A DNA stretch of 64,000 bases, from the NCBI RefSeq assembly GCF_000378085.1, contig NZ_KB899211.1, positions 214,071 through 278,070 of the forward strand, read 5' to 3'. The notes beneath the pieces were generated by a model. It had not been told where the DNA came from. It saw only the letters and a list, made by a program, of their open reading frames with translations, and did not search any database. The position numbers and the translations under genes were made by a program. Source of the DNA: Hoylesella loescheii DSM 19665 = JCM 12249 = ATCC 15930. Its GTDB lineage: Bacteria; Bacteroidota; Bacteroidia; Bacteroidales; Bacteroidaceae. Below are positions 1 to 64,000 of this stretch, piece after piece. Positions within the stretch are counted from its first letter, which is position 1, and every line of letters begins with the position of its first letter.

Positions 1-6
1 GCCCTG

Positions 7-42
7 GTTGTATTATATCTTCATTCTACATCAAACCACAAC
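7..42 (-). CRISPR. Terminal (leader-proximal) repeat of a type II-C CRISPR array; array continues off the left edge
   Basis: A 36-bp unit, read on the minus strand, begins GTTGTGG and ends ATACAAC, the usual ends of type II-C repeats. Its first 20 nt can pair with the tracrRNA anti-repeat at 5165-5184 at 18 of 20 positions (two G-U wobbles, two U-U mismatches). This fixes the repeat and its transcription direction as leftward, the same as the cas genes. Bases 1-6 are then the start of the first spacer, and 43-133 is the leader between cas2 and the array. Only one full repeat is inside the window, so the call rests on the tracrRNA match and the position next to cas2. Confidence 0.85.
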
Positions 43-125
43 ATATACCACTTACATTACTGATATTCAACTGTTTGAAAACCATATTGGGCGATATGAA
101 GTTGTTTGATGAGGCTTATTTAATA

Positions 126-133
126 CAAAGTTA
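126..133 (-). promoter_or_regulatory. Candidate -7 element for the CRISPR array leader
   Basis: The minus strand reads TAACTTTG, a match to the Bacteroidetes -7 consensus TAnnTTTG, directly next to the cas2 stop codon. It would start an array transcript near position 119, about 75 nt before the first repeat. No clear -33 TTG is seen at the right distance, so this is only half a promoter. Confidence 0.4.
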
Positions 134-472
134 CTAAAAAAACTCTAGTTGAATGGGCTTTGGGTGTTGTTTTGCTGCAATTTCTCCCCATACGTTGATA
201 ATGCTGGAATATTGTTTATCGGTTACGGCCAAGATGCTTATCATACCTTTGGTGGGAGCAAGCGATTTAACCCGTTTGATGTGTACGTTCATGCTCTCGT
301 ATGAACCACAATAGCGTACGTACACGCTAAATTGATACATGGTGAAGCCATCGCGTTCGAGGTCTTTCCTAAAACGGGCAGCTTCTTTACGCTCAAGTTT
401 GGTGTTTGTGGGAAGGTCGAACATTAGGAAAAGCCACATGATATGGTAACGATTAAGGCGAAGGTAGGTCAT
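134..472 (-). CDS. cas2: CRISPR-associated endoribonuclease Cas2 (type II-C)
   Basis: 112 aa, usual Cas2 size. The ferredoxin-like fold start MWLFLMFDLPTNTK carries the conserved aspartate after the first beta strand, followed by a typical YQFSVYVRYC strand. Cas2 forms the structural centre of the Cas1-Cas2 integrase that inserts new spacers. An 11-residue stretch precedes MWLF. I keep the upstream ATG because it overlaps the cas1 stop codon in an ATGA arrangement, which suggests translational coupling. It is the last gene of the cas9-cas1-cas2 operon, and its stop abuts the array leader. No csn2 or cas4 is present, which fits subtype II-C. Confidence 0.95.
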   Translation of the reverse strand: MTYLRLNRYHIMWLFLMFDLPTNTKLERKEAARFRKDLERDGFTMYQFSVYVRYCGSYESMNVHIKRVKSLAPTKGMISILAVTDKQYSSIINVWGEIAAKQHPKPIQLEFF

Positions 473-1356
473 TTGAGTATAGGTAGTTGCATCTTATTGG
501 CTTCTTTTGAGAAACATTTTTCTAGAGAGGCGGTTGTCATTGTTAGGCCAACGCTGAGTGGCCGAACAACTTTCGAGAACGAGACATCGCAAAACAACAC
601 ACTGATTAGTTGGCTTTTCACGTTCTTATCTAGGCTAAGTGCTTGTTCTGCAACCAGCTTACATACTATTTCATCGACAAAAGGGCGGTAGGGTTCCATT
701 ACATCATCGGCCAAAGGAAAGGCGTCGCCTCGGTTGCGATGAAATAAACCAAAGGCGGGATGCAAGCCCGAAGCCATTAAGGCGCGTGCAGTGGCTGCAC
801 GTAGCACCGCATAACCATAGTTAAGTAAGGTGTTGAGGCCTGGTAAATCGCGGTCGCGCCGAAAGCCCTTACCAAACAATTCAGTCCAATACAGTTTAGC
901 AGCCACACCTTCCTTATTGTCCGTGTCGCCACTTTTCACGTTCATATAAAGCGGTTTTAACAGCTCTCCTCGTTTACCCAACTTGTTGAGCAAACGCGCT
1001 TGATTTCTAATCTTCGCCTCAATAAGTTGTTTCCACAATGCTTTCTTTAGTGTTTCGCTTACAGATATTTGTTCGCGGTAGCTCTCGCCTTGACTGGCGT
1101 TGGCGTGTAAGCTAAGCAAAAGAGCATTTGGCATGCCCTTTTGGTTACAGAAAATAAGGGCAACGTTGTTATCGGCCAAAGCGTTTATCAAGGGTATGGT
1201 TAGGGTTACCATTGGACTATCCACCAAAACGACCCCTAATTCTTCAATGGGAACAGTCCGACAAGCGTCGGGCTGTTCCTTTAAGGTTATCACCAGCTGT
1301 GCATTTTTTAACGAAAGGGCAGCTGGTGTTGTAAAAACGAGACATCTTTTAAGCAT
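469..1356 (-). CDS. cas1: CRISPR-associated integrase Cas1 (type II-C)
   Basis: 295 aa. An N-terminal beta domain (about residues 1-75) is followed by the helical catalytic domain. The expected metal ligands are visible: Glu near residue 159 (YWTELFG), His near 206 (GLFHRNRGDAF) and Glu near 220 (DDVMEPYRP). Cas1 cuts and joins protospacer DNA into the array with Cas2. The start overlaps the cas9 stop by 8 nt, and the stop overlaps the cas2 start, so the three genes form one compact operon. No key residue seems lost, so adaptation is probably functional. Confidence 0.96.
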   Translation of the reverse strand: MLKRCLVFTTPAALSLKNAQLVITLKEQPDACRTVPIEELGVVLVDSPMVTLTIPLINALADNNVALIFCNQKGMPNALLLSLHANASQGESYREQISVSETLKKALWKQLIEAKIRNQARLLNKLGKRGELLKPLYMNVKSGDTDNKEGVAAKLYWTELFGKGFRRDRDLPGLNTLLNYGYAVLRAATARALMASGLHPAFGLFHRNRGDAFPLADDVMEPYRPFVDEIVCKLVAEQALSLDKNVKSQLISVLFCDVSFSKVVRPLSVGLTMTTASLEKCFSKEANKMQLPILK

Positions 1357-4300
1357 GACGCTCTTTCTTCTTTATCTCCCCAAGGACGTTAAACTCAAAG
1401 TCGACACCCTCGACAAGGGCTTTAAATTGCTTATGCGAAAGCACTATGCCTTGGCGTAGAACCTCATTATTCTTATATACCCCGCTTTGCATCTTCACGT
1501 CATCTTTCTTCTGAGCGTTTTGATGAAACCTCAACTCAATATTACCATAGAGGTACGTCTTCCCATTCTTTACATCCTTTTTGGTATTAATTCCTGTGAC
1601 CTTATATAGTCGTCTTACCAAATCTTGTGGATTGTCAAACAAAATCTCTTCGGGAGAGTTCTCATAAAAAAGTACTTGTGTTCCTCGTTTCAGTACGGCT
1701 AATAAAGGGAGATTTCGTTCTTCACTCCGTTCAGGTACAAGTGGGGCTGCTTTACCTTTGTTGCTCCTCTTTAAACAAGCGGCAGACTCCAAGTTGTTGA
1801 CAACACAAAAATCGCGTTCTTTTTTCCCTTTCAATTCTCCCTCATAGATGGCCAATAGATAATTACTTTCGTTTTCTACACAGAAAAATTGTTTGTATTC
1901 CTTTGAGGAGAGATCGCGCTGTTGGCGAATCTTTAAACGCTCCTGAGCTTTCACATAGTACCTCACCTTATTTATCCTTATGCCTTTTTCCTTATTCATA
2001 AATATGGGTTCGGTAATGGCTGTCTTGAAGTTCTTACCGGCAATAGCCTCCTTTATCTTTTCCTTTACGGCTTGGTCTACGATTTTTTCAAGCTCCGCTT
2101 CATTCTCGAACTTATTTAAAGGTTTACGAAGCACATAGCGAATTTCGCCATCTTGCTCGATAGCACCATAATAGGTGTCTTTGTGAAGCGAGCCTCTGGC
2201 CGTATCGCCTTGAGCGAGATACTTACCCGTTGCAGTTCGCACGCGCTTCTTGGCTTGTTTGGGCATGTTGTCTTTGGTGAGGTGTTTCACCAAGAGCGAT
2301 TGCTCTATGGCCAACACATCTTCGGTAAAGGTGGGCCAAGGTTTATTGAAATGGGGCTTGGTGGTTGTGCCGCGCCATTGGAAAAGCTCTTCATCATGAT
2401 AGTATTGAGCCATCTTGTCGTATTCGGCTTTACCAATACAGGCAATGGTTATGGCGTCGATGCAATGGTGGCAATGGTTAAGTCGGGATTTCTTTTCGTA
2501 CTCGCCTTGAAGTCCCCACATACGCCTAAACTCGGCTGTGGTTACGCCTTTCACCACGTAGACGTTGCTCTTGTTGGGATTTTGTTCGTTGTGGAAGAGC
2601 GACTTTAAGAACAATCCCGCATACTTTGATACCAAACCGATGCCCGCTCCTTGACGGCGACTGAACCCTTCGGGTACTTCGGTCATCGTAAATCGGCTGT
2701 ATTTGCCCTGCCAATAATCTAGATCCATCTTCAGACGATGGCGCTTTTGTATCAGCCGATCTTTCATTGCTTTCTCCATACCACCATAGGTGCGTATCTT
2801 GTCTAGCTGTTTTCGCAGGTCTTCGCACTTGCTTTTCCAATGGTCAATTCTTACCAATATGTCAGCATGGTTAGATAGTTGGGAGGGTAGTTGCGCACCT
2901 TTCACCTGCCTATTAAAAGTGGCATCGCAGAGCGTTAGGTTCATTTGCGTGCTGTCGCCACCAACACTTCGGGGAACGGTATGTTCGATATCGAACTTGG
3001 GATTGTCGCCAAGGAAATCGCAGATGCCAATCTGGGTGCCTGTATATAAGCACAGATGGTCTTGCTCTTCCCACAATTGGAACTTGAGAATATCGGTGTC
3101 TGTGGGTTCTATCTCTTTGTGACATTCACTCTTATAGAGGGCGATGATGTCATCGCGATATTGTTTTCGTTTCTTCTCTTGTTCTCTTTGGTAGTCGGCA
3201 ATGGCCTTGCGCTTGTTGGCGTCGTTCAGTTCGCGGGCGTATTCTACATGCACCTCGGTGTTGCGGTCTATAATGCCATCGCGCAACAGCTGGTTAACAA
3301 CACTGCGCAAGATGTGCAGCGAGCGCATGGCCATGGGGTTGCGAATGGCGTTGGTACGGGGACTACCCAACTGAAACACGCCCATCTTGTTGAGCTTTGC
3401 ATCGGGATAGGTCTCTATCATCGAGGGGTGATAAAGCGCATCGGCTGCGCCAGGGCGCAGGTCGATCACGTCTTGCAAGTGACTTTTAATGCAGAAGTCT
3501 ATCGTACCCTCAACGCCACGGTCTTTGGGGTTATAGTTTTCGATAATCTCCATTAGTCCCGAAAGTATCATCTCGCGTTTGTCGGCATCGTTCCAAACGG
3601 CTTTTGTAACGATGTCGGGTATCTTGGCCAAGTGCACGGCATGTGCATAAATGAACCCTTGACGCAAGAAAGGCAAGATGTTGCGAATGGCTTTAAGGCT
3701 TAACGAAGCAAAGCCATGAGGAAGTTTAGCGTTAGCGAACTTCGTGGCGCTGGCTTCATCGAGTTGCAACTTTTCGGTGGCGAAAGCCTTTAACTTGTCT
3801 TTCGAAGAAAATGAATAGAGCACATTCCAAACATCATCGGCCATTTCGTCGATGGTTTTCGTACCGTTTTTCTTTTCAACGGCCGTGTATGTCTCGGCAA
3901 TGGCTGTCTGCCAATCACTGCCGAAGATGTCTATCAGCTGTGCAGTTACAGGACACCCCGACACGCCTTGTTGCATGCGGTAGTTAAACTTGAATGGTTT
4001 CTCGCCTGCATCCTTATACCAAGCATAGTTGTTTTTTCCCGCCAACGCCTTTGCAATGTCTTCGAAATCGAAGTTGGGTTTAGACTTTCTGAAGAATAGT
4101 GGCCATATCTTTTCGCGTTCGTCTTCGTTTAGAGGCCGTAGCGAAGTGTCGTTTGGGGTTTGTATCTTGACGTTATTGAGGAAGCAGAGCATCCTGAACG
4201 CTTCGTAATCGGGGTGCGATTCGGCGCAACGCGGCTTCTTTGGCTCGAAGGTACACTTGCCTACACCCTTGCGTTGCGACTTTAACGGGCGTTGGAAATA

Positions 4301-5044
4301 TATGGCCCTTTGCAGTGCTTCAACCCATTTGGGATCTAGTTCTTGTTTTTCGCAGATAGCCAAAAACTCCTTTTTATAGTGTTCTTCCCTGTCGGTGTAT
4401 CGGCTTCTTAGCTTAATGGTGTTGCCGTGTTGCTTGTAGAGCTGATAGAAATACTCGCCTAGAAACTCGCAACCTGCCTTTTCCATCTCGACAGAAAGCT
4501 CTGCTATGCCCGATTTAACCTTGCCCGACTCGTCGGAATCGGCACTGGTGTCGAGCCTGTTGCTAAGAAATCCACGACGTTGCGCCAAGTGATAGAATGC
4601 CCGACCAAGAAGAAAGCGCTGGCTTTGGTCGGTAAGGTCGAGCTTTTGGGTTAGGCAACGATGCCGGCAATAATAGGGATTGTTCTCTTCGGCACTACCC
4701 GAACGCTGCCAAAGCATAAAGTCATCGGTGAGCGGATAAGTTTTCTTAGCCTTCCATAGGTTAAGTTGTTCGTTGGAAAGATAAGGGCATAGGTCGAGTT
4801 CTACAAGTACTTTCAGCGTATCAATTTTGTGTAGACGTCGCCTGGAATAATGTACTCGCAATGCTTTGTGCGCAGTTCTTTCGGCTGCTTTGGACGATTC
4901 GATACCTTTCTCTATCTTTACGCCTTCGGTAAAGATAACGTCGCCACGTTTCACCAGTGTGTAATTGCCGTTGGCATCTCTGTCTACCACAGCCCAAGCA
5001 AGGCTGTTGGTGCCTGTATCAAGGCCTAATATTCGTGTAATCAT
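1349..5044 (-). CDS. cas9: CRISPR-associated endonuclease Cas9, compact type II-C
   Basis: 1231 aa. RuvC-I is at the N-terminus (GLDTGTNSLAWAVV, catalytic Asp9), followed by an arginine-rich bridge helix (HYSRRRLHKID, about residues 65-80). RuvC-II (EVHVEYARELN) is near residue 598, HNH (DIEHTVPRSVGGD) near 686, and RuvC-III (HHCIDAITIA) near 858. The C-terminal 330 residues should hold the wedge and PAM-interacting domains. All catalytic residues are present. This is an RNA-guided double-strand DNA nuclease using the tracrRNA encoded divergently 120 nt upstream. The size is at the small end for Cas9 and fits II-C, as does the absence of csn2. The PAM cannot be read from the sequence. Confidence 0.97.
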   Translation of the reverse strand: MITRILGLDTGTNSLAWAVVDRDANGNYTLVKRGDVIFTEGVKIEKGIESSKAAERTAHKALRVHYSRRRLHKIDTLKVLVELDLCPYLSNEQLNLWKAKKTYPLTDDFMLWQRSGSAEENNPYYCRHRCLTQKLDLTDQSQRFLLGRAFYHLAQRRGFLSNRLDTSADSDESGKVKSGIAELSVEMEKAGCEFLGEYFYQLYKQHGNTIKLRSRYTDREEHYKKEFLAICEKQELDPKWVEALQRAIYFQRPLKSQRKGVGKCTFEPKKPRCAESHPDYEAFRMLCFLNNVKIQTPNDTSLRPLNEDEREKIWPLFFRKSKPNFDFEDIAKALAGKNNYAWYKDAGEKPFKFNYRMQQGVSGCPVTAQLIDIFGSDWQTAIAETYTAVEKKNGTKTIDEMADDVWNVLYSFSSKDKLKAFATEKLQLDEASATKFANAKLPHGFASLSLKAIRNILPFLRQGFIYAHAVHLAKIPDIVTKAVWNDADKREMILSGLMEIIENYNPKDRGVEGTIDFCIKSHLQDVIDLRPGAADALYHPSMIETYPDAKLNKMGVFQLGSPRTNAIRNPMAMRSLHILRSVVNQLLRDGIIDRNTEVHVEYARELNDANKRKAIADYQREQEKKRKQYRDDIIALYKSECHKEIEPTDTDILKFQLWEEQDHLCLYTGTQIGICDFLGDNPKFDIEHTVPRSVGGDSTQMNLTLCDATFNRQVKGAQLPSQLSNHADILVRIDHWKSKCEDLRKQLDKIRTYGGMEKAMKDRLIQKRHRLKMDLDYWQGKYSRFTMTEVPEGFSRRQGAGIGLVSKYAGLFLKSLFHNEQNPNKSNVYVVKGVTTAEFRRMWGLQGEYEKKSRLNHCHHCIDAITIACIGKAEYDKMAQYYHDEELFQWRGTTTKPHFNKPWPTFTEDVLAIEQSLLVKHLTKDNMPKQAKKRVRTATGKYLAQGDTARGSLHKDTYYGAIEQDGEIRYVLRKPLNKFENEAELEKIVDQAVKEKIKEAIAGKNFKTAITEPIFMNKEKGIRINKVRYYVKAQERLKIRQQRDLSSKEYKQFFCVENESNYLLAIYEGELKGKKERDFCVVNNLESAACLKRSNKGKAAPLVPERSEERNLPLLAVLKRGTQVLFYENSPEEILFDNPQDLVRRLYKVTGINTKKDVKNGKTYLYGNIELRFHQNAQKKDDVKMQSGVYKNNEVLRQGIVLSHKQFKALVEGVDFEFNVLGEIKKKERHA

Positions 5045-5121
5045 AATCGTTAGTTATGGAGTTGTTTGTTCCTAGTTGTTTATTATCGTATTAAGATTTA
5101 GGTGTAAAATTACATTAAATA

Positions 5122-5153
5122 TTTGGTAGAGCCAAATGTTATTGCTAAATTTG
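5122..5153 (+). promoter_or_regulatory. Promoter of the tracrRNA
   Basis: A -33 TTTG at 5122-5125 and a -7 TAAATTTG at 5146-5153 are separated by 20 nt, an excellent match to the Bacteroidetes sigma-ABfr promoter. The predicted start is near 5160, just before the anti-repeat. The element lies in the cas9-tracrRNA divergent region. Confidence 0.75.
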
Positions 5154-5159
5154 CAGCAT

Positions 5160-5240
5160 AAGATATTCTACATCTTATCACAATAAGGCTATATGCCGAA
5201 GGGCTTAGACCCTATTGCCCCTCTTCGGAGGGGCTTATGT
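5160..5240 (+). ncRNA. tracrRNA of the type II-C CRISPR system
   Basis: The anti-repeat at 5165-5184 pairs with the 5' half of the CRISPR repeat at 7-42 (18 of 20 positions). It is followed by a short GGC/GCC hairpin (5187-5197), a second hairpin AGGG/CCCT (5200-5213), and a 7-bp perfect stem with a UUCG loop closed by C-G (5217-5234) that ends in a T-rich stretch and acts as terminator. This order, anti-repeat then hairpins, is standard for tracrRNA. It is divergent from cas9 and has its own promoter. The exact 5' end is inferred. Confidence 0.88.
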
Positions 5241-5245
5241 GTTTT
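5217..5245 (+). terminator. Rho-independent terminator of the tracrRNA
   Basis: A perfect 7-bp stem GCCCCTC/GAGGGGC with a TTCG loop (5217-5234) is followed by TTATGTGTTTT. The cUUCGg tetraloop is exceptionally stable. Confidence 0.8.
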
Positions 5246-5386
5246 ATAACGTGCTCTAAGCGGAGTGGCATTGCTTTAGCTATAAAGTATAGTCGTTCAA
5301 TCTGATTGCAGTAAAAAAATACGTTATAAACATGTTTTGTTATTCAGAATAATTTGTTTATGCCTGTTTGAGATAAGAGTAACGGC

Positions 5387-5507
5387 GTGAGTTCGGGATA
5401 AGCGACGATGTTTTTTTGAGCAAAATTAGATAAGAACAAAAGGCTACCTCACCAATTAGGGCTACGCGGTAGTTAGCACAACGAATTTCTCTTATCCCAA
5501 ATTCTCG
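5387..5507 (+). repeat. MITE-like element, copy 1
   Basis: A 121-bp unit is bounded by imperfect terminal inverted repeats: GAGTTCGGGATAAG at the left, CTTATCCCAAATTCTC at the right. Its interior (GCAAAATTAGATAAGAA, then GGCTACCTCACCAA) recurs in reverse complement in copy 2 at 5848-5993. No ORF is present, as expected for a non-autonomous element. No target-site duplication could be assigned. Confidence 0.6.
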
Positions 5508-5650
5508 TAGCGTTTGATATTAGCTTGGCACTATCTAGGTGGCTCATTCCACAGCCTCTCACCCCCAACTAATCACCCTTCCTACCTCCAAACGCCATCT
5601 TTCGTTCCCCACGTTATAAGCTCGTGTAGTGAGCTTTTTAACCTCTCGCC

Positions 5651-5746
5651 TTGTTACAGCTAAGATGGAACCTTGTTCCAGATAAGTTGGAACAGTGTTC
5701 CAATTCAACTGGAACAGCATTCCAGATGACATGGAACAGCCGTCCA
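5651..5746 (+). repeat. 96-bp four-dyad element, copy A
   Basis: Units beginning TGGAAC at 5666, 5688, 5710 and 5732 repeat at an exact 22-bp step, with a 15-bp half unit before them (5651-5665, degenerate). Each unit has TGGAA-N5-TTCCA followed by N7, so the whole reads as four TTCCA-N7-TGGAA dyads. The same frame recurs at 18727, 29316, 41089 and 53234. It is non-coding and lies in a repeat-rich spacer between genes in tandem orientation. Confidence 0.85.
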
Positions 5747-5847
5747 AAGCATATATAACACGGTGGTTAATGTAATAATGCATAATCAAGGCTTAGAAAG
5801 GGCATTTTCGGGACTATGAAAATGCGAACGATGGAATGGTTAATTGG

Positions 5848-5993
5848 CGAGTTCGGGATAAGGAACAAATCATCATAGCCTATGTACATGTGCGGGATGT
5901 TGCGCCAACCGCCACGCGGTAGTTGGTGAGGTAGCCATGCGTTTCTTATCTAATTTTGCGTCAAAAAACACCGCCTCTTATCCCGAATTTACG
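5848..5993 (-). repeat. MITE-like element, copy 2 (inverted relative to copy 1)
   Basis: A 146-bp unit has ends CGAGTTCGGGATAAG and CTTATCCCGAATTTACG. The reverse complement aligns with copy 1 through the blocks GATAAG, GCAAAATTAGATAAGAA and GGCTACCTCACCAA, and is about 25 bp longer in the interior. The two copies flank the 96-bp element and could form a large hairpin or recombine to invert the segment between them. Confidence 0.6.
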
Positions 5994-6485
5994 TTAAGCT
6001 ATGTACGGGTTCTAATGACCGATTGGGGGTTAAATGATGTCGTAATAGGCATTTGATATAAAAAGCCCCAGTTTTAGGCAGGGCATTGAATGGGCGATTG
6101 TCGGCGTTTAACTTAGACAATAGGTCCATTTAGTGCCCTTAACCTAACACAGGGGCGGGTTATATAACGGCCTTTTTAGTTTTGGCCGCATACAATAAGC
6201 AGTCTGTTGTGTGGCTTTCGCCTTGAAAGTTTGGCATCGAAGCCTTGAAGATGGTTATAAAAACCATCAAAGAATTAATGGAGCAGAGAAGTTAAAAAGG
6301 GGATTCTGCCCGTACAATGGGGACATGAAGACCAACCTTCCCCCAATCTGCTTCTCTGCCTAACCTATTCTTCTCGAACCAGCTTGTTATTCCATTAATT
6401 CATCAAACCATTAAATCACAAACTTTTTTAAACTAACTCTATGATTCTAATAGTACTTGTTTTCGCGTTTAAGCGGTATTATCTG

Positions 6486-9326
6486 CTATTCTTGAGGCAG
6501 CATTTCGACGGTGATGCGGTTGCCGCTCTGCAAGATTTGCTTCATCAGCGCGCACAGCTTTTCGGGTGTTTGCTGCTTTATCATGTCGCGATAACGGGTG
6601 TGCATGTTGATGCCATGGCGGCGATACATGTTGATAACGCCACTCCAATAAGCATTGGTTTTCTCGGCACTAGCCACATTTTTGAGCATATACTCTTTCA
6701 CCTTGTCGAGCATGGCAGCATCGCAAGTGCGCGTCATGTTCTCTGCTTCGCGGTAGATGATAGCCATAGCGGTGTCGCGCTTCTCGGGTTTTACGGGGCA
6801 AGTAACCAGCACGGAGTAGTCGTGATAGTCGCCCTCGATGGTTGATCCACCCTCTGCCGATACCGAGTAAGCTGCCGATGCGTCTTCGCGGATGCTCTTG
6901 ATGTAGACCATGGAGAGTATTTGACCAATCATGTTCATACGTACGGCATTCTCTACAGAGTATGGTACGTCGGTGGTGTGCCACATAACGCAAGCCATGG
7001 CCTTGGGTGTTTCCATCTTGCGACGGAATACATTCTCTATCTTACCCTTGCTAAACGAGCTGGTGAGATGTCCCTTAATCACCTTTCCCTTAGTGGGCAG
7101 CGAGCCGAGATAACGGCATATAAGCTTGCGGAGCTGCGGTTCGTCGAAGTCGCCAATGAAACTGAACGTCCATGCAGCGGCGTTATTCGTACGTTCGCGT
7201 GCTATTTGCAGTATGCGATCGTAGTTGATGTCGGGTAAATCTTTCTCCAACACGGGCAACAGACGTGGGTTATGACCGTAGGCGGTTGCTACGAGCGAGT
7301 CGTTAAAGGCGATATCGTGGTTTAGGGCACGGTTTTTAAGGGCCGTACGCCACGAGTCCATAAGTGTGGCAAACGACTGTGCGTCTTTGGTGATGCCACC
7401 CGATAGATACAGGTGAGCCAACTGCAGCATCGTTTCGACATCGCGTTTAGACGATCCACCCGACATACCCATGTACTTATCGCCGATGGAAAGTCCTGCG
7501 TTAGCTATCTTGCCTGCAAGGATTTTGGGTAGTTCCATGTTGCGGAATCCACCTAAGCCACTGATGGCTACAATGTCGTTGAACACGGCTAGATTGGTAT
7601 AATCCTTCGGTCCATAAAGCGATTTGCCACCATGTGCACTTGCAGCGAAGTTCACTTGATCTTTCTTAAAGTCGGTTTTCTTCAATATAACGGTCACGCC
7701 ATTGGCTAGTTTCAGCTCGGTATAACCCAGTTCGGCATTCTTTTTCTCCTTTACAATCTTGCCAGGACGGGGTAACTTGATCATCAATGGCACCTCTTTC
7801 ACCGTGTCTACGTAAGGTTCCACCTTGGTTTGGCGTGCTGTATGCACAGCTTGCAAGAGGGATTCGGGTGTAGGATATACGTTCCCTTCCTTCTCGTTGT
7901 TGAAGTTTACGATAACCATATTGTGATCCGTTTGTGGCAACAGCTGTGGCAACATGGCGTTGATGTCGGTCAACGGAATGTTGGGTACCAACTGCTTCAT
8001 TATCTCGTAATAGTCTTCGAAGGCGGGGATGGGCTCTTGCGATAGGAAATGGCCTTTGTAATCGTCGGCAAACGAGGCGTTAGCACGCTTGTCGCGACCA
8101 TTATATGCCTTTTCTAATGCACTGAGCAAGTTGGCCTTGGCACGGTCGTACTCGCTCTGTGTGAATCCGAACTTGGCCGCGCGATGCGCCTCGATAAGGG
8201 CAGCTTGCAGTGCTGCGGCTGTACCAGCCATGTCGCGCGGGGTGGCGCTGATGGTGAAGGCGCCCTTTGTTTTGGCGAAGATGAAGTTGCCATCCGAGGC
8301 CGAAGCGCCCAGATAAGGGCAATCGGTAGACTTTTGAACGGCTTCGGCGTAGCGGTCGTTGAGCATGCCTAGGGCCATATTTTTGGCATAATTGGCCAAG
8401 AGATAGTCTATGTTGCGCTTGAGTGAGTCGGGCCAAATCTCGTGTTTGAACGACACCTCGACTGCGCTACTTGGTTGTTCCTTGTCCTTATCCACAACGA
8501 TGATGGGTTCTTCGTTGTCTGGCACGGGTACATCTACCACTTTCGCTTGGTTATCGGGGTTCTTCAACGGGCCGAAAAGCTTTTTAATCATGGCCTCGGT
8601 GTGGGCAACGTCGATGTCGCCCACCACGATAATACCCTGATTGGAGGGGTGATACCACTTTTCGTAGTAGTCGCGTAGCTCCTTAGGCTTGAAGTTATCT
8701 ACCACGCTCATCAGTCCGATGGGGAAGCGCGCACCGTATTTTGTGCCCGAATACAGTTTAAGCAGGTTGCGTTCGAGCATTCTCATGTTAGGCCCAGTTC
8801 GTTCGCGCCATTCTTCGTGTATCACTCCGCGCTCTTTGTCAATCTCAGCAGGGTCGAGTGTTAGTGCGTTTGCCCAGTCGCTGAGTATCAGCAAGCACGA
8901 GTCTAGTGCCGTTTGGCGTGTGGTAGGCACGTTAGATATGTTGTAAACGGTTTGGTCGATGGAGGTATAGGCATTGAGATCGCCGCCAAACTTCACACCG
9001 AGTGTTTCCAAGTAACGAATGAGTTCGTTACCGGGGAAATGTTTCGTGCCGTTAAAGCACATGTGTTCGAGGAAGTGGGCCAAACCTCGTTGGCTCTCTT
9101 CTTCTTGTATCGAGCCCACCTTCTGTGCGATATAGAAGTCGGCGCGATGTTCAGGCCAGTTGTTATGGCGTATATAATAGGTCAGTCCGTTGGGCAGTTT
9201 GCCTATCCTTACGGCAGTGTCCACGGGTATGGGTGGTGCTTGATTAGTGCCTTGTCCACGCAAGTTGGTGGGAAAAAGCAAAGCTAATAGCGCCCAGCCA
9301 GACAAAATTGTTTTTAGGTTACTCAT
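6486..9326 (-). CDS. Secreted M16-family zinc metallopeptidase (insulinase/pitrilysin-like)
   Basis: 946 aa. The signal peptide spans about residues 1-25. The inverted zinc motif HFLEH is at residues 84-88 (H84, E87, H88), and the third ligand is probably in the downstream ERGVIHEEW motif. The length fits two tandem M16 halves, an active N-terminal half and a C-terminal half without the zinc motif. M16 enzymes degrade peptides within a closed chamber. This one should act in the periplasm or at the cell surface. It follows the susCD-DUF4843-PKD operon on the same strand but after a 450-bp gap, so it may be transcribed separately. The association suggests, but does not prove, that the uptake locus handles peptides. 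Confidence 0.93.
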   Translation of the reverse strand: MSNLKTILSGWALLALLFPTNLRGQGTNQAPPIPVDTAVRIGKLPNGLTYYIRHNNWPEHRADFYIAQKVGSIQEEESQRGLAHFLEHMCFNGTKHFPGNELIRYLETLGVKFGGDLNAYTSIDQTVYNISNVPTTRQTALDSCLLILSDWANALTLDPAEIDKERGVIHEEWRERTGPNMRMLERNLLKLYSGTKYGARFPIGLMSVVDNFKPKELRDYYEKWYHPSNQGIIVVGDIDVAHTEAMIKKLFGPLKNPDNQAKVVDVPVPDNEEPIIVVDKDKEQPSSAVEVSFKHEIWPDSLKRNIDYLLANYAKNMALGMLNDRYAEAVQKSTDCPYLGASASDGNFIFAKTKGAFTISATPRDMAGTAAALQAALIEAHRAAKFGFTQSEYDRAKANLLSALEKAYNGRDKRANASFADDYKGHFLSQEPIPAFEDYYEIMKQLVPNIPLTDINAMLPQLLPQTDHNMVIVNFNNEKEGNVYPTPESLLQAVHTARQTKVEPYVDTVKEVPLMIKLPRPGKIVKEKKNAELGYTELKLANGVTVILKKTDFKKDQVNFAASAHGGKSLYGPKDYTNLAVFNDIVAISGLGGFRNMELPKILAGKIANAGLSIGDKYMGMSGGSSKRDVETMLQLAHLYLSGGITKDAQSFATLMDSWRTALKNRALNHDIAFNDSLVATAYGHNPRLLPVLEKDLPDINYDRILQIARERTNNAAAWTFSFIGDFDEPQLRKLICRYLGSLPTKGKVIKGHLTSSFSKGKIENVFRRKMETPKAMACVMWHTTDVPYSVENAVRMNMIGQILSMVYIKSIREDASAAYSVSAEGGSTIEGDYHDYSVLVTCPVKPEKRDTAMAIIYREAENMTRTCDAAMLDKVKEYMLKNVASAEKTNAYWSGVINMYRRHGINMHTRYRDMIKQQTPEKLCALMKQILQSGNRITVEMLPQE

Positions 9327-9776
9327 TTTGTTTCAATAAATCGGTTATTTGTTAGTGGTGCGAAACTATTGTTTTTTTCGCAGAAAACGCGGCATGGAAA
9401 ATCCGCCCCGGCTGTTTCTCGTTTCGCATTCGCAAGGTTATGGGGAAGGATGCATTAGGAAACGTCCCCCTAGGTTATGTTCTTTTCTTCTTCATCGAAA
9501 AGTTGAGTTGATAGAGCGATATGCGGTTGGAGGAGAGGAACACACCGGGAGCGGGTTCGTCTTGCCTGCTACCAAGATGGGATTTAATCCTTACTTGGGT
9601 TGCCAGATAGTAATATACGTTTGTTTGTAACTACTCTTTTTGTTAACAGCATAACCTTAGCGGGCATATTTTGCCCATGCTTTTGGGTGCACGGTTGGCC
9701 ATGAACCGTATAGCGATGAGCAAAATCTGCCAGCTAAAGTCATACGTTTCATCAAGAGCGGTTTATATCTTTCGCG
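9327..9776. other. 450-bp spacer between the M16 gene and the operon end
   Basis: No gene I can support lies here. A plus-strand ORF at 9349-9630 has no recognisable domain, signal peptide or promoter and lies antisense to the direction of both neighbours. No clear promoter for the M16 gene was found. Confidence 0.45.
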
Positions 9777-10883
9777 TTATTCTTTAGCAGCGGGCGTGGT
9801 GAACTTCACCTTTTTAAGCTCGCCCCACTTGCCGTCCACGTTCTTGGCTATTGAGCAAGCGTAGTAGGTGGTGAGAGGTGTTGCGTTCCATCTAGCCCTG
9901 TCTACGCGGTATTGGTTCCAGTAGATGTCTTTGGGATGGTCGGTTTGCAGCATCTTGATAACGCCGATGTTGCCCATGTCGGGTTTGTTAAAGGCCTCTT
10001 CGGTGATGATGATGTCGCGGTGAAGCGATGCTTGGTCGTTGGGCGAGTACACCACATCTTGGTAGTATCCACCTTTCTTGCTTCCGCCAAACTCGCCAAT
10101 CTTTATGTCAACAGTGGCTTCACCAGGTCCGCCCAGCTTCTTCGTGGTAACGGGAACCTTGGTTATTTCTTGGAAAACACCGTTCTTATCCCATGCCAAC
10201 ACGCAAAGTTCGTAGTTGGCATCGGGCACCATTTCGCGCCAAGTGTGTATCTTTTCGGTGGTGTAGTCTTTGCCACTGAACTGCTTAATCATGTCGTAAG
10301 CGTTAGAGAAGCCCATCATAGGACCATGTTCTTTCACGGTTTGTTCGATGGTTCCGCCCTCAAACTGGCATAGGGCATAGCCTGCCACGTCGGTGTTGGG
10401 GGTAAACTTCACCGTAACACTATCTGGTCCGATGTTTATTACTTGAGCCAGCACCTGCGCTGAAGCGAATCCTTGTCTGCGAGGGGCCGTAAACTGCGTG
10501 CGAGAGACCTTGCCTGGCTTGCCGTCCTTGCCATAACCAAGGGCGATGAGGGTGTATTCTTTCTCGGGAACAACCACTAGTCCGTAGTCAACCAGCTTCT
10601 TATCCTTGGCGTTTTCGGTGTATCTGGGTTTCTTTTGTCCGGTAAAATATCCGTCAACAACTTCGTCTTTGATGATGCCAGCAATGTCTGATGTGAACAA
10701 GGCTAGACAATACGCTTGGCATTCGGCCGACTTTTTGAGCGTAACTGTTGGTGCGCCGCCTTTGTTGGCAACGCTAACGTTCAGACTTACCTTATCTACA
10801 CTTTGCGCTTGCACGGCAAACGCGCCAGCCAATAGCATAAATAGCGCGCCGGCACTTCTCTTTAAATACATCATGTTCTGCAT
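9777..10883 (-). CDS. Secreted protein of unknown function at the end of the susCD/DUF4843 operon
   Basis: 368 aa. A classical signal peptide ends near AVQAQS, with no lipobox cysteine. The rest is rich in beta-strand patterns with two or more fibronectin-III-like stretches (for example YALCQF and YELCVLAWDKNG), but I cannot assign a family. It lies 66 nt after the PKD-like lipoprotein gene in the same direction, so it is probably the last gene of the operon. By position it could be an accessory surface or periplasmic binding protein. That role is inference. Confidence 0.75.
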   Translation of the reverse strand: MQNMMYLKRSAGALFMLLAGAFAVQAQSVDKVSLNVSVANKGGAPTVTLKKSAECQAYCLALFTSDIAGIIKDEVVDGYFTGQKKPRYTENAKDKKLVDYGLVVVPEKEYTLIALGYGKDGKPGKVSRTQFTAPRRQGFASAQVLAQVINIGPDSVTVKFTPNTDVAGYALCQFEGGTIEQTVKEHGPMMGFSNAYDMIKQFSGKDYTTEKIHTWREMVPDANYELCVLAWDKNGVFQEITKVPVTTKKLGGPGEATVDIKIGEFGGSKKGGYYQDVVYSPNDQASLHRDIIITEEAFNKPDMGNIGVIKMLQTDHPKDIYWNQYRVDRARWNATPLTTYYACSIAKNVDGKWGELKKVKFTTPAAKE

Positions 10884-10949
10884 TTTATCTGTTTTTGTTT
10901 TGCGACTACCCCGCCACCTTGGGCAAGGGTAGCCGCGTTATTGTATTCA

Positions 10950-12626
10950 TTAATATAAGTCAAGATAACCACTAGGCATGGCCACTTGCTTGATGGCGCA
11001 TACGCGTCCACCCACATTATACTTCTTCACTAATCGTGGATGCGAAACGGGAACAGCATAGTAAATCAGTACGTCGCCATTCTCACAGCCCACGATAAGA
11101 TGGGGATATTCACCAGACAGACCTACCCAGTAGTCCATAACATCGTATACCATAAAGGTTATCTTGGATGTTATTCCCTCCAAAGGTATTTTCTTAATTT
11201 CTATTTCTTCTGCGCCAAAGTATGCCCTATTAGCGTCCCGTTGAATGCCATAAAGGTCTTTCCCCTCGGAGAACAGGTCGGTATAGGCCTTAGAAGAGTT
11301 ACCTGTAAGGTGCTCGCCAGATGCTGTCAAGAACACAGTTTCGTTTGTGAACAAGTGTCCAGGTATCTCATACGGCCTTGGATATTTCATAAGATAGGTC
11401 AACCTACGTCCGTAGTTGTCCACTGCGAAACAAGACACCATGGATTTTCCCCCTGTTGTGTAGTAAGCTTGGAACCAACTATTTCGATTGTCATGGTATT
11501 CGTCCCCATTCATTGTCGTAAGAAAATACACCTTTGCGTCTTCAGGCATCTTTTCAGCAGGCGAATTGAATTGATCGGAATGGAGTGTGACCACAAAACT
11601 ACGATGCTTATAAAAGTCAGAGGTGTTGGTAGTAGTTGCCAAAACTACTCTTCGGTTTTTCTCATCATAACAAGGAATATTGGTCACTCCCCAGTTTGTA
11701 TGCCCGAATTTAGTGATCTTATAGCCCAATGAGTCAATATAATAAGGTTCGGTGATGAATTTACCACCTAAGTAGTTCTTGCCAAATTGGCGTGAGAACA
11801 ATCGGCCGTCTTTCGTGGCGACCCAGGTCAATGCGGGCGTATTCATACCACCATCTTCCTGATCTTTTCGACCACTAACCTTAAAGTTGTCGGGTGTCCC
11901 ATCGGCAAACTGCGAGCTCAAATCCCATTCTTTCTTCAAGTTGCCGGCGTTATATACCATTGCATCACCTTCTTCGGTTATCACTGTGAGTGAACCTGCT
12001 GCACCGACGTTCTTCGCTACAGCTACATCCAAAGACCTAGGTGTGCCGGGAATGTTGTCAAGCATATACTTGCCAAACTCAAAGTTCTCTTTCAGCTTAC
12101 CTTGTTCTTTCAAGTAATTAAGCCTAAACACCGTTAGTTTACCTACGTTTGGCTCGTTAGGCGACTTAGTAGAGTAAACGACAAAGTCGCCACCTCCAAT
12201 AGCAGGTTTAAAAAACAGTGTACATCTCACCTTGAATGTTACGCCCGACGATTTCTCGATAATGGAGAAGTCTCCAGACTGTTCTTTTACTGGCATTTCT
12301 TCGAGGCCCACTCTCTTCAGAAATTCATCAGTGGTCATTTCTTCCTTCAATTGCTCGCTATATAATTTCCCGTTCATTCGCCACTCATAGCGCACCTCTT
12401 GGCTGCGCTGTAACGAATCTAGTTTTCCCCAATTGAAGTATCTTGAGCCATCCAGTTTCACGGCGCGGCCACCATAGACCAACACTTGTATTGGCCTGTT
12501 CATAAAGTTGTCGAGCCATGTAGGTGGCTTCAGCGACTCGTATTCGTAATTCCCGTCGTCACTAAAACAGGATGCCAACATCAGTGGCATAAGCATTGCT
12601 ACGAATGCATATTTTAAGTTCCGCAT
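10950..12626 (-). CDS. PKD-like family surface lipoprotein
   Basis: 558 aa. A lipoprotein signal peptide ends in LMLASC (Cys19). The following segment matches the layout of the PKD-like lipoproteins commonly placed after susD and DUF4843 genes in Bacteroidetes: an N-terminal Ig/PKD-like domain and then a long beta-rich region that looks like a propeller. The gene starts 21 nt after the DUF4843 stop. It is probably an outer-membrane ligand-binding accessory of the SusCD transporter. The ligand cannot be told from sequence. The family assignment is from memory of the arrangement and sequence pattern. Confidence 0.75.
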   Translation of the reverse strand: MRNLKYAFVAMLMPLMLASCFSDDGNYEYESLKPPTWLDNFMNRPIQVLVYGGRAVKLDGSRYFNWGKLDSLQRSQEVRYEWRMNGKLYSEQLKEEMTTDEFLKRVGLEEMPVKEQSGDFSIIEKSSGVTFKVRCTLFFKPAIGGGDFVVYSTKSPNEPNVGKLTVFRLNYLKEQGKLKENFEFGKYMLDNIPGTPRSLDVAVAKNVGAAGSLTVITEEGDAMVYNAGNLKKEWDLSSQFADGTPDNFKVSGRKDQEDGGMNTPALTWVATKDGRLFSRQFGKNYLGGKFITEPYYIDSLGYKITKFGHTNWGVTNIPCYDEKNRRVVLATTTNTSDFYKHRSFVVTLHSDQFNSPAEKMPEDAKVYFLTTMNGDEYHDNRNSWFQAYYTTGGKSMVSCFAVDNYGRRLTYLMKYPRPYEIPGHLFTNETVFLTASGEHLTGNSSKAYTDLFSEGKDLYGIQRDANRAYFGAEEIEIKKIPLEGITSKITFMVYDVMDYWVGLSGEYPHLIVGCENGDVLIYYAVPVSHPRLVKKYNVGGRVCAIKQVAMPSGYLDLY

Positions 12627-12647
12627 AATTTTCTATTTTTTAAGGTG

Positions 12648-13403
12648 TCACACTTTAACGGTCATTGGCGAGCCGTCTTCCTCTACAGCCTGGTCGGGAT
12701 GCTTGCCCAGCCATTCCTTAAACTTCTGAACCAGCTTTCTTGCTTTCCAAGGAGCATCGGATAGCATTTCTCCATTTAGCGACGCTGTTGGGTCGATGTG
12801 GGTCACGAAAAGCTTATACTTACGGCTGGAATACTCTCCCAACAGCAGTTCTGTAACTTCAGTGTTCCACCAAGCAGGCTTAATAGCATCGCGTGTTAGT
12901 ATAACGATAGCCTTTGTGCGTTCGGTCTGGCCCAATTGTAAGTTGCCAAGTGGAACCAATTCCACCATCAGGCGCACTCCCTTAGGCATGTCTTTAAGCC
13001 TGGGTCTGCGATACATCTTTATCACAACGGTGTCTGTACGGTTTGTGGCATCTGCAGCGACAGATCTTGCCCTAAACGTATAGCTATCTGCTATCTTATA
13101 TTCATCGGGTATAGCTGTGGTCCCTTCGGGTACTACTCTTAACCTAAAAGTTTCGTCTTTGGTTAGGTTTCTCCCTGCCAGATGTACTTCAAGCATGGCA
13201 TCTACAGCATCTACATCATCACTAAGGAAGAAGAATGACGCAAAAGTAGAGTCGGCCGTATGCTTGCCCGGTTCTTTCTCGTTTACATAATATTTGTCGA
13301 AATAAAGGTAATGGTCATCGCCAAAAGTTGTCAGCGCCTCCTCCCGACAAGAAGAAAACAAGGCGATTGCTGCCAAAGGCAGCGTAAACAATAACTTTCT
13401 CAT
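12648..13403 (-). CDS. DUF4843-family lipoprotein
   Basis: 251 aa. The lipoprotein signal peptide ends in LFSSC (Cys19). The pattern of YLYFDKYYVNE, a long beta-rich middle and the C-terminal KYKLFV fits DUF4843, a family found almost only after susD genes. The gene starts 18 nt after the susD stop, so it is co-transcribed. Function is unknown. A role as a surface accessory of the uptake system is inferred from position. Confidence 0.8.
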   Translation of the reverse strand: MRKLLFTLPLAAIALFSSCREEALTTFGDDHYLYFDKYYVNEKEPGKHTADSTFASFFFLSDDVDAVDAMLEVHLAGRNLTKDETFRLRVVPEGTTAIPDEYKIADSYTFRARSVAADATNRTDTVVIKMYRRPRLKDMPKGVRLMVELVPLGNLQLGQTERTKAIVILTRDAIKPAWWNTEVTELLLGEYSSRKYKLFVTHIDPTASLNGEMLSDAPWKARKLVQKFKEWLGKHPDQAVEEDGSPMTVKV

Positions 13404-13421
13404 AATGATATATGTTATGGG

Positions 13422-15038
13422 TCAGAGATTTTCATCAACAGATGTAGGTAATATCGTTTCTGCTTTGGTGAATGGTTTCACCGTCTTGTCATCGCGTTTC
13501 ACGTCTGCTCCTAGTCTTTTATAAAGGTAGAACAGTTGTCCTTCGCTTATCCATTCTCGTTGAGCTTCTCTTACAAAGTCTTTTTGAAAGTCGCCAAAAG
13601 TGTTTTTTACCGCCAAAGGGTGTCCTGTTAGTCCACGTCGTTCACGCATGGCGTTGATTATTTCGTAGGCTGCAGCGAAGTTATTTCTACGAGCTTCGGT
13701 TTCGGCAACAATGTATCGCATCTCGGAGGTACGCAATAAGGGAAATATACTCAATGTCTTGTCGCGTTCGTCTAGGTTGTTTTCCTTAACGTACCACTTT
13801 ACCGACAGATTTGTCTTGTACGCTCCGTCGGGAACATAAAGTAGGCGAGTACAGCGGATATCGTTTGCCGACTCGTCAATATTATCCACTGTCTTGAATA
13901 TATCTTGACCTTCGGTGTTAACAATAAATAGTTGGTCTTGGGCAATAACTCCCTTTCTTCGAGGGTATTGGGCCAACATGTTTGTAATCAGTCCTAATTT
14001 GACATTGTCTCTATACACTCCCATAATGAGGTTGCTAACCATGCGCACACCCCTTGCGTCTTCAGCTCGTTCTGCATAAAAGAAACCTCCGAAGTCTTCT
14101 TCTTTAAATGGATAGTACTTCTGTTTGTTCTCAGAGCTGATCTCGCAATTCAGTATTTCCTCGGCACATTGTTTAGCCTTGTCATAGAAAGAGTCGTCGT
14201 AAGCTCCCTTATATTGATAAGCACGGGCCAAGGCTGCAGTTACAGCCCAATACGAGAAGCGATATCCACGGCCTGCAAAGAACTCGTCAAGCTCTTCGCG
14301 GTTGGTATATATGCTCGTTCCGTACTCAAATTGGTTATAAAAACGAGCATTGCCAGAGATGCTCGCACCACTGCCATAAGTCGATATATCGTAAGGCTTC
14401 ACTAGTTCGCGTGCTTCTTCAAGGTCCGTAATCACAGCGTTTAGAGCCTCGCTTGTCTTGATGTGTGTAGCTAAGATGTTTGGGAAATCTCTTACGTAAG
14501 GGATATACGCGCCTCCGTCGTCATCTTTTGGAGCTGGTGCAAACAATCTGAGCATGTCTAAATGTAAGTAGGCGCGTATTGCTTTAGCCTCACCCAGTAT
14601 CATGTTTTTCTCCATTTCGCCTTTCGCGAATTTACCTGCGTCTTCGTCTTTAACTTTCTGTATAAGGTCGTTGGCAGCACCTATGCATTTGTAGGCTGCC
14701 ATCCACATCTGGTCTATCTGTGGTCGCAAGTCCTTGTTTAGATAGTCGCGTTTACCCGCAGCAATAAGAGCGGGGTTACTTAAGTCTTCGGGACGGGCGT
14801 CTATGTTATATTGGTTTGAGAAGAAATCAACCAATCCACATTGCAGGTTTTTCCCGTAAAGCACATCTTCGGCCATATTTATATATAGGCCATGCAACAC
14901 GCTTCGATACCCTTCGCCTTTCTCGAACAGTTCTTTCGAGGTAGATTTTCCCTCCACTGGGACATCTAGCCAATCGTTGCATCCTGTCAAGGCCACAACC
15001 ATCGTTATGGCCATTGCCATATATGTTATACCTTTCAT
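13422..15038 (-). CDS. SusD/RagB-family nutrient-binding outer-membrane lipoprotein (locus 1)
   Basis: 538 aa, usual SusD size. The lipobox is VALTGC (Cys20), followed by the typical NDWLDVP start. TPR-like helices with the family feature AKAIRAYLHLDMLRLFAPAP sit near residue 155-175, and the C-terminal region shows MRERRGL and the REWISEGQLFYLYKRLG motif. SusD caps the SusC channel and captures ligand at the cell surface. It is 21 nt after susC and 18 nt before DUF4843. Confidence 0.95.
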   Translation of the reverse strand: MKGITYMAMAITMVVALTGCNDWLDVPVEGKSTSKELFEKGEGYRSVLHGLYINMAEDVLYGKNLQCGLVDFFSNQYNIDARPEDLSNPALIAAGKRDYLNKDLRPQIDQMWMAAYKCIGAANDLIQKVKDEDAGKFAKGEMEKNMILGEAKAIRAYLHLDMLRLFAPAPKDDDGGAYIPYVRDFPNILATHIKTSEALNAVITDLEEARELVKPYDISTYGSGASISGNARFYNQFEYGTSIYTNREELDEFFAGRGYRFSYWAVTAALARAYQYKGAYDDSFYDKAKQCAEEILNCEISSENKQKYYPFKEEDFGGFFYAERAEDARGVRMVSNLIMGVYRDNVKLGLITNMLAQYPRRKGVIAQDQLFIVNTEGQDIFKTVDNIDESANDIRCTRLLYVPDGAYKTNLSVKWYVKENNLDERDKTLSIFPLLRTSEMRYIVAETEARRNNFAAAYEIINAMRERRGLTGHPLAVKNTFGDFQKDFVREAQREWISEGQLFYLYKRLGADVKRDDKTVKPFTKAETILPTSVDENL

Positions 15039-15059
15039 AATTGTATTCTTTTGTATCCG

Positions 15060-18000
15060 TTAATAACTTGCACGCAACGATAAACTATATGTGTGTGCAT
15101 AAGGATAAGAAAGTCCTCGCTCAACCTTTATGCTACTCCAGCGACCTAGGTCGGCTGCATTAAAGACAACTGATAGTGAGTTAAGCTTGAAGAGAGAAGC
15201 AATTCGCTTACTGAAGTCGTAACCAATGGCCACGCTGCTGAATGATATGTAATTGTTGTTTTGAACAAAGCGTGACGACATGTTTGTTATGCCTTTCTCT
15301 CGTATGCCGTAGAATTGTGCTACGTCGCCAACCCTATGCCAACGGTCGGTCATGACGCGCCTGTCTACATTCTCTTTTTCTATATTGGCGTTCTCCACTT
15401 TCGATACCAACGTGTTGTTGTAGGCCTGACCGCCATAAGCATATTGGAAAGATGTGTTGAGATAGATGCCTCGCCACATTACATTGATGCCGAAAGCGCC
15501 CTGCACATCGGGATTCAGATCCCCACAAACAACCATGTCATTCTTGTTCCATACTTGCGTTACCGTACCATCTTTCTTGCGGAAAAACTCTGTTCCTGTT
15601 GCAGGGTCGATACCCAGAGAGGGAACGGCATAGATGGCTGAAGTAGATGCGCCTACATAGTATAATAGTGGTGGGTTGGATGTCCCACGGCCAGAAGTTT
15701 CTGTAGAATAGTTCTCACGTATCTTCTTGTTGTACTCTTCCATAGCAGGGTTCAGTTTCGTGATGGTGTTCCTGTTATGAGCCAAGTTCGCATTAAGCAC
15801 TACAGACCATTCCTTATTTCTGAAAACAGTTACGTTGGTCTTTAGCTCTAATCCCTCGTTGAGCACGCCACCTACGTTCCCGCTGTAGCTGTCGAAGCCC
15901 GATGATGGGCGAATCTTCACTTTGTCAATCATGCGGTCGGTGGCCTTGTGGTAATATGTTGCTTCTAAATAGAAGCGCTTCTTAAATAGTTCCATTGACA
16001 AGCCAAGGTCTAAAGTCTTTGTCAGCTCCCAAGATAAGTCGGGGTTGCCAAATGTAGCCAACAAATATCCAGGTCCAGTGTAATACCATGAATCTGCGCG
16101 GCTGTAACTGCTTATCACGTCGAAACGTGTAAAGGTTACCTTACCTGTGCTGCCGTATGTGCCTTTTAAGCGTAGGCTATTGATCCAAGGCATACGTTTG
16201 ATGAATTCGTAATTGTGCATGTTCACACCCACGCCAATAGAGGCAAAGGGAGCGAAACGACGCTCAGCACCAAACTGTGATGAACCGTCGAGACGGAAGG
16301 ACGCGTCTAGCAGATAAACTTCACCGTATGTATAGTTCAGGGCTGCCAACAAACCGAATGTGCGCACTTTGGTTTCCGTATCTCTAGTAACACCATCCTG
16401 TGATGCACTATATGAAGGCTTGTTCTGCGAACCAAGGCTGAATCCTTGATATCTGTAACCTATTGGATGGTAGACGGTCTCAATGGCGTCAACTCCACCC
16501 GTCAAGTTCACAAAGTGTTTTTGAAAACGCTGGTTAAAATGGAGGGTGGCATTCAAGTTCCATTTCAAATCAGTGTTTTTACTGATTGTCAGTTGACCAC
16601 GCTTACTCTCTTCTACTCCCTTAAATGAAGGGTGCTTGGGATCGATGAAACTATCATTGTCTGTTTGCGTTTGGCTTATGCCAAAGGTTCCTCTCAAATA
16701 AAAGGTAGGAGTGAAATACAAGTTAATGCCCAAATTATTGGTGATGTCGGTAATGGTGCCTCGCTCATTATAGCTCTCTAGCTGTTGCTGTTGCCATAGT
16801 GGGTTCACCAGTCCCGATTGGGGTAATTTTTGCAAATACTCGCCATTTTCCCCATATATGGCATCGTAAGGCAAATATGCGGCATATTGTGAGAATGCTC
16901 CGAAGGGTGAATCTTCATGTGATGTGCGATTGATGGTTACATTGTCTTGTATCTGTAACCAGTCACGTAGGCGATAGTCTATCTTTAAACCACCTCCCCA
17001 GCGGTTGCGATACGAACCCTTCATCACGCCACGGTTATTGTCGTAGTTGAAAGCCAATTCGTAGCGCATCGAGTTTACACCACCCGAAAGTGTCACTCCG
17101 TTACGCCAGTTCATCACGTTGCGTAGTGGTCTAGCCAGCCAATCGGTGTTTACGCCACGGCGTATCTCGTTCAATCTGTTGTTATATAGAATTTCCTTCT
17201 CATCTTTTTGCCAGCTCTCTTTAGCCGTATAACATCCTGCGTCTTTCTCCACTTGCAGTTTCTCTGCGGCATTGGTCAGGTTATAGTCCGACAGGTCGGG
17301 GAAGGTTAGTTCCATTGTTGTGTTGTAGTCTACGCGTATCTCGCCCACTTTTGGAGGAACGGATGTTACTACAACCACACCGTTGGCAGCGCGTGAACCG
17401 TACAGAGCGGTGGCAGCGGCATCTTTGAGGATGGTCATACTTTGGATACGGTTGATATCCATGTCGTAAATCTTCTGCACAGGTACTTCGAACCCGTCGA
17501 GCATAAAGATTGGCATGTTGGGATTTCCTAGGAGGTTGGTGCGCCGCGTTAGTGCTTGGCCGTTGGCGTCGAACTCTTGACGTTGGATGCTCGACGCGCC
17601 ACGGATATTGATTTCGTTGATATGGTTGGGATCCGAACCAAACCCATCGCGGTCGATAATACGGAAAGAAGGGTCGAAAGTCTCCAAAGCTTTCATGGCA
17701 TCCTTTACGTTTACTTTCCTCAACTCGTCGCCCGTTACTACCGTAGCGGTACCCGTAAAACTGTTTTTCTTGAGTTTCTGGAATCCCGTAACCACAACCT
17801 GGTCCAGCTGGTTGGCGTCGTCTTCGAGGTAGATTGTTACGAACCGCTTCTTGCCCACGGTGAATTGGCGTGACTTGAAGCCAATAAAACTTACGTGAAC
17901 CACATCGCCCACCGACAGACCTGGCATCATGAACTTGCCGTCGGCAGATGTTACCGTACCCCTGCTTCCGTTTTTTAGCTTCAGGGTGGCACCCACCACG

Positions 18001-18149
18001 GGTTCGTTCGTGTTGTTGTCGATTACAATGCCTTCAATCGTAATGTTGCCCGGAGTACCCGAACCCTGTGCGTGCGCCTGACTCCAGCACAGTAATAGTG
18101 CAATGAGCCAGTACATCACATTCATTGGTTTTGATAAGTTTCTTTGCAT
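15060..18149 (-). CDS. SusC/RagA-family TonB-dependent outer-membrane transporter (locus 1)
   Basis: 1029 aa. The signal peptide spans about 1-28. A carboxypeptidase-regulatory-like domain (ITIEGIVIDNNTNEPVVGAT) is followed by the VVVTGF segment, the plug domain (residues about 115-235, including ALYGSRAANGVVVVTS) and a beta barrel that ends in the aromatic LRASY. It imports a ligand captured by the neighbouring SusD, using TonB energy. First gene of a five-gene operon. The transcript start is predicted about 220 nt upstream. A TPR-HTH membrane protein is encoded divergently and is the likely regulator. The ligand is unknown; no glycoside hydrolase is nearby. Confidence 0.96.
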   Translation of the reverse strand: MQRNLSKPMNVMYWLIALLLCWSQAHAQGSGTPGNITIEGIVIDNNTNEPVVGATLKLKNGSRGTVTSADGKFMMPGLSVGDVVHVSFIGFKSRQFTVGKKRFVTIYLEDDANQLDQVVVTGFQKLKKNSFTGTATVVTGDELRKVNVKDAMKALETFDPSFRIIDRDGFGSDPNHINEINIRGASSIQRQEFDANGQALTRRTNLLGNPNMPIFMLDGFEVPVQKIYDMDINRIQSMTILKDAAATALYGSRAANGVVVVTSVPPKVGEIRVDYNTTMELTFPDLSDYNLTNAAEKLQVEKDAGCYTAKESWQKDEKEILYNNRLNEIRRGVNTDWLARPLRNVMNWRNGVTLSGGVNSMRYELAFNYDNNRGVMKGSYRNRWGGGLKIDYRLRDWLQIQDNVTINRTSHEDSPFGAFSQYAAYLPYDAIYGENGEYLQKLPQSGLVNPLWQQQQLESYNERGTITDITNNLGINLYFTPTFYLRGTFGISQTQTDNDSFIDPKHPSFKGVEESKRGQLTISKNTDLKWNLNATLHFNQRFQKHFVNLTGGVDAIETVYHPIGYRYQGFSLGSQNKPSYSASQDGVTRDTETKVRTFGLLAALNYTYGEVYLLDASFRLDGSSQFGAERRFAPFASIGVGVNMHNYEFIKRMPWINSLRLKGTYGSTGKVTFTRFDVISSYSRADSWYYTGPGYLLATFGNPDLSWELTKTLDLGLSMELFKKRFYLEATYYHKATDRMIDKVKIRPSSGFDSYSGNVGGVLNEGLELKTNVTVFRNKEWSVVLNANLAHNRNTITKLNPAMEEYNKKIRENYSTETSGRGTSNPPLLYYVGASTSAIYAVPSLGIDPATGTEFFRKKDGTVTQVWNKNDMVVCGDLNPDVQGAFGINVMWRGIYLNTSFQYAYGGQAYNNTLVSKVENANIEKENVDRRVMTDRWHRVGDVAQFYGIREKGITNMSSRFVQNNNYISFSSVAIGYDFSKRIASLFKLNSLSVVFNAADLGRWSSIKVERGLSYPYAHTYSLSLRASY

Positions 18150-18376
18150 AGGTATTACAATTTTCGAGTTTGTAAATCTGTTGTTTAACTCTTATTTTTA
18201 CACGTTTAGTGTTAGTTGTTCGTCGGTTGATTGGACTTGAGGGTCCGTAGTCTTGCGTTTTCTCCTTTGTTTGCCTTCTTGTTGCGCCTATATTATAATA
18301 TGGTGTTGATTAGTGGCAGATTTGTTGGGGTAAACGTTTTGATTACTTTTGATGTGCGTTATAAAACAATTTTTCG

Positions 18377-18407
18377 CAAATATACGCCTTTTATTAATAC
18401 AAACAAA
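18377..18407 (-). promoter_or_regulatory. Promoter of the locus-1 susC operon
   Basis: On the minus strand, -7 TATATTTG (18384 to 18377) follows -33 TTTG (18407 to 18404) with 19 nt between. The predicted start near 18371 leaves a 5' leader of about 220 nt. Confidence 0.6.
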
Positions 18408-18726
18408 ATAAAAAATTCGGACAAGCCTATAAATGTTGCACTGCAACAATCCGATGAACAAAGGGTTTTCGCGTGTCTTTAAAGTGAAGAAAATCTCGCT
18501 ATTTGCAACGAAATTTACTAACTTTGGACGTTTCATTTGTATGAAAATAGGGCGATAGAAGACCGAAATCGGCTCAAATCTTTGCTCTTATCGAGTATAA
18601 CCTAGCAGCAAAGGCTATTGAGATAGCGTTATTTTGATTGGCCGAAAACCACCAATGGCGGTGTGTGAAGAATGCTTTTATCATGCGATTAAATGTAAGG
18701 TTTGATGGTCTTTATGGTCAGACGAT

Positions 18727-18822
18727 TTGTTATCGCTTAGCTGGAATGGTGTTCCAGATTATCTGGAAGGCTGTTCCATTTCATCTGGAAGGTTGTTCCA
18801 TCTAATATGGAACAGGAGTCCC
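18727..18822 (+). repeat. 96-bp four-dyad element, copy B
   Basis: Units start TGGAA at 18742, 18764, 18786 and 18808 (exact 22-bp steps). The left half unit is 18727-18741, and the last half unit reads TGGAACAGGAGTCCC. It has the same frame as the other four copies and lies between divergent genes. Confidence 0.85.
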
Positions 18823-19186
18823 GAACAGCTAGAAAGACCCCAATGGTTGTAAAACAGCAAACAAGCGTTGTGAGAACGCCAAGCAAAGGTTGTTTTAACG
18901 CGGAAAAGAGGCTTTGAAAGCGTGGGACAAAAGTGATGCATGCGCTAAGCAACAGTTGTAAAAACAGGAGGTGATGGCAGTGAGAGCACCCAGTAAACAC
19001 CATGTTTTTGTGCAAAGCTTTAAGTGAGCAACCCAAGCGAGTTTTATTCCACGGATGAGCCTTATTTGGCCAATCTGCCCCGTTGTCCTTGTCCCATCTG
19101 TTCGATTAACCCTACCAAAAACAACAAAATAAGCCCAAAATTCATCTTTTAGGTAGAAAAAATTACGCTAAACGAACTATTTTTCA

Positions 19187-19194
19187 TAATTTTG
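19187..19194 (+). promoter_or_regulatory. Candidate -7 element of the TPR-HTH regulator gene
   Basis: TAATTTTG matches TAnnTTTG. No clear -33 TTG is found about 20 nt upstream. It would give a leader of roughly 155 nt before the ATG at 19356. Confidence 0.35.
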
Positions 19195-19355
19195 CTAACG
19201 AGCCGCCAATAACCTGTGGTGCAATCGGGTTGTGCCTTCGGTTGCTTCTGCGTGTGCCGCAGCTACGAAGCTGTACGCGCAACAACATTCGCAGAACAAA
19301 CCTTTAATCTGTGCATGTACCATGGAAGCGGTCTACTATCAACGAAACCAAAACG

Positions 19356-20936
19356 ATGATGTGCGCCAATAAACAATATCCTTTACTGACATTGTTTGCC
19401 CTGATTTTCTTGATTAGTGCCTGTAACAACCGCACTTCAAGCAGATTAGAGCAAATAGACTCGTTGTTGAGCCAAGACAACGTAGAAAAAGCCTACGCGC
19501 TAGTGCAGGCAATACCCGCGCACGAAATGGAAAACAGCGATGAAATGGCTTATTTTACGCTACTTAAAACCGAAGCAACCTACCGAAATATGCAACCTAT
19601 CGACAACGATTCGATAGACCTACCCGTGTTTTATTACGAGCAGCACGGCCCCAAAGATATGCTTGCAAGGGCCTATTACTATAAGGCGTGCATCCTTTTT
19701 TTCAACCGCGACAATGTTACGGCAGCGGTTAAATTGCTAAAAAAGGCCGAAAACACCGCTCGCGGGAATGGTGGTCTGGCACTTATGCACAAGATTTTTT
19801 CGACCCTTAGCTACGTTAATCTCACCACCAAGAACTATAACACCGCGCTGTCGTATGCCAAAAAGGCTCGGGAAATGGCACTAAAGGGCGAGAATAAAAT
19901 GTGGATGGCGTACAGTCTAACCTATACCGCCAATGCATACAGTGGTTTGGCCATGCCAGATAGTAATCTAACCTATCTGCTTAAGGCGCTGAAGCACTAC
20001 CAATACTTAGATTCCGAAAATCAAACGGTGCTCTTAGCCAACATCAGTGACGCTTACAGGCAGATTGGAGACACGGTGAAATCGGCCAAATTCATACTTC
20101 GCGCATTGAAAGAACGCCCTGATAGCTATACCTATACCATCCTTACCGACCTCTATATGCGTAGGGGTGAATACCAAAAGGCGTTCGACTTGTTGCAAAA
20201 GGCCCTTTCAAGCGACGACATTTATACTCGCGAGAAGGCCCTGTACAATCTTTTCAAGCTGAAACAGAAAACTGGCGACTATGCAGGAGCGGCAGAGACG
20301 GCCGACTCGCTGCTGATTTTCAAAGACAAACAGCAACAAGGGTGGCAAGCCAACAATATATATGAAATACAAAATCGCTTTGATGTCGAAGCCAGCGAGC
20401 GCGAAATACGCTCGTATCGAATATATGTGGCATGCCTGGCATTGGTGTTGGTGCTCGCAGTTGTTACGCTAGTGCTCTACCATAAGTACAAAGTGGCCAA
20501 GGCTAAGCGCAGTATCTTGGAGAAAAGACTGCTCATAAGCGAGTACAGCGACCGTCTCGACCAGTTTAAACACTCACAAACCGAAGCCAATAAAGAACTA
20601 AGTGCGCTGCGACAACGCGTAAACAACCTTAAAGATAAAGAGCTGAAGATGCTTAGCAACGGTAAGTTGCTCTACGAAAGCATCCTCCAAAACCATTCCA
20701 CCGTTCACTGGAGCAGTCGCGATTTCATCGATTTCATCGAGTATTTTAAGTTTATCGACGCGCCATTCATGGCCTCGTTAGATGGGGCATACAACAGTCT
20801 GTCGTCGCGTCAGTATCTCTTTCTCATCGTTACGGGCAAGATGGGGAAGAGCGAGGTCGATGCAGGTGATATACTTGGCATCAGTCCTGGAAGTGTGCGA
20901 TCTATCAAAAGCCGCATCAAGACCAAGAAAAAATGA
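19356..20936 (+). CDS. Membrane TPR lipoprotein with C-terminal LuxR-like HTH, putative regulator of susCD locus 1
   Basis: 526 aa from ATG 19356. The upstream in-frame ATG at 19311 would bury the signal sequence, so I reject it. The lipobox is LISAC (Cys23). Several tetratricopeptide repeats occupy residues about 35-340, then one transmembrane helix (YVACLALVLVLAVVTLVLY, about 360-380), a coiled coil, and a C-terminal HTH (SRQYLFLIVTGKMGKSEVD, then GDILGISPGSVRSIKSR). The topology places the TPRs outside and the HTH in the cytoplasm, a one-protein signal relay seen beside many Bacteroidetes susCD loci. It is divergent from the susC operon, which supports that target. The signal it senses is unknown. 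Confidence 0.85.
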   Translation: MMCANKQYPLLTLFALIFLISACNNRTSSRLEQIDSLLSQDNVEKAYALVQAIPAHEMENSDEMAYFTLLKTEATYRNMQPIDNDSIDLPVFYYEQHGPKDMLARAYYYKACILFFNRDNVTAAVKLLKKAENTARGNGGLALMHKIFSTLSYVNLTTKNYNTALSYAKKAREMALKGENKMWMAYSLTYTANAYSGLAMPDSNLTYLLKALKHYQYLDSENQTVLLANISDAYRQIGDTVKSAKFILRALKERPDSYTYTILTDLYMRRGEYQKAFDLLQKALSSDDIYTREKALYNLFKLKQKTGDYAGAAETADSLLIFKDKQQQGWQANNIYEIQNRFDVEASEREIRSYRIYVACLALVLVLAVVTLVLYHKYKVAKAKRSILEKRLLISEYSDRLDQFKHSQTEANKELSALRQRVNNLKDKELKMLSNGKLLYESILQNHSTVHWSSRDFIDFIEYFKFIDAPFMASLDGAYNSLSSRQYLFLIVTGKMGKSEVDAGDILGISPGSVRSIKSRIKTKKK

Positions 20937-21569
20937 TGCGCTATCTTACAAATGGCCATCTTTTAAGCTGTAAGCGGAAATCTTAAAAATAGACATCTGT
21001 TTTTATTAAAGCGCCTATAAATATGGTAAAAACAAAGTAATTAAGGTTTTTTAATTGCGAATTTATATGAGTTGACTAATGTTTTTCGTAATTTTACAAC
21101 GTGAAACTCACTTGTTAGGGCTTGTCCCTTAATTTCTATTGTACGAGTATTATTTACACAGGGAAAACGTCTAGCCGAAGATAAGCAGACAGAATGCACC
21201 CAATTAAACTACAAAGCGCCAAGCGCGAGCATCACATATATATGATATGTATGCACATGCGAGGCAAATTTTAGAGAGAGTTAGAAGCTCAAAACAAAGC
21301 CATGAACAAACGCAAAACCACGTTATCATACGCTGAGATGGCCGCATACGCCACCCCAATGGGCGCTTGCACACCATTTAATCGCGTCTCCGCGCCTTTC
21401 TGCAGTATTCCGTTACAACGGATATACGGCAAAACCATGTCTTGTACATAGGTTAGGGCTTGTTCAATAAAACTTTATAGAAATAGAGAGTGACGAAGAA
21501 CACGCATCATGCGGAAAACAAAAGCGACTTAAAAAACAAAAGAAATAATAATTTTAAACATCAAGAACC
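20937..21569. other. 633-bp spacer before the TlpA-like pair
   Basis: No gene is seen. An 11-bp phrase TTAGGGCTTGT occurs at about 21115 and again at about 21451. TAATTTTA at 21089-21096 resembles a -7 box with one mismatch, but the nearest upstream TTG is only 14 nt away. No firm promoter or terminator could be assigned. Confidence 0.4.
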
Positions 21570-22733
21570 ATGCGCATCAGATATGCTTTACCGCTCTTGC
21601 TGTTCACTGCAAGTCTTGCAGCTAACGCACAAGGGCAGTTTGTAATCAAGGGAACGATGCTGAGCGACTCCCTGTGTTACTCCAAGGGTACTGTGAGGAA
21701 GGTGTACCTCACCCACGAGGTGAACAGCCAAGAGGTGGTTGTAGATTCTGCCTACGTTACCAACAAGCAATTCGCTTTCAAGGGAACTGCGCCCGCCGTG
21801 ATGACTCCTTACGCCATCACGGGGTTCGATAATGGGGCTGTACAGGTGTTTCTCGAACCGGGCAACATCGTTATCCAGCCTTTCAGCGCTAAGTTTCCCG
21901 CCCAAGCCAAGGTAAAGGGTACGCCTGCCAACAATACGTTCTTCGAGTATCAAGAGCTCTCCGAACAAATGGACCGTAAGGGTCGCGAACGCATGGACAG
22001 TGTGAAGGCAGGTCTTTCGCTTGCAGTTCTTGCCAATAAAATGGCGGTGCAGTCATACCAAAAGTCGGTAATCAGCGCCAACAACTTTGCCCTACAAGCC
22101 GCCACAATGCGCTTCGTGTGCCAACATCTTGAGTCGCCCGTGTCGCTCTACATCATGAAAAACCATCTGTTGCAATACTTTAAGCCCGACATTATTGAGG
22201 AGCAGCTGTTTAATGCAGTGCCTGCCGACACGCGTAAGCATCCCATGTACAAGCAACTTTTAAACATTGTGCGTTCCGGAAACATGCAAATTGGCAAGCC
22301 CGCACCAGATGTCGAGGGGCAAACGCCCGATGGAAAGACGGTCAGCCTATCGCAATTGCGTGGCAAATACGTGTTGCTCGACTTCTGGGCTTCATGGTGT
22401 GTGCCTTGCCGTCGTGAATTCCCATTCATCAAACAAGCCTTAAAGGTTACTGGCGATAAGGCACAATTCGTTGTGCTTAGCTATTCGATAGACAGCAAAA
22501 AGAATGAGTGGACCGACTGCATCACCAAAAACAAGCTTGCCAACGAGGATTGGAAGCACATCTCTACGCTAAAAGGTTGGGATTCGGAAGCCCTAAAACT
22601 CTACAATATCACAACCGTTCCATGCACAATTCTCATTAGTCCCAAAGGCAATGTATTAGGTTTCGACCTGCGGGGCGAACAGCTGCTCAACACCGTAAAA
22701 CGCTTAAAGAATGGAGAACTAAGTCATGATTAA
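21570..22733 (+). CDS. Periplasmic TlpA-like thiol:disulfide oxidoreductase with DUF4369 domain
   Basis: 387 aa. The signal peptide spans about 1-20 (ending SLAANA). An N-terminal DUF4369-type beta domain (QFVIKGTMLSD through LEPGNIVIQPF) is followed by a helical linker and a C-terminal thioredoxin fold. The active site is WCVPC with Cys277 and Cys280, preceded by DFWAS. The enzyme should reduce or exchange disulfides in the periplasm or at the membrane. The stop overlaps the next gene start by 8 nt, so the two are coupled. Such proteins often accompany susCD/DUF4843 loci. Whether it belongs to locus 1 functionally is inference. Confidence 0.92.
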   Translation: MRIRYALPLLLFTASLAANAQGQFVIKGTMLSDSLCYSKGTVRKVYLTHEVNSQEVVVDSAYVTNKQFAFKGTAPAVMTPYAITGFDNGAVQVFLEPGNIVIQPFSAKFPAQAKVKGTPANNTFFEYQELSEQMDRKGRERMDSVKAGLSLAVLANKMAVQSYQKSVISANNFALQAATMRFVCQHLESPVSLYIMKNHLLQYFKPDIIEEQLFNAVPADTRKHPMYKQLLNIVRSGNMQIGKPAPDVEGQTPDGKTVSLSQLRGKYVLLDFWASWCVPCRREFPFIKQALKVTGDKAQFVVLSYSIDSKKNEWTDCITKNKLANEDWKHISTLKGWDSEALKLYNITTVPCTILISPKGNVLGFDLRGEQLLNTVKRLKNGELSHD

Positions 22734-24051
22734 AACCATACATCTCACTCGCCAACACCTGTGTGCCACCCTCTCGACCTGTGCTCGCAAGTTGAACACG
22801 ACGGGGCAACAAAGGTTTGCCCTTGTGCGCAACGTTGCATTAACGCTGGCTTGTTCGCTAATGGCCACCAAGGCTATGGCACAACTGCCCACGCCCACAT
22901 TGCCACAAGACAACACCGAGACATGTGTGATTCGCGGACAGATAAACTCGCTGGTGGCGGCAGGTGCCAAAGCGAAGGTCAAGAACGTGTCGCTCTGCGT
23001 TGATTATGGTGATGGCAATCTCGTTCAGGTCGCTTCCACCGTAACAAATAAAGGTCGTTTTCGCTTCAATCGCAACATAACGCCCGCCAATCCCTCTATG
23101 CTTTACTATGTAACGGGGCTTGGAAGCGGTGCCATTCCCGTGTGGGTGGAGTCGGGCGAAGTAAATATCGTGGTACCAACGATTACTCAAGGCGCCGATG
23201 CCACTGTTACGGGGCCCACCACCAACACGCTATACCAAGCCTATTTTGCCCTCGCACGTCAGCGTGACCTTGCCTATAACGACTCGGTTTTGGCTTTGCA
23301 ACGTCGTAAGGGAGCAGATTTCATGGCCACAAATGCGGGTAGGGATGCCCGTCAGGCTCTGCGTTCGGCAGTCGAAGTGGAATGGAACGCCAACCGAATG
23401 CAATTCTTGCTCGAGCACAACGACCTGCCACTTGCACCGCTTTTGATAAATCGCGATTTGTTGCCGCTCTTCAATAAGGGCTATGTACGCCAGTTGGCGC
23501 AATGCATTTCGCCTGCATTGGCCAAGCATCCATATACCCAAACGCTCGAAAACAACATCAAGGCGTTGAGCTTGGGAGAAGGAAACGAAGTGCCCGACAT
23601 CCGTCTTCCGCAAGAAGATGGTCGCACAATCATGCTTAGCGACTTGCGTGGTAAGCACGTGTTGCTAACCTTTTGGGCGTCGTGGGCACCGGGATGCCTC
23701 GACGAAATGCAAAACCTTAAGCGCATATACGACGAAACGCGCGATGCCACCGACAAGTTCGCCATGGTGAACATGTCTATCGATAGGGAAAGAGATGCGT
23801 GGATTCGCACCGTCAAAGCACTCGGAATTAATCGCCCAGGATGGTTGCAAGCCTACGACACGCAAAACAAAGTGTCGCCCTCGGCCAATCTTTTTGGGGT
23901 TCGCGACATTCCCAAGTGCATCTTGATAACCCCTGATGGCAAGGCAATATCCTTCACGCTGATGGGTATCGAACTGTTTGCGCGAGTGAAACAAATACTC
24001 TCGGGCGACCTCTATTATCTAAGAGACGAGAGCGCAGACGAAGGAAATTAA
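22726..24051 (+). CDS. TlpA-like protein with degenerate thioredoxin motif (WAPGC)
   Basis: 441 aa. It has the same architecture as the preceding gene product: an N-terminal export signal (about 1-50, long, ending MAQLPTP), a DUF4369-like beta domain, helices and a thioredoxin fold. The active-site motif reads FWASWAPGC: Ala321 replaces the nucleophilic cysteine and only Cys324 remains. Classical disulfide exchange should not be possible. It may bind substrate, act as a partner of the intact neighbour or use a one-cysteine mechanism. It overlaps the upstream gene by 8 nt. The start could be further in, because the first 30 residues are polar for a signal peptide. Confidence 0.88.
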   Translation: MIKTIHLTRQHLCATLSTCARKLNTTGQQRFALVRNVALTLACSLMATKAMAQLPTPTLPQDNTETCVIRGQINSLVAAGAKAKVKNVSLCVDYGDGNLVQVASTVTNKGRFRFNRNITPANPSMLYYVTGLGSGAIPVWVESGEVNIVVPTITQGADATVTGPTTNTLYQAYFALARQRDLAYNDSVLALQRRKGADFMATNAGRDARQALRSAVEVEWNANRMQFLLEHNDLPLAPLLINRDLLPLFNKGYVRQLAQCISPALAKHPYTQTLENNIKALSLGEGNEVPDIRLPQEDGRTIMLSDLRGKHVLLTFWASWAPGCLDEMQNLKRIYDETRDATDKFAMVNMSIDRERDAWIRTVKALGINRPGWLQAYDTQNKVSPSANLFGVRDIPKCILITPDGKAISFTLMGIELFARVKQILSGDLYYLRDESADEGN

Positions 24052-24458
24052 ACGCCAAGGCTTAGAAAGTTGGAAGCCAAAGGATAGGTTTGCCTAATCA
24101 GCTAGACTACTCTTGCTGGACAATCCCTTTAATTTGCCCAATTAGCACGACGCCTTTGGCTAGCCAACTTGTCTCATCTCTACGATTAGTCAGATTGTTC
24201 CAAGCAGTCAATCGGTCTTTTTCGTTCCACAAGTCTGATAGCTATTGCTAGACTTATTGGCCTTATTCCCACGGCCAAATTAAGCTTTTTTCCAAGAAAA
24301 AGCTTGTCGTTTGTACGATTGTTATTAATTTTGTGCGCGTTATCCATGGGTTAACGCGCACTTTATATATGATTATGTGTGCCACATTCCGCCTCCAATC
24401 AGCATGCTATGGCATGCTGCGCGTAACGCAAACACCCCATACCAAACCTCATTAAGCA
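24052..24458. other. 407-bp spacer with a promoter and a hairpin
   Basis: It holds the promoter of the ACP gene (24304-24333) and a 9-bp perfect inverted repeat AAGCTTTTT/AAAAAGCTT (24282-24290 and 24297-24305). The right arm overlaps the -33 box, so it may be a terminator for the TlpA pair or an operator. Nothing else is recognised. Confidence 0.45.
24304..24333 (+). promoter_or_regulatory. Promoter of the ACP-ligase pair
   Basis: -33 TTG at 24304-24306 and -7 TAATTTTG at 24326-24333 are 19 nt apart. The start is predicted near 24340, about 120 nt before the ACP ATG. Confidence 0.55.
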
Positions 24459-24686
24459 ATGAAAGAAAAGATTAAAACGATATTAGAAGATGCCCTGCCA
24501 TTGGTTGATTTAGACTCAGAATTTTTGATGGCCGAACTCGATTCGTTAGATGTCACCACGATTATGATGCTCTTGTCTGACAGGTTTAACATACAAGTGG
24601 ATGCCACCGACGCCACTCCGGCCAACTTCAAGAGTCTAGACACCCTTGCAGAGATGGTTCAACGAAAGATGGCAGGCAATGCTTAG
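24459..24686 (+). CDS. Acyl carrier protein (stand-alone)
   Basis: 75 aa, acidic, four-helix ACP pattern. The phosphopantetheine attachment site is Ser29 in LDSLDVTT (the family DSL motif), followed by helix II. It carries an acyl or aminoacyl group as a thioester on the prosthetic arm. The following gene encodes an AMP-forming ligase whose start overlaps the ACP stop by 8 nt, so the ligase very likely loads this ACP. It is not the housekeeping fatty-acid acpP, which usually sits beside fabF. No ketosynthase is present here. The product is unknown. Confidence 0.88.
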   Translation: MKEKIKTILEDALPLVDLDSEFLMAELDSLDVTTIMMLLSDRFNIQVDATDATPANFKSLDTLAEMVQRKMAGNA

Positions 24687-26001
24687 CATTGAAGCACGCA
24701 TCGAAAGGCATGCCCACACCACACCCAATAAGATGGTGGTGGTAACTGCCGACGACTCCATAACTTATCGTCAGCTGTACGATCAGGCAGTGGCGCGTGC
24801 CGAACACTACAAAAACATGCGAGGAAAGGGCGTCGTTCTCACCGCTACATCCAATATCGGCTTCCTCGTTAACTACTTCGCCACGCACATTTCGGGTGCT
24901 GTGGCCGTGCTTTTGCCCGCTACCGCCACGCCCGAACAGGTTGGCAGGATGGAGAAAGCCCTGCAAGGGTTCACCTTTCCCGAAGGTTCGGCCGACGTGT
25001 TGTTTACCACAGGCACCACAGGCGCACCCAAAGGGGCTGTTATTAGCACGCTCGCCATTGCCGCCAATGCCGAGAACATTACGCATGGGCAAGCCTATCA
25101 CCCCGACATTACTTTTATCATACCAGGCCAACTCAACCACTTGGGTTGCCTGTCTAAGGTATTTGCCACCATTGCAACGGGTGCCACATGCCATCTTATG
25201 CCCAAACTAGACCTCAACGAGTTCTTCGCCATAGCTGCCAAAGGCAACGATATGGGCATTGCAGCCTTCCTTGTTCCGTCGTGTATACGTATGCTTGCGA
25301 AGTTCGGTGGCACGCAGATGGAGAATTTGGCAACAAAGATGGCGTTCATCGAGACAGGCGGTGATGCCTTAGACGCAGCCACAATGGCCGACATTCACAG
25401 GCAGTTGCCCCATACGCGCCTATACAACACCTACGCCTCTACTGAAACAGGAGTGGTCGCCACCTTCGAATTTACCCACCACCATGTGGCAGGATGTGTG
25501 GGCCAAGCTCTGCCTCACACGCGCTTCACCATAACTCCCGATGGCTATATACGTTGCACTGGCGACACGCTGATGAGCGGTTATCTGCGCATGGGCGAGC
25601 AAACCGCCTACGAACCGCTAGCTAGCGAGGGATTTACCACCTGCGATTGGGGCGAGATAGACGAACAAGGGAGTCTGCGTTTCAAGTGTAGGGATAGCGA
25701 TGTTATCAACACGGGCGGATTCAAGGTTAGTCCGCAAGAGGTTGAGTCGGTTGCCAACAGCTTCGCCGAAGTAAAAGCTTGCGTGTGCATTGCCGTGCCT
25801 CATCCCATTTTGGGGCAAGCATTAAAATTGCTTGTTGTTGCTGATAAGCAAGCATCCATTAATCCCAAAGACTTGGCACGCCGACTAAAAGCGCATTTAG
25901 AGACGCATCAAGTGCCGCTATTTTACGAGCAGGTGGATGCTTTGGCGCAAACGCCTAATGGTAAGATAGACCGAAAATGGTATCGCAACAACCTTTCTTA
26001 A
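24679..26001 (+). CDS. AMP-forming acyl/aryl/amino-acid ligase, probable ACP-loading enzyme
   Basis: 440 aa from ATG 24679. The in-frame ATG at 24646 lies inside the ACP gene and adds 11 unlikely residues. ANL-superfamily motifs run in order: phosphate-binding loop FTTGTTGAPKGA, YNTYASTETG (adenine contact), TGDTLMSGYL, the hinge region KCRDSDVINTGGFKV, and the C-terminal catalytic lysine in TPNGKIDRKW. It activates a carboxylic acid with ATP and transfers it to a thiol, here probably the phosphopantetheine of the neighbouring ACP. It is shorter than typical acyl-CoA synthetases (about 500 aa), mainly in the N-terminal part. Substrate is unknown. Confidence 0.9.
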   Translation: MLSIEARIERHAHTTPNKMVVVTADDSITYRQLYDQAVARAEHYKNMRGKGVVLTATSNIGFLVNYFATHISGAVAVLLPATATPEQVGRMEKALQGFTFPEGSADVLFTTGTTGAPKGAVISTLAIAANAENITHGQAYHPDITFIIPGQLNHLGCLSKVFATIATGATCHLMPKLDLNEFFAIAAKGNDMGIAAFLVPSCIRMLAKFGGTQMENLATKMAFIETGGDALDAATMADIHRQLPHTRLYNTYASTETGVVATFEFTHHHVAGCVGQALPHTRFTITPDGYIRCTGDTLMSGYLRMGEQTAYEPLASEGFTTCDWGEIDEQGSLRFKCRDSDVINTGGFKVSPQEVESVANSFAEVKACVCIAVPHPILGQALKLLVVADKQASINPKDLARRLKAHLETHQVPLFYEQVDALAQTPNGKIDRKWYRNNLS

Positions 26002-26237
26002 ATAGGAAAGTCAGTGCATGGCGCATCGTCAAGCATTTAGGTTTGAGACTATATAATGCACCCAATGGCTTACCCCCGCTCGGCTAAACACACCATATTC
26101 AAATAGGGCATACGAACCACCTGCAAAGCCGATGGCTCGTATGCCCATATAATTTCCCATTCGACCATTAGGTTTTCCGAAGGCATATAGCATTGAAAAA
26201 CCCTAATTGCCGATTGAAGATAAACCACCTTTTGTGG

Positions 26238-26750
26238 TTATATGTCCTTTTCTATTGGCGTTCCTACCCTTATAACCACCTTTCCTCGCAGTCCTTTACG
26301 ATACTCAAAGGAGAATTTCTTGTGAGCTTTGGAATTCTGTAAAACAGTTAGCGTGTACTTGCGATTGGTGAGTTTGCCAATCTTAAAGTTCAAGTCGTAA
26401 GGACAAAAACAGTCGGCTTGTCCATCAACCTCAGTCTCATTGAGGGTTATTTCCCCGTCAACTTCGGTCAGCGAAGCCCTTAAGCTCTCGGGACGGCAAT
26501 TGAAAACGGCATTCACGTGCTTAATGATGAGGTTGCCATCATTGTCTGCCTCATATTCAATATACTCTCCATCCGTTGGTATAGGCTTGCCTACATTGTC
26601 CATTGGCACTGTTCCGGTTAGTTTCTTACAACTCGAATGGGTAAAATTATCCAACTTAATGGCACCATCGGCCACTTGTTTCTCGCCCGTGCAACCGATA
26701 ATCACGAGCGCGAAAGCACATGCGATAAAATAAAAAGCGTTTCTAATCAT
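26238..26750 (-). CDS. Small lipoprotein of unknown function
   Basis: 170 aa from ATG 26750. The longer frame from 26882 adds 44 residues that break the signal peptide. The lipobox is VIIGC (Cys20 in MIRNAFYF numbering), followed by a beta-rich domain with the cysteine pair DCFCPYDL. I do not recognise the family, but the pattern (short lipoprotein with YTLTVLQNSKAHKKF and a C-terminal KGLRGKVVIRVGT strand) resembles small Prevotella/Bacteroides envelope lipoproteins. Single gene, convergent with the ligase. Confidence 0.7.
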   Translation of the reverse strand: MIRNAFYFIACAFALVIIGCTGEKQVADGAIKLDNFTHSSCKKLTGTVPMDNVGKPIPTDGEYIEYEADNDGNLIIKHVNAVFNCRPESLRASLTEVDGEITLNETEVDGQADCFCPYDLNFKIGKLTNRKYTLTVLQNSKAHKKFSFEYRKGLRGKVVIRVGTPIEKDI

Positions 26751-27320
26751 AAGCGAAAGTTTAAGTGTGTAAGTAATATAAATGGGACGCCAGCATGCCA
26801 CGAAGGGTAGGGTGGCAGGGTGCTTGGTATTTAAGTCGTGCGTTGTGGGTAAATTACTGTCTGGCCATTGGGTTGCTACCATTTGCCTTTAATCATGTTG
26901 AGGTAGCCTCATTGTGGTGGAATTGTCGCCCTGTTTTGGCAACATTGCCCGCCTGTCATAGGGTGATAGTCCGTCTGATGTGCCGTTATTGCTCGCTTGT
27001 CGTAACAAGGTGGGCTACAATTTCTTGGCTCAACACCCCTCTAATATTTTGTAAAGATACGAAAGGGGTATGATATATCAATCTTACTCATATATGTTTA
27101 ACCCTTTTTATGGCATGTTTTTCTTGTAACTATCTCTTTATAAGGAGGTTTTGTATTATGAGGGCGTTGTCTGTGTTAACGTGGTTTAAATGCTCGTACT
27201 CGTTCAATTCCTTGTCAAACACTGATTTAGCCTACTGTTTGAGGCGTGTTGATGGGGTTATAATCACCTTTTGCATACGTTAAACTTTGTGTAAAGAAGA
27301 GCGTTTTTGCCTGCTCTTAG
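26751..27320. other. 570-bp spacer, no gene recognised
   Basis: Divergent spacer between the lipoprotein and the TetR gene. A plus ORF at 26795-27073 has no recognisable domain. No tRNA or riboswitch was seen. The promoter and operators of the TetR gene lie just to the right. Confidence 0.4.
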
Positions 27321-27351
27321 TTGCATGTTACCGATAAGTAACCTAACTTTG
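27321..27351 (+). promoter_or_regulatory. Promoter of the tetR-type gene
   Basis: -33 TTG at 27321-27323 and -7 TAACTTTG at 27344-27351, exactly 20 nt apart. Start predicted near 27358. Confidence 0.75.
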
Positions 27352-27369
27352 TAGTTACTTATCGGTAAC
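27327..27369. promoter_or_regulatory. Double TetR operator overlapping the promoter
   Basis: Two 16-bp sites, GTTACCGATAAGTAAC (27327-27342) and its exact reverse complement (27354-27369), are separated by 11 bp. Each site is itself a GTTAC-N6-GTAAC dyad, as expected for a TetR-type dimer. The 11-bp spacer contains most of the -7 box, and the right site covers the predicted start. Two dimers would occlude the promoter, giving autorepression. Confidence 0.82.
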
Positions 27370-27387
27370 ATTAAAATAAGAAACGGA

Positions 27388-27975
27388 ATGAAAGACAAGG
27401 AACTTACACAGGTGAAAATACTCGAAGCAGTTGACAGCATCATTGTCAACGATGGTTTCGAACGCATCGGCGTCAATGCCATTGCCCAAAAGGCGGGTGT
27501 TTCGAAGATGCTTATCTATCGGTATTTTGGTGGCTTAGACGAGTTGATTGCTCAATACTTGCTGCGCAAAGACTATTGGGCCAACACCGATATGCACATT
27601 ATCGATGGGGCGGATGTGGCAGGAAGCCTTAAGCGAATGTTTCGCGAGCAAATCGTTCAGTTGCGAAACGACGTCACGTTGAGGCGTTTGTGCCGTTGGG
27701 AACTCACCGCCGACAATGAGAACACTCAGCAGTTGCGCGACAGTAGGGCACGAAATGGCTGCGAACTGATAAAGGCCGTGAGTGGTTTTACCCATTCTAG
27801 CCACACCGAAGTTGCGGCCTTGGCCACCATTCTCTCTGCTGCCATCAGCTATTTGGTGCTGATTGAGGACCAAAGTCCCACGTATAACGGCATCAACTTG
27901 CAGAGCGACGAGGGCTGGGAGCAGATTATTAAAGGTTTAGACTTAATTATTGATTTATGGATTAAGCAAGTTTAA
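27388..27975 (+). CDS. TetR-family transcriptional regulator
   Basis: 195 aa. The N-terminal three-helix DNA-binding domain includes the HTH GVNAIAQKAGVSKMLIYRYF (about residues 28-47), followed by an all-helical ligand-binding domain. TetR proteins are usually dimeric repressors released by a small molecule. The perfect double dyad over its own promoter indicates autoregulation. The next gene, a nitroreductase-fold flavoprotein, follows in the same direction after 105 nt and is a probable co-regulated target, although no second operator is seen before it. Confidence 0.93.
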   Translation: MKDKELTQVKILEAVDSIIVNDGFERIGVNAIAQKAGVSKMLIYRYFGGLDELIAQYLLRKDYWANTDMHIIDGADVAGSLKRMFREQIVQLRNDVTLRRLCRWELTADNENTQQLRDSRARNGCELIKAVSGFTHSSHTEVAALATILSAAISYLVLIEDQSPTYNGINLQSDEGWEQIIKGLDLIIDLWIKQV

Positions 27976-28080
27976 TGCCTAAGTTAGGGGTGTGCCGAAT
28001 GCGAAGATAGACCCAAACGCCTTGCCTGCTTCGTGCTCCCCTTGTCAACGCGTTAGCTTGTTAACTTGTCAACTTAATTA

Positions 28081-29100
28081 ATGAGCGATGAAAAAATATT
28101 CGTAACACTTATCTTATTTGTAGGAATGATGAGTAATGTATTAGCCCAAGAAGCCGACTATCTGTTTATGATAGCGCAGGCTGTTAAGGCCCCATCGGGC
28201 CATAACACGCAACCATGGTTGTTTAAGATAGCAGATGGGGAGATAGACATTATCCCCGACTTCACCAAGTCGCTGCCAGTTGTCGATCCAAACCACCGCG
28301 AATTGTTCGTGAGTCTTGGCTGTGCTGCCGAAAATCTCTGTGTTGCAGCCGCCCATAAGGGGTATGAAGCAAGGGTGGCTGTTACCAACGAGGGCGTAAT
28401 TAGGGTGCTTCTAGCCAAGCAAAGCCATGATGTGGCAAGCCCTTTGTTCGCCCAAATCCCCCTGAGGCAGACCAACAGAAGCAGATATGATGGTAAGATC
28501 ATCCCTGATGACAGCATTGCCTTGTTAAAGAATGTCGCTGCAGAACCTCCCATTGCTGTGCATTTCTATAAGAATGGTTCGTCGCCATACGCTGCGATAA
28601 CCGAAATGGTATATGCGGGCAACCATCTGCAAATGCACAACAAGGCCTTTAAGGAGGAGTTGCAGCTGTGGATGCGGTATAACAAGAAGCACCAGGATGC
28701 AACGAAAGACGGACTAAGCTATGCCGTATTTGGTGCACCAAACGTGCCCAAGTTTATCGCAAAGCCGATAATGGCCAAAGCCATCAACGAGAAAAAGCAG
28801 AACAAGAGCGATAGCAAAAATCTTGCTTCGGCCTCTCATCTGGTGCTACTGACCAGCAAGGACAATACGATTGAACAATGGGTGAACTTAGGACGAACGC
28901 TGGAACGCATCCTTTTAAGAACCACGCAAATGGGAATTGCGCACGCTTACCTAAACCAACCCAACGAAGAGGCCTCGTTGTCGGGGCAGCTTGCACAGAA
29001 ATTGGGACTTACCAACGAGTATCCCACCATCTTAATTCGTATCGGTTATGGCAAGAAAATGCCATATTCGTTGCGGAGAGAGGGCGTAATCGTAAGATGA
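28081..29100 (+). CDS. Acg-family nitroreductase-fold flavoprotein
   Basis: 339 aa. A hydrophobic N-terminus (residues 6-22, ending VLAQ) could be a signal peptide. The motif APSGHNTQPWLF near residue 38 is characteristic of nitroreductase-like Acg proteins, as is RQTNRSRYDG further on. Members bind FMN; several may sequester rather than turn over flavin. Two half-domains are typical for Acg. It lies just downstream of the TetR gene and probably responds to a xenobiotic or redox signal. Exact substrate is unknown. Confidence 0.85.
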   Translation: MSDEKIFVTLILFVGMMSNVLAQEADYLFMIAQAVKAPSGHNTQPWLFKIADGEIDIIPDFTKSLPVVDPNHRELFVSLGCAAENLCVAAAHKGYEARVAVTNEGVIRVLLAKQSHDVASPLFAQIPLRQTNRSRYDGKIIPDDSIALLKNVAAEPPIAVHFYKNGSSPYAAITEMVYAGNHLQMHNKAFKEELQLWMRYNKKHQDATKDGLSYAVFGAPNVPKFIAKPIMAKAINEKKQNKSDSKNLASASHLVLLTSKDNTIEQWVNLGRTLERILLRTTQMGIAHAYLNQPNEEASLSGQLAQKLGLTNEYPTILIRIGYGKKMPYSLRREGVIVR

Positions 29101-29106
29101 TGTCTC

Positions 29107-29140
29107 AATCCCCAACCCCTCTCCGATGGGGGAGAGGGGT
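29107..29140 (+). terminator. GC-rich hairpin (REP-like) after the flavoprotein gene
   Basis: The 10-bp stem ACCCCTCTCC/GGAGAGGGGT (29115-29124 and 29131-29140) has no T-tract. A related hairpin with CCCCTCTCC occurs at 62823-62850 after another gene. It may be a dispersed palindromic repeat that stabilises 3' ends or aids termination. Confidence 0.5.
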
Positions 29141-29818
29141 GTAATTAGCATTGTTGGTGAGCAAAGATTGCTTGTTCTTTAAAAACATGTCGATATTTTC
29201 TTCTGCCAAGCAAGATGCCCGTTTTCTATCAAAAAGGCCATGTTGCGTATCGTCGCAGGTGAGCTTTCATAACCCGCTTGTTATGCCTTTGTAGTCAACT
29301 TTATCAGTGCATGGCGTGTTCTCGCTAACTTGGAACGCTGTTCCGGATGAAATGGAATCACGTTCCAGTTGATATGGAACAGCATTCCGGATGATATGGA
29401 ACAGGGTTCCAGCTTATCGATTGTAACCCTCTTGTTTATATAGAATAGCATCTGCAACGTTTCAATAGGTGCTTGATGTTAAGCTGTTGATTCCTAAAAG
29501 AGCAATGATGGGATGTTGATCTCTGTTTTTTGGTGGTGCGATAACTGACTTTTGAGGAACGAAAAAGAGTGCGTCCCACCTTTATTCACGCTCCTATACT
29601 TGTGCTTTTCTCGTTCGTCGAAAAGCATGTTTCGCCTTTCCGTCTGGCTAAAAGTTCCGTTCAGCTGATGCACATTCTTGGCTAAGGCGAAGCCCAAGCA
29701 AGCTTGGCGTTGTTCGTATGCCTTAACAAAAAAGTTCATGAGTTGATGTCCGTGCGACACCCAACCCATGAACTTTAATTGTTTATATGCTTATAAGCTT
29801 GCTAATTCGTAGTTTTGC
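29141..29818. other. Convergent spacer with a 96-bp element
   Basis: It contains 96-bp element copy C (29316-29411). A minus ORF at 29494-29769 (91 aa) has no recognisable domain or promoter and is left out. Nothing else is seen. Confidence 0.5.
29316..29411 (+). repeat. 96-bp four-dyad element, copy C
   Basis: Units start TGGAA at 29331, 29353, 29375 and 29397 (22-bp steps). The left half unit is 29316-29330 (degenerate), and the right end reads TGGAACAGGGTTCCA. It lies between convergent genes, so a promoter role is unlikely for this copy. Confidence 0.85.
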
Positions 29819-31711
29819 TTACTCCAAATATGTGTATCCGTACAATCCCGAACGGTAATTCGAGAGGAACTCTTTACCCTCTTCGAGCGAAATCTTACCT
29901 TGCTTAACGCTCTTCGTCACCCATATTTCGAGTTGTCTAACCAGCTTCTTGGGGTTATACTGTACGTATGCCAGTACCTCTTCAACCGTTTCGCCGTCGA
30001 AAATCTGGTCGATGTGATACTGCCCATCCTTTACCGACACGTGCACGGCATTGGTATCGCCGAAGAGATTGTGCATATCGCCCAATATTTCTTGGTATGC
30101 GCCAACGAGGAACACGCCCAAATAATATGGTTCGTTTTTGCGAAGCGTGTGCACGGGCAGCACATGCGAGATGTGGCGGTTGGTAACGAAGTTGGCAATC
30201 TTTCCGTCGCTGTCGCACGTAATGTCTTGTAGCGTGGCGTTGCGTGTGGGTCTTTCGTCGAGCCTTTGTATGGGAACGATGGGGAAAAGCTGGTCGATGG
30301 CCCAACTGTCGGGTAGCGATTGGAAGAGCGAGAAGTTGCAGAAGTACTTGTCTGCTAAGATTTTGTCCATGTTGCGCAATTCTTCGGGCACGTGTTTCAG
30401 GCCTTTGGCGATGGTGTTAATCTCTCGGCACACGCTCCAATACATGCTTTCGATCTCTGCTCGCGTACGAAGGTCAACCAATCCGTGGGCAAAAAGGTCG
30501 AGCGACTCTTCTCTAATCTGCTCCGCATCATGCCAATCTTCGAGCATCGAGCGTGAGTTGATGTTGTCCCAGATGTCGTAAAGGTCTTTCACCAGTTGGT
30601 GATCGTTCTCCGAAGGCTCAAACTCTTCCTTCATTTCGGGTAGCGAAGCCGTTTCCAACACGTCGATAACCAGCACGCTATGGTGAGCCGTTAGCGAGCG
30701 TCCACTCTCTGTAATGATGTTGGGATGGTCTATGCCGTTTTTGTTTGCAGCCTCAACGAAGGTGTAGATACAGTCGTTAACGTATTCTTGTATCGAATAG
30801 TTCACCGAACTTTCACTGCTTGGCGACCGCGTTCCGTCGTAATCCACGCCCAATCCACCACCACAATCCACGAAATCTACATCGTAACCCATATTATGTA
30901 GCTGCACATAGAACTGCGAAGCCTCACGAAGGGCGGTTTGAATGCGGCGTATTTTGGTGATTTGCGACCCGATATGGAAGTGTATCAGCTTTAAGCAGTC
31001 GTGCAAACCCTTTTGATCGAGCAGTTCGAGAGCCTGTAACAGTTCGCTACTTGTTAGGCCGAACTTGCTGGCATCACCACCACTCTCTTCCCATTTACCC
31101 GATCCCGACGAGGCCAACTTGATGCGAATGCCCAGGTTGGGACGCACGTTTAGCTTCTTGGCAGCACGTGCGATGAGCTCCAACTCATTGAGTTTCTCGA
31201 TGACAAGGAAAATGCGCTTGCCCATTTTTTGTGCCAAAAGCGCCAGTTCGATATAGCTTTGGTCTTTATATCCGTTGCAGATGATGAGCGAGTCGCTTTG
31301 GCATTGCACGGCGATAACGGCGTGCAGTTCGGGCTTAGAGCCAGCTTCAAGGCCAAGGTTGAACTTACGGCCGTGCGAGATAATCTCTTCTACCACGGGT
31401 TGCATTTGGTTAACCTTGATGGGGTAGATAACAAAGTTCTCGCCTTTGTAATCGTATTTCTCGGAAGCTTGCCTGAAACAGCTGGCCGTTTTCTCGATGC
31501 GACTGTCGAGGATATCGGGAAAACGCAACAGCACAGGTGGCGTAACGTCGCGCAAAGCTAGCTCGTCCATCACGTCGCGCAAGTCTATCTCGGTGTTGTC
31601 CTTACATGGCGACACGCATACATCGCCCTTATCGTTAACGCCAAAAAACGAAGTGCCCCAACCGTTGATGTTGTACAGTTCCTTCGAATCTTCAATAGTC
31701 CATTTCTTCAT
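29819..31711 (-). CDS. speA: Biosynthetic arginine decarboxylase
   Basis: 630 aa, usual SpeA length. PLP-dependent fold III enzyme that converts arginine to agmatine and CO2, the first step of polyamine (spermidine) synthesis in this phylum. The PLP lysine is Lys99 in YPIKVNQM. The glycine-rich phosphate site is VDCGGGLGVDYDG, and the C-terminal active-site region includes FCNFSLFQSLPDSWAID. It starts 55 nt after aroK and probably shares the topA-aroK-speA transcript. Cytoplasmic. Confidence 0.97.
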   Translation of the reverse strand: MKKWTIEDSKELYNINGWGTSFFGVNDKGDVCVSPCKDNTEIDLRDVMDELALRDVTPPVLLRFPDILDSRIEKTASCFRQASEKYDYKGENFVIYPIKVNQMQPVVEEIISHGRKFNLGLEAGSKPELHAVIAVQCQSDSLIICNGYKDQSYIELALLAQKMGKRIFLVIEKLNELELIARAAKKLNVRPNLGIRIKLASSGSGKWEESGGDASKFGLTSSELLQALELLDQKGLHDCLKLIHFHIGSQITKIRRIQTALREASQFYVQLHNMGYDVDFVDCGGGLGVDYDGTRSPSSESSVNYSIQEYVNDCIYTFVEAANKNGIDHPNIITESGRSLTAHHSVLVIDVLETASLPEMKEEFEPSENDHQLVKDLYDIWDNINSRSMLEDWHDAEQIREESLDLFAHGLVDLRTRAEIESMYWSVCREINTIAKGLKHVPEELRNMDKILADKYFCNFSLFQSLPDSWAIDQLFPIVPIQRLDERPTRNATLQDITCDSDGKIANFVTNRHISHVLPVHTLRKNEPYYLGVFLVGAYQEILGDMHNLFGDTNAVHVSVKDGQYHIDQIFDGETVEEVLAYVQYNPKKLVRQLEIWVTKSVKQGKISLEEGKEFLSNYRSGLYGYTYLE

Positions 31712-31766
31712 TTCTGCTATTTGTGGGTTCTGTTATAAATATTGAGTGGTAACTTATGGCTACATG

Positions 31767-32345
31767 CTACACCTTGAGCATGGCCCGAGCCTGCGCCACC
31801 GATATCTTTATCTTCTCGTAGTTATCCATCAGGCTCACGTCGAGCGTGTGGTGCGCGCGCAGGTAGTAGGGTTCGCGTGCCGCAAGCTGGTCGCTGATGA
31901 AGCGTTCCACCTCGTCGGGCGTTTTATTGAGTAATAGTGGGCGTACCGTCTTGCCCATTTTCAGGTGTTTGTACAGCACGTCGGGCGAGGCTTTGAGATA
32001 GAGCGTGAGGCCCTGCTGATTGATATATTCCATGTTGTCGAAGAAGCATGGTGTGCCGCCTCCACAGCTAATGAGCACCCCTTCAAACTCAGCCACCTCG
32101 TGCAACATGTTTCGTTCGATGCGCCTAAAACCCTCTTCGCCCAGTTCGGCAAACAGTTGGGCCACCGTTTTATGCATGCGTGTCTCGATATACCAGTCTA
32201 GGTCGTAGAAGCGCATGCCCAATTCGTCTGCCAAAGCCTTGCCGATGGTGGTTTTGCCTGCCCCCATATAACCAACGAGTATGATGCGATGGCATGCGCC
32301 TTGCATCTTGTTGGGGGTGGTGGGGCATTGCAAATCGTTGTGCAT
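31767..32345 (-). CDS. aroK: Shikimate kinase
   Basis: 192 aa. The Walker A motif GYMGAGKTT is at residues 25-33. The DLDWYIE segment (shikimate-binding Asp), the ISCGGGTPCF motif and the lid arginine in GKTVRPLL all match. It phosphorylates shikimate in chorismate synthesis. Residue Met14 is an alternative start (nt 32306) that would give the more usual length of about 179. The choice is unresolved. It sits 46 nt after topA and 55 nt before speA, in the same direction. Confidence 0.94.
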   Translation of the reverse strand: MHNDLQCPTTPNKMQGACHRIILVGYMGAGKTTIGKALADELGMRFYDLDWYIETRMHKTVAQLFAELGEEGFRRIERNMLHEVAEFEGVLISCGGGTPCFFDNMEYINQQGLTLYLKASPDVLYKHLKMGKTVRPLLLNKTPDEVERFISDQLAAREPYYLRAHHTLDVSLMDNYEKIKISVAQARAMLKV

Positions 32346-32391
32346 GTTGGTGCTTAGCTTATGCGCTATTCGGCCTTTTGCCGGCGCTAGT

Positions 32392-34746
32392 TTACTTCTT
32401 TGCCTTGCTGGTGGTGGCTTTTCGCGTTGTGCGCTTGGTTTTGGTGGGTGTTGTTTTCACCAGTTCCATGCACTGCTCGTAGGTCAGTTCGCTGGCTTTA
32501 TCGTGCAGATCTTTGGGCAATTTGTAGTTTTTGCCGTCGTAAGCGAGGTATGGACCGAACTTGCCGTTTATCACTTCGAGCTTCGGGTCTTCGGCAAACG
32601 ACTTCAAGTGCTTTTGCTTTTCCTGCATACGCTTTTGCTCGATAAGGGCCACCGACGTTTCTAGCGTCACCGAAGTGGGGTCTTCGGTGCTGGGCAACGA
32701 CGTGTACTTCTTGTCGTGTAGGATGTAAGGGCCGAACCTTCCCGTACCAATCACCACCGGTTTACCCTCGAATTCGCCAATGGTTCGTGGCAATTTAAAC
32801 AGCTCGAGCGCCTCTTCCAGGGTGATGGTTTCGATGCTTTGGCCTGTAGTAAGGTTAGAGAAGCGTGGCTTTTCGTCGTCGCTGGCGATACCAATTTGTG
32901 CCACAGGACCGAAACGACCTATCTTTACGAGCACAGGTTTGCCTGTTGCGGGGTCTTCTCCCAGCACACGTTCGCCCGCCTTATGTTCCGAACGGGCGTT
33001 CATCACGCTGTCTACCGTAGGACCAAAACCGGCGTAAAAGTCTTTCATCATTGCCTTCCATTGCTCTTGTCCTTCGGCAATGCGGTCGAAATCTTCCTCT
33101 ACGCTCGCCGTAAAATTGTAGTCCATGATGTTGGGGAAACTCTCCATCAGGAAGTCGTTCACCACGATGCCGATGTCGGTTGGCAGCAGTTTGCCCTTGT
33201 CGCCACCAACATTCTCTTTCTTGTTTTTGCTGGTTACGACAATGCCTTTTAGCGTATCAACCACGTACTGGCGCTCTTTGCCCTTGCTGTCGCCCCGTGT
33301 TACGTATTGGCGTTGTTGTATCGTGCTGATTGTTGGGGCATAAGTGGAGGGACGACCGATGCCCAATTCTTCCATCTTGTGTACCAAACTGGCCTCGGTA
33401 TAGCGTGAAGGACCTTGGCTAAAACGTTCGATAGAGGTTATCTCACGTCGTTCCAGCTTGTCGCCTTCGCTAATGGGTGGCAGCATTCTCGATGCATCTG
33501 CCTGTCCTTCATCTTCGTCGTCGGTAGACTCGCGATACACTTTCAAGAACCCATCGAACACCAGTACCTCGCCCGTAGCTATGAAATGCTCTGTCGTTCC
33601 CGAAACGTTTATCGCTACACGGGTCTTTTCCAATTGGGCTTCAGCCATCTGCGAGGCGGCCGTTCGCTTCCAAATCAGGTCGTACAGTTTCTTTTCTTGT
33701 TGTGTTCCGTCAATCTTTGTGACGTTCATATAAGTAGGGCGTATGGCCTCGTGTGCCTCTTGTGCGCCCTTCGAATGCGTGTGGAAGTTGCGCGGCATGC
33801 TGTATTGCTCGCCCCATTGTTGGGTAATCTCTTCCTTGGTAGCGTTAATGCAAAGACTCGAGAGGTTCACACTGTCGGTACGCATGTAGGTAATGCGACC
33901 GCTTTCGTATAGTCTTTGGGCCACCATCATGGTTTGCGACACGCTGAAACCTAGCTTTCGGGCCGCCTCTTGTTGAAGTGTTGAGGTGGTAAAGGGTGGT
34001 GCCGGCGAGCGCTTTACGGGCTTTTTGGTTACACTTTCTACGATGAAATCGGCGTGTTTGCACTTTTCGAGGAAGGCCAAGGCCTCTTCATGGGTTTTAA
34101 AACGCGTGTCTAGTTCGGCGTCTACTTCGGTGATGCCGCCCTCGGCATTGGTTATGGCGAAGATGGCAACGATGCGATAGAAGGCTTCGGGTTTGAAAGC
34201 GTGTATCTCGCGTTCACGATCTACCACCAGTCTAACGGCTACGCTCTGCACCCTACCTGCCGAAAGCGAGGGCTTAACTTTGCGCCAAAGGATGGGCGAC
34301 AGCATAAATCCCACCACGCGATCGAGTACACGTCGCGCTTGTTGCGCGTCAACGAGGTTCATATCCACACGTCGCGGCTCTTCAATGGCCCTAAGTATGG
34401 CGGGTTTAGTAATCTCGTGGAACACGATACGGTTGGTTTTGTCTTCGTCTAGACCCAAAACCTCGCACAAGTGCCATGATATGGCTTCCCCTTCGCGGTC
34501 TTCATCACTTGCCAACCATACGCGTTTGGCGTCCTTTGCCGCCTTTTGCAGTTCGCTAACCACCTTCTTCTTGTCGTCGGAAATTTCGTAATAAGGCTCG
34601 AAAGTGTCTAGATCCACGCTCAATCCGGTCTTTTTCAGGTCGCGAATATGTCCGTAGCTAGACATCACCTTGAAGTCGTTTCCAAGGAATTTCTCTATGG
34701 TTTTGGCCTTTGCGGGGCTCTCAACGATCACTAAATTTTCTTGCAT
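32392..34746 (-). CDS. topA: DNA topoisomerase I
   Basis: 784 aa. The Toprim domain begins MQENLVIVESPAKAKTIEKF (Glu of VESP) with DEDREGEAISWH, and the active-site tyrosine is Tyr287 in GRITYMRTDS. The C-terminus carries topoisomerase C-terminal repeats (GRFGPVAQIG, GRFGPYILHD, GKFGPYLAYD) instead of Cys4 zinc fingers, and ends in a Lys/Thr-rich tail. It relaxes negative supercoils. First gene of the topA-aroK-speA cluster, with a -7 box upstream. Confidence 0.97.
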   Translation of the reverse strand: MQENLVIVESPAKAKTIEKFLGNDFKVMSSYGHIRDLKKTGLSVDLDTFEPYYEISDDKKKVVSELQKAAKDAKRVWLASDEDREGEAISWHLCEVLGLDEDKTNRIVFHEITKPAILRAIEEPRRVDMNLVDAQQARRVLDRVVGFMLSPILWRKVKPSLSAGRVQSVAVRLVVDREREIHAFKPEAFYRIVAIFAITNAEGGITEVDAELDTRFKTHEEALAFLEKCKHADFIVESVTKKPVKRSPAPPFTTSTLQQEAARKLGFSVSQTMMVAQRLYESGRITYMRTDSVNLSSLCINATKEEITQQWGEQYSMPRNFHTHSKGAQEAHEAIRPTYMNVTKIDGTQQEKKLYDLIWKRTAASQMAEAQLEKTRVAINVSGTTEHFIATGEVLVFDGFLKVYRESTDDEDEGQADASRMLPPISEGDKLERREITSIERFSQGPSRYTEASLVHKMEELGIGRPSTYAPTISTIQQRQYVTRGDSKGKERQYVVDTLKGIVVTSKNKKENVGGDKGKLLPTDIGIVVNDFLMESFPNIMDYNFTASVEEDFDRIAEGQEQWKAMMKDFYAGFGPTVDSVMNARSEHKAGERVLGEDPATGKPVLVKIGRFGPVAQIGIASDDEKPRFSNLTTGQSIETITLEEALELFKLPRTIGEFEGKPVVIGTGRFGPYILHDKKYTSLPSTEDPTSVTLETSVALIEQKRMQEKQKHLKSFAEDPKLEVINGKFGPYLAYDGKNYKLPKDLHDKASELTYEQCMELVKTTPTKTKRTTRKATTSKAKK

Positions 34747-34823
34747 GGCGCTATGTTGTTATTTCGTTCGGTGCATGTTGCAATAGTTCGCGCATCTCGA
34801 TGTCATGCAAACCATTTGCCGCG

Positions 34824-34831
34824 CAAAAGTA
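34824..34831 (-). promoter_or_regulatory. -7 element of topA
   Basis: The minus strand reads TACTTTTG, a consensus TAnnTTTG box, predicting a start near 34817 and a 70-nt leader. The -33 match is weak. Confidence 0.5.
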
Positions 34832-35033
34832 AATAAAACTTTTGCATACACATTATTATATATAGAGGCTTTAACCTTTTTTAGCAAAAGAAGCTTATGT
34901 GATGGTTGATTGGTTGGTGAGTGCGAAGCATTGGTTGAGGGGTGGGGGTGAGTTAAGCTGTGATTTGTAGGCCAATAAATGTTGCTTGCGGGGTAAAATG
35001 CCGATGGATGATGCGCCCTTGCTACGCACAAGG

Positions 35034-35137
35034 CCAGCTGTCATTCGCTACAAATCCACCTTCCATTCGCCACAGATCCAGCTGTCATTTGCTACAAAGT
35101 CACCTGGCATTCGTCACAAATCCACCTGCCATTCGTC
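35034..35137 (+). repeat. Second 22-bp tandem repeat (CCAnCT / CATTCG / ACAAAT type)
   Basis: Four full units start at 35034, 35056, 35078 and 35100, plus a fifth partial at 35122, all at 22-bp steps. Each has CCA at the start, CATTYG in the middle and ACARAT or ACAAAG at the end. Units 1 and 3 share CCAGCTGTCATT, while units 2, 4 and 5 share a CACCT form, so a 44-bp higher-order repeat is visible. The sequence differs from the TGGAA/TTCCA element but shares its period. It lies upstream of the susC promoter and downstream (in minus sense, upstream) of topA. Confidence 0.85.
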
Positions 35138-35241
35138 GATTTGCATACGTTATGTATAACATCAATTTATATTCAAACGTACATAAAAACTGCATAAAAC
35201 TATAAATTCATACCAAAAACAACGTTTTTATAATAAATTTC

Positions 35242-35272
35242 TTGGCTAAACTAATAAATTATCATACTTTTG
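35242..35272 (+). promoter_or_regulatory. Promoter of susCD locus 2
   Basis: -33 TTG at 35242-35244 and -7 TACTTTTG at 35265-35272 with 20 nt between. The start is predicted near 35279, so the leader before susC is about 240 nt. Confidence 0.7.
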
Positions 35273-35336
35273 CAGCTCTTTACAGATAATAGATAAGAAT
35301 TCGAAAGCAAACATTAGTTCTTTTGTGTAGATAAAT

Positions 35337-35432
35337 ATGCAGTTTAAAAAGATGCTCATACAGATTATATTGATAGAAAGCATAGACGGTGAAAGCTAGA
35401 TGAAATGGCCGTCGACACACATTTACGAATAG
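35337..35432 (+). other. Two adjacent small upstream ORFs in the susC leader
   Basis: Within the 240-nt leader, an ATG at 35337 opens a 20-codon frame (MQFKKMLIQI...) ending TAG at 35397-35399. An ATG follows immediately at 35400 and opens a 10-codon frame (MKWPSTHIYE) ending at 35432. The abutting stop and start could couple translation. No strong ribosome-binding site is visible, which is normal in this phylum, so coding is unproven. Confidence 0.3.
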
Positions 35433-35517
35433 CTCCAATTAAGTTGATTGAAATCGAATGGGAGCGCGAACGAAGTAGAAAGAAAGTTAAAGGATAAATC
35501 AGATTAAAAGGTTTTTT

Positions 35518-38500
35518 ATGGTAAAAAGATTAGCAACGATCCTGACCGGGCTGTTCCTTGTTATTGGAACAGCACTGGCCGACGACCGATTTAGCGGTGT
35601 AGTAACATCAAGCGACACTGGTGAGCCCATCGTTGGAGCAACGGTAAAGGTTGTGGGAACGACCTTGGGCACAGTAACCGACATCGACGGCAAATTCTCT
35701 ATCGATGCTCCCGATGGCGCAAAATTAGAGATTACATACGTGGGAATGACTCCCAAGACCGTGAAAGCAGCCAAGCAGATGACCATTAAGCTTGATCCCG
35801 ATAGCCGACTTCTTGATGAAGTGGTGGTGACGGGCTATGGAAACTTCAAGAAATCTTCGTTTACGGGAGCCGCCTCCACAATTAATACATCGGCTTTAGA
35901 AAGCGTTCCTGTGCTGTCTGTTGAGAACAAGCTGGCAGGAAGTGTGCCTGGCGTAACCATTACATCAGAGTCGGGCTCGCCTGGAGCCGTCTCGCAGGTG
36001 CGTATACGTGGTATGGGTTCTATCAACGCAGGCAACGAGCCCCTCTATGTTATCGACGGAACGCCTGTAACATCAGGTAACATCAGCGAATTTGACTATA
36101 GCAGCGCCGGAACAAACGTGCTTGCTACCATCAATCCCAACGATATTGAGAACGTAACCATTATTAAGGACGCAGCGGCAGCCTCACTTTACGGGTCGCG
36201 TGCAGCCAACGGAGTTGTGGTTATCACAACGAAGAGCGGCAGCCGAGGCAAAACCAGAGTGGATTTCAGAAGCGATTGGGGTGCGTCTAACATGGCTGTG
36301 GACTATCGTCCGCAACTTGGCGGACCCGAAAGAAGGGCTGTTTTGCAAGAGGGATTGAAGAATTACTACCTATACGAAGAAAAACTGACGGCCGAAAAGG
36401 CTGCTGAACAGGCCGCGAAAGATATAGATGAGTTTGCAGCTATGCCCGCAACGGGATGGACCGACTGGAAAAAACTGCTGTTCAGAACGGGTACTCACCA
36501 GAACTATCAAGCGAATGTGTCGGGCGGAAACGAACGTACAATGTTCTATGCATCGGCTGCCTACACCAAGCAAAATGGTATAACCGAGCAACAATCGCTA
36601 GAGCGCCTCACGGGAAACCTCAACGTTACCCACACCTGGGGTAGGCTTACGTTGAACCTAAGCTCGATGTTCTCGAAGATGGGACAGAGCGTTTCGGGTG
36701 AAAGTGGTGGCTACGACGCGCCCATTGCCAACTACGTATTGATGCAAACGCCTTCGTCGGTGGCCTATAATGCCGATGGAAGCTTTGCTCCTGGTGGTGG
36801 ATATTTCAACCGAAACCCACTATACCAGTGGCAACATAAAAGCGACAAGAACGTGGTACATAGGGCTTTCAATAGCTTGAAGGCCGACTTTAAGATACTG
36901 GATGGTCTTAAATTCAGCCAGAAGGTTGTCTACGACTTTATTGCGGGCAACCAAAGTGTGCTGTGGGACCGCTATTCGGGCGACGGCGCATCTGCTGGTG
37001 GAGACTTCCAACGTATGTTAGTTGATGTTCAACAGCTCAACGCCCAGTCGCAGCTTAACTACGTTAAGTCGTTTGGGGAACACAACCTCGACGCCCTGTT
37101 GGGTTTCGAAACAGAAGACTACACCTACACGGTGAACTATCTTGACGGTTCGAACTATCCTGGTGACCTTTACGAAATAAGCAATGCCGGAACGACAAAG
37201 GCATCGACCGAGTTTGTACAAAACAGGCTCGTGTCTTATCTTGGCCGCGTAAACTACAACTACGCCAACCGCTATTACCTTGGTTTCAGCTTCCGTCGCG
37301 ATGGTAGTTCGCGTCTGGCACGTAGCAACCGATGGGGCGATTTTTGGTCGGTGTCGGGTTCATGGCGCTTTACCGAAGAGCCATTCTTCGCTTCCCTACG
37401 CCCCGTGATAAACGATGGTAAGTTCAGAGTTTCGTACGGATTGAACGGAACGCAGCCAAGTTCGAGCTACGGATACTTCAATCTCTTTAAATATGGTGAG
37501 CGATACGATGGCAAACCCGGAATAGGTGTAACCACAGCAGGTAATGCCGACCTGAAATGGGAGAAGAACAAGGCCCTCAATGTGGGACTTGATCTCAGCT
37601 TCATAAACCGCATCAACCTAACGTTCGACTATTACACGCGCACCACGAGCGACCTTATCTACGATATGCCCATATCTTTCATACCGGGATATTTCAGTGG
37701 CTCGGGTGCAACGCAAGCCCGAAACATCGGCTCGTTGCGTAACTCGGGTTTCGAGTTAACCATCTCTTCGGTGAACATCTCTAAGAAAGATTTCACTTGG
37801 AGCACGTCGCTCAACATGGGACATAACCGTAACAAGGTGCTATCGCTTAACGGCTTAATAAACGAAGCTACCGATACCGACTATCCGCGCCTAATTCTTC
37901 ACCGCGTGGGCGAAACCTATAACGCCTATTACGGTTATGAATATGCAGGTGTAGACCCGAAGACGGGTAAGGAACAATATTACATTAACGACCCCAATAA
38001 CCCTTCGCGTGAAACAACCACTGAGGTGGGCAAGGCCAACAAGGTGATTTTGGGTAGCAGTGAAGCGGCCATACAGGGCGGTATAACCAATAACATCACG
38101 TGGAAATTTATCGACCTGGGCCTCACCTTTACCTACCAATTGGGCGGCGATGCTTACGACTATCTGCGCTTCCAGCACTCTAATGGTGGTGCCGAGATGT
38201 ATCGGGGTAGCACGCCTTCTTACAACAAGCTTGAAGATATGTGGAAAGGTCCGGGCGACACGTCGGCCAAATTGCCGAAGTTCCAGTATGGCAGCACGGG
38301 CGTTTACTCGTCGCGCTGGATGATGCCGCTAGACTATCTGCGACTGAAGAACCTCACCCTAGGTTTCTCTGCGCCTCAAGACTACCTGCGCCGACTGGGC
38401 TTGACCAAGGCACGCGTTTACTTCTCGAGCAACAACCTGCTCACATTTAAGTCGAGCAAGCTATACGTAGACCCCGAAGTACCTGTAAGCGGAGCGGCCG

Positions 38501-38556
38501 GTTTCGAAACGCCACAGCTGCGTACCTATACCTTCGGTGTAGAGATTGGGTTCTAA
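35518..38556 (+). CDS. SusC/RagA-family TonB-dependent transporter (locus 2)
   Basis: 1012 aa. The signal peptide spans about 1-21. A carboxypeptidase-regulatory-like domain (FSGVVTSSDTGEPIVGAT) is followed by DEVVVTGYG, the plug domain (with ASLYGSRAANGVVVITT near residue 220) and a barrel ending in FGVEIGF. It forms a pair with the susD gene 46 nt downstream. No hydrolase, regulator or accessory lipoprotein gene is adjacent, so this is an orphan pair. The ligand is unknown. It has a clear promoter and a long leader with possible small ORFs. Confidence 0.96.
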   Translation: MVKRLATILTGLFLVIGTALADDRFSGVVTSSDTGEPIVGATVKVVGTTLGTVTDIDGKFSIDAPDGAKLEITYVGMTPKTVKAAKQMTIKLDPDSRLLDEVVVTGYGNFKKSSFTGAASTINTSALESVPVLSVENKLAGSVPGVTITSESGSPGAVSQVRIRGMGSINAGNEPLYVIDGTPVTSGNISEFDYSSAGTNVLATINPNDIENVTIIKDAAAASLYGSRAANGVVVITTKSGSRGKTRVDFRSDWGASNMAVDYRPQLGGPERRAVLQEGLKNYYLYEEKLTAEKAAEQAAKDIDEFAAMPATGWTDWKKLLFRTGTHQNYQANVSGGNERTMFYASAAYTKQNGITEQQSLERLTGNLNVTHTWGRLTLNLSSMFSKMGQSVSGESGGYDAPIANYVLMQTPSSVAYNADGSFAPGGGYFNRNPLYQWQHKSDKNVVHRAFNSLKADFKILDGLKFSQKVVYDFIAGNQSVLWDRYSGDGASAGGDFQRMLVDVQQLNAQSQLNYVKSFGEHNLDALLGFETEDYTYTVNYLDGSNYPGDLYEISNAGTTKASTEFVQNRLVSYLGRVNYNYANRYYLGFSFRRDGSSRLARSNRWGDFWSVSGSWRFTEEPFFASLRPVINDGKFRVSYGLNGTQPSSSYGYFNLFKYGERYDGKPGIGVTTAGNADLKWEKNKALNVGLDLSFINRINLTFDYYTRTTSDLIYDMPISFIPGYFSGSGATQARNIGSLRNSGFELTISSVNISKKDFTWSTSLNMGHNRNKVLSLNGLINEATDTDYPRLILHRVGETYNAYYGYEYAGVDPKTGKEQYYINDPNNPSRETTTEVGKANKVILGSSEAAIQGGITNNITWKFIDLGLTFTYQLGGDAYDYLRFQHSNGGAEMYRGSTPSYNKLEDMWKGPGDTSAKLPKFQYGSTGVYSSRWMMPLDYLRLKNLTLGFSAPQDYLRRLGLTKARVYFSSNNLLTFKSSKLYVDPEVPVSGAAGFETPQLRTYTFGVEIGF

Positions 38557-38602
38557 ACACCCACACATTATCATATATATACAAACAAGAAGCATATAGA
38601 AT

Positions 38603-40150
38603 ATGAACATCATAAAATCAACCGGCAAGACCGTGGCTGCATTGGCATTAGCCTTTAGCATAACGGCATGTGGAAACGACTGGCTCGATAGGGAACCAGG
38701 AACGGGTCTTCCCGAAGAGCGCGCCTTGACCAACAGCGAGAGCCTGAACAACGCCCGCATCGGATTGTATAACGCCTTGAAGGGTCGTAACAGCAATTAC
38801 GTGGACTATTATGGGGCTACATTCTTCGTTTATGCAGAGATGCGAGGCGAAGATATGCAGTACAACTCGAAATACGGAAGCACTAGGGCACCTTTCTGGT
38901 ATCGTCAAGAGGGTAACAAACCCGAAGAGTTCAACTATGGTAATTCTGTTTGGCGTAGTGCATTTATCGTTATCGCACGTGCCAACCGCATTGTGGAGGC
39001 AGCCACTAATGGGGCGCTAACCGACCGCGGAACGAAAGCCGACTCGCTTATTAACCTCTGTCGCGACGAGGCGAAGGTGCTTCGTGCCATGGCCATGTTC
39101 GACCTTACCCGCATCTACGGCAAGCCCTACACCCAAGATCAAGGGGCTTCGTGGGGAGCACCAGCCAACACCAGCGTGTTAGATCCTAACGCCAAGGTGA
39201 AGCGAAACACGGTGGCCGAATGTTATACGCAGATATTGAAAGACCTCGATGAGGCCATTCAGGGCAATTTGGTGAAAACTCCCAATACGGGATATGTGAA
39301 CCTTTGGACGGCGAAAACCTTGCGCTCGAGGGTTTATCTCACCATGGGCAACTGGGCAAAAGCCCTTGCCGATGCCGAAGACGTTATACAAAACTCGCCT
39401 TACTCGCTATGGACGCCTACGCAATATGCCACAGCGTGGAGCAAGAACGATGCTCACCATGGCAATGAAATGATTTTCGAGATAGCCATAACTAGTAGCG
39501 AATGGACTGACCGAGAGGGTATTGGCTACCTCTATACCGAGGATACCGACGCTAAGGACGTGCCCAAAGGCTATGGTGACATGGTTGCAACCAAGGCATT
39601 TGTAGACTCGTTGAACACCGATGGCAACGATGTGCGTCGCGACGTATGGAAAGCAGCCACTTCGAGTAAGGAGAAAAAGGCCAATGTCTTCAATGGGGCT
39701 AGGGTATATCTGAACAAGTTGCCCGCCATAAACGGCGATACCCGTTTGAGCAATGTGCCAGTGATGCGCCTGTCGGAACTTTATCTTAACGCTGCCGAAG
39801 CGGCTTTCCAAGCGGGCGATAAGGCAAAGGCTGCACAGTATCTTAATGCCATCGTAACCAACCGAACCACCACAGCGAGCCGCCAAGTTACGGCTGCCAA
39901 CGTTTCTTTGGCACGTATCTATATGGAACGAAGAAAAGAATTGGTGGGCGAGGGACATCGTTATTTCGATGCTTTGAGGCGTGGCGAAACCATCACGCGT
40001 TATACATCGGAAGCCAATCGTGGATGGCACGAGGCATTAAATAAAGATGTACAGAGTTACAACACTTGGACTTTTAATAAGCAATTGCCACTAATACCGA
40101 TTGATGAGGTGAACGGCAACTCGGAGATACAGCAAAATCCGCTGTATTAA
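38603..40150 (+). CDS. SusD/RagB-family lipoprotein (locus 2)
   Basis: 515 aa. The lipobox is SITAC (Cys23), followed by GNDWLDREPG. SusD helices include DEAKVLRAMAMFDLTRIYGKP, and the C-terminal motif RRKELVGEGHRYFDALRRG is typical. It is a surface ligand-capturing partner of the SusC encoded upstream. It ends 50 nt before a strong terminator, which closes a two-gene operon. Confidence 0.95.
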   Translation: MNIIKSTGKTVAALALAFSITACGNDWLDREPGTGLPEERALTNSESLNNARIGLYNALKGRNSNYVDYYGATFFVYAEMRGEDMQYNSKYGSTRAPFWYRQEGNKPEEFNYGNSVWRSAFIVIARANRIVEAATNGALTDRGTKADSLINLCRDEAKVLRAMAMFDLTRIYGKPYTQDQGASWGAPANTSVLDPNAKVKRNTVAECYTQILKDLDEAIQGNLVKTPNTGYVNLWTAKTLRSRVYLTMGNWAKALADAEDVIQNSPYSLWTPTQYATAWSKNDAHHGNEMIFEIAITSSEWTDREGIGYLYTEDTDAKDVPKGYGDMVATKAFVDSLNTDGNDVRRDVWKAATSSKEKKANVFNGARVYLNKLPAINGDTRLSNVPVMRLSELYLNAAEAAFQAGDKAKAAQYLNAIVTNRTTTASRQVTAANVSLARIYMERRKELVGEGHRYFDALRRGETITRYTSEANRGWHEALNKDVQSYNTWTFNKQLPLIPIDEVNGNSEIQQNPLY

Positions 40151-40202
40151 CAAATTCAAGCAGTAGAGCATAAGCTTAACCTTAGGCAAAGTATTAACCC
40201 AA

Positions 40203-40250
40203 AAGCGCGCTGGAGTGGAGATGTTCCATTTCAGCGCGCTTCGTTTTTTT
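40203..40250 (+). terminator. Rho-independent terminator after susCD locus 2
   Basis: A perfect 10-bp stem AAGCGCGCTG/CAGCGCGCTT (40203-40212 and 40232-40241) with further pairing inside the loop is followed by a run of seven T. Confidence 0.9.
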
Positions 40251-40337
40251 CGGTTATTTGTTTCCCTTAAACAGATGTGTTCTTTCCTCTAAGCAGGTGT
40301 GTTATCTCCTCTTAGATGGGGCAGGGGATGAGACCTT

Positions 40338-40868
40338 TTATGATAAACACTTCTCCAACTCGTCGAGGCTGTTTACCACCATGATGCGTTTGCGATAGTT
40401 TCCGCGTATCATGCCTTGGCTTTCAAGCTTGTTGAGAAGTGCCACCAGCTCGTCCCAAAAGCCTTCCATGTTGTAGATGATGATGTGTTGTTGGTGGTAG
40501 CCAATAGAGTTTGCTGCCGTGAGGGTGAACACCTCGTCGAGCGTTCCCACGCCACCAGGCAGGGCGATGGCCACGTCGCAAAGCGTGTTTAGCATCTCTT
40601 TTCGGTCGGTTAGGTTCTCGGTATGGTACACCTTATCCATATACGTCGATTCCATTCCACCCTCTTCCACAAACTTAGGCACAACGCCTTCAACGCGCCC
40701 GCCCGCCTCGTGTGCCGCCTTGGCTATGCATTCCATCAATCCTTGGTTAGTTCCACCGAAAAGCACAACGTGCCCTTTCTCTGCGCACCATCGTCCCAAG
40801 GCTTCCGTAGCCTTGAAAAAACGAGGGTCGATGTCGGCATTTGCCGAACAAAATACTGCTATCTTCAT
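40338..40868 (-). CDS. LOG-family Rossmann-fold protein (TIGR00730 type)
   Basis: 176 aa. The motif ALPGGVGTLDEVFTL (near residue 103) and the earlier FGGTNQGLM match the PGGxGTxxE signature of the LOG/lysine-decarboxylase-like family. Characterised members are cytokinin riboside 5'-monophosphate phosphoribohydrolases, which release a base from a nucleotide. The bacterial role here is uncertain. Cytoplasmic, single gene, convergent with susCD locus 2. Confidence 0.9.
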   Translation of the reverse strand: MKIAVFCSANADIDPRFFKATEALGRWCAEKGHVVLFGGTNQGLMECIAKAAHEAGGRVEGVVPKFVEEGGMESTYMDKVYHTENLTDRKEMLNTLCDVAIALPGGVGTLDEVFTLTAANSIGYHQQHIIIYNMEGFWDELVALLNKLESQGMIRGNYRKRIMVVNSLDELEKCLS

Positions 40869-41088
40869 CTGTGAATTTATGAGTTTATAAGCTTGTAAGT
40901 TCGTTAACTTTTGAGCCTATATGTGCTTGAACTTATGAGTTATTAGGCAAAGGTAATGATTTTTTCTGAGTCGGGGCAGGTTCAAAAAGCATGTTTTGCA
41001 TTCCATATAATAAGTGAACGAGAAGCGATAACAAGGCTTTAATAGTCAACTAAATGAGCTTACGTTGTGTTATCTCTTGTCTGTACTG

Positions 41089-41184
41089 TTGTTCCATGTT
41101 ATCTGGACTCTTGTTCCAGTTGATATGGAACAGGATTCCAGATGATAAGGAACACGGTTCCAACTTAGCTGGACCAAGACGGGA
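41089..41184 (+). repeat. 96-bp four-dyad element, copy D
   Basis: The left half unit TTGTTCCATGTTATC (41089-41103) is intact, and units start at 41104, 41126 and 41148 at 22-bp steps. The last half unit (41170-41184) is degenerate. Compared with A-C, the linker GCTAAGT (read on the minus strand) sits at the right, so this copy may be inserted in the opposite orientation. It lies between divergent genes. Confidence 0.8.
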
Positions 41185-41685
41185 AAACAATAGATGGTGT
41201 TTTGTTCCTTAACTGGCGGTATCCAATTGGTTTGAATAATGTCGCCGTGTAAGTTCATTTGAGATGTGTATAGGTTTGTGCGCGATGGCGTAAAACTTAT
41301 CTGAAGTGGTGTCAGCGTCATTTCAGCCATTTGCCTTTCGTAAACAATATACTAGTCCTGTGTAAGAAGTCATACGTTTTGTGCAAGTTTAGGGTGTAAG
41401 TAATGAATATATTATTCCATCGGGCCAACCGCTGCGCAGTAGATGACCAATGGCTAACGAGCTTTCAATGTGAATGTGGCGTCGTCTTTATTTCTGAAAT
41501 TTCAACTAAATTTTCTAAACTCAATTCTGTTCATTATAAAAACAATCATGACCTTACTTCTTTCTCTTATCACAGTTATATTGTTCACACCCTATTGTGT
41601 AAAGGGTGTCTATCATTACAGCGGTTCAGCACTTGCTAATTTGTTTATGGAAAAAGCAAGCTTATTAATTATCAAAAACTTATCC

Positions 41686-41716
41686 TTGGTTCATTGAAAT
41701 ATAATGTCTACTTTTG
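41686..41716 (+). promoter_or_regulatory. Promoter of the unknown two-gene module
   Basis: -33 TTG at 41686-41688 and -7 TACTTTTG at 41709-41716 with 20 nt between, start predicted near 41723. This excludes the in-frame TTG at 41714 as a start codon and supports the ATG at 41747. Confidence 0.7.
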
Positions 41717-41746
41717 CAATATGTTAAACTTATAAACATAATTATC

Positions 41747-43324
41747 ATGAAAGGATATATAGATTATCTCATCTCATTAGACGCAGAGATCCAAAGAGAA
41801 ATCGAAAGAGACGTGTTTGGCATTAAAGTTCCTTATTTGGCAATAAGGTATAAGAAATGGATGGTTACTATCGACGAGAAAACCGAGAATGTAGCCAATG
41901 CCTATATTAGCTATATCAAATCAGCAGATAAACAATTGTTCTCATCTGAAGAAGATTTCTTTGAATTTCTACCTCAAGAAGTTGAGGCAGGCGACATTAA
42001 GGGTGTATCCGCTTTGTTTGATAAATATCTTAATGTTGTTAATGAATGGTTTGAATTGGCCAAAGATGAAGATTATGGCTTTTCTCCTAAGCTAGTGAGC
42101 GACTGGAGAAGTGCCTTCAGAAACTATCGTCGCTTTATAGAAGAGTGGGTTTTACCTAAATTCAGCGGTAAGAAAAGCGACATACCAGTTATGCAAGGAG
42201 CAAATGTCTATAAACAATTGTTTGCAGGAGAAGAGTTTCTACATTGGCTAACGACAACTGATGAGAAAGGAAAAACAAGTGCTCAGAGCTACATCTCTCG
42301 ACTAAAAAGATTGAATCGCACGCTGTCTCAGGCTATTTCCGCTAAATCACAAACGCTTCAAGGCGGCCTATTTAGCTTAATACCCATTTTCCTAAAAGCC
42401 AAAAAGGAAGGGAAAGTGCTTGGTTTCTTTACATTACTAGACAATATGCTGAAACATGCTATTGACAACAACGATTGTCAGTGGATGCCAATTTCTTCTC
42501 TAAGAGATGCGCTTAGTGCCTTGCGTAAGTATGGACAATTCATCAATGAAGAGTTTATTAACGGCGACTCAACCGATGAGGAGGATCCAGAAGAAGAAAC
42601 GACTGATATTAGCCAGTTAGGATTTAGTGGTGTAACAAAGACTTATGATTACCAAACGCTCGAGAATAATTTCCGTTTCAGACTTATTACTCAAAACCGT
42701 ATGAGTGAAGGTAAGGATGTGTTTTACCCAATAAGCATCATCAACCGCTTATTTAGATTAAGCAGCAAAGCTATAGCAAAACACGTTGAGCGTAAGGATG
42801 ATTACAAATGGTTTAATAGGTGGATAGATGATTGCATTGCAGAAACACATGTAATAACCGACAAAGGTGACTTTATTTTGGCTGAGCTGAGCGAGAATAA
42901 TACAATTATCATCAATCCTACAACAAAGGAAGTAACGGTTAAGCTACTGGATGGAACAACTGCCAGAATGCTAACCCAAACAGAAGAAGCTACTGCGCCT
43001 GCTCGTTTTATGGAAATAAGCCAGCTATGCAAAATCCATATCGACCATACACCACTGATATGTAATCTGCTTTCAGAAAACATATCGAATCTACCTGCTA
43101 TGGTAAGACTGACAGAAATAATACGCGAGGTTGCCAAAGAAAACAATTTATCCATTGTTAGAGACAACTTTTCAACCATTGCAAGCAAGGTGATGAAGAG
43201 CGAAAAGCATATTGTTGAAATGCTGGAAATGATTCCTACACTAAAGAATGAGTTAGAATTTATTCGCTCAAAATCAAAACTATGCCTGATGAACGCAAAA
43301 TATAATTTAAGAAAGAAGAAATAA
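41747..43324 (+). CDS. Unrecognised protein, internally duplicated helical N-terminal half
   Basis: 525 aa from ATG 41747. I do not recognise the family. Two segments, about residues 40-150 and 160-275, look like copies of one helical module. Both contain YIS(Y/R)(I/L)K followed by a helical stretch, then a W/FLL-rich helix and an ALRKYGQFI or AFRNYRRFI helix. The pattern YIxRLKxL resembles the core-binding domain of tyrosine recombinases, but no catalytic recombinase domain follows. The C-terminal half has LENNFRFRLITQNR and HIDHTPLICNLL. Codon use is visibly AT-richer than the neighbours, suggesting transfer. It has its own promoter. A second small gene follows 75 nt later. Confidence 0.7.
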   Translation: MKGYIDYLISLDAEIQREIERDVFGIKVPYLAIRYKKWMVTIDEKTENVANAYISYIKSADKQLFSSEEDFFEFLPQEVEAGDIKGVSALFDKYLNVVNEWFELAKDEDYGFSPKLVSDWRSAFRNYRRFIEEWVLPKFSGKKSDIPVMQGANVYKQLFAGEEFLHWLTTTDEKGKTSAQSYISRLKRLNRTLSQAISAKSQTLQGGLFSLIPIFLKAKKEGKVLGFFTLLDNMLKHAIDNNDCQWMPISSLRDALSALRKYGQFINEEFINGDSTDEEDPEEETTDISQLGFSGVTKTYDYQTLENNFRFRLITQNRMSEGKDVFYPISIINRLFRLSSKAIAKHVERKDDYKWFNRWIDDCIAETHVITDKGDFILAELSENNTIIINPTTKEVTVKLLDGTTARMLTQTEEATAPARFMEISQLCKIHIDHTPLICNLLSENISNLPAMVRLTEIIREVAKENNLSIVRDNFSTIASKVMKSEKHIVEMLEMIPTLKNELEFIRSKSKLCLMNAKYNLRKKK

Positions 43325-43399
43325 TAATCACCGCGTTAAACATAAGACGTAAAAAGAGCTTACAATTAATGTAGAACCCTTTAAACATCTTTATCGCCT

Positions 43400-43870
43400 A
43401 TGAATAAATTTGATGTAATAAGTAGTATTCTCGAATCTGAGACGTTTAACAAAAAAGGTATAGAGTTAGATTTAAGTAGCAGCACTATAAGTGACTATGA
43501 AAAAACCTGTTTGAAAGACAAGGTTGAACAGATGCATTGTAGTGCTGGCTACAGAAGGAACATACAAGTACTAATACCATTAGTAAAAGCAGCCTTTATC
43601 GACCTGCCTTTGGCTAGTAAGATATACCTTTCTACAATAAATGGAAATAGCTTGGCAGAAATAATTAAGAAGATTGATTCCGACTCAAAAAAATGGGAAA
43701 GCAAAATCATCATTAACTTTATTATCAATGATGAAGCCATCTTGAAAGTTATTGACGAGCTATACAATAGAATAGATAGCCTTTCTAGCATTGAGCAAAT
43801 TAGATGGGGTGCAGCAGTGGAAAATGATGTTACTAATAAGTATTGCTTGGAAATAATAAGCTATAGCTGA
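43400..43870 (+). CDS. Small unrecognised helical protein, partner of the preceding gene
   Basis: 156 aa, all-helical by pattern, no signal peptide, AT-rich like its upstream neighbour. It follows that gene by 75 nt in the same direction and has no promoter I can see, so the two are probably co-transcribed. I cannot assign a function. A two-gene module of this kind at a chromosomal spacer could be a defence or toxin-immunity pair, but no domain supports that. Confidence 0.6.
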   Translation: MNKFDVISSILESETFNKKGIELDLSSSTISDYEKTCLKDKVEQMHCSAGYRRNIQVLIPLVKAAFIDLPLASKIYLSTINGNSLAEIIKKIDSDSKKWESKIIINFIINDEAILKVIDELYNRIDSLSSIEQIRWGAAVENDVTNKYCLEIISYS

Positions 43871-43923
43871 TTAATAATTTTGATGGCTTTGTATCTCATC
43901 AACCAACTAATAGCACAAAACGC

Positions 43924-43958
43924 GAGAACGTTCTATGGCTTCGCCATAGAACGTTCTC
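43924..43958. terminator. Strong hairpin between convergent genes
   Basis: A perfect 16-bp stem GAGAACGTTCTATGGC with a 3-nt TTC loop (43924-43958). There is no long T-tract on either side. A weaker hairpin follows at 43979-44015. Together they probably separate the unknown module from frdB. Confidence 0.6.
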
Positions 43959-44043
43959 ACATGCTTACGCACAAGCGAAACATCTGCACCTGCACTTAGG
44001 CAAGTGTAGATGTTCGTTGCACTGGTTTCGTTATCCCTCGCGT

Positions 44044-44799
44044 TTAGTCGGCCAACTTAGCCGAAATAAACTCGCGGTTGAGGCGTGCGATGTTCGCGAT
44101 AGACTCGTTTTTGGGGCATTCAGCCTCGCAAGCGCGGGTGTTGGTGCAGTTTCCAAAGCCTAATTCTTCCATCGTCATCACCATAGCCTTGGCGCGTTTT
44201 GCTGCTTCGGGTTTGCCTTGGGGCAACAAAGCCAGCTGGCTAACCTTAGAGCTGACGAAGAGCATAGCCGATCCGTTCTTGCAGGCAGCAACACAAGCGC
44301 CACAACCGATACATGTTGCGCAGTCCATTGCTTCGTCCGCGTCTTCCTTGGGAATAAGGATGGCGTTGGCATCTTGGGGTTGACCCGTGCGAATGGTGGT
44401 GTAACCGCCTGCTTGGATAATCTTATCGAAGGCGCCACGGTCTACCATACAGTCCTTAATAACAGGGAAAGCGGCCGAACGCCATGGTTCAACGGTGATC
44501 ACGTCGCCATCTTTGAAGCGGCGCATGTACAGCTGACAGGTGGTTGCACCTGCTGCTGGGCCATGGGGATGACCGTTAATGTAGAGCGAACACATACCGC
44601 AGATGCCTTCGCGACAGTCGTGGTCGAACACGAAAGGTTCTTGGCGTGCTTCGATGAGCTGTTCGTTAAGGATGTCGAGCATCTCTAGGAACGAAGTGTC
44701 GCCAGGTATATCTTTCATTTCGAACGTATCAAAATGCCCCTTGGCTTTGGGTCCATTCTGACGCCACACTTTGAGTGTGAAACTTATATTTTTGTCCAT
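44044..44799 (-). CDS. frdB: Succinate dehydrogenase/fumarate reductase iron-sulfur subunit
   Basis: 251 aa. The [2Fe-2S] cluster ligands are in [15 protein letters not shown] and the later TTC. The C-terminal domain has [15 protein letters not shown] and [14 protein letters not shown] for the [4Fe-4S] and [3Fe-4S] clusters. It passes electrons between the flavoprotein and the membrane quinone subunit. In this phylum the complex runs mainly as fumarate reductase in anaerobic energy metabolism. It is the last gene of frdCAB, 62 nt after frdA. Confidence 0.96.
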
Positions 44800-44861
44800 G
44801 TGATTTACTTTTGTTTAAGTTGGCGAGTTAACCCGTCAACTTCTCAACTCGTTAACTTAAT

Positions 44862-46844
44862 TTACTGCTTATAGTTACGTGTTTGAACCTTTATCGCTTC
44901 GTATTCCAGAGGCTCCTTAATGAGTTCGGGCTCGGTGGTATCGTTGCCTTGATACTTCCAGCAACCTACGTAGAAGAAGTTCTCGTCATCGCGTTTGGCT
45001 TCGCCTTCTTCCGTCTGGTATTCCTCGCGGAAGTGTCCGCCGCAGCTCTCGTTACGCGAAAGAGCGTCGTAAGCTTCAAGCTCGCCCATGATGATAAAGT
45101 CGCGCAAGTGAATAGCCTTGTCAAGTTCAACGTTCAATCCTTCTTTCGAACCAGGGATGAAGAGGTTGGTGTCGAACTCCTTACGCAGTTCTTTCAACTT
45201 CTTGATACCCTCGCGCAGACCCTCGGCCGTACGACCCATGCCCACGTGTTCCCATAGGATGTGACCCAATTCCTTGTGTATCGAGTCTACCGAGCGCTGA
45301 CCTTGAATGGCCATCAACCTGTCTATCTCGTCTTGCACACCCTTCTCTGCCTCCGCAAACTCGGGTAGGTCGGTAGAAAGACGTGGCCAAATAGCTTGGT
45401 CGGCCAAGTAGTTCTGGATGGTGTAAGGCAAAACAAAGTAACCATCGGCAAGACCTTGCATCAGTGCAGACGCACCCAAGCGGTTTGCTCCGTGGTCGGA
45501 GAAGTTGCATTCGCCGATAGCAAAGAGGCCTTGGATAGAGGTCATCAACTCGTAGTCTACCCAAATGCCACCCATGGTGTAGTGTATGGCGGGGTAAATC
45601 ATCATTGGGTTGTAATACTTCACACCGTTAATCTCGTTGGCCAACTCGCCTGGATTAACGTCGGTAATCTCTTCGTACATGTCGAAGAGGTTGCCATAAC
45701 GCTGCTGAATGGCTTCGAAACCAAGGCGTTCGATGCTCTCAGAGAAGTCGAGGAACACCGCAAGACCCGTGTTGTTAACACCAAATCCCTTGTCGCAACG
45801 TTCCTTAGCGGCACGCGAAGCCACGTCGCGGGGCACCAAGTTACCGAAGGCGGGATAGCGACGCTCCAAATAATAGTCGCGATCTTCTTCGGGAATGTCT
45901 GAGCCGCGTTTCTGTCCAGCCTGCAATGCCTTAGCGTCTTCAATCTTTTTGGGCACCCAGATGCGGCCGTCGTTACGTAGCGACTCCGACATCAACGTGA
46001 GTTTAGACTGCTTGTCACCGTGAACGGGAATACAAGTAGGGTGAATTTGCACGTAGGCAGGATTGGCGAAGTATGCGCCCTTGCGGTAGCACTGTATGGC
46101 GGCAGTGCAATTGCAGCCCATTGCGTTAGTAGAAAGGAAGTAGGCGTTGCCATATCCACCCGTGGCAATTACCACTGCGTTGGCCGAGAAGCGTTCTAGC
46201 TTACCGGTAACAAGGTTCTTGGCGATGATGCCACGTGCGCGATCGTCTACGATAACCACGTCTTCCATCTCGTAACGCGTGTAAAGCTTCACCTTTCCAG
46301 CCTGTACTTGGCAGCTCAGAGCCGAATATGCACCCAGCAAGAGTTGTTGGCCAGTTTGTCCTTTGGCGTAGAACGTACGGCTAACCTGAGCTCCACCAAA
46401 CGAACGGTTAGCTAACATACCGCCATATTCACGTGCGAAGGGTACGCCTTGCGCTACACACTGGTCGATAATGCTGTTACTAACCTCGGCCAAGCGGTAA
46501 ACGTTGGCCTCGCGAGCACGATAGTCGCCGCCTTTAACGGTGTCGTAGAAGAGGCGATACACCGAGTCGCCGTCGTTTTGATAGTTCTTGGCGGCGTTTA
46601 TACCACCTTGAGCGGCGATGGAGTGTGCCCTACGGGGTGAGTCTTGTATGCAGAAGTTCAGTACATTGAAGCCCATTTCGCCCAGCGAAGCGGCTGCACT
46701 GGCTCCGGCAAGACCAGTTCCCACCACGATAACATCGAGTTTGAGTTTGTTCTTGGGGTTAACCAGTCGCTGATGAGCCTTATAGTTGGTCCATTTTTCA
46801 GCTACGGGTCCTTCGGGAATTCTCGAATCTATTTTAATAGCCAT
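44862..46844 (-). CDS. frdA: Succinate dehydrogenase/fumarate reductase flavoprotein subunit
   Basis: 660 aa from ATG 46844. The longer frame from 46892 would overlap frdC and adds 16 unlikely residues. The FAD-binding [17 protein letters not shown] is near the N-terminus, followed by the covalent FAD histidine in [14 protein letters not shown]. The substrate site includes HPTCIP and a conserved arginine-rich stretch. It reduces fumarate (or oxidises succinate) on the cytoplasmic face. Second gene of frdCAB, 29 nt after frdC. Confidence 0.96.
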
Positions 46845-46873
46845 AATCTTTATCTTTTTATTCGTATTATGAT

Positions 46874-47563
46874 TTAAGCGCAGCAAGCGCACAAGCTAGG
46901 CGCGCAACCGAAAGCGAAGGCCAACACTACGATGAGGAAGCCCAGCATGAGCAATGTGGTGTAAGCCAAGCCGATGACTTTCCAACGGTTGAACCACACC
47001 TTGCCGCTAACGCCGAGACTCTGCATGGCACTCCAAAAACCGTGTGAAAGGTGGAACCAAATGGCCACAAGCCACACAATGTAGAGAACTACATAAACGG
47101 GATTAGAGAATGTTTCCTTGATGTAAGCAAACCCGTCGGCGGGATGGAACTGCATATGCACTCCCATAATTTCAGCGAACATCATGTTGTACCAGAAGTT
47201 GTAGAGGTGCAACACCAAGCCTAGGGCGATGATAATACCCAGAACAAGCATGTTTTGCGATGCCCACTCCACCTTCTCGTGCCTGCTGGTAACGGCGTAA
47301 CGCTCGTTTCCGCGTGCCCTGCGGTTTTGTGCCGTGAGGATGAAGGCATACACGATGTGCGCCACAGTTAAGGCTCCGAGGCCCATTGTGGCAACTACGG
47401 CATACCAGTTGGCACCCAAAAACTCGCAGATCATGTTGTATGCCTCGCCCGAGAACAGCGCAACGATGTTCATAGACATGTGAAATGTCAAGAACAGAAC
47501 GAGCGCCACGCCGGTTACAGACATGACAACCTTTCTACCGATAGAAGAATTGATTAACCACAT
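46874..47563 (-). CDS. frdC: Succinate dehydrogenase/fumarate reductase cytochrome b subunit
   Basis: 229 aa with five transmembrane helices and conserved histidines (for example His28 in TFHMSMN, HLYNFW and WFHLSHGFW) that should ligate two b-type hemes. It anchors the complex and reacts with menaquinone. First gene of the operon. The C-terminus [10 protein letters not shown] has four cysteines in ten residues, which is unusual for this subunit and of unknown meaning. Confidence 0.94.
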
Positions 47564-48400
47564 AAATGATTGAATTTAATTATTTAATTATGTTTGTATT
47601 ATTTTCCTGTTATCTATCGCGTTTGTTCTAGCCGAGCCTGGGCAGTCCTCTTATGCCAAAGGGTCGTCTTCTTGTGTTGCGCTTAGTGGCTATTTGGCAT
47701 TGCCTAGCACCCTCTTTATTCGTCTTAAAACAATGGCACGTTGTATCTTCCCCAAGAGCCAACGTGGGTTTCGCGTGGGCTTAATTTTCTAGTTCCACCG
47801 AAGGAACTTCTTCAAACCTCTGCAATAAACCAACTTATTTTGGATTGGCAATACCTTGATTTAGGTATGCACTATGTGTAACACGATGCAAAAATACTAT
47901 ATTTTGATGAGTATTCAAAGTATTTTTGACGCTTTATTACACCATTTCGCACTATCAATACTTACACCATATACCGCACGAACATTGACAAATGGCAAGC
48001 AAAACCCAACAACGACGGCAGGAAGTCAGCCTTATTGTCCGAAAAGCTTTCTCCTTGATGCCGTAAAAAGCCTTTTACTAGCCGTATGTAAACGCCACAT
48101 CGTGAAACGCTATGCAACGAATAACTTTTAGAAAAGCGAATTGTTGCCTAAAAGTCGCTTTTAGAATAGTTGTTTTTCGCATATCATTCGCTTTTGCAAA
48201 AGCAACTTTGCATATTCCCAACACACGCTAAACGCGAACAAAGTATCACCTTATGAAAAAGCTGCCAACAGCCTACAAGCGTGCGTCATTGAACCGAAAA
48301 CCATCATCTCGACTTCTTAACTTGCCAACACATCAACTTAAACTCATCTACTTTGTTACATTTTCTCCCCCGACCGCTTTGTTGTCTCATGAATAATCAA
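47564..48400. other. Divergent spacer with the frdCAB promoter
   Basis: It contains the frdC promoter (47889-47919, minus) and the promoter of the S41 protease (48378-48408). The plus ORF at 47874-48131 lacks any recognisable feature. There is no 96-bp element here. Confidence 0.5.
47889..47919 (-). promoter_or_regulatory. Promoter of frdCAB
   Basis: On the minus strand, -7 TATTTTTG (47896 to 47889) and -33 TTTG (47919 to 47916) are 19 nt apart. The leader would be about 320 nt, which is long. Confidence 0.5.
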
Positions 48401-48408
48401 TATATTTG
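48378..48408 (+). promoter_or_regulatory. Promoter of the Tricorn-like protease gene
   Basis: -33 TTTG at 48378-48381 and -7 TATATTTG at 48401-48408, 19 nt apart. Start near 48415, about 117 nt before ATG 48532. Confidence 0.65.
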
Positions 48409-48531
48409 CAGCCATATATTATAAAGGAAACCCTCTTGTGCGTGCAGCATAACGAAGTGGTGCGAACGCCCTCTGCCTCGCCATTCACTATCCGAACAGT
48501 CACATTTAATATAAAGACATTCCATTTATTG

Positions 48532-51500
48532 ATGATGAAAACTACCCTCACTATCGTGGCCCTTGCCTTAGCTACATCGGTATCGGCCCAAGAAAACCCT
48601 TTGTGGATGCGCCATTGTGCCATTTCGCCAGATGGTTCCACTGTGGCTTTCACCTATAAAGGTGACATTTATTCAGTGCCTACAACGGGTGGAACGGCAC
48701 GCCAACTTACAACTAATGCCGCCCACGACACACATCCCGTATGGAGTCCCGACAGCAAACAGCTGGCATTTTGCTCCAATAGGGAGGGCAGCATGGATAT
48801 TTACGTGATGCAACGCGAAGGTGGCACGCCCCGAAGAATTACCACCAACAGCGGCAACGAAACGCCCATCGCCTTCAAAGACAACAATACCGTGCTCTAC
48901 ACCACCAGCATCATGCCCACGGCACAAAGCATTATCTTTGCCAACAGAATGCTTCCGCAGGTGTATGAGGTGGGTACGAATGGTAGCCGACCCCACCTTT
49001 TCTCGGCCCTTCCCATGATGGATATCAGCATTAGGCCCAACGGCGACCTGCTGTATCACGACCAAAAGGGCTACGAAGACCCCTGGCGTAAGCACCATCG
49101 CTCACCCATTACGCGCGATATTTGGCTTCGCCGTGCTGGCAAATACACCAAGCTTACCAATTTTAACGGTGAAGATCGCACACCCGTTTGGGCTGCTCAG
49201 GGCGACACCTTTTATTATCTGAGCGAAGAAGACGGAACCTTTAACGTGTATATGCGCAATATCGACGGTACTGGAAAACAGCAGCTAACCCGCCATACCA
49301 CCAATCCCGTGCGCTTTCTCACGGCTGCTACCGACGGCACACTGTGCTATGGCTACGATGGCGAGATATATACGCTGAAGCAGGGCTCACAACCGCAGAA
49401 GCTGAAAGTGAGCATCGTGACAGACAAAATAGACAAAGACCTTGACCGCCAGACGCTGTTCACGGGTGCAACCGAGATCTCGCTCTCGCCCGACGGCAAA
49501 GAACTGGCTTTCGTTCTGCACGGCGACGTGTATGTAACGTCTATCGACTATCGCACCACCAAACAGATAACCGACACGCCCGAACAAGAACGCGAGATAC
49601 AATTTGCACCCGACGGGCGCAGCATCGTTTATGCATCAGAACGCGGCGGACTGTGGCAAATCTATCGCACAAAGCTGAAACTAGACAAGGAAAAGAGCTT
49701 CGCATACGCCACTCAGCTTGAAGAAGAACAGCTGGTAAAGAGCGACCGCACCTCGCAACAGCCGCGTTTCAGTCCCGACGGCAAGAGCATCGCCTTCTTC
49801 GAAGACCGTTCTACGCTACGTGTGCTCGACATTAAGAGCAAGGCCGTTCGTACCGTGATGGACGGAAAGTATGTTTACTCGTATGCCGATGGCGATATTG
49901 GCTTCGCATGGAGTCCCGATAGTCGTTGGTTGCTTTCGTCGTATATCGGCGTTGGAGGCTGGAATAGTCCCGATATTGCTTTGGTAAAGGCCGATGGAAA
50001 GGGCGAAATTCACAACCTTACGCAAAGCGGATACAGCGACGCAGGTGGACGTTGGGTGCTTGGCGGTAAGGCCATGCTCTTCGTTAGCGACCGTGCTGGC
50101 TATCGCAGTCATGGCTCGTGGGGTGCCGAACGTGATGTTTACATCATGTTCTTCGACCTCGACGCTTACGAAAAGTTTAGGCGAGACAAGGAAGAACGCG
50201 AACTGGCCAAGAACGAGAACCAAGAAAAACAAGACAACAAGAAAGATAAGGAAGAAGACAAGCTAAAGCTTGGCTCTTCTAAAAAGGATAAAAAAGATGA
50301 GGTGAAAGCCTTAGAGTTCGACCTCGAGAACTGTCGCGACCGCGTTATTCGCCTTACCGACCACTCTTCGCACCTAGGCGACTATGTGCTAAGTAATGGT
50401 GGCGATACGCTGTATTACCAAGCCGCATTCGAAGACGGATACGACCTTTGGAAACGCGAGATAACCGAAAACAAGACGTCTATCGTGATGAAGAACGTGG
50501 GTGGAGGTGAATTCGTACCCGATAAGAACTTCCGCAACCTGTTCCTCTGCACCTACAATGCCATCAAGAAGATAGACTTGGGCAGCAACACAAGCAAGAA
50601 CATCGAGTTCGAGGCACGTTTCAACCTCAAGCCTTATGCCGAAAGGCAATACATGTTCAACCATGTTTGGCAACAAGTGAAGGATAAGTTCTACGTGCCA
50701 ACCCTGCACGGAGTGGACTGGGCCAACTATCGCAAGGTGTACGAAAAGTTCCTTCCCCACATCAACAACAACTTCGACTTCAGCGAAATGCTAAGCGAAA
50801 TGTTGGGCGAACTGAACGCCTCGCACACTGGCGCACGCTATTGGGGCACTGCTCCGAAACTACAAACGGCAGAATTGGGCCTCTTCTTCGATCCCGAATA
50901 TAAGGGCGACGGCCTCCGTGTGCAAGAAGTGATCAAGCGCGGACCATTTGCCGTGCGCAACACAAAGGTTACGCCGGGCTGCATCATCGAGAAGATTGAT
51001 GGCGATAGCCTTCTACAGGGCAAAGACTATTTCCACTTGCTCGATGGTAAAGTGGGTAAACCCGTGCGCGTATCGGTGTTCAACCCCAAGGGAAAGAAAC
51101 GTTTCGACGTGGTGATACGTCCCATTTCGGCCGGCGAACAGCAAGAGTTGCTATACAAACGCTGGGTAGACCGCAATCGCCACCTTGTAGATAGCCTCTC
51201 GGGAGGTCGTTTGGCATACGTACACGTTAAGGCAATGAACAGCCAAAGCTTCCGTCAAGTGTACCTCGACTTGCTTAGCGACACCAACCGACGCAGAGAT
51301 GCCGTCATCGTAGACGAGCGCCACAATGGTGGAGGATGGCTACACGACGACCTTTGCACCTTGCTTAGCGGTAAGGAATATCAACAATTTGTGCCCAACG
51401 GACGCTATGTGGGCAGCGACCCCTTTAACAAATGGACCAAGCCCTCGTGTGTAATGGTGTGCGAAGACGATTACAGCAACGGCCACGGCTTCCCTTGGGT

Positions 51501-51765
51501 ATATAAAGAGTTGGGTATTGGTAAGCTTATTGGTACCCCCGTGGCTGGCACTATGACTGCCGTTTGGTGGGAAAACCTGCTCGATCCCTCCATCGTATTT
51601 GGCATTCCGCAAGTGGGATGTCGTGATATGCGTGGCAATTACGGCGAAAACACCCAGCTCGATCCCGATATTGAAGTGTATAACACACCCGAAGATTATC
51701 TCAACGGATACGACCGACAATTGGTTAGAGCCGTAGAAGAGATGATGAAGGTGGTGAAGAAGTAA
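48532..51765 (+). CDS. Secreted Tricorn-like S41 serine protease
   Basis: 1077 aa from ATG 48532. The frame upstream to 48406 begins inside the promoter. The signal peptide ends near SVSAQ. Two beta-propeller regions with PD40-type repeats (SPDGSTVAF, SPDGKELAF, APDGRSIVY) fill about residues 20-520. A Lys/Glu/Asp-rich linker follows at about 555-600, then a second propeller segment, a PDZ domain (about 800-860) and the S41 core. The likely nucleophile is Ser982 in DDYSNGHGFPW, within the tricorn-type fold. Propellers and PDZ feed peptides to the active site. The protein is expected in the periplasm or on the surface. Single gene. Confidence 0.92.
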   Translation: MMKTTLTIVALALATSVSAQENPLWMRHCAISPDGSTVAFTYKGDIYSVPTTGGTARQLTTNAAHDTHPVWSPDSKQLAFCSNREGSMDIYVMQREGGTPRRITTNSGNETPIAFKDNNTVLYTTSIMPTAQSIIFANRMLPQVYEVGTNGSRPHLFSALPMMDISIRPNGDLLYHDQKGYEDPWRKHHRSPITRDIWLRRAGKYTKLTNFNGEDRTPVWAAQGDTFYYLSEEDGTFNVYMRNIDGTGKQQLTRHTTNPVRFLTAATDGTLCYGYDGEIYTLKQGSQPQKLKVSIVTDKIDKDLDRQTLFTGATEISLSPDGKELAFVLHGDVYVTSIDYRTTKQITDTPEQEREIQFAPDGRSIVYASERGGLWQIYRTKLKLDKEKSFAYATQLEEEQLVKSDRTSQQPRFSPDGKSIAFFEDRSTLRVLDIKSKAVRTVMDGKYVYSYADGDIGFAWSPDSRWLLSSYIGVGGWNSPDIALVKADGKGEIHNLTQSGYSDAGGRWVLGGKAMLFVSDRAGYRSHGSWGAERDVYIMFFDLDAYEKFRRDKEERELAKNENQEKQDNKKDKEEDKLKLGSSKKDKKDEVKALEFDLENCRDRVIRLTDHSSHLGDYVLSNGGDTLYYQAAFEDGYDLWKREITENKTSIVMKNVGGGEFVPDKNFRNLFLCTYNAIKKIDLGSNTSKNIEFEARFNLKPYAERQYMFNHVWQQVKDKFYVPTLHGVDWANYRKVYEKFLPHINNNFDFSEMLSEMLGELNASHTGARYWGTAPKLQTAELGLFFDPEYKGDGLRVQEVIKRGPFAVRNTKVTPGCIIEKIDGDSLLQGKDYFHLLDGKVGKPVRVSVFNPKGKKRFDVVIRPISAGEQQELLYKRWVDRNRHLVDSLSGGRLAYVHVKAMNSQSFRQVYLDLLSDTNRRRDAVIVDERHNGGGWLHDDLCTLLSGKEYQQFVPNGRYVGSDPFNKWTKPSCVMVCEDDYSNGHGFPWVYKELGIGKLIGTPVAGTMTAVWWENLLDPSIVFGIPQVGCRDMRGNYGENTQLDPDIEVYNTPEDYLNGYDRQLVRAVEEMMKVVKK

Positions 51766-51775
51766 GCGCTGCTTT

Positions 51776-52018
51776 AGGAGTAAAGAAGTAAAGGAGTAAG
51801 GAGTAAGTAGTGGGGGAATAAGTAGTTAAGAGTAAAAGGAGGTAAGCCAAATGGCTTTGAACAGCGAGGCAAACGCCTTAATTAGCTGCTTATTCTTCAA
51901 CTGCTCAACTTCTCACCTGTTGTTACTTATCCCTTACTCCTTACTCCCTACCATTTACTTCTTCACTCTCTCACACTACTTACTCCTTACTCCTTTACTT
52001 CTTAACTCCTCGAAAGAA
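51776..52018. repeat. Low-complexity inverted repeat (AGTAAAG words)
   Basis: The left part (51776-51848) repeats words such as GGAGTAAAGAAGTAAAGG. The right part (51907-52012) repeats the complement, CTTACTCCTTTACTTC. The transcript could fold into a long imperfect hairpin between the protease and the WYL regulator. It is non-coding. Confidence 0.65.
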
Positions 52019-52924
52019 ATGAACAACCTTAGACGCGAACTTGAGCTACTGCTGTTATTAACCGAAAACCGCGACTATACCGTGCAATTACTGGCCGATA
52101 GGTTAGACATAACCCGTCGGCAATTGTATTACGACCTTGAAAATCTACGCGCATGCGGGTTCAAACTCGTTAAGACAAACACGCGTTATCGGCTCGATCG
52201 CCACTCGTCTTTCTTCAAACGCCTGCACGAGAACATCGCCCTCACCGAAGAAGAAGCCATGTTTGTTTATCGGCTGCTCGACCGATTGCCCCACACCGAC
52301 TATCTTTCGAAGAACATACAGTCGAAGTTGGAGCGTTTTTTCAACCTCGAATTGCTCACCGATGTAGGACAACGCCGACAGGCAGAGAGTAATGCTGCCG
52401 TGCTGCGCGAGGCTATCGAGTTGCGTCGCGTGGTAATACTCAAAAACTATTCGTCGCCCCATAGTCACACCGTTAGCGACCGAATGGTGGAGCCTTTCCT
52501 GTTTCTCAATGCCGAAATGGATATCCGTTGCTTCGAAATAAACAGTCATACCAACAAGACTTTCAAGACATCGCGTGCCGCATCGGTAGAGATGACCGAC
52601 GTGGAATGGCTCAACGAAAAGAGCCACAAAGCCATTTTCACCGACATTTTTATGTTTAGCGGTGAAGATCGTTTGCCCGTTAAGCTGAAATTGGGTCGCC
52701 TTTCGCACAGCATTCTCTTAGAAGAGTACCCCATGGCAGAGGCCTACATCACCCCAGCCGACGATCCCGACCATTGGATTTTCTCTTCCGACGTGGCTAG
52801 CTACCTAGGCATTGGCCGCTTCGTGCTTGGCCTTTACCACGACATCGAGGTGCTGGGCAATCCCGATTTCGTAGCCTATATATATAATAAGGTGAAGGGC
52901 ATGGTAGAGAAAGTCGGTCAGTAA
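52019..52924 (+). CDS. HTH/WYL-domain transcriptional regulator
   Basis: 301 aa from ATG 52019. The longer frame reads through the low-complexity repeat. An N-terminal HTH (TVQLLADRLDITRRQLYYDL, about residues 22-41) is followed by the WYL-type domain in the middle (REAIELRRVVILKNYSS through MVEPFLFLNAE) and a C-terminal extension. WYL proteins sense nucleotide or other small ligands and regulate transcription. Such regulators are often linked to defence genes, but the nearest neighbours here are a protease and Hsp20. Target unknown. Confidence 0.88.
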   Translation: MNNLRRELELLLLLTENRDYTVQLLADRLDITRRQLYYDLENLRACGFKLVKTNTRYRLDRHSSFFKRLHENIALTEEEAMFVYRLLDRLPHTDYLSKNIQSKLERFFNLELLTDVGQRRQAESNAAVLREAIELRRVVILKNYSSPHSHTVSDRMVEPFLFLNAEMDIRCFEINSHTNKTFKTSRAASVEMTDVEWLNEKSHKAIFTDIFMFSGEDRLPVKLKLGRLSHSILLEEYPMAEAYITPADDPDHWIFSSDVASYLGIGRFVLGLYHDIEVLGNPDFVAYIYNKVKGMVEKVGQ

Positions 52925-53233
52925 GCGTCGCACAACCTCCCGCACACATCCTGTTTTCTTCTCCTTCGCGCCGTGTCCGTCATGTTGCAGTCGTGCGCAT
53001 AGTAGCCATTCGTGAACCGTTTACATGATATAGATAAATTACAAACAGATGCGCCAGCGTGTCCATAGCAGCTCTTTGGAAGCTGTTTACATGGGGCTGC
53101 ATCTCCATTAGCCTATCGTTGCCATGCCCATCCTTTTCTTTTAATGGGCATTTGTGGGCCCCATGTATCCCATTTCATCGCCAAACGAAAGGGCCTGAAT
53201 TAGCCTTTGTACAGAGCCTTTTATTCTCCCGCC

Positions 53234-53329
53234 TTGTTCCATCTTAGTTGGAACAGTATTCCATGTCATCCGGAACCTTGTTCCAACTCATCTGGAACAA
53301 GGTTCCAACTAAGATGGAACAGCAGTACC
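53234..53329 (+). repeat. 96-bp four-dyad element, copy E
   Basis: The half unit TTGTTCCATCTTAGT (53234-53248) is followed by units at 53249, 53271, 53293 and 53315 at 22-bp steps (the second begins CGGAAC). This is the best preserved copy: four TTCCA-N7-TGGAA dyads with only one base changed in the arms. It lies between convergent genes. Confidence 0.87.
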
Positions 53330-53664
53330 AATGAACTGTAACGCGTCGATAGGTATTAAAGCAGTGCTTTATCCCTTAACTTTCGGTTCCCAAGAACTCA
53401 TCTTCAATATGCCATCATTTCGTTTGGGCGGATGATAAAGATTAGAAAGTGTATGCATGTTTGGGATAAGATGGTGTATAACCTAAGCGCGATTAGATAC
53501 GCGAGTTTGAGATAAGACACAACTGCCACCCTGTAATTAGCACAATGTGCCTCATTTGTAGGCAGATTGTTATAAGCTGTTTGATAATTTCGAATTGGCG
53601 TAATAAAGCTGCCCTAACCGCAAAAGAGAACGTTAAATAAGGGTGGGCAACTGGGAGAAACGGG

Positions 53665-53699
53665 CATAAAAAAGTCCGGCGACATCGCTGCCACCGGAC
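53665..53699 (-). terminator. Rho-independent terminator downstream of hsp20
   Basis: On the minus strand, a GTCCGG/CCGGAC stem (53674-53699), extended by G-U pairs, is followed by six or more T. It lies about 215 nt after the hsp20 stop. Confidence 0.7.
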
Positions 53700-53914
53700 C
53701 TGCGGAAAACTAATTCTACCAAATAAAAACTAAATATCAATCAAACTAAACATTACAAGTGTTCTATTTATAGTTGGCAAACCAACGAGTTAGCGAGTAA
53801 ACCAGAGCTGTTTTCTGTTGGTAAGCTAACCACTTGGCGAGATGTCAAGTTGGTATGCTTGTTTACACATTAACCGTTGGTTCAACTAAAACGTTCTGTG
53901 TTATGGCCACACAG

Positions 53915-54346
53915 TTAGTCAATCTGTATCGAACGGAACAGTTTTTGTTCCTCTTTCTGCACCTTGGGCAAGTCTACCGTTAGCACGCCGTCGTTAACAC
54001 GGGCGGCAATAGCTTCGCGGTTCACGTCTTCGGGCAAGAGCAACGTCTGCTCGTATTTCGAGTAACTGAACTCGCGACGCAAGTAGTGCGTCTTTTCGTT
54101 CTCTTCGGCCGACTCGCGCTTTTGCTCCATCTTGATGGATAGATTGCCGTCTTCGTTCACGTTCACGCTGAAATCATCCTTCTTCAAGCCAGGAGCGGCA
54201 AGTTCAACGGTATATTGTTTGTCGTTCTCCAATACGTTGATGGCGGGAGCCGTAGCGTTAGTGCGTGGCATAAGGTTGCTGTTCAAAAAGTCGTCGAATA
54301 CTTCGGGCAACCACGAATTTCTTCTCATTACTGGTAACATAATCAT
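53915..54346 (-). CDS. Small heat-shock protein Hsp20 (alpha-crystallin family)
   Basis: 143 aa. The alpha-crystallin domain (about residues 38-135) includes YTVELAAPGLKKDDFSVNV and the conserved end VNDGVLTVDLPK, followed by a short C-terminal IxI-like tail (RSIQID). It is an ATP-independent holdase that binds unfolding proteins under heat or other stress. Met3 or Met7 are alternative starts. Single gene with a terminator downstream. No sigma-32 or CIRCE-type site is seen upstream. Confidence 0.95.
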   Translation of the reverse strand: MIMLPVMRRNSWLPEVFDDFLNSNLMPRTNATAPAINVLENDKQYTVELAAPGLKKDDFSVNVNEDGNLSIKMEQKRESAEENEKTHYLRREFSYSKYEQTLLLPEDVNREAIAARVNDGVLTVDLPKVQKEEQKLFRSIQID

Positions 54347-54884
54347 ATCTCCTATATTTATAAAGTTGTTTCTGTTTGTTGTTTTATTGTTTTGCCTCGG
54401 CTTTCACCTTGGCGTTCACTTATCAATACACAACTTCCGTACCAGTGAAAAATGAGCGACAAAATGGCATGAATATATGACAAAATGACAAAAAGAGACA
54501 TTAAGAAGTCTTTCTAAGGGGTTAAATGGTTATTAGGTAAACAATTTAAGCCGCCTGCTTTTCAGCTTCTTTTCTTCGCTCAACTTGGCTTGCCGCTCGC
54601 GAACCCTAAAGCCGCTCGCGCCATGCTATCATCTGGAGGAGGGTAGAAGGTTTTCCTTTCTACTTCTTTAACATTTTCTTGCGAACCTCTAAGTTTGTCA
54701 ACTAAATTCTCTACACACGCACCTGAAATCAAAAATAATGTGTATCTTTGTCCACGATAACTAAAATACGGCTTTACATACAGCCACTGCCGGGAGGCAA
54801 TAATGGGCCCATCACACGCCAAGAAACCACGCCCAAACAATCAATAAGCAGCATAATGCATACATCTTAATATATATACGAGAA
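54347..54884. other. 540-bp divergent spacer
   Basis: No gene is supported. A candidate -7 box TATCTTTG is present at 54743-54750 on the plus strand. No clear -33 TTG is found. The minus ORF at 54580-54840 has no recognised feature. Confidence 0.4.
54743..54750 (+). promoter_or_regulatory. Candidate -7 element of the YbjQ-family gene
   Basis: TATCTTTG matches TAnnTTTG. The start would be near 54757, leaving a 128-nt leader. No good -33 TTG was found. Confidence 0.35.
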
Positions 54885-55202
54885 ATGTTAATTAGCACAA
54901 CTCCCACTATCGAAGGACGTCCCATACAAGCGTATAAGGGCGTAGTGACTGGCGAAACCATCATCGGTGCCAACTTATTTAAAGACTTCATGGCCGGAAT
55001 ACGCGATATTATCGGCGGAAGAAGTGGCTCTTACGAGAAAGTTTTGCGTGAAGCCAAAGACACCTCGCTGGCCGAAATGCAACAACGAGCCGAACAAATG
55101 GGCGCCAACGCCATTGTTGGTGTAGACATAGACTACGAAACCATTGGCCAAAACGGCTCCATGCTGATGGTAGCCGTTAGTGGAACGGCCGTGGTTATCT
55201 AG
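54885..55202 (+). CDS. YbjQ/UPF0145-family protein
   Basis: 105 aa, full family length. The pattern [20 protein letters not shown] followed by ARGSYEKVL-like [12 protein letters not shown] and [13 protein letters not shown] is characteristic of this small pentameric-fold family, once called heavy-metal binding without firm evidence. Function is unknown. Single gene between Hsp20 and susCD locus 3. It may be read through into the susC leader. Confidence 0.92.
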
Positions 55203-55204
55203 AT

Positions 55205-55480
55205 TGTGAGTTTATGAGATTTTAAGTTTATAAGTTTATGAGTTGGTAAGGTCGTGCGTTTTTGAGTTCATGTTTTTTTGAATTCATAACTTTAAGAGTT
55301 GCCAGTGTTTGAAATTAGCGAGAGAAGGAGTTCGCTAGTTTACTTTTCAACTCACGAATTTATAAACTAAAAAACCTACCACCGCATAAACTTATAAACA
55401 AAAAACTTACCCCCTCATAAACTTATAAGCTAAAAACTCACAACCTCATAGACCAAAATATTATAACTAAAAACAAAATA
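55205..55480. repeat. Low-complexity inverted repeat (GAGTTTATAAG words)
   Basis: The left part (55206-55270) repeats GTTTATGAG and TAAGTTTATAAG. The right part (55340-55460) repeats the complement, CTTATAAAC, with ACTCATAA. The two can pair to form a long imperfect hairpin before susC of locus 3. Related words occur at 40868-40950 and 60373-60712. Confidence 0.65.
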
Positions 55481-55488
55481 AACCAAGA

Positions 55489-58400
55489 ATGAATTGTTTA
55501 CTGCTAAACAACCGAACGAAGGTGCTCGGTTGTTGTCGACACGCTTCACGCCTAACCCTGGCATGGGGTTTGGCCAGCCTTTGCTTGCTAACCACGGCAA
55601 ATGCAATGGCCGAAAACAATCCTTTGTCACGCAACAATGGCAAACCTGAAACTAGTTTACAAAGCAACAACGCCACCGTAACAGGTACGGTGAACGATGC
55701 TAACGGCGAACCACTGGTGGGAGCAACCATCACAGCCAAGGGTTCGAGCGAAAAAGCCGTGACCGACATTGATGGGCGCTTCTTGATTAACGTACCTGTG
55801 GGAACATCGCTTACGGTGTCGTTCATCGGAATGAAAGACAAGGAGGTGGTGGCTCAGCGAAACATGACCATTACACTAGACGACAATGTGAAGATGCTCG
55901 ACGACCTCGTTGTGGTGGGTTACGGTGTGATGAAGAAGAAAGACCTTACGGGAAGTATCGCCTCGGTTGGCGCTACAGACATCGCCAACGCGCATGCCAC
56001 CAACCTTTCTACGGCTTTGCAGGGAGCGGCAGCGGGTCTTACCGTTACGCGCGACAACGGAACGCCCGATGGTAAACCGTCTTTGCTGGTGCGCGGTGTT
56101 ACCACCATCAGCGATACAAGTCCGCTAGTAATCATCGATGGCGTGCCTGGCGACATCGCCAACGTAAATCCCGACGACGTGGAGACGCTCTCTGTGCTCA
56201 AAGATGCAGCTTCGGCGGCCATCTATGGTTCGCGCGCAGCAGCCGGCGTTATACTTATCACCACCAAAAGGGCAAGAAACAACGAGATAAGCATGAACTA
56301 TTCGTTCGAGCAAGCTTTCACCAAGCCAACCGTTTTGCCTAAATATGTGGGATGGAAGCGTTTTATGCAGATGGTAAACGAAACCCATTACAACGACAAT
56401 CCTAGCGGAGGAGAATACCAAACATACGCAAAGGACTTGATAGACAATTACGAACGCAACAACGCTACTGATCCCGACAAGTATCCTATCACGCAATGGG
56501 AAGACTATCTGTTTAAAAACACGGCGTCGCAGCAAACCCATTCGCTGAGCCTTATGGGTGGAGGCAAGAACGTTCGCACCAAATTGTCGCTTCGTTACGA
56601 TAAGAACACGGGCCTATATGCCAACCGCAACTTCGAAAGATACATTGCCCGACTGAACAACGACTTGGATATCAACCCCTATTTGGAAGCGCACATAGAC
56701 GCTAACTTTGCTTATGGCAAGGTGACAACGCCTCATAACAACCCCTTTGAAAGTGGGGCGCGCAACATTCCACCCATTTATGCAGCTTATTGGCGTAACG
56801 GTAACTATGGCGACGTTAAGGACGGCGAGAACATTTTGGCCAAAATTAACGAGGGCGGAACGATAAAGACTTCCGATTATAGCATTGCCGCCAAGGGCGA
56901 ATTGGTGGTGAAACCGCTGAAAGGACTACGCATATCGCTGGTGGCAGCACCCAACTTCACCTTCCATAACGTGAAAGACTTTAATAAGGAGGTGACTTAC
57001 ACGCGTGCCGACGATCCAAATACGCCGGCAGGACATGTGGGCGGGTTCCGCACCACCTCGCTAACTGAGACGCGAAACACCCACTACGACATCACCACAC
57101 AGGCTTTGGCCAACTACACACACGACTTCGGATTGCACAGCCTCACAGCAATGGCAGGTTTCGAATACTATTATATGCGCGACGAAAACCTGTGGGCAAG
57201 TGGCGATAAGTTCCAACTCTCCAGCTTCCCTTATCTTGATCTCTCGCCGAGAGATGGCAGAAACAACGGCGGAAATGCCCTCGAATACTCTTATCGTTCG
57301 GCTTTCGCACGCGTAAACTATGCTTACGCCAATCGTTATCTGCTCGAAGCCAACATACGTTACGATGGTTCGTCACGTTTCCACAAAGATTATCGTTGGG
57401 CAACATTCCCTTCGGTATCGGCTGGTTGGGTTATTTCGGAAGAGAATTTCTTTAAAGACAACGTACGTTGGATGGACCATCTGAAGCTGCGCGCTTCTTA
57501 CGGTCAGCTGGGTAACGAACGTATCGGCAGCTATTACCCCTATCAATCGTCCATTAGGTTTGGTTCGGCCTTGCTGCTTAACGGCACAACGCCCGTAACC
57601 GTACCCTCTGCGGCACAAGTGAAGTATGCCGTTAAGGACATCACTTGGGAAACAACCGAAACGTGGGACGTGGGTTTTGATGCCCGTTTGCTTGATGCCC
57701 GCCTCGGTATAACCTTCGATTACTACCGCAAGAAAACTCGCGACATGCTCTTGCCTGTGCAAATCCCCATCTTCTTGGGTTACGAAAACCCCGACGTTAA
57801 CGCTGGCGACATGCACACTAACGGCTTCGACCTGGAGCTAAGATGGCGACATAGCATAGGAAAGGTGGACTATTGGGCCGCACTTAACCTCTCTGACTAT
57901 ACCTCGACTATGGGTAACATGCGCGGAACCGAGTTTACCGGCGTGAAAATAAACCGCGAAGGCAGTGAGTTTATGAACTGGTACGGATACGTTTGCGATG
58001 GAATTTACCAGACGCAAGAGGAGGTTGACAACTCGCCGAAGCTTAACAACAACGTAACGGTTGGTGATTTGAAGTATCGCGACATATCGGGTCCCGATGG
58101 AAAGCCCGACGGAAAGATCTCGGCAGAGTACGACCGCGTACCGCTTAAAGGTTCGTTGCCCCACTTTATCTATGGCCTTAACCTCGGCGCAGCCTATAAT
58201 GGTTTCGACTTTAACGTAAGTTTCCAAGGCGTGGGCAAACAATGGAGCCGCAAAACGCCTGTGATGGTAGAAGGATTGGTGAACAACTGGACCAACTTCC
58301 CCGAACTAATCGACGGCCGTTATTGGAGCAAATACAACACACCAGAGCAAAACGCCGCGGCCGAATATCCTCGATTGACCGACACGAGCCGTGCAAACAA

Positions 58401-58644
58401 CTACACCATGAGCGATTTTTGGCTGTTCAATGGTTGGTATCTGCGTTGCAAGAACATCACGCTGGGCTACACCCTGCCCAAGAACATCACCCAGAAGGCA
58501 CTGCTTAAGCAAGTGCGCGTGTATCTCTCGGCCAACGACCTCTTTGCTATCAGCAACTATCCAAAGGGCTGGGACCCCGAAGTAACCGACAACGGTTACC
58601 CCATCATGCGTTCGCTGATGTTCGGACTTAACGTAAACTTCTAA
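55489..58644 (+). CDS. SusC/RagA-family TonB-dependent transporter (locus 3)
   Basis: 1051 aa. A long N-terminus (about 1-45) contains the export signal ending ANAMAE. Then come a carboxypeptidase-regulatory-like domain (VTGTVNDANGEPLVGAT), DDLVVVGYG, the plug (with AAIYGSRAAAGVILITT) and a barrel ending MFGLNVNF. It pairs with the SusD encoded 15 nt downstream. Downstream genes encode a FAD oxidoreductase and an endonuclease/exonuclease/phosphatase-fold protein. The transported compound is unknown. No promoter was assigned; the leader is low-complexity. Confidence 0.96.
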   Translation: MNCLLLNNRTKVLGCCRHASRLTLAWGLASLCLLTTANAMAENNPLSRNNGKPETSLQSNNATVTGTVNDANGEPLVGATITAKGSSEKAVTDIDGRFLINVPVGTSLTVSFIGMKDKEVVAQRNMTITLDDNVKMLDDLVVVGYGVMKKKDLTGSIASVGATDIANAHATNLSTALQGAAAGLTVTRDNGTPDGKPSLLVRGVTTISDTSPLVIIDGVPGDIANVNPDDVETLSVLKDAASAAIYGSRAAAGVILITTKRARNNEISMNYSFEQAFTKPTVLPKYVGWKRFMQMVNETHYNDNPSGGEYQTYAKDLIDNYERNNATDPDKYPITQWEDYLFKNTASQQTHSLSLMGGGKNVRTKLSLRYDKNTGLYANRNFERYIARLNNDLDINPYLEAHIDANFAYGKVTTPHNNPFESGARNIPPIYAAYWRNGNYGDVKDGENILAKINEGGTIKTSDYSIAAKGELVVKPLKGLRISLVAAPNFTFHNVKDFNKEVTYTRADDPNTPAGHVGGFRTTSLTETRNTHYDITTQALANYTHDFGLHSLTAMAGFEYYYMRDENLWASGDKFQLSSFPYLDLSPRDGRNNGGNALEYSYRSAFARVNYAYANRYLLEANIRYDGSSRFHKDYRWATFPSVSAGWVISEENFFKDNVRWMDHLKLRASYGQLGNERIGSYYPYQSSIRFGSALLLNGTTPVTVPSAAQVKYAVKDITWETTETWDVGFDARLLDARLGITFDYYRKKTRDMLLPVQIPIFLGYENPDVNAGDMHTNGFDLELRWRHSIGKVDYWAALNLSDYTSTMGNMRGTEFTGVKINREGSEFMNWYGYVCDGIYQTQEEVDNSPKLNNNVTVGDLKYRDISGPDGKPDGKISAEYDRVPLKGSLPHFIYGLNLGAAYNGFDFNVSFQGVGKQWSRKTPVMVEGLVNNWTNFPELIDGRYWSKYNTPEQNAAAEYPRLTDTSRANNYTMSDFWLFNGWYLRCKNITLGYTLPKNITQKALLKQVRVYLSANDLFAISNYPKGWDPEVTDNGYPIMRSLMFGLNVNF

Positions 58645-58659
58645 ACAATCGACAGAAAA

Positions 58660-60372
58660 ATGAAACGCAATTTCATCAGAAACATATTCGCGGCAGCACT
58701 TATCTTCGCAGCCACCGCTTGCCACGACCTCGATCTTAACCCGCTTTCGTCGGCCGCTTCGGGTAACTGGTATCGCGACCTACAGCAGATTGAGATGGCA
58801 CTTAACACCTTAGACTCGGCCAAATTCTGGCGAGCCGATGGCGATAACCAAACCGATTGGAGTGACGATGCTGTGTATCGTAACGCGCTTACCGAGATGG
58901 AGAACGCCACGCTGACCAGTAGTTATCACCTGGTTCAAACCTATTGGCGACTGAACTATCAGATGATTTCCTACGCCAACACCATCCTTAACCGCTACGA
59001 AACGGCTTTGCACAATGGTGCCAACAAGGAAAAGCTGATGCAATATGTGGGCGAGGCACACTTTTATAGGGCTGTTGCCTACGGCCGCTTGCTGTGTAAG
59101 TATGGCGATGTGCCGTATGTAACCAACGAAATAAGCATTGACGAAGCCTTGAATAAAACCCGCGACAGTAAGGAAATGGTGCTAAAGCATGCCTACGAAG
59201 ACTTCGATAAGGCCATCGAATTACTGCCTAACTCGTATTCGGGTCTGCAACGCATCACCAAAGGGGCAGCTCTAGCCCTCAAGGCACGTACTGCACTCTA
59301 CCTGTCCGACTATAAAACGGCGGCCGAAGCAGCTAAGGCGGTGATGGATCTTGGTGTGTATCAACTGCACCCAAGCTATTCCGACCTCTTCTTGCAGAAG
59401 ACTCGCACCTCCACGGAGTTCATTTTTACGCTCTCCCGTTCGCTCTCGCTCGATTATAACGTGCTTAAAGGCAACGGCGTTTACCACAGGCTGCCCCGTA
59501 ATGCAGGAGGTTGGGCTGGTCGCGAACCCTCTTGGCAACTGCTGGCGGCATATACCTGCACCGACGGATTGCCCATAGACAAGTCGCCGTTGTTCAATCC
59601 GCGTAAGCCATTCCTCAATCGCGACCCGCGTTGTACGGCCACCATCGTGCCCTTCGACTCTGTTTTCCTGGGCTATGTATATAGTCCTTCGCCTGCCGAT
59701 TCATTGGTATTGAACGTCGGTACGGGTAAAATGGTGCGCAATCAAGATACGCGCATTGTTGCAACCCATGCTCCTTACAACGGCTTGGTTTGGAAAAAAG
59801 GTATCGACGAGAGCTGGATTGCCAACAAATACATCGTTGAAAGTCCACAAATCATTGTGCGCTATGCCGACGTGTTGTTGATGTACGCCGAAGCAAAGAT
59901 TGAGTTGGGCGAGATAGACCAAAGCGTTGTAGATGCCATGAATGCCGTTAGGGCTCGCGCCTACGGCGTGTCGGCTGCCGAAACAACCAAATATCCCGCC
60001 TTTACCATTAAGGGACAAGACGAGATGCGCCTTGACTTGCGCACGGAAAGACGCATGGAATTGGCGGGCGAAGACCTGCGATTTGCCGACCTTGTGCGTT
60101 GGAGATTGGCCGAAGTGGCACTCAACCGCAAACAATATGGCATACTCGACCCCGCCAAAGAGTGTCTGGAAAAACTGGTACATGCCAACAAATGGTTCTG
60201 GCCCACAACGCCTAAGATAGACCAATATGGACTGCCCGACTTCGCAGAGATGGAAGCCACGGGCTTGATACGCGTGCTTTCGGAACGCAAGTGGGATAAC
60301 CGACAATACCTTTGGCCGCTTCCCGAGAAGGAAGTGAAGATTGGAAAGGTTACCCAAAACCCTGGATATTAA
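58660..60372 (+). CDS. SusD/RagB-family lipoprotein (locus 3)
   Basis: 570 aa. The lipobox is ATAC (Cys21), followed by HDLDLNPLS. SusD-type helices include GEAHFYRAVAYGRLLCKYGDVP, and the C-terminal RTERRMELAGEDLRFADLVRW matches the family end motif. It starts 15 nt after susC. Surface ligand capture for locus 3. Confidence 0.95.
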   Translation: MKRNFIRNIFAAALIFAATACHDLDLNPLSSAASGNWYRDLQQIEMALNTLDSAKFWRADGDNQTDWSDDAVYRNALTEMENATLTSSYHLVQTYWRLNYQMISYANTILNRYETALHNGANKEKLMQYVGEAHFYRAVAYGRLLCKYGDVPYVTNEISIDEALNKTRDSKEMVLKHAYEDFDKAIELLPNSYSGLQRITKGAALALKARTALYLSDYKTAAEAAKAVMDLGVYQLHPSYSDLFLQKTRTSTEFIFTLSRSLSLDYNVLKGNGVYHRLPRNAGGWAGREPSWQLLAAYTCTDGLPIDKSPLFNPRKPFLNRDPRCTATIVPFDSVFLGYVYSPSPADSLVLNVGTGKMVRNQDTRIVATHAPYNGLVWKKGIDESWIANKYIVESPQIIVRYADVLLMYAEAKIELGEIDQSVVDAMNAVRARAYGVSAAETTKYPAFTIKGQDEMRLDLRTERRMELAGEDLRFADLVRWRLAEVALNRKQYGILDPAKECLEKLVHANKWFWPTTPKIDQYGLPDFAEMEATGLIRVLSERKWDNRQYLWPLPEKEVKIGKVTQNPGY

Positions 60373-60712
60373 GCCTAGTTTTAAGTTATTGAGTTTTGAG
60401 TAGGTAAGTTATGGAGTTTATGGGTTGGTAAGTTCTTTGGGTTATTGGGTTTATGAGCTTTCGAATGCTTGTGTTCGCATACCGAGTGTATTCATCTCAT
60501 ACAGCCCACAGACCAAAAGTCTACGTCCTGAGATTCAAAGGATGTTAGATGTTTGAAGCGCTTACCAATTCATAAACTTACCAACTCAAAGCTCAATAAC
60601 TTACCAACTCACAAGCTGATAAGCTCCCCAACTCACAAACTCAATAACTTCCCAACTTATAAACTCCTCAACTCCCCAGCTCGATAACTTATCCACTCAT
60701 AAACTCAACATA
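60373..60712. repeat. Low-complexity inverted repeat (TTGAGTTTATGG words)
   Basis: The left part (60380-60460) repeats AGTTATTGAGTTTTGAG and TTATGGGTTGGTAAG. The right part (60565-60712) repeats CATAAACTTACCAACTC and CAATAACTTCCC. They are complementary in bulk. It lies inside the locus-3 operon between susD and the oxidoreductase, so it might lower downstream expression. Confidence 0.65.
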
Positions 60713-60713
60713 C

Positions 60714-62813
60714 ATGAGAGCAACACGATTTCTTGCCCTTGCGCTGCTTGTTGCAGCGTGGTTGGCCAAGCCCCTTGCCGCCGCTAACATTTGGATTGAG
60801 GCCGAAAGCTTCGAACAAAAAGGCGGATGGCAGGTAGACCAACAAATGATTGAGGGGATGGGGTCGCCTTATCTCATCGCCCACGGACTGGGAACGCCCG
60901 TAAAAGACGCCCTCACGAACGTGAGAATTGATACTGCGGCAACCTACAACGTGTATGTTCGAACCTACAATTGGACTGCGCCATGGCACGCTGCAACGGG
61001 TCCTGGCGGGTTCAAAGTGGCCATTAATGGCAAACGCTTGCCTGTAACCGTAGGCCAAACGGGCGACCGATGGCAATGGCAAAAGGCCGGAACGGTGAAC
61101 CTTAAACGAGGTATGGCCACACTGGCGCTATGCGATCTCACTGGCTTCGATGGTCGGTGCGACGCCATTTGCCTCAGCTCATCACCCGTTGCACCACCTG
61201 AGGGGCACGAAGACCTAAGAAGGTACCGCGACAAGATGTTGAAAACAGGCCAACGTATGCGTTCGGCAGGCGTGTTCGACCTCGTTGTTGTGGGTGGCGG
61301 AGTCGCAGGGATGAGTGCCGCCGTGGCTGCTGCAAGGCTTGGTTTGAAGGTGGCATTGGTGCAAGATCGCCCTGTTTTGGGCGGCAATAACAGTTCGGAG
61401 GTGCGCGTGCATCTTGGCGGACGCATCAACACTGGCAAGTATCCGCGGTTGGGCGACCTGCAAAAAGAGTTCGGTCCCACGCTGGAAGGAAACGCCATGC
61501 CTGCCGAAAATTATGCCGACGACCGCAAGTTGAAGTTCGTGAAGGCCGAACCCAACGTCTCGCTTTTCCTCAATCACCATGTCTGTGGTGTCCAAATGCA
61601 GGGTCAACACATACCCATGACTAAGCTTTTGCCCGCATTACAGCCCTCGACAATACCGCCCAAGTCTGGTCAAAATGCCTCTTCCATCTCCGATTTTGCC
61701 CCAAATGTAACCGAAACTAGCGCAAAATGCGAGGGAGAAATGCAGCCGTTGGCAGCTAACGAAGCCAACAAGCCCGAAGCAAATAGGCTGATTAACCGCG
61801 ACAACACCATTGCAGCCGTGATCGCGAAGAATGTACTTACGGGCGAAGAACTGCGCTTCGAGGCGCCGCTCTTTGCCGATTGCACGGGTGATGCCACACT
61901 TGGTGTGCTGGCAGGGGCGATGTATACCATCGGTCGAGAATCGAAATCGGACTTTGGAGAAGACCTTGCACCGCAGCAAGCAGACGATATGACGATGGGC
62001 GTTTCAATGCAATGGTACGCCAAGAAAAAAGATAAGGCCACGACATTCCCCCTCTTCGAATACGGCATTAGCTTTAACGAGCAAACCGCCGAGAAGCGTT
62101 TGAAGGGCGAATGGACATGGGAAACGGGACTGAACAGTCGCATCGTGGATAATTTGGAACGTGTGCGCGACTATGGTATGCTGGTGGTTTACTCCAATTG
62201 GAGCTTCCTCAAGAACCGTAGTAAAGACCGTCGACGCTACGAACGACAACAACTGGATTGGCTGGCATACGTGGCTGGCAAGCGCGAATCGCGTCGATTG
62301 CTGGGCGATTACGTGTTGAGCGAACAAGACATCGTGAAGAATATGCCCCACGAAGATGCTACCTTCACCACCACTTGGAGCATAGACCTGCACTATCCCG
62401 ATACGATTAACGCTCGAAACTTCGCTACTGGTCCTTTCAAAGCCATCTCGCGACAGCGCGTAATCTATCCTTACGCCGTGCCATACCGCTGTCTTTACTC
62501 GCGCAATGTAAGCAACCTCTTCATGGCTGGACGAAATATCAGCGTTACACATGTGGCTCTTGGTTCGGTGCGCGTTATGCGAACAACGGGCATGATGGGC
62601 GAAGTGGTGGGTATGGCAGCTTCTGTTTGCCATGTCAACAGGGCTTACCCGCGTCAGGTTTACACCCATTTCTTGCCCCAACTGCAAGCCCTCATGGAGC
62701 GCGGAGTGGGTAATGCCAACCTGCCCAACAACCAAAACTACAACGAAGGATGGGTGCTTGAACAACCGCCACGGATCGAAAGCAAACACGTAGACCAAGA
62801 ACAGGATGAATAA
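60714..62813 (+). CDS. Secreted FAD-dependent oxidoreductase with N-terminal carbohydrate-binding-like domain
   Basis: 699 aa. The signal peptide spans about 1-24. A beta domain (about 25-155, IWIEAESFEQKGGW, YVRTYNW) resembles galactose-binding-like modules. A FAD_oxidored-type domain follows with GGGVAGMSAAVAAARLG (GxGxxG at 194-199), LGGNNSSEVRVHLGG, and APLFADCTGDATLG. An unusual polar insertion of about 65 residues (about 295-360) sits between the strands HVCGVQM and NTIAAVIA. It probably oxidises a sugar or related alcohol captured by the SusCD pair. Substrate is unknown. Start chosen for the signal peptide. Confidence 0.88.
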   Translation: MRATRFLALALLVAAWLAKPLAAANIWIEAESFEQKGGWQVDQQMIEGMGSPYLIAHGLGTPVKDALTNVRIDTAATYNVYVRTYNWTAPWHAATGPGGFKVAINGKRLPVTVGQTGDRWQWQKAGTVNLKRGMATLALCDLTGFDGRCDAICLSSSPVAPPEGHEDLRRYRDKMLKTGQRMRSAGVFDLVVVGGGVAGMSAAVAAARLGLKVALVQDRPVLGGNNSSEVRVHLGGRINTGKYPRLGDLQKEFGPTLEGNAMPAENYADDRKLKFVKAEPNVSLFLNHHVCGVQMQGQHIPMTKLLPALQPSTIPPKSGQNASSISDFAPNVTETSAKCEGEMQPLAANEANKPEANRLINRDNTIAAVIAKNVLTGEELRFEAPLFADCTGDATLGVLAGAMYTIGRESKSDFGEDLAPQQADDMTMGVSMQWYAKKKDKATTFPLFEYGISFNEQTAEKRLKGEWTWETGLNSRIVDNLERVRDYGMLVVYSNWSFLKNRSKDRRRYERQQLDWLAYVAGKRESRRLLGDYVLSEQDIVKNMPHEDATFTTTWSIDLHYPDTINARNFATGPFKAISRQRVIYPYAVPYRCLYSRNVSNLFMAGRNISVTHVALGSVRVMRTTGMMGEVVGMAASVCHVNRAYPRQVYTHFLPQLQALMERGVGNANLPNNQNYNEGWVLEQPPRIESKHVDQEQDE

Positions 62814-62817
62814 AGCC

Positions 62818-62855
62818 TCACCCCCCAGCCCCTCTCCAAGAGGCGAGGGGAGTGA
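62818..62855 (+). repeat. REP-like GC-rich palindrome after the oxidoreductase gene
   Basis: CCCC and CCCCTCTCC on the left, with GAGGGG at the right, form a 6-bp stem or more. It shares CCCCTCTCC with the hairpin at 29107-29140. Confidence 0.5.
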
Positions 62856-63060
62856 TGTGTCTTGTGAATTTGATGCCAAACAACCAGCTGAAAAAGTGGA
62901 AGGGTGAAAGAATGGAAAGGTGAAAAGATGGCCAAGGCTGGCCAACTTGTAAACTCGTGAACTTGGAAAAAGGTGAAACGTCTGTTTTCCTTTCTTCACG
63001 TGTTTCCCCTTTAAAAGCCTGTTCTTCTGTCAAAGAGCTCAATATAAATTATATAATGCA

Positions 63061-64000
63061 ATGAAAAAACTAGTTATTGCCCTGCTGCTGGCCGCCTTTG
63101 CCTGCACGGCCACAGCACAAAAGACTGCGCAAAGCGCAACAAAGCGGGCCGTTCAGTTCACCGTTCTGCAATGGAATATCTGGCAGGAAGGCACGCTCAT
63201 ACCAGGCGGTTTTGAAGCCATCGTGAACGAATTGGCACATTTGCAGCCCGATTTCGTTACGCTTAGCGAGGTGCGCAACTACAATGATGTGGACTTTACG
63301 CACATGCTGTGTCAGGCATTGAAAGAGAAAGGTCTCACCTATTATTCGTTCCGCAGCAAGGATTCGGGACTGCTTAGCAAGCATCCCATCATCGATTGGA
63401 CACCCGTTTTCCCCGAAAACCGCGACCATGGAAGCATCTATAAGCTCGTGTCGAAGGTTCAAGGCGTTGAAGTGGCCGTATATACGGGTCACCTAGACTA
63501 TCTTGACTGTGCCTATTATAACGTGCGTGGCTACGACGGCAACACCTTTAAGGAGACCAAGAAGCCCGAAACCATCGAAGAGGTGTTGCGCCTTAACGAC
63601 CTGTCTTGGCGCGATAACGCCGTGCAGATATTCCTTAACGAGGCTCGCCACGATATTGCAGCAGGACGCTGCGTGGTGTTTGGTGGCGACTTCAACGAAC
63701 CCTCGCACCTCGATTGGATACATGCCACGGCCAATCTTTACGACCACAACGGCATGGCCATTCCTTGGACGGTGTCGACTATGCTGCACAGAGAGGGCTT
63801 TAAGGATAGCTATCGAGAACTATACCCCAACCCCGTAACCCATCCAGGCTTCACCTATCCTTGCTTTAACATAGCGGCCGACATCTCAAAGCTTACTTGG
63901 GCGCCCAAGGCAGACGAACGTGAGCGCATAGACCTTATATATTTTAAGGGCAATGGCATGCAAGTAGACCAAGCACAGGTATTCGGTCCCAACGTCTGCG
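63061..64000 (+). CDS. Secreted endonuclease/exonuclease/phosphatase-family protein (partial, cut at the right edge)
   Basis: An open frame from ATG 63061 runs to the window end (313 codons, no stop). The signal peptide is about 1-20 (KKLVIALLLAAFACTATAQ). Fold motifs are FTVLQWNIWQEG (Asn metal site), FVTLSEVRNYN (catalytic Glu), VAVYTGHLDY, and VVFGGDFNEPSHLDW (Asp/Asn pair). EEP enzymes hydrolyse phosphodiesters or phosphates. A secreted member beside SusCD and a FAD oxidoreductase may release phosphate or process an alkyl or sugar phosphate. It is last in the visible part of the locus-3 cluster, 247 nt after the oxidoreductase. Confidence 0.88.
   Translation, partial: MKKLVIALLLAAFACTATAQKTAQSATKRAVQFTVLQWNIWQEGTLIPGGFEAIVNELAHLQPDFVTLSEVRNYNDVDFTHMLCQALKEKGLTYYSFRSKDSGLLSKHPIIDWTPVFPENRDHGSIYKLVSKVQGVEVAVYTGHLDYLDCAYYNVRGYDGNTFKETKKPETIEEVLRLNDLSWRDNAVQIFLNEARHDIAAGRCVVFGGDFNEPSHLDWIHATANLYDHNGMAIPWTVSTMLHREGFKDSYRELYPNPVTHPGFTYPCFNIAADISKLTWAPKADERERIDLIYFKGNGMQVDQAQVFGPNVC

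Follow-up and report, generated by a model that had tools for sequence, protein, structure and literature searches.

In type II-C tracrRNAs of Neisseria and Campylobacter, the anti-repeat ends in ACAAUAAGGC, and next come a nexus-like stem and then a terminator hairpin. For Bacteroidetes, the accessible text of a 2022 study described a type II-C tracrRNA model, CRISPRCas_38, which lay in this phylum in 578/599 cases, occurred only in II-C systems, was typically ≤100 bases upstream of cas9 and carried an anti-repeat matching II-C repeats (PMC9067536). According to the same text, Rfam contained a single tracrRNA family (PMC9067536). In the type II-C locus of Flavobacterium psychrophilum, repeat-encoded promoters were proposed (PMC10309648).

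The RNA gene analyzed here lies in a 64-kb stretch of DNA (the whole stretch that was analyzed, hereafter the window). When compared by description, it shares with CRISPRCas_38 the phylum, the II-C type and the place upstream of cas9. As far as that text describes it, the window RNA matches an already known Bacteroidetes II-C tracrRNA kind and its identity is ordinary; array polarity and a predicted self-hairpin at the 5' end are what the present analysis adds. The layout of the Neisseria and Campylobacter RNAs, from the anti-repeat ending in ACAAUAAGGC through the nexus-like stem to the terminator hairpin, recurs here. The F. psychrophilum locus (PMC10309648) and the window have in common cas9-cas1-cas2, a tracrRNA beside cas9 and TAnnTTTG promoters; a Flavobacterium Cas9 (L024) was 31% identical to the window Cas9.

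The tracrRNA gene and its predicted transcript

The region 5122-5246 on the plus strand is almost certainly the whole gene for a tracrRNA that serves a type II-C CRISPR-Cas9 system of Bacteroidota. The evidence in hand comprises sequence, conservation, covariation, gene context and array polarity, from which we infer transcription, processing and Cas9 loading. The following parts were recognized.

5122-5125, plus strand: promoter -33 element TTTG, spaced 20 nt from TAnnTTTG
5146-5153, plus strand: promoter -7 element TAAATTTG (Bacteroidota TAnnTTTG), at a near-equal distance in all close relatives
5158-5240, plus strand: predicted tracrRNA transcript, its start placed 4-5 nt past TTTG, at 5157-5158
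5158-5178, plus strand: predicted 5' self-hairpin, with arm ATAAGAT (5158-5164), loop ATTCTAC (5165-5171) and arm ATCTTAT (5172-5178), based on folding and on other lineages
5165-5184, plus strand: anti-repeat, pairing with the repeat at 18/20 positions with G-U allowed
5187-5197, plus strand: hairpin 1, nexus-like, GGC/GCC, GGCTATATGCC; pairs invariant among 47 distinct sequences
5200-5213, plus strand: hairpin 2, AGGG/CCCT, AGGGCTTAGACCCT; 2/4 pairs covary
5217-5234, to 5245 with the T-run, plus strand: terminator hairpin GCCCCTC-TTCG-GAGGGGC with a C(UUCG)G loop; 7/8 pairs covary, and a terminator scanner matched it

A promoter, a nexus-like stem and a terminator 3' of the anti-repeat, as in a tracrRNA, were all present, and covariance model R1 matched 5158-5239 at 103.9 bits. 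The double motif TTTG-N20-TAnnTTTG occurred 5 times in the 64-kb window, with 1.2 occurrences expected. The T-run 3' of the terminator hairpin was poor (TTATGTGTTTT). The first-pass annotation had listed the promoter, the 18/20 anti-repeat, two hairpins and the UUCG terminator, all of which were found; it had missed the self-hairpin at 5158-5178. A second promoter-like site was spotted by eye at 5105-5112 on the minus strand (TAATTTTA), a weak candidate cas9 -7 element that was one base off the consensus.

The RNA would begin near 5158 and end past the terminator hairpin at 5217-5234. Its anti-repeat would pair with every repeat of the pre-crRNA, itself made leftward from a promoter just beyond the cas2 stop. 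If the system works like type II systems already studied, the duplex would then be cut by a host enzyme, for example RNase III, and hairpins 1-3 would hold the dual RNA in Cas9.

cas genes and CRISPR array

The tracrRNA belongs to an ordinary Prevotella-type Cas9 immune system, with the following genes and array parts.

1349-5044, minus strand: cas9, 1231 aa, HNH and RuvC-III (TIGR01865, 420 bits; PF13395, PF18541, PF18470)
469-1356, minus strand: cas1, type II (TIGR03639, 279 bits)
134-472, minus strand: cas2 (TIGR01573)
126-133, minus strand: -7 element TAACTTTG of the array leader promoter, directly next to the cas2 stop
43-125, minus strand: leader of the array, predicted to be transcribed
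7-42, minus strand: leader-proximal CRISPR repeat, 36 nt, GTTGTGGTTTGATGTAGAATGAAGATATAATACAAC; the array runs on into an N gap

Membership in type II-C was indicated by a Cas9 with HNH and RuvC domains, and no cas gene besides cas1 and cas2 was found between cas9 and the repeat. The nearest Cas9 found was that of Prevotella conceptionensis (87%), and Cas9 structures in the PDB were remote matches only. At 1,231 aa the protein is not compact, as the first-pass annotation had called it; the tracrRNA offers a guide scaffold usable for a mid-sized Prevotella Cas9. Another, longer Cas9 (1,426-1,441 aa open frame) with a different tracrRNA beginning was observed in Prevotella at L046 (G025:C60) and L031 (G035:C31), and G025 additionally has a Cas9 of the window type.

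Of the array, the window shows one full repeat together with 6 nt of a spacer. The rest is lost in 1,971 N (L009:12030-14000) that reach right up to the first window position, and the repeat is single-copy in the assembly. Arrays were present in most relatives, and their repeats paired with their own anti-repeats. On the crRNA strand, 13/14 loci including the window had TAnnTTTG 90-93 nt ahead of the first repeat, and the 14th had it at -109; such a TAnnTTTG was found in 7.6% of shuffled leaders. Degenerate repeats lay at the array 3' end in most complete arrays of relatives. In L057 (G008:C11), the array was inverted relative to cas9-cas1-cas2; the leader promoter (-93) had moved along with it, and a degenerate repeat lay beside cas2. 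The position of the leader promoter, the degenerate 3' repeats and the G008 inversion therefore indicate, at the level of sequence, that leftward transcription of the array from a single leader promoter is the most likely case. The first-pass annotation had named the same direction, which is now upheld by evidence that it lacked, namely the leader promoter at 126-133 on the minus strand and the degenerate far-end repeats in relatives. In II-C arrays described previously, a promoter is present in each repeat and growth takes place at the last repeat (PMC12080349). In contrast, the loci compared here have one leader promoter, ~91 nt ahead of the first repeat, and the degenerate repeats of relatives lie 3'; with such a polarity, the present branch does not seem to be covered by the repeat-promoter model of II-C.

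On the other side of the tracrRNA gene, a 600-bp non-coding interspersed element was observed at 5386-5994, with ~40 copies in the 3.5-Mb genome. Copies of its core (5490-5862) were 79-89% identical. Inverted repeats of 51 and 36 nt form the outer parts of the element, and at 5652-5739 it contains palindromic units of 22 nt, TGTTCCAn7TGGAACAG. It had no Rfam match. Partial copies were located at 18750-18814, 29324-29404, 41090-41178 and 53208-53331.

Repeat pairing, conservation and covariation

Co-folding of the repeat with the tracrRNA, a check put forward in the first-pass annotation, gave a lower stem of 8 bp and an upper stem of 11 bp, separated by a 2x2 U-U internal loop, with a duplex energy of -23.8 kcal/mol. 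Within the 64-kb window, 18/20 pairing was also reached at three other minus-strand sites and 17 at many, most shuffled 20-mers attained 18/20 somewhere, and the duplex energy was matched elsewhere. Both values are attainable by chance in 64 kb and were rejected as stand-alone proof; the earlier identification is confirmed, but anti-repeat pairing by itself would have left it unproven.

The same RNA was present upstream of and divergent to cas9 in 16/16 close relatives, and 57/63 loci examined among the wider matches were divergent to an adjacent cas9. The covariance model had matches in 43/393 Bacteroidales, 37/399 family and 21/395 phylum genomes. Among 47 distinct sequences, 99.4% of cells were paired, and the covariation score was 0.483, compared with 0.139 in shuffled and 0.06-0.10 in slid alignments. 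No match to the tracrRNA was found in Rfam at E≤1. The anti-repeat pairs with the repeat of its own system, and compensatory changes were seen in relatives, such as GTTGCGG with TCGCAAT in L011 and GTAGGAA with TTCCTAC in L029. Although their repeats differ, most lineages for which an array was verified had the same pairing geometry as the window (8 bp, 2x2 loop, upper stem). The position beside cas9, the conservation in all close relatives and the covariation place the tracrRNA identity beyond chance, and the first-pass view that the RNA defines the guide scaffold is supported. That the complementarity is coincidental and the locus not a tracrRNA, a reading that the recurrence of 18/20 and -23.8 kcal/mol elsewhere in the window would favor, is countered by conservation, covariation and gene context, is ruled out by the comparison with relatives and has a negligible probability.

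Several variants were observed among the relatives. In an alternative architecture (L045, L060, L062, L069, L071 and L080), TAnnTTTG overlaps the anti-repeat, and the predicted start is ~17 nt before the anti-repeat end, leaving no 5' arm. In G666, besides the cas9-linked copy in L139, a second tracrRNA copy without a TAnnTTTG promoter lies at ~4330 of L138 (G666:C24), ~4 kb beyond the distal array end. At ~6565-6620 of L140 (G670:C62), one complete inverted CRISPR repeat takes the place of the promoter and is fused directly to a tracrRNA copy; the 9.2 kb covered contained no cas9, cas1 or cas2 match, and the arrangement looks like an ectopic repeat-tracr module. Two same-strand copies with different 5' arms are 1.3 kb apart in L082 (G386:C5; 1501 and 2844), with one cas9.

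A predicted self-hairpin at the 5' end

The predicted RNA starts with ATAAGAT, which forms 7 bp with ATCTTAT inside its own anti-repeat. The 7-nt loop exposes AUUCUAC, complementary to GUAGAAU of the repeat. Before the crRNA arrives, the tracrRNA 5' end is probably folded back onto the anti-repeat (5158-5178), and the seed UUCUAC would then sit in the loop; what the fold does is something that we infer. Because the hairpin is weak (~-3 kcal/mol) next to the duplex, the crRNA would open it easily. Other arm/anti-repeat pairs were GATTAAA/TTTAATC, GATAAA/TTTATC, ATAAGAAC/GTTCTTAT, AGAACA/TGTTCT, AAGAAAAAA/TTTTTTCTT and GTGATAA/TTATCAC, suggesting that the hairpin is kept across the phylum with different sequences that follow the repeats of each lineage. 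A literature search that covered mostly papers outside subscription returned no account of such a 5' fold in tracrRNAs, and the accessible text on CRISPRCas_38 (PMC9067536) makes no mention of a 5' self-hairpin; the feature was apparently undescribed before.

Tentatively, with a probability somewhat short of even, we read the hairpin as a lock: in Bacteroidota II-C tracrRNAs, the 5' nucleotides would keep the anti-repeat closed, and the fold would open once the repeat of a crRNA has bound to the exposed loop. Repeat, anti-repeat and arm would then co-evolve, since the anti-repeat must serve two exclusive partners. Such a lock may protect the 5' end, bar Cas9 from taking up tracrRNA alone or prevent misfolding.

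A by-product of AT-rich sequence with no role is the strongest alternative, and it is in keeping with the weakness of the hairpin, with its absence or reduction to just 4-5 bp in L024, L031, L095, L096 and L101, and with the architecture in which TAnnTTTG overlaps the anti-repeat and no arm is transcribed. This alternative does not account for the matching of arms to anti-repeats. The stem averaged 6.25 bp in the 60 sequences whose start could be placed, compared with 4.24 for shuffled arms. Since one arm is common to most of these 60, a swap control on the full set had little power, and distinct anti-repeats and lineages were used in its place. Arms were a better match to the anti-repeat of their own RNA than to the anti-repeats of other lineages: with 34 distinct anti-repeats, 0/1000 permutations attained the observed matching, relatedness being partly allowed for. 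In 14 systems, 13 of them with their own arrays read, the own-arm mean was 6.64 and the permuted mean 5.51 (p = 0.00005, relatedness again partly allowed for), and shuffled arms had a mean of 4.83, with 0/1000 attaining the observed value. The arm was outside the repeat-paired stretch in most of the 14 systems and yet tracked its own anti-repeat, so guide pairing fails to explain its conservation. An incidental hairpin is accordingly unlikely, while keeping appreciable weight.

The inverted repeat ATAAGAT-N7-ATCTTAT could instead be a DNA operator for a repressor, for which its location at the predicted +1 would be suitable. This is improbable: loop length varied from ~4 to 17 nt among relatives, which would shift helical phasing, and arm sequences tracked the repeat, as an operator has no reason to do. 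Still less probable, to the point of being very doubtful, is a natural single guide that steers Cas9 to repress its own promoter. Streptococcus pyogenes tracr-L is such a natural single guide, and there, too, a 5' extension base-pairs to the anti-repeat within one RNA; here the predicted start is at the arm and leaves a few nt at most 5' of it, too short for a guide, no ~11 nt guide matching a cas promoter was present, CACAAU, the partner in the lower stem, stays unpaired in the hairpin, and no further upstream TAnnTTTG was seen by eye in the intergenic region.

Of two further derivations of the arm, one was rejected and the other was not supported. The pairing geometry in the window and most lineages rules out an arm that merely extends the repeat pairing; a few extra arm-repeat pairs were predicted in L146, L149, L153 and L159. 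Palindromy inherited from the repeat is disfavored by the window arm, which by eye is unlike the complement of the repeat 3' half, and by the place of the arm beyond the paired stretch.

The self-hairpin is possibly a new regulatory feature, and one that is open to test. If functional, it would give gut and oral bacteria throughout a phylum a control of dual-RNA assembly that is built into the tracrRNA, and it would favor keeping the native 5' end, instead of trimming it, when the biology is studied.

Comparison with known hairpins

The predicted 5' self-pairing of the window tracrRNA is like that of S. pyogenes tracr-L, whereas the guide-length extension is absent here. Leader-repeat hairpins block extraneous crRNAs in type II-A systems, according to work cited in PMC12080349, and in Cas13 systems (PMC13187072). 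They resemble the predicted window hairpin in that a pairing partner of CRISPR RNA is hidden. In the type II-A and Cas13 cases the repeat in the array transcript is hidden, whereas in the window it would be the anti-repeat in the tracrRNA.
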